This document shows positions 1-23,838 of a stretch of DNA of 23,838 nucleotides, piece after piece. Origin of the DNA: a virus; IMG/VR virus record IMGVR_UViG_3300025646_000371, positions 1 to 23,838 of that record. One strand, 5' to 3'. Made by a program: the position numbers and the translations under genes. The notes beneath the pieces are model-generated. The model was not told the origin of the DNA. It saw only the letters and a program-made list of their open reading frames with translations, and searched no databases. Position 1 is the stretch's first letter, and each line of letters starts with the position of its first letter.

Positions 1-228
1 TGACGATAGACGGGCCCACGGGCGGTACTATCCATCGACGGGGCCGATATATACCCCCGGTGTTTGATGTATTTAATGGAGAGCCGTACCCTTTACCCAT
101 CGAGCATGTATATACTTATATCCCCCATCTCACATTCATGTTTTCCATTTAACCCTTTTCATATATTTATCACGAGACGCAAAAAAGATTTTTAAGCAAA
201 TTTTTTCATATCGACAAAAGTATATATT
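1..228. other. Opening stretch without a supported gene
   Basis: No convincing coding region. The first 60 bases are clearly richer in G and C than the rest and contain an inverted pair, GGCCC at 13-17 and GGGCC at 41-45, so they may be the structured 3' end of something upstream. A TATATTTA box lies at 162-169, but nothing like TTG sits 20 bases before it, so it is only a weak promoter candidate for the next gene. The segment just before the next start (about 181-228) is A/T-rich, as at other gene starts here. Confidence 0.5.
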
Positions 229-576
229 ATGGCATCGACCTACACACCCAATGAGTTATCCGGAGCTGGAATTCCGTCCACACAAGCATTCACCTCTACC
301 ACTACATACACCCTCACCGTAACAGATAAAGCAGTTCCGGGAAGTTGTTATTTGGTTTTTAAAGCTACAGATCCTACTAGTACTTTGTATTTTTCAGGTT
401 CAACTTTTTCCCTCACTAATGCTACTTCAGTTGTTAATGATGTATATGGGAACAATTTTGGGGTAGTTGTTGATCCTCAGGGTACAACTACTATTGATTG
501 GACTCCTGCTGTTAATATCCCATCAGGTGATGTTACAATTCAAGCTACAGGAGGAATAGGTCTTTCAATAGCTTAA
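229..576 (+). CDS. Small beta-rich protein of unknown function
   Basis: 115 residues, no recognised family. The protein is rich in Thr, Ser, Val and Gly in alternating patterns typical of beta-sandwich virion proteins (for example TTTYTLTVTDK near residues 24-34 and GDVTIQATGG near 100-109). It has no signal peptide or membrane segment. It begins with MAS like several structural proteins in the window. It stands alone between an untranslated stretch and a hairpin followed by a promoter, so it is probably its own transcription unit or the last gene of an upstream one. A small decoration or fibre-associated protein would fit, but that is inference from composition only. Confidence 0.7.
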   Translation: MASTYTPNELSGAGIPSTQAFTSTTTYTLTVTDKAVPGSCYLVFKATDPTSTLYFSGSTFSLTNATSVVNDVYGNNFGVVVDPQGTTTIDWTPAVNIPSGDVTIQATGGIGLSIA

Positions 577-585
577 ATTTTATTG

Positions 586-615
586 CCGAGGAAGCTTGGA
601 GACCGGTTTCCTCGG
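586..615 (+). terminator. Hairpin after the 115-aa gene, overlapping a promoter
   Basis: CCGAGGAA (586-593) pairs perfectly with TTCCTCGG (608-615) across a 14-base loop. It lies ten bases past the stop codon of the preceding gene. No clear T-run follows, so termination is plausible but not proven. The TTG and spacer of the next promoter lie inside the hairpin, so the same DNA may end one transcript and start another. Confidence 0.45.
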
Positions 616-626
616 TCGTATATTTA
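596..626 (+). promoter_or_regulatory. Promoter TTG-N20-TATATTTA for the DUF932 gene
   Basis: TTG at 596-598, exactly 20 bases, then TATATTTA at 619-626, preceded by TCG. This matches the Bacteroidota -33/-7 pattern (TTG, TAnnTTTG) except for the last base. A 56-base purine-rich leader (runs of AAGGAAAA) follows before the ATG at 683. The spacer closely resembles that of the promoter at 2504. Confidence 0.7.
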
Positions 627-682
627 GGGTATAAGGAAAAAAAGGAAAAGAAGGAAAAGTTTAATTAAAAAAAGAAAAGGTT

Positions 683-1480
683 ATGCTAGACTTAAACAAC
701 AACCAATTTTTGACCGAGGAGCAAATCAAAGAACAAGCTCCCTCAATCTTCACAATGAAAGCTTCGAAAGATACCTCGAAGCACTACGTTCACATCCCAA
801 CTACTCAGGTTATCAACGATATGAAAGCGTTGGGTTGGGGTGTAGTTGACGTTAAACAAGTACGTTCACGCAACAAAGCAAAAGGTTTGTACACCAAGCA
901 CTTGGTAGTATTTGGAAATAACGATCTTCAAATTTCAGGTAAAGATGGAGATACAGTTTTTCCCCGTATTTTGTTGACCAATGCTCACGATGGTAAAACA
1001 GCTTTTACCTTCACAGCCGGTTTGTTCCGTTTGGTTTGTGAGAATGGTTTGGTTATTAGCGACCAAGAATTTGGTTCATTGAAGATTCGTCACATGGGTT
1101 ACGACCTTAGTGAACTCTCCACCGTAATTAACGAGATTGTTGAGAAATTGCCACTTACCGTTGAGTGTATGAACAAATTGAAAAACACCAAATTGTCTCA
1201 AGAGCAAAAGGAAAAATTCGCTCTCGAAGCTATTGGATTGCGTTTTAACACCGAAGGTAAAAATTTCGAACTCGAAACCATCCTTGAACCAACCCGTAAG
1301 GAAGATGAAGGAGATGATATGTGGAGCGTGTATAATGTAATCCAGGAGAAACTCGTTCACGGATTGCTTAACTACGGTGTAGGAGCGAAAGTACGTAAAG
1401 CACGTAAAATCAAGAACTTCCAACAGGACATAAAGTTGAACCAAGATCTATACGAATTGGCTTTGAGTTATGCACAGTAA
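683..1480 (+). CDS. DUF932 family protein
   Basis: 265 residues, resembling the DUF932 family of phage and plasmid proteins, whose biochemical role is not established. The family-like core includes NAHDGKTAF near residues 100-108 and GLFRLVCENGLV near 113-124; the C-terminal third is charged and helical. No catalytic motif is evident. The start is an ATG after an A/G-rich leader (AAAAGGTTATG), the same style as other genes here, and a strong promoter lies 57 bases upstream. The next gene overlaps its last 11 bases, suggesting translational coupling. Codon choice looks slightly less AT-biased than in the structural genes (TTG and GTA are common). Family assignment is fairly sure; function is unknown. 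Confidence 0.8.
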   Translation: MLDLNNNQFLTEEQIKEQAPSIFTMKASKDTSKHYVHIPTTQVINDMKALGWGVVDVKQVRSRNKAKGLYTKHLVVFGNNDLQISGKDGDTVFPRILLTNAHDGKTAFTFTAGLFRLVCENGLVISDQEFGSLKIRHMGYDLSELSTVINEIVEKLPLTVECMNKLKNTKLSQEQKEKFALEAIGLRFNTEGKNFELETILEPTRKEDEGDDMWSVYNVIQEKLVHGLLNYGVGAKVRKARKIKNFQQDIKLNQDLYELALSYAQ

Positions 1481-1985
1481 ACAAGGATTAGCGAATAAGG
1501 TGATGAGGGAGATGAAGGGTGGTAATACACCCGAAATTTCCCAGGTTACTCCCTCAGACCACCTTAAATATTTTGAAGAACACCCCCAGATCAAACAACC
1601 TAAACATATTGTCTGGGTAAATGGTTGTTTTGATATTATACACGCGGGGCATATTGAAATGTTAAAGTATGCTCGTTCGCTCGGTCAGCGTTTAGTTGTT
1701 GGGTTAGATACTGACGACCGCGTTAGAGCTTCAAAAGGCGATCAACGACCAATCAATACTTTATCTCACCGTACAACCGTAATGGAAGCTATCAAATACG
1801 TTGATGAGGTAGTCTCTTTTGGTTCTGATGAGGCACTACTCAACGCTATTACGTGGTCTCAAGCCGATATTATCGTAGTAGGCGAAGAATATATGGGTCG
1901 CGTTATCGGAGAAGAGCTCGGCGTTGAAATCGAGTATTTTCCAAGACTAGATGGTTTGTCTACAACTAAAATTGTTGGAGGATAG
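1470..1985 (+). CDS. RfaE2/TagD-type nucleotidyltransferase
   Basis: 171 residues of the cytidylyltransferase-like superfamily, which transfers a nucleotide onto a sugar phosphate or polyol phosphate. VNGCFDIIHAGH (residues 50-61) carries the HxGH nucleotide-binding motif, RPI lies at 93-95, and STTKI at 164-168 is the second signature. The order and spacing resemble the adenylyltransferase half of HldE/RfaE (heptose-1-phosphate to ADP-heptose), but glycerol-3-phosphate cytidylyltransferase and other substrates cannot be excluded. The first 45 residues are an extra N-terminal stretch; later ATGs at 1503 and 1512 are possible starts. The 11-base overlap with the DUF932 gene suggests joint expression. 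A role in altering host surface sugars or supplying a sugar nucleotide is inference. Confidence 0.85.
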   Translation: MHSKQGLANKVMREMKGGNTPEISQVTPSDHLKYFEEHPQIKQPKHIVWVNGCFDIIHAGHIEMLKYARSLGQRLVVGLDTDDRVRASKGDQRPINTLSHRTTVMEAIKYVDEVVSFGSDEALLNAITWSQADIIVVGEEYMGRVIGEELGVEIEYFPRLDGLSTTKIVGG

Positions 1986-2049
1986 TATATACGTATTTAC
2001 GGATAGTGGATCGTTTAAAGAGAAAAGTCGAGGTTTTTAAATAAAAGTT

Positions 2050-2523
2050 ATGGAAAGAATTACTGTTGAAGAAGCAAAACAATACATCCCACTAAAAGAT
2101 GATTTTACCGGTAAAACTGTTCAAGATTGCCCATATTTCACACTTACCCCTTCTTCTAAAGGAGATGGTTGGGATGATGTTACATATTACACGGGAAGAA
2201 AATTGAACATGTATGCCAATCGTGATGGTAACTATGATTCTTGGGTTTACATTCTATCTAACCCTACTATGCCCCACATGTATAAAATTGGGTACACTAA
2301 AAACACCCCCGAAGAACGCGCTAAACAAATTTCAAATGCAACAGGTGTAGCACTCCCCTATAAAGTTGAATGGGCTTTCCATTGTTATGATGGGTTTGGT
2401 CTAGAACAAGAAGTACACCACAAATTAGATTCATGTCGAGTGAATGGTAACCGAGAGTTTTTTGAAATTTCTTTAGAAGAAGCAAAGAAAATTGTTGGGG
2501 AACTTGGAGAACGGTATCTTTAG
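2050..2523 (+). CDS. GIY-YIG superfamily (T5orf172/MUG113-like) protein
   Basis: 157 residues. The C-terminal 95 residues resemble the T5orf172/MUG113 branch of the GIY-YIG nuclease superfamily: WVYIL near residues 65-69, YKIGYTKNTPEERAKQIS near 78-95 (strand, then helix with the conserved Arg at 90), and LEQEVHHKL then NREFFEI near 118-140. The N-terminal 60 residues match no family I know. Such domains occur in phage and mobile-element proteins, often as presumed DNA endonucleases; activity here is unproven. The upstream gap (1986-2049) has no promoter of the standard type. The last codons contain the TTG of the next promoter. Confidence 0.75.
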   Translation: MERITVEEAKQYIPLKDDFTGKTVQDCPYFTLTPSSKGDGWDDVTYYTGRKLNMYANRDGNYDSWVYILSNPTMPHMYKIGYTKNTPEERAKQISNATGVALPYKVEWAFHCYDGFGLEQEVHHKLDSCRVNGNREFFEISLEEAKKIVGELGERYL

Positions 2524-2534
2524 TCGTATATTTA
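2504..2534 (+). promoter_or_regulatory. Promoter TTG-N20-TATATTTA overlapping a gene end
   Basis: TTG at 2504-2506 lies inside the last codons of the GIY-YIG gene; 20 bases later comes TATATTTA at 2527-2534, again preceded by TCG. Both ends and much of the spacer match the promoter at 596 (shared TTGGAGA, CGGT, GTCG). It should drive the membrane protein at 2566. Confidence 0.7.
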
Positions 2535-2565
2535 CCCTGTTAATGAAATAATAAAAATAAGGGTT

Positions 2566-2745
2566 ATGTTTAATTTAATTGAGTTTTTCGTTTTGCGAGT
2601 TCGATTCACCAATCCATTTCTTTTTAGTGTAGGTTCAGCACTGGGGATCGGCTCCATTTTCATCACAAATAGTGTAATTGCTGCATTTGGGTGTGGGATT
2701 TGCTTTGGTTTGATTTTGTTGAATTACCTTGAAGAGAAAAAATAA
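2566..2745 (+). CDS. Small membrane protein with two predicted helices
   Basis: 59 residues, no recognised family. Two hydrophobic segments are visible, roughly residues 16-34 and 36-53, separated by a short polar turn (ITNS); the tail LEEKK is charged. The size and layout could suit a holin or a small inner-membrane effector, but no hallmark identifies either. It lies 31 bases downstream of a strong promoter and its stop overlaps the next start by one base (TAATG), so it is translated in series with the following gene. The ATG follows AAGGGTT, in the A/G-rich style of the neighbours. Confidence 0.65.
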   Translation: MFNLIEFFVLRVRFTNPFLFSVGSALGIGSIFITNSVIAAFGCGICFGLILLNYLEEKK

Positions 2746-2942
2746 TGGAAAACTTTAAAAAAACACTTCAAGAAACACTTGACGATAATCGATTAGAATC
2801 GTTAGTTCCTTCGCGAGAATACACGGAAAATGAGCGGGTATACATGCGGGGATATAATCAGGCAATAGAGGATATGCTTGAAGATTTTCTTGCAGAATAC
2901 GACGAGTTTATGAAAAACACTTATACTTTTTCCTTGAACTAA
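2745..2942 (+). CDS. Small acidic helical protein
   Basis: 65 residues, unknown family. The sequence is charged and mostly helical in appearance, rich in Glu and Asp, with an amphipathic stretch near residues 35-55 (YNQAIEDMLEDFLAEYDEF). It has no membrane segment or metal-binding motif. It is coupled to the preceding membrane-protein gene by a TAATG junction and ends two bases before the TTG of the next promoter. The pair may act together, but nothing in the sequence says how. Confidence 0.6.
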   Translation: MENFKKTLQETLDDNRLESLVPSREYTENERVYMRGYNQAIEDMLEDFLAEYDEFMKNTYTFSLN

Positions 2943-2943
2943 T

Positions 2944-2974
2944 TTGGGGAAGTTAAATTTTGGTCGTATATTTA
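2944..2974 (+). promoter_or_regulatory. Promoter TTG-N20-TATATTTA before a small gene and the tRNA cluster
   Basis: TTG at 2944-2946 and TATATTTA at 2967-2974, with exactly 20 bases between and TCG just before the box. The first ATG of the next gene (2980) starts six bases after the box, about where transcription should begin. It is also the nearest upstream promoter of this type for the first part of the tRNA cluster. Confidence 0.7.
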
Positions 2975-2979
2975 CACAA

Positions 2980-3192
2980 ATGAAAGAAAAGAAAATGACA
3001 CAGGAAAAAGCAGATTTGATCAACGCATTGATCGAGGTTGAAGAGCAAATTGATGAGATTTGGGAATATCACCCAGAAAACCCAAACCGTACTGATGTTG
3101 AGAGTAAATTTCTTGATCTTCAAAGAACAGCAATATTGTTACAAGCACAGATAGACGAATTAGGTGGCATCGATAAAGATGAATGGATGTAA
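2980..3192 (+). CDS. Small coiled-coil-like protein, possibly leaderless
   Basis: 70 residues, unknown family. It is charged and helical with regular Leu/Ile spacing (ALIEVEEQIDEIW, then KFLDLQRTAILLQAQIDEL), suggesting a short coiled coil or helical hairpin. A TTG at 2944 could extend the frame upstream, but that would run through the promoter, so I reject it. The choice lies between ATG 2980, which sits at the predicted transcription start, and ATG 2995 (65 residues), preceded by the A-rich GAAAAGAAA usual for this genome. The gene ends 11 bases before the first tRNA and is probably co-transcribed with it. Confidence 0.6.
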   Translation: MKEKKMTQEKADLINALIEVEEQIDEIWEYHPENPNRTDVESKFLDLQRTAILLQAQIDELGGIDKDEWM

Positions 3193-3203
3193 ACCTTAAA
3201 CGA

Positions 3204-3288
3204 GCACCAGTGATGAAATGGTAGACATGAGGGACTTAAAATCCCTTGGGCAGGAATGCCCGTGCCGGTTCGAGTCCGGCCTGGTGTA
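3204..3288 (+). tRNA. tRNA-Leu (TAA)
   Basis: Acceptor GCACCAG pairs with CTGGTGT (one G-T pair); discriminator A. The anticodon loop CTTAAAA gives TAA, reading UUA. A long variable arm (GGGC...GCCC) marks a class II tRNA, as expected for Leu. T-loop TTCGAGT. CCA is not encoded. First tRNA of the cluster. Confidence 0.95.
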
Positions 3289-3479
3289 CTAAGATTTGTT
3301 CTTTGACATACAAAAGGGGAGACAAACATAATATCCCAAGGTTACAATCGACGGATTGCTTGGGTTGGGACCTTAAGGCTTAGAGCGCGCTAAATAGGTG
3401 AAGCCCCTTATATATTATGCCGGGAGTTACCCATTCGCGATGGTTACGGTAACTTTAAAATAGACACCCGGCTTCACAT
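3289..3479 (+). other. Structured spacer between tRNA-Leu and tRNA-Arg
   Basis: 191 bases without a gene but with three consecutive hairpins. First: CCCAAG (3335-3340) with CTTGGG (3359-3364), enclosing CAATC/GATTG (3345-3349 and 3354-3358) and a GACG loop. Second: TAAGG (3374-3378) with CCTTA (3406-3410), continued by CTT/AAG with a two-base bulge. Third: GCCGGG (3419-3424) with CCCGGC (3467-3472), then AGTTAC (3425-3430) with GTAACT (3449-3454), then CCAT/ATGG closing a TCGCG loop. The third ends seven bases before tRNA-Arg. It may hold a small RNA or processing signals; no family recognised. Confidence 0.5.
3297..3308 (+). promoter_or_regulatory. boxA-like antitermination element
   Basis: TGTTCTTTGACA matches the bacterial rRNA-operon boxA (E. 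coli TGCTCTTTAACA; general form TGYTCTTTRANA), the RNA site bound by NusB/NusE. It lies nine bases after tRNA-Leu, ahead of many strong hairpins that could otherwise stop the polymerase. The core GTTCTTTG recurs at 4029-4036. This is a sequence match only. Confidence 0.45.
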
Positions 3480-3553
3480 GGTCGCATAGCTCAGCTGGAT
3501 AGAGCAACAGCCTTCTAAGCTGTTGGTCGAAGGTTCGAATCCTTCTGCGATCA
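3480..3553 (+). tRNA. tRNA-Arg (TCT)
   Basis: Acceptor GGTCGCA pairs with TGCGATC (one G-T pair); discriminator A. Anticodon stem ACAGC/GCTGT with loop CTTCTAA gives TCT, reading AGA, which is very common in the structural genes here. T-arm GAAGG/CCTTC with TTCGAAT. CCA is not encoded. Confidence 0.95.
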
Positions 3554-3642
3554 CTACGCAGTCAAGTGCTTAGGTTTCTTTGTTCCTTAAAAACAAAGTG
3601 GAGCTACAGTGGCGGTTTGCTGTTGTACCATAACAACAGGCT
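3554..3642 (+). other. Spacer with two hairpins between tRNA-Arg and tRNA-Pro
   Basis: 89 bases. CTTTGTT (3578-3584) pairs with AACAAAG (3592-3598) around a seven-base loop. CTGTTGT (3620-3626) pairs with ACAACAG (3633-3639) around ACCATA and ends three bases before tRNA-Pro. No coding potential. Confidence 0.5.
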
Positions 3643-3715
<73 letters not shown>

Positions 3716-3771
3716 CTACCGAACGTAGGATTGTCGAGTTGCTTTTACCAGCGACCCCGGCTCGACAGGAT
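3716..3771 (+). other. Spacer hairpin before tRNA-Gln
   Basis: 56 bases. TGTCGAG (3732-3738) pairs perfectly with CTCGACA (3761-3767); the 22-base loop can form a short GCT/AGC helix. The hairpin ends four bases before tRNA-Gln. Confidence 0.5.
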
Positions 3772-3842
3772 TACCCTCTCGTCTAACGGCAGGACAAATG
3801 GTTTTGGTCCATTTAATCGGAGTTCGAATCTCTGGGGGGTAA
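3772..3842 (+). tRNA. tRNA-Gln (TTG)
   Basis: Acceptor TACCCTC pairs with GGGGGTA (one T-G pair); discriminator A. The D-stem is short (GTC/GAC). Anticodon stem AATGG/CCATT with loop TTTTGGT gives TTG, reading CAA. T-arm CGGAG/CTCTG has one G-T pair, with TTCGAAT. CCA is not encoded. Only six bases separate it from tRNA-Tyr. Confidence 0.9.
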
Positions 3843-3848
3843 CAGAAT

Positions 3849-3931
3849 TGGAAGGTGGGTGAGTGGTTAAAACCGGCAGACTGTAACTCTGCTCCCTTAC
3901 GGGTACGGCGGTTCGAATCCGTCCCTTCCAA
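3849..3931 (+). tRNA. tRNA-Tyr (GTA)
   Basis: Acceptor TGGAAGG pairs with CCTTCCA; discriminator A. Anticodon stem GCAGA/TCTGC with loop CTGTAAC gives GTA, reading UAU and UAC. A long variable arm (CCC...GGG) fits bacterial class II Tyr. T-loop TTCGAAT. CCA is not encoded. Confidence 0.95.
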
Positions 3932-3936
3932 CAAAT

Positions 3937-4010
3937 GCGCTTATAGCTCAGTTGGTTAGAGCACTCCGCTCATAACGGATTGGTCCTAGGTTCAAGTCCT
4001 AGTAGGCGCA
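3937..4010 (+). tRNA. tRNA with CAT anticodon (Met, or Ile read as AUA)
   Basis: Acceptor GCGCTTA pairs with TAGGCGC (one T-G pair); discriminator A. Anticodon stem CTCCG/CGGAT with loop CTCATAA gives CAT. The G1-C72 pair argues against initiator Met. Elongator Met and lysidine-modified Ile (reading AUA) cannot be separated by eye; TTCAAGT in the T-loop and the frequent ATA codons make Ile possible. It lies five bases after tRNA-Tyr. CCA is not encoded. Confidence 0.9.
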
Positions 4011-4017
4011 CTAAAAT

Positions 4018-4048
4018 TTGGGTATTTAGTTCTTTGGTATTATATTTA
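4018..4048 (+). promoter_or_regulatory. Internal promoter of the tRNA cluster
   Basis: TTG at 4018-4020, exactly 20 bases, then TATATTTA at 4041-4048. tRNA-Ser begins eight bases after the box, so the transcript would begin almost at its mature 5' end. It has TAT rather than TCG just before the box. A boxA-like core GTTCTTTG lies within the spacer. Confidence 0.65.
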
Positions 4049-4055
4049 TAGAAAT

Positions 4056-4140
4056 GGAGGTTTGGCAGAGCGGTCGAATGCGGCAGTCTTGAAAACTGTT
4101 TTGGGTCACACCAACCGGGGTTCGAATCCCTGAGCCTCCG
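4056..4140 (+). tRNA. tRNA-Ser (TGA)
   Basis: Acceptor GGAGGTT pairs with AGCCTCC (one T-G pair); discriminator G, the usual Ser identity base. Anticodon loop CTTGAAA gives TGA, reading UCA. Long variable arm (TTGGGT...ACCAA), class II. T-arm CGGGG/CCCTG with TTCGAAT. CCA is not encoded. Confidence 0.95.
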
Positions 4141-4352
4141 CACTGAGTCTAGCCTCCGAGGGGGGTTGCAGCACTCGCAATCCATAAGTGGAGTCTAAAG
4201 CTACGCTGGTGGGAGCCCAGGACACTTCCCCCCTCAAACTCATTGTGCTCCAGGGGAGCAAAAAATCCACTACGGTGGTTGACTTTCGGGAAAAGATAGT
4301 GAGTGGGGAGTATGCTTACCGGACAGCATCTCATTGATAACCTCCCCTAAAA
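4141..4352 (+). other. 212-base structured spacer between tRNA-Ser and tRNA-Thr
   Basis: No gene, but dense pairing. A long-range helix joins TGAGT (4144-4148) with ACTCA (4238-4242) and GAGGGGGG (4158-4165) with CCCCCCTC (4228-4235). Inside it are small hairpins such as TTGC/GCAA and TCCA/TGGA. Next come TGCTCC (4246-4251)/GGAGCA (4255-4260) with an AGG loop, and CCAC/GTGG (4267-4278) closing a UACG tetraloop. Last, GGGGAG (4305-4310)/CTCCCC (4342-4347) encloses ATGC/GCAT and ends five bases before tRNA-Thr. It may be an undescribed small RNA; RNase P RNA and tmRNA hallmarks were not found. Confidence 0.5.
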
Positions 4353-4425
4353 GCCTCCATAGCTCAGCTGGTAGAGCCACTGATTTGTAATCAGTAGGTC
4401 GTTGGTTCGAATCCGACTGGAGGCT
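4353..4425 (+). tRNA. tRNA-Thr (TGT)
   Basis: Acceptor GCCTCCA pairs perfectly with TGGAGGC; discriminator T. Anticodon stem ACTGA/TCAGT with loop TTTGTAA gives TGT, reading ACA. T-arm GTTGG/CCGAC (one G-T-type mismatch tolerated) with TTCGAAT. CCA is not encoded. Confidence 0.95.
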
Positions 4426-4574
4426 CAGCAGTTGCCTGAACTAGCACTAGGACGGCAACAACCATTGGAGGAAGCTAGTCTCACGAATGGTCCTGTAGGT
4501 TGTCGATTAATCGCGTAAAGTTTCCTACCAGGTAGAGTAGGTGATTCCTTTTTGGAGATAAAGCTCTACCATTT
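4426..4574 (+). other. Structured spacer with a possible kissing-loop pair
   Basis: 149 bases, no gene. Hairpin A: GTTGCC (4431-4436)/GGCAAC (4454-4459). Hairpin B: ACCATT (4461-4466)/AATGGT (4486-4491), starting one base after A. The loop of A contains ACTAGC (4440-4445) and the loop of B its exact complement GCTAGT (4474-4479). Hairpin C: GTAGG (4495-4499)/CCTAC (4524-4528) around the palindrome CGATTAATCG. Hairpin D: GGTAGAG (4531-4537)/CTCTACC (4564-4570), ending four bases before tRNA-Gly. Confidence 0.5.
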
Positions 4575-4647
4575 GCGAAAGTAGCTCAGTTGGTAGAGCA
4601 TGACCTTGCCAAGGTCAGGGTCGCCGGTTCGAACCCGGTCTTTCGCT
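4575..4647 (+). tRNA. tRNA-Gly (GCC)
   Basis: Acceptor GCGAAAG pairs perfectly with CTTTCGC; discriminator T. Anticodon stem TGACC/GGTCA with loop TTGCCAA gives GCC, reading GGC and GGU (GGT is the dominant Gly codon in the structural genes). T-arm GCCGG/CCGGT with TTCGAAC. CCA is not encoded. Last tRNA of the cluster. Confidence 0.95.
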
Positions 4648-4655
4648 CTTTATGA

Positions 4656-4691
4656 AGCAGGAAGGTTTTTTACCTTTCCTGCTTTTTTTTT
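4656..4691 (+). terminator. Intrinsic terminator of the tRNA cluster
   Basis: AGCAGGAAGGT (4656-4666) pairs with ACCTTTCCTGCT, with one bulged T, around a short T-loop. A run of nine T begins at 4683. It starts nine bases after tRNA-Gly and is the best terminator in the window. Confidence 0.9.
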
Positions 4692-4728
4692 ATATGTATA
4701 ATAGAACCAATAAAATATTACATACAAA

Positions 4729-4995
4729 ATGGCAACATCTGATTTATATTACTATATCCAACGAGTATCGGATGGATATGTTTTAAATGGGCAAGGGAAC
4801 GATCCTAATAGATTTAGTGGAACCGCAACTTGGTCTCCATTTAACCCATCTACAGCATTTAGAGTACCTGTAGGATGGAATAATAATTATCAAGCCCAAA
4901 ACCAAATTATCGCAGGATACATTGATCAATTACCTACTGGGGCTGGTGCATGGCAAAGAGTATTATACAGAGTATTACCTTTGTGGGCTAACTAA
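4729..4995 (+). CDS. Small beta-rich virion-like protein, first of a five-gene set
   Basis: 88 residues, unknown family. It is rich in aromatic residues, Asn and Gln, with no signal peptide or membrane segment. IQRVSDGYVLNGQGN (residues 10-24) resembles the opening of the protein at 6472 (VQRLSDGKTYQNDG), and a TW then VGW pattern recurs in neighbours. It is the first gene after the tRNA terminator and has an A-rich leader (ATACAAAATGG). The following four small genes read the same way and share its style, so the five probably form one unit of surface or adhesin-like virion components. That role is inference; no promoter of the standard type was found upstream. Confidence 0.65.
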   Translation: MATSDLYYYIQRVSDGYVLNGQGNDPNRFSGTATWSPFNPSTAFRVPVGWNNNYQAQNQIIAGYIDQLPTGAGAWQRVLYRVLPLWAN

Positions 4996-5022
4996 TTATT
5001 AATCATTTAAAATTAAAGTAAA

Positions 5023-5220
5023 ATGGCTAGACAAAACTACATGAACAGAGTAACCTCAGGTGGGGTAAATCAATACTGGAAGAATGCAGGGAAATGGGCA
5101 GCACCTTCAGCAGCTGCTGGGACTAATTCTAAATTTGCTACTAATGCCGACATGAAAGTTTTCATGGATGGTTTAGGAGCAGGAAATACGGTAAGACAAG
5201 TAAAAACTTTTGTAATCTAA
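5023..5220 (+). CDS. Small virion-like protein
   Basis: 65 residues, unknown family. It opens MARQNYMNRVTSGGVNQYW, recalling the RVS-G pattern of the gene before it, followed by GKW and an Ala-rich stretch (APSAAAGT, residues 28-35). The C-terminal half (NADMKVFMDGLG) looks helical, then ends in a beta-type tail. It lies 27 bases after the preceding gene and six before the next, so all are probably on one transcript. A small surface or assembly protein is possible, but nothing identifies it. Confidence 0.6.
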   Translation: MARQNYMNRVTSGGVNQYWKNAGKWAAPSAAAGTNSKFATNADMKVFMDGLGAGNTVRQVKTFVI

Positions 5221-5226
5221 GAAATC

Positions 5227-5835
5227 ATGGCATATAATTTAAGTTTAGTTCAAGCCGTTGATGTTGCTACAGTAGACCCAGGATATATATTCTGTACCAC
5301 AGGATGTTGGATGCCTGTTGTAGACCAGGCTAACTATAGATTTACAGAATGGTATTCAGGTGACCCTGACCAAATTGTTAATGTTTTCCCAGGAAAATCT
5401 TCAGGTGAATATAGATTAATTGAATATTGGGTAAATGGTAATTTATCTAAAAATGAATTTCCTGAATATAATGGCATCCCATTTGCTAATATTACTCAAA
5501 TTGGAGGTGGTGTTAATAGAAGCTCTACTCAAGAATTAAACTGGAGACTTAGAGATTATTATGCAACTAGTGATGTTGATATTCCTGCTATTTATGATGC
5601 ATTTAATGCTGGTGGTCAACAAGGTTGGTTTATTTTCTCAGCAGCTCAAGTTAGTTCTTATGGCCTCCCTGTAGGAAGTACAGATGGTTCTAACTTTTCT
5701 CAATATGGAGGAGTCTCTGGTGAAGCATGGGTAGAAATGGACCCAAGTGTATATGGTGCAGGTACTCGTATGGGAACATACGGATACACTCTTACCACAT
5801 TCTCAGGAGTTGCTCTTGAGTGGATTGTAGTTTAA
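5227..5835 (+). CDS. Tandem paralogue copy 1, virion or adhesin-like
   Basis: 202 residues, no recognised family. Beta-rich and aromatic. It shares its plan with the next gene: MAY-x5-VQAV opening, WYSGDPDQI (residues 39-47), FPGKSSGEYR (54-63), IEYWVNGNLSKNEFP (65-79), IYDAFNAGGQQGWFIFS (121-137) and GSTDGSNFSQYGGVSGEAWV (150-169). The stretch between residues 80 and 120 and the C-terminus differ from the partner. No signal peptide. Three DNA blocks are identical to the partner even at silent positions (see repeat entries). It is plausibly an exposed attachment or decoration protein kept in two diverging versions; that role is inferred. Confidence 0.75.
   Translation: MAYNLSLVQAVDVATVDPGYIFCTTGCWMPVVDQANYRFTEWYSGDPDQIVNVFPGKSSGEYRLIEYWVNGNLSKNEFPEYNGIPFANITQIGGGVNRSSTQELNWRLRDYYATSDVDIPAIYDAFNAGGQQGWFIFSAAQVSSYGLPVGSTDGSNFSQYGGVSGEAWVEMDPSVYGAGTRMGTYGYTLTTFSGVALEWIVV
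5419..5463 (+). repeat. Identical block 1, copy in first paralogue
   Basis: 45 bases identical to 6039-6083, coding for the IEYWVNGNLSKNEFP motif. Flanking codons differ between the copies at silent positions, so identity stops abruptly. Confidence 0.9.
5596..5636 (+). repeat. Identical block 2, copy in first paralogue
   Basis: 41 bases identical to 6219-6259, coding for DAFNAGGQQGWFIF. The copies lie 623 bases apart, as for block 3. Confidence 0.9.
5674..5745 (+). repeat. Identical block 3, copy in first paralogue
   Basis: 72 bases identical to 6297-6368, coding for the GSTDGSNF...EMDP region. It is the longest of the three shared blocks. Confidence 0.9.
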
Positions 5836-5846
5836 AAAATAATATT

Positions 5847-6458
5847 ATGGCTTATCATATAAATGTAGTACAAGCAGTAAGTGTTTCAGGTGTTACTAAT
5901 GGTACTCTTTATAATAATAAAGGAGGATGGACTCGTTTAACTAATCCAAGTTTATATAGAGATATTCAATGGTATGCTGGTGATCCTGATCAAGTCCCAG
6001 GAAACTTTCCTGGTAAGTCCTCAGGTGAGTATCGCATGATTGAATATTGGGTAAATGGTAATTTATCTAAAAATGAATTTCCTACTTATAATGGTGTGCC
6101 TTTTTCTAGTATAACAGTTTTACCTGCAGCTTCAGTTCGAAATCAAACTGATGCTACTATCTCTTGGGGATTCCGTGGAACTTTTGCTGCTAGTGATTCG
6201 TACATGCAAACTATATACGATGCATTTAATGCTGGTGGTCAACAAGGTTGGTTTATTTTTAGTTCAGCTCAAGCAGGATCTTGGGGTCCTATTTGGGGAA
6301 GTACAGATGGTTCTAACTTTTCTCAATATGGAGGAGTCTCTGGTGAAGCATGGGTAGAAATGGACCCAGCGGTTTATGGAGCTGGTGCTCGAATGGCTGT
6401 TACAGGTTATCCTAATACTAATATTAGTAGAGCAACTTTAGATTGGGTAGTGATTTAA
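5847..6458 (+). CDS. Tandem paralogue copy 2, virion or adhesin-like
   Basis: 203 residues, no recognised family; same length and architecture as the preceding gene, with the conserved openings and three shared motifs. The frame is open from 5820, but the ATG at 5847 follows the A/T-rich gap AAAAAATAATATT and aligns exactly with the paralogue's start (MAY), so the earlier ATG inside the previous gene is rejected. Variable parts are the segment after VQAV (residues 10-35), the middle (80-120) and the last 30 residues. The pattern of constant and variable blocks suggests a shared fold with diversified surface loops. Function is inferred only as virion-surface-like. Confidence 0.75.
   Translation: MAYHINVVQAVSVSGVTNGTLYNNKGGWTRLTNPSLYRDIQWYAGDPDQVPGNFPGKSSGEYRMIEYWVNGNLSKNEFPTYNGVPFSSITVLPAASVRNQTDATISWGFRGTFAASDSYMQTIYDAFNAGGQQGWFIFSSAQAGSWGPIWGSTDGSNFSQYGGVSGEAWVEMDPAVYGAGARMAVTGYPNTNISRATLDWVVI
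6039..6083 (+). repeat. Identical block 1, copy in second paralogue
   Basis: 45 bases identical to 5419-5463. Confidence 0.9.
6219..6259 (+). repeat. Identical block 2, copy in second paralogue
   Basis: 41 bases identical to 5596-5636. Confidence 0.9.
6297..6368 (+). repeat. Identical block 3, copy in second paralogue
   Basis: 72 bases identical to 5674-5745. Confidence 0.9.
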
Positions 6459-6471
6459 AAAATAAAATATC

Positions 6472-6648
6472 ATGGTAACACAAATATTTAACGTACAAAG
6501 ATTAAGCGACGGTAAAACCTATCAAAACGATGGTTCTTGGGGAAATGGTAATAATAAACCATTTGCTCCTGAAAATGAGGCTATTCTCTTTGTAGATACT
6601 CAATCTAATGGTTCATACAGAATTAACCCTATATATGTAAAATCGTGA
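6472..6648 (+). CDS. Short protein closing the virion-like set
   Basis: 58 residues, unknown family. It opens MVTQIFNVQRLSDGKTYQND and continues with GSWGNGNNKPF. The VQRLSDG-x-x-Y-x-N stretch echoes the gene at 4729 and the VQAV opening of the two paralogues, so it may be a stand-alone version of the same N-terminal module. The ATG follows AAAATAAAATATC, the usual A/T-rich leader, 13 bases after the second paralogue's stop. A hairpin terminator begins 28 bases after its stop, marking the end of this unit. Confidence 0.65.
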   Translation: MVTQIFNVQRLSDGKTYQNDGSWGNGNNKPFAPENEAILFVDTQSNGSYRINPIYVKS

Positions 6649-6676
6649 AATTTTTAACAAAATAATAAGTTTTCCT

Positions 6677-6698
6677 TGGCTCCCCTAAAAAGGAGCCA
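6677..6698 (+). terminator. Terminator hairpin after the virion-like set
   Basis: TGGCTCC (6677-6683) pairs perfectly with GGAGCCA (6692-6698) around CCTAAAAA. The following bases (TACTTTATT) are T-rich but not a clean run. The TTG at 6676-6678 and TACTTTAT at 6699-6706 lie 20 bases apart and could be a weak promoter, similar to the hairpin/promoter overlap at 586-626. Confidence 0.6.
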
Positions 6699-6731
6699 TA
6701 CTTTATTAACACAATTCTAAAATTATATATT

Positions 6732-6890
6732 ATGTACTCTATTAAACATGCTACTTATACTAGAGATTATGATCTTCCATTTTTGCTGGTAATGGATCTT
6801 GAAAGAGAAGGAATTAGCTTAGACCATGAAATCACTTGGGATGGAGAAGGTTTGGGCAAAACCGTAGCTGAATACGTAGAATCCGTATAA
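6732..6890 (+). CDS. Small protein of unknown function
   Basis: 52 residues, unknown family. The sequence is mixed, opening MYSIKHATYTRDYDLPFLL and continuing with an acidic, probably helical middle (DLEREGISLDHE) and an amphipathic tail (KTVAEYVESV). No motif is recognised. The start is chosen because the ATG follows AATTATATATT, the same leader seen before the gene at 229 (TATATATTATG). It lies between a terminator and the gene at 6965 and seems to be a single small unit. Confidence 0.5.
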   Translation: MYSIKHATYTRDYDLPFLLVMDLEREGISLDHEITWDGEGLGKTVAEYVESV

Positions 6891-6964
6891 AATACGTTAG
6901 ATGAACGCATACTACTATTCAACCACCACCCTCGGTAAAATTAGGTTTCAATATATTTATACGT

Positions 6965-7201
6965 GTGAGAACGCAAGCAGAGATTAAAAATTTTGCTCAA
7001 ATAGTTCATCAATACTATCTGGAAGGTACGTTTGAGAAATCAGACGTAGAGGAGTGGCTTAGTGAGTTAGATTGTGGACTTCATGATTTAACTCAACATA
7101 AAGTTGTTTTTAGCTATTTTGACGACTGGTATCCCACCAGAATGACTGTTTATAAAAGTGGAAGAGTTAAAATAGAAACAGACTTAGATGAATTTCCATG
7201 A
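6965..7201 (+). CDS. Small protein with GTG start, possibly leaderless
   Basis: 78 residues, unknown family. The N-terminal half is helical and charged (AEIKNFAQIVHQYYLEG, then EKSDVEEWLSEL); the second half looks like a beta-sheet (KVVFSYFDDW, TVYKSGRVKIET). The only upstream start that keeps the full domain is GTG 6965. A TATATTTA box lies at 6952-6959, so the GTG is six bases after it, the same distance as at 2980, suggesting a leaderless message. No TTG lies 20 bases upstream of that box. The last four bases overlap the next start (ATGA). Confidence 0.6.
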   Translation: MRTQAEIKNFAQIVHQYYLEGTFEKSDVEEWLSELDCGLHDLTQHKVVFSYFDDWYPTRMTVYKSGRVKIETDLDEFP

Positions 7202-7626
7202 ACTTAGATAATATATTTGGTGCTTTTGAGGATGATACTCCTTTGAAGGATAAGATTACAGTCTTAGATTTCAGAGAGACAGATGCCTTTAAACTAGGTA
7301 TGTTTAAAAAGATTATTTGGAATCAAAAAAATATGCTTGCTAAGCTAGATGCTCTAAAAGAACATATGCCTGAATTGGCAGAATTTATGGCTATTGATAA
7401 AGAAGAGGTAAGTGAATTTGTTACCTTTACTAGAGCATGGGCTTACATTAAAGATGTTGATATAACAACAGAACAAGGAATAGATGCTACTCGAATATTT
7501 TCAGATGAGTATACTATTACAGCATGTGATCTTTCTATTCACTTTTGGGAAGAAAAAGAAGAATATGAAAAGTGTGCGCATATAAAAAAAATCAAAGATC
7601 TTATTACAAAAAACTTGCCCTCCTAA
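7198..7626 (+). CDS. Conserved-looking protein of unknown function
   Basis: 142 residues, no recognised family. It is mostly alpha-helical with no membrane segment or metal-binding cluster. Features include an acidic start (FGAFEDDTPLKDK), a basic helix (FKLGMFKKIIWNQKNMLAKL, about residues 31-50) and a Trp/Tyr patch (TRAWAYIKDVDI, 78-89). The charged C-terminus EEKEEYEKCAHIKKIKDL looks like a helix or short coiled coil. It is coupled to the preceding gene by an ATGA overlap, so the two are likely made together. Its last codons contain the TTG of the next promoter. Confidence 0.65.
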   Translation: MNLDNIFGAFEDDTPLKDKITVLDFRETDAFKLGMFKKIIWNQKNMLAKLDALKEHMPELAEFMAIDKEEVSEFVTFTRAWAYIKDVDITTEQGIDATRIFSDEYTITACDLSIHFWEEKEEYEKCAHIKKIKDLITKNLPS

Positions 7627-7645
7627 ATTTTTTCTCGTATCTTGG
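7615..7645 (+). promoter_or_regulatory. Promoter variant TTG-N20-TATCTTGG
   Basis: TTG at 7615-7617 in the end of the previous gene, exactly 20 bases, then TCG followed by TATCTTGG at 7638-7645. Spacing and the TCG match the other promoters, but the box deviates at three positions, so it may be weaker. It is followed by an 88-base purine-rich leader before the ATG at 7734; a second box TATATTTA at 7719-7726 lacks a matching TTG. Confidence 0.5.
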
Positions 7646-7733
7646 AGGTACAGGGGTTAGGAAAGGGAAGGGAAATGAGAGAGATGGGGAGTGATGGGTA
7701 CCCCGAGATACCCAACGTTATATTTAATTAATT

Positions 7734-7904
7734 ATGAGAAACAAAGAATTACTGTTAAGTAAATTAGGACAATTAGAAGGTAAAATTAAGGCAACTCGTG
7801 TTTTAATTACCCGTCCTAACACTACGGAAGAATTACATGCTACCTTAGATATTATTGATAATCTCTTAGAAGATATCAATTCTATTGTAGAACGTGATCT
7901 TTAA
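7734..7904 (+). CDS. Small helical protein
   Basis: 56 residues, unknown family. Two amphipathic helices are apparent: residues 4-25 (with LLLSKLGQLEGKIKATRVLI) and 32-54 (ELHATLDIIDNLLEDINSIV), joined by TRPNTTE. This is a typical small coiled hairpin without cysteines or catalytic motif. The start is the ATG after TTTAATTAATT. It is followed 15 bases later by the HD-domain gene, whose leader ATAAAAGTTATG is almost the same as that of the gene at 2050, so the two are likely co-transcribed. Confidence 0.65.
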   Translation: MRNKELLLSKLGQLEGKIKATRVLITRPNTTEELHATLDIIDNLLEDINSIVERDL

Positions 7905-7919
7905 TATTAAATAAAAGTT

Positions 7920-8699
7920 ATGAATTTAACAGCAGAACAAATCCAACAAAATTGGGATATCTTTATTGGTAATATCAATACTTACATCTCATCACCACGA
8001 AAAGAAAAATTAATTGAATTTTACGAAAAGTATGCTGAGCGTGTTATGCTCATGCCTGCTGCTCATAAAAAAGAATACCATAATGCTTTTCCTGGAGGAT
8101 ATGTTGAGCATGTGAATCGTGTAGTACGTTGTGCTCTTAAACAAGCTGAGCTTTGGGGTAGTGAAGGTGCTGATATGGATACCTTTACTACTGAGGAGTT
8201 AGTATTTGCTGCTATTAATCATGATCTTGGTAAAATAGGAGATGAAGAACACGAATCCTACATCCCCCAAACTGATCAATGGAGACGAGATAAGCTAGGT
8301 GAAGATTACATGTTTAATACCCAATTAGCATTTGCTTCAGTCCCAGATAGAGGTTTATTTATGCTCCAATCTCATGGCATCCAGTATACATTTAATGAGA
8401 TGCTTGCTATTCAAACACATGATGGTTTATACGATGAGGGTAATAAAAAATATCTTTTCGCGTATATGCCCGAACAAAAACCACGTACTTCCCTACCATT
8501 TATTCTCCACCAGGCGGATTTGATGGCGGCTCGTATTGAGTTTGAGCGAGAATGGTTACCAAAATTTAAGAATCCCGTGATTCCCGAAAAAAAGAATTTT
8601 ACATTGTCCGACAAGCCTAAAAATGCTCAAAGTAAGCAACAAAAGGCTCTTGGTTCAATTAAAAGTGAAGGGTTAAAAAGTTTATTAGACAATTTATGA
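7920..8699 (+). CDS. HD-domain phosphohydrolase-like protein
   Basis: 259 residues of the HD superfamily, metal-dependent phosphohydrolases acting on nucleotides or RNA. The pattern is intact: FPGGYVEHV (residues 57-65, His64), INHDLGKIGDE (99-109, metal-binding His101/Asp102), THDGL (167-171) and ILHQADLM (196-202, Asp200). The order, and the PAAHKKEYHNAF...GGYVEH opening, recall the HD part of YhaM-type 3'-5' exoribonucleases, but no OB-fold nucleic-acid domain is present and the substrate is unknown. The lysine-rich tail (about 215-245) may bind nucleic acid. The ATGA overlap with the next membrane protein suggests coupling. The family call is firm; the activity is inferred. Confidence 0.85.
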   Translation: MNLTAEQIQQNWDIFIGNINTYISSPRKEKLIEFYEKYAERVMLMPAAHKKEYHNAFPGGYVEHVNRVVRCALKQAELWGSEGADMDTFTTEELVFAAINHDLGKIGDEEHESYIPQTDQWRRDKLGEDYMFNTQLAFASVPDRGLFMLQSHGIQYTFNEMLAIQTHDGLYDEGNKKYLFAYMPEQKPRTSLPFILHQADLMAARIEFEREWLPKFKNPVIPEKKNFTLSDKPKNAQSKQQKALGSIKSEGLKSLLDNL

Positions 8700-8971
8700 T
8701 AATTACTATTGTTATACTTTCGTTGTTGGTCGTGGTCCTAGGGTTCACGACTTACAACCTTTTACGTAAAAATGAGAAACAAGAAGATATCTTGGCGGGT
8801 TATCTAAGTTACTTAGATAAAATCTCGCGAATAATAGAGGTTTCAGATAAAAGATTAAAGGAGATTGACGCACGCGGTACCTTTAAAAGTGATGATGAAG
8901 TAGGTTTTTTCTTTCAAGCAATTAAGCAATTACAAGATATCTTAAACGAGTTCCAACTTCGTAAATATTGA
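8696..8971 (+). CDS. Small membrane-anchored protein
   Basis: 91 residues. One hydrophobic helix (residues 2-22, MIITIVILSLLVVV...) followed by a basic flank (LLRKNEKQE) suggests a single-pass inner-membrane protein with its soluble part in the cytoplasm. The C-terminal part is helical with DDEVGFFFQAIKQLQDILNEF (66-86); I recall similar DEVGFFF-containing small proteins in marine T4-like phages, without a known function. It overlaps the HD gene by four bases and precedes the sigma factor by ten, so it sits in the same transcription unit. Confidence 0.7.
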   Translation: MIITIVILSLLVVVLGFTTYNLLRKNEKQEDILAGYLSYLDKISRIIEVSDKRLKEIDARGTFKSDDEVGFFFQAIKQLQDILNEFQLRKY

Positions 8972-8981
8972 TATCTAATGC

Positions 8982-9683
8982 ATGGCTAAGAAACCCAAAA
9001 ACAAAAATTATTTCACCCAGGACACCGAAGATGCAATTGTAGCTTATAATTTAGCTAAAACTCCTGAAGAAAAAGAAAAATTATACCACGAGCGTATACA
9101 TTATCCGTTTTTTAAGTTAACGGAAAATATTATTCATACGTTTAAATTTTATTATACTGAAGTGGAAAATATTGAAGACCTCCAACATGAGGTCATCACT
9201 TTTCTACTCACTAAAATGCACCATTTTAACCCTGAAAGAGGGGCTAAAGCATATTCATATTTTGGGACTATTGCTAAAAGATACTTGATTATATCAAACC
9301 AGAAAAACTATAAAAAACGCATAGATAAAGCCCCAGTAGAAGAACTTTATAAAGATGATAATCATTCTTATACATTAGATGATGTTACTTATGATAACGA
9401 TCCTTTAAGTAACTATATTGACTTATTTGTAGAATATTGTTCTGAAAATCTCTTTGAAATGTTCCCTAAAAATAATGATGCAGCTGTTGCAGATGCTATT
9501 TTAGAATTATTTCGTAAAAGAGAAGATATAGATGTATTTAATAAAAAGGCCCTTTACATCTATATTAGAGAAATGGTTGATGCAAAAACTCCTAAAATCA
9601 CTAAAGTAGCTAACCAACTCTATAGTGTATTTAAAGATAATTATATATTTTATCTTGATAATGGTTATGTAGAATTCGAGTAA
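8982..9683 (+). CDS. 55: gp55-like late-transcription sigma factor
   Basis: 233 residues, resembling T4-type gp55, the small sigma-70-related protein that redirects host RNA polymerase to late promoters. The sigma region 2-like core is at residues 54-110: FKFYYTEVENIEDLQHEV, FLLTKMHHFNPERG and KAYSYFGTIAKRYLI followed by a basic NQKNYKKR. No region 4 (-35 recognition) is evident, in keeping with gp55. The length compares with 185 residues in T4 gp55, the extra being mainly C-terminal. It lies directly ahead of the baseplate genes it would be expected to activate. Partner proteins (sliding clamp, gp33-type coactivator) are not in this window. Confidence 0.85.
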   Translation: MAKKPKNKNYFTQDTEDAIVAYNLAKTPEEKEKLYHERIHYPFFKLTENIIHTFKFYYTEVENIEDLQHEVITFLLTKMHHFNPERGAKAYSYFGTIAKRYLIISNQKNYKKRIDKAPVEELYKDDNHSYTLDDVTYDNDPLSNYIDLFVEYCSENLFEMFPKNNDAAVADAILELFRKREDIDVFNKKALYIYIREMVDAKTPKITKVANQLYSVFKDNYIFYLDNGYVEFE

Positions 9684-9715
9684 GTTATATTTATAACAAA
9701 TAAAACACTATAAAT

Positions 9716-10051
9716 ATGAGTGCTCAATTTGAAAAAGTAGTATTTGGTAAAAAGAAATTCTCGGATTTACTCGAGGAAATTTATAATAACCAAAAACGCC
9801 GCGAGGCCCAAGTGTCTGCGCTTATTTCCGAATTAAAACCGATGGTTACCGACATTGGTGATGCTACCCTTATTGTACCTTTGATTAAAGAATACATGGA
9901 AATTGGGGTTAAAAATGATGATGCCTTAATTAAGATGGCTACGTTAGTACAACGTGCTTTATCTAATTCTTCTGAGGATGGTAATTTAGGTATTTCGGAT
10001 GAAGAAAAAGCTCAATTGCTTGAAGAAATGGAAAAACTTCAAAAGAAATAA
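9716..10051 (+). CDS. Small helical protein at the head of the baseplate genes
   Basis: 111 residues, all-helical and charged. It begins EKVVFGKKKFSDLLEEIYNN; the middle DIGDATLIVPLIKEYMEIG (residues 47-65) followed by VKNDDALIKMATLVQRAL is a pattern I recall from small conserved proteins beside late genes of marine T4-like phages, none with an assigned role. The ending is Glu-rich. A TATATTTATAAC box lies at 9686-9697 without a TTG 20 bases upstream, a candidate for a promoter not of the standard type. The stop is three bases before the gp5-like start. Confidence 0.7.
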   Translation: MSAQFEKVVFGKKKFSDLLEEIYNNQKRREAQVSALISELKPMVTDIGDATLIVPLIKEYMEIGVKNDDALIKMATLVQRALSNSSEDGNLGISDEEKAQLLEEMEKLQKK

Positions 10052-10054
10052 GTA

Positions 10055-11680
10055 ATGGCTTTTATTAAAGATACTTCTACACCTCAGGGTAATTCCCCTA
10101 TAAATTCTCCAATAGTTCCTGCTAGGGTATTAGCTATAGATCAAAGCAATACTCCTAATAATGGGGTTATTACTGTAGAAGTTTTATCACCTCAAGGTTC
10201 ATTACCTAATCAAACTCAAGTAGAAGCTTTTCCTTTATTTCCTAATATTAAAAACTATCCATTGATAAATGAGATGGTTTTATTAGTAGCAGCTCCTACT
10301 TCCGCTTATTCTAATAATTCTCTTTTATCTAATTATTATTACCTCCCCCCAGTTAATATTTGGAATGATCCTCAAGTTAACCCAACTCCAAACCCATACC
10401 AAAACATTAACACCACAAGTCAAAATAAATCTGTAGCCGAGGTAGAAGCAGGTTCTCCTAATCAGTCTAACCCACAAGATGTTCCTACTTTTAAACCTGG
10501 TACTTATTTTGAAGAAAAAGATAATATATATCCTTTATACCCATTTGAGGGAGATGTTATTATAGAAGGTAGATTTGGTAATAGTATCCGATTTGGTAGT
10601 ACCGATGTGGTATATGCTGAAAGTTATACTACATCCCCAGTTAGTAAAACTTTTGCAGCTCAAACAACCTACTCTTCAGGTGAAACCGGAATTAATAATA
10701 ATTTAGATAGTCAATTAAATTCAATTGATGCCCAAGTTGCTCAATTTAAACAACAATACCCTGATGCTCAGGTAGCTGTTGTAGTTGAAGGTGGTGAATC
10801 GCGTGTTACTAATCCTAATAATTTACCCCAAGGTGCTTTAGCAGAACAAAGAGCAAATAATGTTAGTACTGCTATAGGAAATTACTCTAATATATCTACT
10901 ACTAGTGTAACTAAAAGTACTACTTTAGGTGATACTCCCTATACTAGAGGGCAAGATTCAGCTAATGATCCTAGATATACAGCTGAACAATACTCTAAAG
11001 TAACAGTCCAGGTTAAAGGTACTCAAGTTACCCCAACCCCATCAATGCCCTCATCTTTAAATGTTTGGTCTGAAAGTCCTAAAAATGGAGACCCTATTAC
11101 TATTATTAGAAATGGTCAACCTAAAGACTTAACATCTCCTGTATCATCTTCAATTGTAGAAAATCCTAATACTGATCTATCTTCAATTTGGTTAACTTCA
11201 ACCCAAAAAATTCCAATTGAAGCATCCTCTATTAATGATTATTATTCTTATGAAGAAAATAAACCTACAGCTCCTAACCAATATGTAGGAAATCAAATTA
11301 TATTGAATTCTGAAAGATTATTCTTTAATTCAAAAACAGATCATATTCTTTTTTCTTCGGCTAAAAGTATTAATTTAAATGCTCAAGAATCTATAAATTT
11401 TGATACTATTGGTCCTGTAGTAATGCAAGCCAAAGAAGTATATTTAGGTGGTAAAGAAGAAAGCCAACCATTGATTTTAGGTCAAGATATGATTGATTTA
11501 TTAAGTGACATTTTAGGAGATTTAGGTAGTTTAGCTAATGCTTTACAAAATCAAATAGGAGTACCTGCTGGTAGTGTTTTGGCCCCTACTAATTTAGTAG
11601 CACAAAGTGTCAATGCTAAAATCTCAGGCTATAAACAAAGGTTACAAGATACTTTATCTAAAACTATCAAGACAGTATAA
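10055..11680 (+). CDS. 5: gp5-like baseplate hub/spike with OmpA-like insert
   Basis: 541 residues, T4 gp5-like tail spike/hub. The N-terminal OB-fold-like part (residues 20-100) is followed by a linker and YPFEGDVIIEGRFGNSIRFG (162-181), a gp5 signature in T4-like phages. The C-terminal beta part runs from NGDPITIIRNGQ (344-355) through strand repeats such as SINLNAQESINFD (438-450). Between them, about 200-322, is an OmpA/MotB-like module: a helix ending QQYPDAQVAVVVEGGES and then LAEQRANNVSTAI. T4 gp5 carries a lysozyme in the middle; no lysozyme motif is seen here. The protein should form the trimeric membrane-piercing needle. One-base overlap (TAATG) with the next gene. Confidence 0.8.
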   Translation: MAFIKDTSTPQGNSPINSPIVPARVLAIDQSNTPNNGVITVEVLSPQGSLPNQTQVEAFPLFPNIKNYPLINEMVLLVAAPTSAYSNNSLLSNYYYLPPVNIWNDPQVNPTPNPYQNINTTSQNKSVAEVEAGSPNQSNPQDVPTFKPGTYFEEKDNIYPLYPFEGDVIIEGRFGNSIRFGSTDVVYAESYTTSPVSKTFAAQTTYSSGETGINNNLDSQLNSIDAQVAQFKQQYPDAQVAVVVEGGESRVTNPNNLPQGALAEQRANNVSTAIGNYSNISTTSVTKSTTLGDTPYTRGQDSANDPRYTAEQYSKVTVQVKGTQVTPTPSMPSSLNVWSESPKNGDPITIIRNGQPKDLTSPVSSSIVENPNTDLSSIWLTSTQKIPIEASSINDYYSYEENKPTAPNQYVGNQIILNSERLFFNSKTDHILFSSAKSINLNAQESINFDTIGPVVMQAKEVYLGGKEESQPLILGQDMIDLLSDILGDLGSLANALQNQIGVPAGSVLAPTNLVAQSVNAKISGYKQRLQDTLSKTIKTV

Positions 11681-12666
11681 TGGCCGATCAATTTAAAATA
11701 ACACCCGCTTCTATAGTACAGGCTAGAAAGTTAGCAGCATCTAAAAAATCTCAAACTAAAAACCTTCTTAGTTTAAAATCCTTTTCGGCTGATGATATTC
11801 AAAGCTCTGTTCCTAAAATTCTTCAACCTAGAGGGGGTGCTAAATTACCTTCTTTATTTTTAAAACAAGGAGAAAAATTATTAGCATTATTTATCCCTTC
11901 TATATTAGCATTAGGTAAAAAATTCTTACCTAATTTTGATTTTAATAGAATCCCAACAGCTGAAGATGTAGCAGGTAATTGTCCTACTCCCGAAGTTTTA
12001 GATGATATAATTCGTCAAAGAAATAAAGCCGTAGATTTTTTAAATAACATAGGTTCTAAGATAGATAATCTATCTTTTACTGTAGATTTTGGAGCTGATT
12101 TTGCTAACTTACTACAAGGTCTCATTACACTTACTAAAAATGCTAAAACTGGTCTCAATACAGCACTAAAATTTCTCCGATTCCCACCTGGAGCCGTTTC
12201 TTCAGTTATTACAGATTTAGGAGATTTAACTAATACTTTAACTTTTAAAGCTGATGGTACTCCTAATCTCCCCCCTCTTACTATAACAGCATCTTCAGTA
12301 TCGCCTGCAGTTGCTACAGTTCAAAGAGTTATATTGAAATGTGTTGATTTACTAAACCAGCTTGATGTATTAATATTATTATGTAATCCTAATGCTACTT
12401 TAACAGATCCTTCAGATTCTATTAAAAATATAGCTGATAATGAATTGTTAGCTCAACAATCGGCTAATAGTAATACTTATAAAGGATTTATTTTAGATAT
12501 AGAATCAAGACCATATACTAATACTGTTACTCAAAACAGAGCTGTGGGTAAAAACAAATCAGAGATAGTTTTAATCTCTACAGAGTGGTCATTTGCTTCA
12601 GACCCTACCGTTCTAATTGATGAACTTAAATTTATTATTGATAGAGACGATTTAAAAGCATATTAA
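11680..12666 (+). CDS. Probable tail or baseplate structural protein
   Basis: 328 residues, family not recognised. The N-terminus is basic and helical (ASIVQARKLAASKKSQTK, about residues 9-26), followed by a hydrophobic segment (LLALFIPSILALGKKF, 67-82) that could be a buried or membrane-interacting helix. A long helical middle (RNKAVDFLNNIGSKID; LNTALKFL) precedes a beta-type C-terminus (KSEIVLISTEWSFASDP, 292-308). Only two cysteines are obvious beyond the NCP at 99-101. Its place between the gp5-like and gp25-like genes, with a one-base overlap to the first, argues strongly for a hub or baseplate component. Confidence 0.75.
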   Translation: MADQFKITPASIVQARKLAASKKSQTKNLLSLKSFSADDIQSSVPKILQPRGGAKLPSLFLKQGEKLLALFIPSILALGKKFLPNFDFNRIPTAEDVAGNCPTPEVLDDIIRQRNKAVDFLNNIGSKIDNLSFTVDFGADFANLLQGLITLTKNAKTGLNTALKFLRFPPGAVSSVITDLGDLTNTLTFKADGTPNLPPLTITASSVSPAVATVQRVILKCVDLLNQLDVLILLCNPNATLTDPSDSIKNIADNELLAQQSANSNTYKGFILDIESRPYTNTVTQNRAVGKNKSEIVLISTEWSFASDPTVLIDELKFIIDRDDLKAY

Positions 12667-12682
12667 ACTAATATTTATAACC

Positions 12683-13063
12683 ATGAAAACAACAGAACTT
12701 AAAAAATTAATTAAAGAAGCTGTTAAAGAAGCTATTCAAGAGGAAATCAAAGATATCCTTTTGGAGGCAGTTCGTTCACCTAAAGCACCAATTCAGGAAA
12801 CTTATAAAATGCACCCTGTGACTGTTGATGCTCCTACAACTCAAATTCCACAAAAATCAGCGGCTGAAAGAAGAGCAATGTATGAAAGTATGATTAGTGA
12901 TATGAAAACCTTAAACTTTACATCAGCTGATGCTAGAACTATGGGAACAGATGCTAATACTCTTCAAGTATCCCCTGGTATGAGTACTGTTGGTGAAGGA
13001 ACCGCTCTTCCTTCTGGTAACGTAGGTTTAGACCAAATTATGGGTTTGATTAATAAGAAATAA
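12683..13063 (+). CDS. Small structural or assembly protein with helical N-terminus
   Basis: 126 residues, unknown family. The first 30 residues are a strongly amphipathic, charged helix (KTTELKKLIKEAVKEAIQEE), probably a coiled coil. The remainder is Ala/Thr/Ser-rich and likely flexible (for example SAAERRAMYES near 59-69 and the Gly/Ser-rich 95-112). I recall virion-associated proteins of T4-like phages that begin with such a helix, but a role cannot be assigned. The box ATATTTATAAC (12671-12681) ends one base before the ATG. The gp25-like gene follows with a one-base overlap. Confidence 0.65.
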   Translation: MKTTELKKLIKEAVKEAIQEEIKDILLEAVRSPKAPIQETYKMHPVTVDAPTTQIPQKSAAERRAMYESMISDMKTLNFTSADARTMGTDANTLQVSPGMSTVGEGTALPSGNVGLDQIMGLINKK

Positions 13064-13470
13064 TGGCTTACAACGCTCAACAAATATCGCCTATTGATTT
13101 CCAACCTAGTGTAGGTGTTGGTGTTAGCTTACCATTTAATGGTCCTGCTTGTTTTAATACCACATATACCACAAAAGAAGCTATTAAGTCTAACTTAGTT
13201 AACTGGTTTTTAACTAATAAAGGTGAAAGACCTCTAAATCCTGATTTTGGTGGGAATTTAAGACAGTATATCTTTGAGCAAATTGTAGAAGATAATTTAG
13301 ATTTTCTTAAAGAAGATATTCAATCTCAATTAGCAGCTTATTTCCCTTCAGTTAAAATTAGTAGTTTAGACGTTTTAGCTCAAGAAGATTATAATACTAT
13401 ATTAGTAGTTTTAAAATATACTATTCAAAACACTAATATCAATGACCAAATTAACCTAACGTTTAGCTAA
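13063..13470 (+). CDS. 25: gp25-like baseplate wedge protein
   Basis: 135 residues, about the length of T4 gp25 (132) and of the gp25/W-type baseplate family that starts sheath assembly at the baseplate. The family core is clear: TTKEAIKSNLVNWFLTNKGE (residues 36-55) followed by RPLNPDFGGNLRQYIFE (56-72), with the conserved E-R-P and F-G residues, then helix and strands (QLAAYFPSVKISSLDV). One-base overlaps on both sides place it in a coupled series with the unknown upstream and the gp6-like gene downstream. gp25 and gp6 are adjacent in many contractile tails, which supports both calls. Confidence 0.92.
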   Translation: MAYNAQQISPIDFQPSVGVGVSLPFNGPACFNTTYTTKEAIKSNLVNWFLTNKGERPLNPDFGGNLRQYIFEQIVEDNLDFLKEDIQSQLAAYFPSVKISSLDVLAQEDYNTILVVLKYTIQNTNINDQINLTFS

Positions 13471-15329
13471 TGGCAGTAAATAGAGACATAAAGTATATTA
13501 ATAGGGACTTTAATAGTTTAAGACAGAATTTAATTAATTATTCTAAAACTTATTTCCCTACTACATATAATGACTTCACAGCTACCTCACCAGGTATGAT
13601 GTTTATGGAATTATCATCATATGTTGGTGATGTTCTCTCATTCTATCAAGATAACCAATTCCAAGAAACCTTCTTACAATATGCTCGTGAAGCTAAAAAT
13701 TTATTTGATTTAGCTTACATGATGGGGTATCGCCCTAAAGTAACAGGTGTAGCTACAGTTGATGTAGATTTTTACCAACAAGTTCCTGCTAAAAGTGATG
13801 GTGCTGGTGGGTATATCCCAGATTATGATTATGCTTTACTAATCGGAGAAAATTCTCAAATTACTGCTCAATCTAATTCTTCTACCAAATTCCTAGTTGA
13901 AGACCCAGTAGACTTTGATACTTCATCTTCTTTAGATCCTACTATTGTTTCTATATATGAACAAAGTGGAGCAACAGTTAATACTTTCCTTTTAAAGAAA
14001 ACCAGAAAAGCAATTTCAGCTGCTATTAATACAACTCAATTTAGCTTTACAACCCCAGAGGAATTTGCTACTAGAACTATTACAGCTAATAACATTATTG
14101 GTATATTAGATATTACTGATTCTGATGGTAATATTTGGTATGAGGTACCTTATTTAGGTCAAGAAATGGTATATGATTCTCTTAAGAATACTAATCCAAA
14201 TGATCCTAATACCTATACTGATATTGATGCTCCTTATTTGTTAAAATTAAAACAAGTAGCTAGAAGATTTACTACTCGTTTTAATAATACTACAACATTA
14301 CAAATCCAATTTGGAGCTGGTACTACCTCAGATGTAAATGAAGAAGTAACACCTAATGCTGATAATGTTGGTTTAGGTTTACCATTCGAAAAAGATAAAT
14401 TAACAGCTGCTTACTCACCACAAAACTTTATATTTACCAATACTTATGGTATTGCACCTTCAAATACAACTTTAACAGTTAGATATTTAACAGGTGGTGG
14501 TGCTACAGCAAACGTTCCTGCTGGAGATTTAACTACATTATCTAATAGTGCTGTAAATTTCCAAGTTTCAAATTTAGTACAATCCACAGCCAATACAATA
14601 TTTAATACATTACAAGTAGTAAACCCTTCAGCTGCAACTGGAGGTAGTGATGGTGATACAAACGAAGAAATTAGACAAAATTCAATTTCAAATTTCTCAA
14701 CCCAGCTTCGTAGTGTAACTCAAGATGATTATTTAGTAAGAGCACTTTCTATGCCTGCTAAATATGGTGTTGTTTCTAAGGCATACATTGAAAAAACAAA
14801 ATTAGATAATGTTATGCCTGGGGAGATTCCTTCAACCCTAGATTTATATGTTTTAAGTATTGATGCTGATAATCATTTAGCCAATGCTAGTACAGCTTTA
14901 AAACAAAATCTCCAAACTTACTTATCACAATATAGAATAATTGGAGATTCTATTAACATTAAAAACGCTTTTATAGTTAATATTGGTGTTGATTTTGAAA
15001 TCTCAGTAAGACCTAACTTTAATAGTAATGAAGTTCTTAGAAAATGTTTATTAGAACTCCAAGCATATTTTAGCTTAGATAATTGGCAGATTAATGAACC
15101 TATTTTAATTAAACAGATTTTCTTATTATTAGATGCAGTTCAAGGGGTTCAAACAGTTTCAAATGTAAATATAACTAATAAGGTAGGAACAGCTCTAGGA
15201 TATTCTCAATATGCTTACGATATTACAGGAGCTACCCTAAACCAGGTAGTTTACCCTTCATTAGATCCTATGATTTTTGAAGTAAAATACCCTACAACTG
15301 ATATTAAAGGAAAAGTAGTAACATTATAA
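13470..15329 (+). CDS. 6: gp6-like (baseplate J-type) wedge protein
   Basis: 619 residues, slightly shorter than T4 gp6 (660). It is a baseplate wedge protein whose dimers join neighbouring wedges into the baseplate ring. The N-terminal signature RDIKYINRDFNSLRQNLINY (residues 5-24), then SPGMMFMELSSYVGDVLSFYQ (40-60) and LFDLAYMMGYRP (78-89), is characteristic of gp6 in T4-like phages. Later TNEEIRQNSISNFSTQLRSV and DYLVRALSMP (about 395-430) match the J-domain pattern. It follows the gp25-like gene with a one-base overlap, the standard partner order. Confidence 0.9.
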   Translation: MAVNRDIKYINRDFNSLRQNLINYSKTYFPTTYNDFTATSPGMMFMELSSYVGDVLSFYQDNQFQETFLQYAREAKNLFDLAYMMGYRPKVTGVATVDVDFYQQVPAKSDGAGGYIPDYDYALLIGENSQITAQSNSSTKFLVEDPVDFDTSSSLDPTIVSIYEQSGATVNTFLLKKTRKAISAAINTTQFSFTTPEEFATRTITANNIIGILDITDSDGNIWYEVPYLGQEMVYDSLKNTNPNDPNTYTDIDAPYLLKLKQVARRFTTRFNNTTTLQIQFGAGTTSDVNEEVTPNADNVGLGLPFEKDKLTAAYSPQNFIFTNTYGIAPSNTTLTVRYLTGGGATANVPAGDLTTLSNSAVNFQVSNLVQSTANTIFNTLQVVNPSAATGGSDGDTNEEIRQNSISNFSTQLRSVTQDDYLVRALSMPAKYGVVSKAYIEKTKLDNVMPGEIPSTLDLYVLSIDADNHLANASTALKQNLQTYLSQYRIIGDSINIKNAFIVNIGVDFEISVRPNFNSNEVLRKCLLELQAYFSLDNWQINEPILIKQIFLLLDAVQGVQTVSNVNITNKVGTALGYSQYAYDITGATLNQVVYPSLDPMIFEVKYPTTDIKGKVVTL

Positions 15330-15333
15330 TATT

Positions 15334-15648
15334 ATGGGAATCCTAGACAAATACAATTCAGCTAGTTGGAAATTAGCATATTATCCTCAAAATGATCCTG
15401 TACAAGGTTTATCTGTAATAGATAAAACTTTAACAGATTCTCAATTATTAAATTCATTTGATGCTACTAATTTTGATTTAGAAAACCCAAACCCATTTGG
15501 AGGACCCATTAATATCCCTTATACTACTACAGTAGGAGCTGAAGTTGTTTCTAAAACAACTACTCATCCTTTTACCCCAAAAAATACATACGTAGATAGT
15601 TTACAATCCCCTGAATTAATAGCAAGAGCTAGAGACCCATTTAGATAA
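15334..15648 (+). CDS. Small structural protein of unknown function
   Basis: 104 residues, not recognised. It looks largely extended: GILDKYNSASWKLAYYPQND at the N-terminus, an Asn/Pro-rich middle (LENPNPFGGPINIPY, about 49-63) and a C-terminus ending ARARDPFR. No membrane segment, cysteine or catalytic motif. It is four bases after the gp6-like gene and four before the next, with the same TAATATTATGG leader as its neighbour, so it is co-translated in the baseplate series. A clamp- or linker-type wedge component is a reasonable guess from position only. Confidence 0.65.
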   Translation: MGILDKYNSASWKLAYYPQNDPVQGLSVIDKTLTDSQLLNSFDATNFDLENPNPFGGPINIPYTTTVGAEVVSKTTTHPFTPKNTYVDSLQSPELIARARDPFR

Positions 15649-15652
15649 TATT

Positions 15653-16804
15653 ATGGCAGTATATAAAATTTTCCCATATAAAGATACAACCTTGTATTCG
15701 ATGTTCCCTACAATGAATACAGGGATTGATCCTATTAATCAAATCTCTAACTTAAATTTTGCTATTGACTCTCAACCTTCAGTAGCAAGAACACTTATTA
15801 AGTTTGATGAAGATGAAATTAATGATGTAATTACTAATACAATAGGTAGTACTAATTATAGTACTTACTTAAGATCATTTATTGCTACTGCTCAAGGTAT
15901 AGTAGAATCTTCTATTTTAGAAATCTGGCCTGTAGCCGTAGCTTTAGATGATACTATAAACTGGAACCAAGGTACTGGTACGTATTTAGATCAACCTTTA
16001 ACCACAGATGGTGCCTGTTGGGAATCTCCATTTTTTGCTAATAGTAATGCTTGGCCTATTGGTACTAGACAATATGTAACAGGATCATTTAATACTTCAT
16101 ACGCTTCAGTTGGTGGTGGAGCCTGGTTTACATCCTCAAATGGTACGGATAGTATGCTTGTTACTGCTTCATTTGGTCCAAGAAGTGATAAAGATTTAAA
16201 TGTTAATGTTGATACTATTTTCCAAGCTTGGTATTCTAGTTCTGCTATCCCAAACCAAGGATTTATTTTAAAGTGGGAAGATAACGCTGAATTTAATACA
16301 AGTAAAATGGTACAACCTGTAATGCAATATTACAGTGTTGATACTAATACTATTTATCCTCCATGTTTAGAATTTAGATGGGATGATTCATCCTGGGTTA
16401 CAGGTTCTTCAGGTATTGAAGTACTAGATCAACAAAATCTTTACATTTCATTAGCCGAAAACCCAGGTATATTCTATTCTCAAAGCTTAAATAGATTTAG
16501 ATTAAATGTAAGACAAAAGTATCCACCTCGTGTATATCAAACTGGTTCTTTATATACTGTTCAACATTACCTCCCATCAGGTTCAGCTTGGTATGCTGTA
16601 AAAGATTTAGATACAAATGAATACGTTGTAGGATTTGATGATAACCATACTAAAATAAGTGCTGATACTACTTCAAGTTATTTTGATTTATATATGAATG
16701 GGTTTGAACCTGAAAGATATTATAAAATTTTAGTTAAAGTAACCGCAGCAGGTAGTACTACAATTTATGATGATGAATACTATTTCAAAATAGTTAATGG
16801 GTAA
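15653..16804 (+). CDS. Tail/baseplate structural protein, DNRLRE-like beta fold
   Basis: 383 residues, beta-rich. MAVYKIFPYKDTTLYSMFPT, then MNTGIDP and ARTLIKFDEDEI (about 1-54), follows the pattern of proteins in T4-like marine phages that resemble DNRLRE-type beta-sandwiches (a tandem of 'D-T-LYS, N-G, R-L-KFD' elements). The middle holds SSILEIWPVAVALDDTINWNQ-type strands, with WNQGTGTYLD and GGGAW. The C-terminal 100 residues look like a second beta domain (VYQTGSLYTVQHYLP; FEPERYYKILVKV). It probably builds part of the baseplate periphery. One-base overlap with the next gene. Confidence 0.7.
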   Translation: MAVYKIFPYKDTTLYSMFPTMNTGIDPINQISNLNFAIDSQPSVARTLIKFDEDEINDVITNTIGSTNYSTYLRSFIATAQGIVESSILEIWPVAVALDDTINWNQGTGTYLDQPLTTDGACWESPFFANSNAWPIGTRQYVTGSFNTSYASVGGGAWFTSSNGTDSMLVTASFGPRSDKDLNVNVDTIFQAWYSSSAIPNQGFILKWEDNAEFNTSKMVQPVMQYYSVDTNTIYPPCLEFRWDDSSWVTGSSGIEVLDQQNLYISLAENPGIFYSQSLNRFRLNVRQKYPPRVYQTGSLYTVQHYLPSGSAWYAVKDLDTNEYVVGFDDNHTKISADTTSSYFDLYMNGFEPERYYKILVKVTAAGSTTIYDDEYYFKIVNG

Positions 16805-17157
16805 TGGAAAGAAAAGTAAGTTTAAATAAAGAAGTTTTTGAAAAAAGACAGTATGAACAAACTATTAATACTGCTTTTACTCAATTAGTTCCCCCTCAAA
16901 CAGTGGTGGAAACCCCTACTATTACAGTAGCTGAGTTTTTTCAAAACTACGAAACTTTATTTTTTGATATCCCAGAAACTGGAGTAAATTCTCATGAAAC
17001 TCTTATTCAAAGAAGTACAGAATATATTGGATATGTAGCTCAGAATGAGGAAATTACAGCATTAACTGAAGAGATTACTTCATTAAGAAGAGAATTGTTA
17101 GATTCAAGACAACAATTAGCAGATATAATTAATACTAATAATGGCATCACCAATTAA
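16804..17157 (+). CDS. Small coiled-coil protein
   Basis: 117 residues, unknown family. The N-terminal half is charged then Thr/Pro-rich (VPPQTVVETPTITVAEFFQ). The C-terminal residues 80-111 form a clear coiled coil with repeated Ile/Leu spacing (EEITALTEEITSLRRELLDS). The layout suits a short adaptor bound to a larger structural partner. Its 3' end overlaps the next large gene by 17 bases in another frame, an unusually long overlap for this window, suggesting strict coupling with that protein, of which it may be a partner. The start overlaps the previous stop by one base. Confidence 0.7.
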   Translation: MERKVSLNKEVFEKRQYEQTINTAFTQLVPPQTVVETPTITVAEFFQNYETLFFDIPETGVNSHETLIQRSTEYIGYVAQNEEITALTEEITSLRRELLDSRQQLADIINTNNGITN

Positions 17158-20100
17158 CATAATCCAAATTAATCCTTTAAGTTTTTCATCTGATAACTAC
17201 TCACCATCAGATGAAAACTTACTTATTTCTTTAGTTGAAGAAAATTCATTTGATACAACTACTGATTATGTTGAATTAACCGTTTATAACAATAACCAGG
17301 TTAAAATTGCCCCTTTTGGTAATGATGTTAGTTTTACCAATTATTCTATTTTAGATAATGAAATTTATATAAATCCTGAAACGGATTTAGCTAGATTAGG
17401 GATTGTAACAGGTAATGTAAATACTGTTTATAACTTTTTGAGAAAAAGATTAGCCTCTTCTCCTCAATCTACTTACTATATTAAAGAAATTTCATCGGAT
17501 AGAACTGAAATTAGATTAGATTCTAATATTATTCCTCGAGATTTAATTATTACTTCTACTCTTGAATTTATTGATTATAGAAACCAAGACCAAAACTTCC
17601 CAGATTTCTATTTAAATTTTGGTTCTAATCAATTATATATTGCTAATAATATTTTGTTAGATACTGATAATACTGTATTAATAAAATTATATGATCCTTT
17701 ACCTACAGATATTGAATTAAAAACTTCATTATGGGTAGTTGAAAAATTATCTGAGGGATTAGCTTATAGAGTTGAATTTAATAATCAAATAGTATTTACT
17801 ACTAACCCTAATATACAATTAAAGGGTCCAAACCTTAATTTAAGTCAAAAAGATCAATTAAATAATTCTACTGAGGCTACAGATTTAAATTCTTTTACAT
17901 CTCCTAATAGCCAATCAGCATATCAAATTGGTTCATATTTTGAAGATCCTAGTATAGCTATAAATGTAGATTATAGTGATTTTTCAAACTTTGTACATTT
18001 CTCTTCAGCTAAATCTAGATTAGAAAATTTTTGGTATAAAATAGGATTAATTCAATCTGCAAGTTTTCAAATTACAAGTCAAAGTGCGGCTACTACTACT
18101 CTAGCCACCTCAGCAAGTATAGCTTCTTTAAACCAAATTATAGATAGCACCATTACTAATTTTGATAAGTATGAATATTATCTATATTTTGAATCTAGCT
18201 CTACTTCATATCCTAAGGTATCATCAACCCCTCCTTACGAGAATGAATTAACAAGTAATATTGCAGCCCAAAATTGGATTACTTCAAGCTTAGCCACAGC
18301 CGAAGATTACGATGAATTTAATCCAAATTGGTTATACTATTCAATCCCAGAATATATTAGAGAAGATTCAACTAATATTCAATATATTACCTTCACTAAC
18401 ATGATAGGTCATTTTGTAGATGAAACTGTTTGGATTTATCTACAAGACACTACTAATAAATGGGATGCTGATAACCGTATTAATGCTGGTGTATCTAAAG
18501 ATTTAGTTGCCCAAGTCTTAAGAGACATGGGTGTTAAACTTTATCAAAACAACTATAGCTCAGGTGATCTATATTCTTCATTTTTAGGATTTACAGATTC
18601 TGGAAGTTTATTCCCATTCCCTTATATGACGGGATCACTTCCAACTCCTAGTGGCTACGAATATATTTCAAACTTTATATCATCAAGTAACGAAGCTATA
18701 CCATTAGATGACATAAATAAGCGCATTTACAAACGTATCTATCATAACTTGCCATACTTATTGAAGTCAAAAGGTACCGTCGCTGGTCTGCGTACTTTAA
18801 TAACAGCTTATGGCATTCCTGATACTATTTTACGTATTAGTGAATTTGGAGGTAAAGATAGAAATAACACAAATGATTGGGATCTTTGGAAACATCAGTA
18901 TAATTACCAATATTTAACTAACAATAACGGATTTGTAGAATCCGAATGGCCTCTTAATTCAAATTGGGTTTCTGGAGATAATGTTCCTGCTACTTTAGAG
19001 TTTAGATTTAAAGCTCCTGATTTACAATCTGGTATAGATTTCCCTGATCAAGTACTATGGAGTTCAGATACTAATACTTACGTTGTATTAGAATATACAG
19101 GTTCAGGATATACCTCAGGTTCATATACTGGTTCTATTGTTGATCCTTATAATCAATATGCTACCTTAAAGTTTGTTCCTGACTGGCAGAATTACCCTAA
19201 TTCTTCAGCTAGTGTTTACCTTCCATTTTATGATGGTAATTGGTGGTCTGTAGCAGTTACTCGTGAAGCTAATAACTTTAATTTATTTGCTGGAAATAAA
19301 ATCTACTCAGGATCTGATGGTTCTAAGATTGGATTTGTAGGTACTTCTTCTATAAGTGAAGACCCTAATTCATGGTTAAATGGAACTAATTCTTATTTCC
19401 CATCAAATAATCGTAATGATGTAAATGGTTATTCTGCATTTAGTGGTTCATATCAAGAAATTAGATATTTAAATACTCCTATTTCATATAGTGTTTTTGA
19501 GGATTACGTAATGAACCCTCAATCAACAGAAGGTAATGGTGTAAACGGTTCATATAGTCAATTAGCATTTAGAGCTACTTTAGGTGGAGAACTATATACC
19601 GGATCAGTATCTACTCATCCTAGAGTATCTGGAAGCTATGTAACTCAATCTTTTGCTTCTGATTCGGATTTTGTAGTAAATAATGGTAGTTTTACAACAA
19701 ATCGTGAATGGGTATTCTATGATTCACCTCCTGTTGGTATTAAAAACAGAAATACAGATAAGATTAAACAACAAGAATTAATCTTACCTTCTGGGGATAC
19801 TTTATCTAACTTAGGTTCAATTCAACAACAATCCTATACTACTCAAGATTACACTAATAACCTTAATCTTTTAGAAGTAGCATTTTCACCTCAAAATCAA
19901 ATCAATGATGATATTATTGGTCAAATTGGTTACTTTAATATTGGTGATTATATAGGTGATCCTAGATTAATATCCTCTAGTGCTAATACTTATCCTTCTT
20001 TAGTTGAATTATCTCAACAATATTTTGACAAGTATTCATCAAATTATGATGTTTATGATTATATAAGACTTATCAAATTCTTTGATAATTCCTTATTTAA

Positions 20101-20743
20101 AATGGTTAAGGATTTTGTACCTGCAAGAACAGGTATTGCTTCTGGTATTGTTATTAAACAACATATTTTAGAAAGACAGAAATATCCTCAACCTCAAGCA
20201 TCTTGGACTCGCCCTGAATATAGTGGTTCTATAGGTAGTTTACCTGGTATGAATAATAATCTTCTAAGAGAATATACCTCTTCAGATGCTTATACTTCAT
20301 ACCCAATTGAATCTATAACTGGTAGTGCAGCTGGTGCTACTCCTACACTTACAGTTGATTTTGCAAATAGTTTTGGTTACACTACCACAGATATAGTTAA
20401 CGTAACACAGAGTTATAACGAAGTTATAACTACACCTTTAGGATACGTTTCTGAAACTTTCGCATCAGCTAAAGAATTTATTGATGGGGAATACAGTGGA
20501 TCAACTTTAACAGTAACTACTCAAAGTTTAGATCCATACTGTTTTCAAGTATTTCTAAAAGGTGGGGATGAAGCTGCTTATTATACTATGTCTATCTTTT
20601 CAGAAAATGATGATGTAGATGCAAATGACTTTTTAAATTTTTATAATACACCTCTTGCAGGACAATGTTATTTATATTGGGATGCTGGAGCATTAGCTGA
20701 TCCTGTATCCCCAGGAGGGCCAGTCGTAACATCCCCAATTTAA
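17141..20743 (+). CDS. Large baseplate/tail protein with LamG-like domain
   Basis: 1200 residues, the largest gene here. MASPINIIQINPLSF opens a beta-rich N-terminal region. Around residues 520-575 is DDINKRIYKRIYHNLPYLLK followed by GTVAGLRTLITAYGIPDTIL, a motif I recall in large tail proteins of T4-like phages. Around 615-790 is a concanavalin A/LamG-like sandwich (LEFRFKAPD; WWSVAVTREANNFNLFAGN; YQEIRYLNTPIS), a possible glycan-binding unit. Near 985-1017, FKMVKDFVPARTGIASGIVI is a conserved-looking segment. Size and place would suit a gp7-like wedge or a peripheral baseplate protein; I give no symbol because the homology is not secure. Confidence 0.75.
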   Translation: MASPINIIQINPLSFSSDNYSPSDENLLISLVEENSFDTTTDYVELTVYNNNQVKIAPFGNDVSFTNYSILDNEIYINPETDLARLGIVTGNVNTVYNFLRKRLASSPQSTYYIKEISSDRTEIRLDSNIIPRDLIITSTLEFIDYRNQDQNFPDFYLNFGSNQLYIANNILLDTDNTVLIKLYDPLPTDIELKTSLWVVEKLSEGLAYRVEFNNQIVFTTNPNIQLKGPNLNLSQKDQLNNSTEATDLNSFTSPNSQSAYQIGSYFEDPSIAINVDYSDFSNFVHFSSAKSRLENFWYKIGLIQSASFQITSQSAATTTLATSASIASLNQIIDSTITNFDKYEYYLYFESSSTSYPKVSSTPPYENELTSNIAAQNWITSSLATAEDYDEFNPNWLYYSIPEYIREDSTNIQYITFTNMIGHFVDETVWIYLQDTTNKWDADNRINAGVSKDLVAQVLRDMGVKLYQNNYSSGDLYSSFLGFTDSGSLFPFPYMTGSLPTPSGYEYISNFISSSNEAIPLDDINKRIYKRIYHNLPYLLKSKGTVAGLRTLITAYGIPDTILRISEFGGKDRNNTNDWDLWKHQYNYQYLTNNNGFVESEWPLNSNWVSGDNVPATLEFRFKAPDLQSGIDFPDQVLWSSDTNTYVVLEYTGSGYTSGSYTGSIVDPYNQYATLKFVPDWQNYPNSSASVYLPFYDGNWWSVAVTREANNFNLFAGNKIYSGSDGSKIGFVGTSSISEDPNSWLNGTNSYFPSNNRNDVNGYSAFSGSYQEIRYLNTPISYSVFEDYVMNPQSTEGNGVNGSYSQLAFRATLGGELYTGSVSTHPRVSGSYVTQSFASDSDFVVNNGSFTTNREWVFYDSPPVGIKNRNTDKIKQQELILPSGDTLSNLGSIQQQSYTTQDYTNNLNLLEVAFSPQNQINDDIIGQIGYFNIGDYIGDPRLISSSANTYPSLVELSQQYFDKYSSNYDVYDYIRLIKFFDNSLFKMVKDFVPARTGIASGIVIKQHILERQKYPQPQASWTRPEYSGSIGSLPGMNNNLLREYTSSDAYTSYPIESITGSAAGATPTLTVDFANSFGYTTTDIVNVTQSYNEVITTPLGYVSETFASAKEFIDGEYSGSTLTVTTQSLDPYCFQVFLKGGDEAAYYTMSIFSENDDVDANDFLNFYNTPLAGQCYLYWDAGALADPVSPGGPVVTSPI

Positions 20744-20753
20744 AAATTAATCT

Positions 20754-22973
20754 ATGGCAACCGGAGGATTAGAATTTGCTTCAGGAATTAAATACGTTAG
20801 GATAGCTAAGGTTGATGCTAATGGTATTGATAATTCTTTATCATTATCTTCTTTATCTAACTTAAGAATTAAGTATAGTGATAAAACTAACCCTGTTAAC
20901 TACCCAATAGTTGGCATTACAGAATATCAAGATTATTACCAATATGCAGTAACAACCACTTCAGTTACATCTTCTGCTGATAATTTTAAAGCTGATTGGG
21001 GATTAGATTTAGATAAAAGTAGTTTTACCATTACTATGGGAGGTGATGGGTATGATACTATTACTAACTGGAATGTTAATACAGATAATTTATCTATATT
21101 AAATAATACTACAGGAAAAATTGATATTCCTATTTCTTCAAATGTTGTCCAAAACTATAGGATTGCTGTAACTTCTAGTCTAGTAGTTATAGGAAGTATG
21201 CGTCTTGTTAGTGATGTAAGAGGTGTAATTGCTGCCGGATCTTACACTTCTGGATTTACTGCAGGTAAAGAACTAACAGGAAAAATTATCCCTTATGCTG
21301 GGGAAAATTTATATGTCCAAGTAGCATTATATCCCGGATCTGGAACTGGTAATATTGCTCATGCAGAATGGACAATGACCCCTTCTGGTAGCTACTCAGC
21401 TAATAATGCCTCTCCTGCTTTAACATTATTTGAACCTTACCTTACATCACCGTTTTACGGTACTGATTGTGATGTTTTATATGGAAATGTTAACATTACT
21501 GAAACAAGTACCTTATACATGGATATAGACTACTCAGATAATGCCATTCAAGCCGTAAACCAAGATCAACTTATTGCAGGTACTGCTACTAAAGCTCAAC
21601 TTCAAGATTTTAACTATTATTCTAATAGAAGTATCCTTCCTCGATATAAAGGTAGTAAAAACACTTCAGATGAATATAATGAGGAAAATGGTGCTATCGA
21701 TGTTACACAAGCGTATTTTGCTTACTTTAATTATGTAGGTGGAACTTCACCTGAATGGGGTAATGGTTTAGAAGATAGAAGTGGTGTTAGTCTTAGATTT
21801 TTAATTGATAAACAAGGTAGTATTATTAAACCTATTAATGATTCTCAAGGAATTAATTTAGGCATAGTTAGAAATAATTTTACTGAAACTAAAAATGCTA
21901 CTTTAGCATTTGATGATACCCAAGCTGTTAGTACTGCCTTTAGTAATTTAGTAGGAACTCATACTATATTTAAAAGTGGTAAAACTATTGCCCCAATTTG
22001 CTATTCTCAAACAGCTAGCATTGCTTCTGGTTCAAGTGGGGGTTATACTGATACTTTAGTATTTGTTCAAGGTGACCAACAACAGTCATCTGCAAATGAT
22101 TATAGATTATTAGCTTATAACCAAGGAGATACTATTGCAACCACAGGTAAAATAAATTACCAAAACGTAGTAATACAAGATGGAACTTACGTAGACTGGA
22201 CAGGAGACGATACTTATTCTCCTACCGCAGGTAATAACCCAGGCTCAGAAGGAGTAACATTATATTTTACAGCTACTTTGAAACGAGTAGGAGGACCTGT
22301 TAATAAAACAGTTGTAATTCAATGGTATAAAAATGGTAGTGCTGTAGGTATGGGTCAATACTTTAATTTTAATAACCCTACTTACAATAATGTAAGTGTA
22401 TCATACACTGATGCTTCAGTCTTAGCTTCCGATAATTACGATGTAAGAATTACCGCTATCTCAGGTCCTGGTGTCTTAGAATTAAGTACAGATTCTTATG
22501 TTCAAGTTTCCCAAAACCCAGTACCTAGTATTGGCAATGCTACTTCTCCATTCTGGAATCAAAGTGGTGTAAGCTCTAACCAAATCAAAGCTGCAGGCTT
22601 AAAAGCATTCTACGGTCAAAAACAAGAAGACATTGAAAATAGTGGTTTCTTTGCTATCACTAATGACTTTGAAGTTCAAGAAGGAGATGAAATTAGATTT
22701 GAAGGTACTGAAACTCAATCATATCGTGTTATGTCTGTATCAACAGCCGGTGGTGAGGTTGTACTTACCTTAGATAGAGAAGTAACAGCTTCAGATCTAG
22801 ATTGGTTCTTAATTAGAAGATACGTAGACGATCCTGCTAATATTATATTAGAAGTAGATAAATCCGCAGGTGGTACAGCACCCGGTATTTTAAAACCTCA
22901 ATATTTAACTCGAGATGTTGAAAATAATATTGACATTATCTTAGAAAGATTAAGAACAGACCAATTAATTTAA
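20754..22973 (+). CDS. Large beta-rich tail protein
   Basis: 739 residues, beta-rich throughout, no recognised family name. It opens GGLEFASGIKYVRIAKVDAN, a form seen at the start of structural proteins. Residues about 470-590 look Ig-like (GVTLYFTATLKRV; KTVVIQWYKNGSAVG; DNYDVRITAIS). Near 640-690 is GDEIRFEGTETQSYRVMSVS then EVVLTLDREV, another small beta unit. The C-terminus ILKPQYLTRDVENNIDIILE is an alpha-helical tail of the kind that ends fibre or baseplate proteins. It is probably a fibre or collar-like component attached to the baseplate; the standard promoter lies nine bases after its stop codon. Confidence 0.7.
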   Translation: MATGGLEFASGIKYVRIAKVDANGIDNSLSLSSLSNLRIKYSDKTNPVNYPIVGITEYQDYYQYAVTTTSVTSSADNFKADWGLDLDKSSFTITMGGDGYDTITNWNVNTDNLSILNNTTGKIDIPISSNVVQNYRIAVTSSLVVIGSMRLVSDVRGVIAAGSYTSGFTAGKELTGKIIPYAGENLYVQVALYPGSGTGNIAHAEWTMTPSGSYSANNASPALTLFEPYLTSPFYGTDCDVLYGNVNITETSTLYMDIDYSDNAIQAVNQDQLIAGTATKAQLQDFNYYSNRSILPRYKGSKNTSDEYNEENGAIDVTQAYFAYFNYVGGTSPEWGNGLEDRSGVSLRFLIDKQGSIIKPINDSQGINLGIVRNNFTETKNATLAFDDTQAVSTAFSNLVGTHTIFKSGKTIAPICYSQTASIASGSSGGYTDTLVFVQGDQQQSSANDYRLLAYNQGDTIATTGKINYQNVVIQDGTYVDWTGDDTYSPTAGNNPGSEGVTLYFTATLKRVGGPVNKTVVIQWYKNGSAVGMGQYFNFNNPTYNNVSVSYTDASVLASDNYDVRITAISGPGVLELSTDSYVQVSQNPVPSIGNATSPFWNQSGVSSNQIKAAGLKAFYGQKQEDIENSGFFAITNDFEVQEGDEIRFEGTETQSYRVMSVSTAGGEVVLTLDREVTASDLDWFLIRRYVDDPANIILEVDKSAGGTAPGILKPQYLTRDVENNIDIILERLRTDQLI

Positions 22974-22981
22974 AAAATAAC

Positions 22982-23012
22982 TTGCTAAAAAAATAAAATT
23001 TTCGTATATTTA
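22982..23012 (+). promoter_or_regulatory. Promoter TTG-N20-TATATTTA for the 217-aa structural gene
   Basis: TTG at 22982-22984, 20 bases, then TCG before TATATTTA at 23005-23012. The box continues into ATATTTATAAC, as at 9687 and 12671. It is the only standard promoter seen within the structural block, so the gene that follows may be expressed at a higher level or a different time. Confidence 0.7.
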
Positions 23013-23038
23013 TAACTTGACGAATAAACTATAAAACA

Positions 23039-23692
23039 ATGGGATATTTAAATAATACAGTAGTAACAGTTGATGCTATTTTGACCACTAAGGGTCGCCA
23101 GCTGTTAGCTCAAAATGATGGTTCATTTAGAATTACACAATTTGCTCTAGCAGATGATGAGATCGATTATACACTTTATAATCCAACTCACCCTTCTGGA
23201 TCAGCTTACTATGGTCAAGCAATTGACAATATGCCATTATTAGAAGCATTTCCACAAGAAACTCAAATCATGAAATACAAACTTACCACTTTACCTCGTG
23301 GTACAGCTAAAATGCCTATTCTTGATTTGGGTTACAACGCAATTGTAATTAAACAAGGTGCTTCATTAGCTATTACACCTCAAACATTGAACTACTTAGG
23401 TGGTAACCAATCAGAAACTTCTGGTTATACAGCTACTATTTCGGACGTTAGAACAATGTCAACATTTGATGGTGTAGGTATTAATACTGCTAATGCTACT
23501 GCTCTTAACGCTACTACTACTGTAGGTACTAACGTATCTAAAACAGTTGTTGGTACTACTATTAACTTAAGAGCAACTACTGTTAATACATTATTTGGTT
23601 CTAACAGTACTTTATATGCTACATTAACCGTAGTAGGTAGAGATAGTGGTGCAAGAGTTCAAATCCCAGTTCAAGTAGTTAAAGTATCCTAA
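23039..23692 (+). CDS. Probable virion structural protein with its own promoter
   Basis: 217 residues. The N-terminal half is distinctive: MGYLNNTVVTVDAILTTKGR, then FRITQFALADDEIDYTLYNP (about 29-48) and AIDNMPLLEAFP (61-72). I recall this type among structural proteins of marine and other T4-like phages, without a secure function. Residues 110-217 look Ig-like, Thr/Val-rich with alternating strands (TATISDVRTMSTFDG; TLYATLTVVGRDSGARVQIPV). The start follows an AACTATAAAACA leader 26 bases after the promoter box. A separate promoter inside a long co-oriented structural block suggests high demand, as for a protein used in many copies. Confidence 0.75.
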   Translation: MGYLNNTVVTVDAILTTKGRQLLAQNDGSFRITQFALADDEIDYTLYNPTHPSGSAYYGQAIDNMPLLEAFPQETQIMKYKLTTLPRGTAKMPILDLGYNAIVIKQGASLAITPQTLNYLGGNQSETSGYTATISDVRTMSTFDGVGINTANATALNATTTVGTNVSKTVVGTTINLRATTVNTLFGSNSTLYATLTVVGRDSGARVQIPVQVVKVS

Positions 23693-23702
23693 AACATAAG
23701 AT

Positions 23703-23838
23703 ATGTCATTTAAACAATTAATAGCAGACGATTTTGTAGTATCAGCTGATAGCATTACAGCTGGTTTGTGGACAGGTGGTTCACCTACACTTACTGGTTT
23801 TTACACATCGTCAACACAAGAATTATCATCAGCAGGTA
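23703..23838 (+). CDS. Virion structural protein, 5' part only
   Basis: 45 complete codons, open at the window edge. It opens MSFKQLIADDFVVSADSITA, then LWTGGSPTLTGFYTSSTQ. This resembles the start of structural proteins of T4-like phages that have FVVSAD and PTLT-FFTSS motifs, usually in the tail/fibre block; no function assigned. The ATG lies 10 bases after the previous stop, so it is likely on the same transcript. The rest must be read from the neighbouring sequence. Confidence 0.7.
   Translation, partial: MSFKQLIADDFVVSADSITAGLWTGGSPTLTGFYTSSTQELSSAG

Follow-up and report, generated by a model that had tools for sequence, protein, structure and literature searches.

The sequence studied here, referred to as the window, is a virus record of 23,838 bases, in which an open frame encodes a spike-like baseplate protein of 541 residues with an OmpA-like insert (Table 1). 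Downstream of the spike gene are encoded a protein of 328 residues, whose gene accompanies the spike gene throughout the family as a conserved partner, a 126-residue protein and the gp25-like and gp6/Baseplate_J-like wedge proteins. These baseplate neighbours place the 541-residue protein within the baseplate cluster of a contractile-tailed phage. Wedge protein identity is 47.6% to Flavobacterium phage immuto and 43.5% to Microcystis phage Mel-JY01, and the source is best explained as a contractile-tailed phage related to immuto.

Table 1. Features of the spike gene and its baseplate neighbours (window positions; residues of the 541-residue protein).
Feature	Residues	Positions	Strand	Basis or remark
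Spike-like baseplate protein with OmpA-like insert	541 aa	10055..11680	+	open frame
Five-stranded N-terminal domain	20-97	10112..10345	+	AlphaFold2 secondary structure
Left flanking motif EGRFGNSIRFG	171-181	10565..10597	+	family-conserved
Inserted module, ~150 residues	186-335	10610..11059	+	short loop instead in 58/58 aligned insert-less relatives
OmpA-like fold core (predicted)	189-329	10619..11041	+	AlphaFold2, Foldseek, VIA-align
S249, at A. baumannii OmpA Asp271 position	249	10799..10801	+	Ser in 10/10 members
R266, at OmpA Arg286 position	266	10850..10852	+	Arg in 10/10 members
Subfamily signature G.TPY..G.D...DP.....Q	292-312	10928..10990	+	third crevice loop and helix 3
Right flanking motif NGDPITIIRNGQ	344-355	11084..11119	+	
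Strand-rich C-terminal stretch	347-470	11093..11464	+	AlphaFold2
Two C-terminal helices	476-531	11480..11647	+	AlphaFold2
Next gene, conserved partner of the spike gene	328 aa	11680..12666	+	
gp25-like baseplate wedge protein		13063..13470	+	PF04965, E 1.7e-10
gp6/Baseplate_J-like wedge protein		13470..15329	+	Baseplate_J-like match, E 9.5e-5

Several further genes can be described in and around this cluster. The window encodes a sigma-70 region 2-like protein upstream of the baseplate genes (8982-9683; E 1.8e-4, just below cut-off) and a protein with a T5orf172/MUG113 domain (2050-2523). The original prediction supposed that a lysin is supplied elsewhere; no peptidoglycan hydrolase domain was detected among the open reading frames scanned in the window, which is a genome fragment. 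In relatives, the product of the partner gene ranges from 128 to 810 residues, some copies being cut by contig ends; the intact-looking ones span ~270 to 810 residues and differ in their N- and C-terminal extensions, and the 810-residue protein has a LysM match below threshold (L085, E 0.024). Two relatives, the viral contig L002 and Mel-JY01, carry an extra gene directly after the spike gene. In L002 (6037-6936), this is a DUF5675 gene (E 6.2e-9) that separates the spike gene from its usual neighbour, while the gene at the matching position in Mel-JY01 is annotated as a putative chitinase and is possibly wall-related. Both of these relatives are without the insert; the insert-bearing variants have no consistent additional neighbour gene.

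Direct searches say little about the identity of the protein. Whole-protein searches of Pfam and PHROGs returned nothing informative, a lysozyme profile found no match in the 541 residues, and a comparison of T4 gp5 with the spike backbone gave no significant match with hmmsearch and an E-value of 0.26 over a short stretch with hhalign. Among its relatives, a large family from aquatic phages with at least 589 members in viral contigs, seven weakly match DUF2345, a domain of the VgrG needle region (best E 0.043), and weak profile matches to PHROGs baseplate families also occur. The predicted model adds a strand pattern compatible with an OB fold followed by a C-terminal beta-helical needle: by strand count, residues 20-97 may be OB-fold-like, and residues 347-470 are the probable needle. 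The OmpA part took up the results of the structure searches, and VIA-align with the full model returned OmpA matches only, so that the remainder of the spike was barely probed. From gene order, predicted strands and the weak profile matches, we infer that the protein is a central spike of the gp5/VgrG type; as such, it would form a trimer and the insert would be exposed to the periplasm.

The motifs quoted in the original prediction are present in the translation, and the two that flank the insert are, as had been anticipated, nearly adjacent in relatives: 9-27 residues separate them in nearly all relatives, compared with ~163 in carriers. In an alignment of 65 sequences, 58 of them insert-less, residues 190-321 are aligned in none of the 58, whereas all of them have residues opposite 183-185 and again from 336 on. 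The insertion site is a short loop with EGRFGNSIRFGS on one side and WS..NGDPITIIRNGQ on the other, and immuto, Mel-JY01, LR756508 and the viral contigs L002 and L003 all do without approximately residues 184-336 (in L003, the spike gene occupies two frames, 520-1479 and 1488-1970, either a real split or a sequencing error). The proposal that the domain stands in place of a lysozyme is not borne out and we reject it, as the relatives examined have only the short loop at this site, with neither a lysozyme nor a domain of another kind.

Our survey covered ~130 distinct family sequences, drawn from the best 80 of the at least 589 relatives and from a second sample seeded from immuto. Seven divergent variants carry the insert, in 15 contigs including the window and always at the identical site: the window (to which L001 is identical), L010, L011, L012, L013, L014 and L016, with near-identical copies of carrier variants in further contigs. 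The second sample contained no long insert in any member; in 30 of its 49 loci the pattern for the right-hand motif did not fit, and the motif was assessed visually from the sequence. An assembly chimera is ruled out by the recurrence of divergent insert variants in independent contigs. Used as a single protein query against viral contigs, the insert retrieved only the identical contig. A DNA pattern search found 18 viral stretches, of which those readable carry an OmpA-like domain, and seven matches in cellular genomes, all spurious-looking; this was one pattern, by which absence of the subfamily from cells is not demonstrable. That we are dealing with a true insertion, and with the fold described below, is close to certain.

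The OmpA-type domain is a compact fold that bacteria use for attachment to the cell wall. The original prediction placed such a fold in the spike, and structure prediction of the segment agrees. The AlphaFold2 model of residues 189-329 runs strand-helix-strand-helix-strand-helix-strand, the beta-alpha-beta-alpha-beta-alpha-beta order of the OmpA/Pal/MotB C-terminal domain, with block mean pLDDT mostly 86-97; the domain modelled alone scored 87.6, with a pTM of 0.78. All top Foldseek matches in the PDB belong to the OmpA family (3td3 at E 2.5e-7 for the domain and 1.5e-6 for the full model), and VIA-align likewise places Acinetobacter OmpA 3td3/3td5 first (Z 12.2-12.4, rmsd 2.7-2.9 Å), followed in these searches by OprF, Pal, MotB and TagL. 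The signal in sequence profiles is fainter. Pfam OmpA (PF00691) matches the segment alone at E 0.001 and 19.8 bits, short of the curated cut-off of 27.2 bits, and is absent at E<=10 when the whole 541-residue protein is searched; a relative of the domain in L099 reaches E 1.4e-4 and 22.6 bits, also below the curated cut-off. Aligned profile to profile, the segment and OmpA domains of bacterial genomes match co-linearly over their whole length, with an E-value of 2.8e-4 in one comparison and an hhalign probability of just 18%. Residues 186-335 are thus confidently predicted to form a domain of the OmpA/Pal/MotB C-terminal type.

In TagL, diaminopimelate is contacted by Asp486, Asn494, Leu497 and Arg501 (PMC8253398), which by spacing correspond to D271, N279, L282 and R286 of A. 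baumannii OmpA. Both D271A and R286A were reported to be critical in the latter, and D271A alone was reported to break binding (PMC6572160). The window sequence VEGGES aligns without gaps to IEGHTD of OmpA, so D271 is replaced by S249. Of the other contacts, Leu (L262 in the window) is kept in all ten members of the subfamily, as is the Arg, while Asn is Q259 in the window and is found only in two jumbo-phage members, having been lost in the spike-type members. In the same gap-free alignment, E248 falls at the Thr270 position; all seven spike-type members have this Glu, and the jumbo-phage members have Ala there. Standard-type diaminopimelate binding is therefore not supported by the sequences, because Asp is Ser in every one of the ten.

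The crevice is nevertheless the most conserved part of the domain. Invariant in the ten members are Ser249, Val251, Leu262, Arg266, Gly292, Tyr296, Gly299, Asp301, Asp305, Pro306 and Gln312. With conserved columns defined as those at 90% or more, the loops lining the OmpA-domain ligand crevice, which make up 37 of 141 positions, hold 12 of the 16 conserved columns (hypergeometric p 1.9e-5), and 11 of 17 when the spike-type members are taken alone (n=7, p 4e-4). Of the ten, L095 and L099 were found by a pattern requiring some of the conserved residues. These p-values are a guide only, since the sequences share ancestry.

On a backbone tree built by a quick method without the insert columns, presence of the insert requires four changes, at least three of them forced by well-supported branches: L014 is a carrier on a distant branch, and the insert is missing from L015, L021 and L023, whose branches are next to carriers or in their midst. 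From this patchiness we conclude that the insert moves as a unit. Between L012 and L013, dS is similar in insert (0.32) and backbone (0.38), while dN is 4x higher in the insert, giving a dN/dS of 0.26 versus 0.055. The insert is under purifying selection, and yet its protein sequence changes faster than that of the backbone, as would fit a part that contacts the host.

The same OmpA-like subfamily also occurs outside spikes, in a 286-residue protein of the 636-kb phage LR756504, in one of 293 residues from a 167-kb contig and in one of 485 residues found in three contigs. The N-termini of these proteins (MKYLKKYQDYGKINEA, MKNYVKTFEQFMATKINEA and MKIHLSESQVKKLISDYKTINEQ), judged by eye, resemble the T4 capsid-targeting sequence, by which core proteins are directed into the head (PMC9958956). 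The large-phage loci that combine the subfamily with such an N-terminus are 5395-6255 in L009, 10414-11292 in L099 and 11613-13067 in L095, and these N-termini suggest that the proteins are packaged in the capsid and possibly injected. Relatives of this kind point to a role for the domain that is broader than wall gripping. We tentatively raise the possibility that the phage-specific subfamily, with its Ser/Arg crevice and G.TPY..G.D...DP signature, acts as a mobile cassette for envelope recognition, delivered by spike or by capsid and binding a ligand unlike that of the standard diaminopimelate site.

The reading that we prefer, and hold with moderate confidence, is that of a gp5/VgrG-like spike with an OmpA-like cassette in the loop at the base of its needle, making a non-catalytic contact in the periplasm through the crevice. 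A cassette encoding the domain has been inserted into this loop and, should the spike be trimeric, three OmpA-like domains would ring the shaft. Contraction of the sheath would carry them into the periplasm, where their most likely partner, reached through the conserved crevice and without catalysis, would be the cell wall or a different periplasmic ligand; this contact may hold or position the spike. We thus favour an envelope-contacting module that probably binds the cell wall by a changed chemistry. The position of the domain and the conservation of the crevice make contact with the wall plausible, and the loss of the Asp weakens the case; that loss also counts against the preferred reading, together with the loss of the Asn in spike-type members, the lack of detectable gp5 homology, the indirect basis of the spike identity, the absence of the domain from most of the family and its occurrence in proteins that look capsid-packaged. 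Peptidoglycan as the ligand is the least certain part, because the canonical Asp has become an invariant Ser. Of the contacts that matter for the earlier notion of a needle that grips the wall, L262 and R266 are kept in a conserved crevice, and Asp and Asn have become S249 and Q259, so that gripping by the standard type of binding is not supported; as a whole, the earlier interpretation is partly supported, while the observation of an OmpA-like insert is confirmed. Neither of the outcomes named in advance as refuting it, a fold unlike OmpA or a segment shared by all gp5 relatives as part of the needle, was observed.

The strength of conservation in the ligand crevice, including its Arg and Leu contacts, is what separates this reading from a possible but less probable one, in which the domain no longer binds the wall and instead acts as a protein-protein module, for example linking a separate hydrolase of the wall, a baseplate protein or a tip protein to the spike. 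A pure spacer or docking surface would need no such crevice, and the insert-bearing variants have no extra neighbour gene that recurs among them; on the other hand, replacement of Asp by Ser throughout, loss of the Asn in spike-type members, an adjacent and possibly wall-related gene in some family members, and the occurrence of the subfamily in other phages, on its own or in other fusions, would all suit docking. Canonical OmpA-type peptidoglycan binding, with Glu248 or another acidic residue substituting for Asp271, appears unlikely: Glu248 sits at the Thr270 position and is not kept in the jumbo-phage members, and the Asn contact is gone, even though Glu248 is invariant among spike-type members, R266 and L262 are retained, and the top structural match, 3td5, is an OmpA domain whose structure was determined in the presence of a diaminopimelate pentapeptide. 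We find it hardly credible that the insert is a functionless passenger tolerated in an exposed loop. Its patchy presence and its absence from most relatives are what one could cite in favour, but dN/dS is 0.26-0.31 in the closer pairs, indicating purifying selection, and the crevice residues are strongly conserved among members whose inserts share only 35-43% identity overall.

If the preferred reading is right, a non-catalytic domain of a wall-binding fold, swapped in and out of a spike loop, would represent a different way of handling the periplasm during puncture. The insert is a ready domain for envelope-binding tests, and the loss of the textbook Asp alongside a conserved crevice makes the nature of its ligand a clear and testable question. 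The well-known tail spikes have, to our knowledge, either a wall-cutting enzyme or no extra domain, and we found no report of a phage spike with an OmpA-like domain in the open-access literature. An OmpA-like domain-containing protein of an uncultured phage, A0A6J5KTY6 (411 residues), aligns over 122 columns with an rmsd of 2.8, through its OmpA-like domain alone. Compared with PF00691 domains such as 3td3/3td5 (114-118 residues), the insert has the same predicted fold and the same crevice Arg and Leu, but it is 10% identical in the structural alignment, has Ser for Asp271 and bears its own G.TPY..G.D...DP.....Q signature; it also resides in a phage structural protein, whereas PF00691 examples such as A. 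baumannii OmpA are envelope proteins. The best sequence-profile match in the PDB is the OmpA-like domain of Francisella FopA1 (6u83, E 0.0043), which also has Ser at the aligned position (GYASQ), although FopA1 is a bacterial outer-membrane-associated protein and not a phage spike. In type VI secretion, the wall anchor TagL and its relatives (5m38, 4b62) likewise have an OmpA-like domain in the service of a contractile injection machine; that domain, however, belongs to the membrane complex of the firing cell, whereas the phage domain is part of the spike and lacks the Asp. Finally, the protein resembles T4 gp5 in its presumed role, in its probable strand-rich needle, in the gp25 and gp6 homologues of its gene cluster, and in carrying an additional domain that follows the N-terminal one and precedes the needle. 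In T4 gp5, that domain is a lysozyme; here, it is OmpA-like, and most relatives of the window spike have no domain at this position at all.
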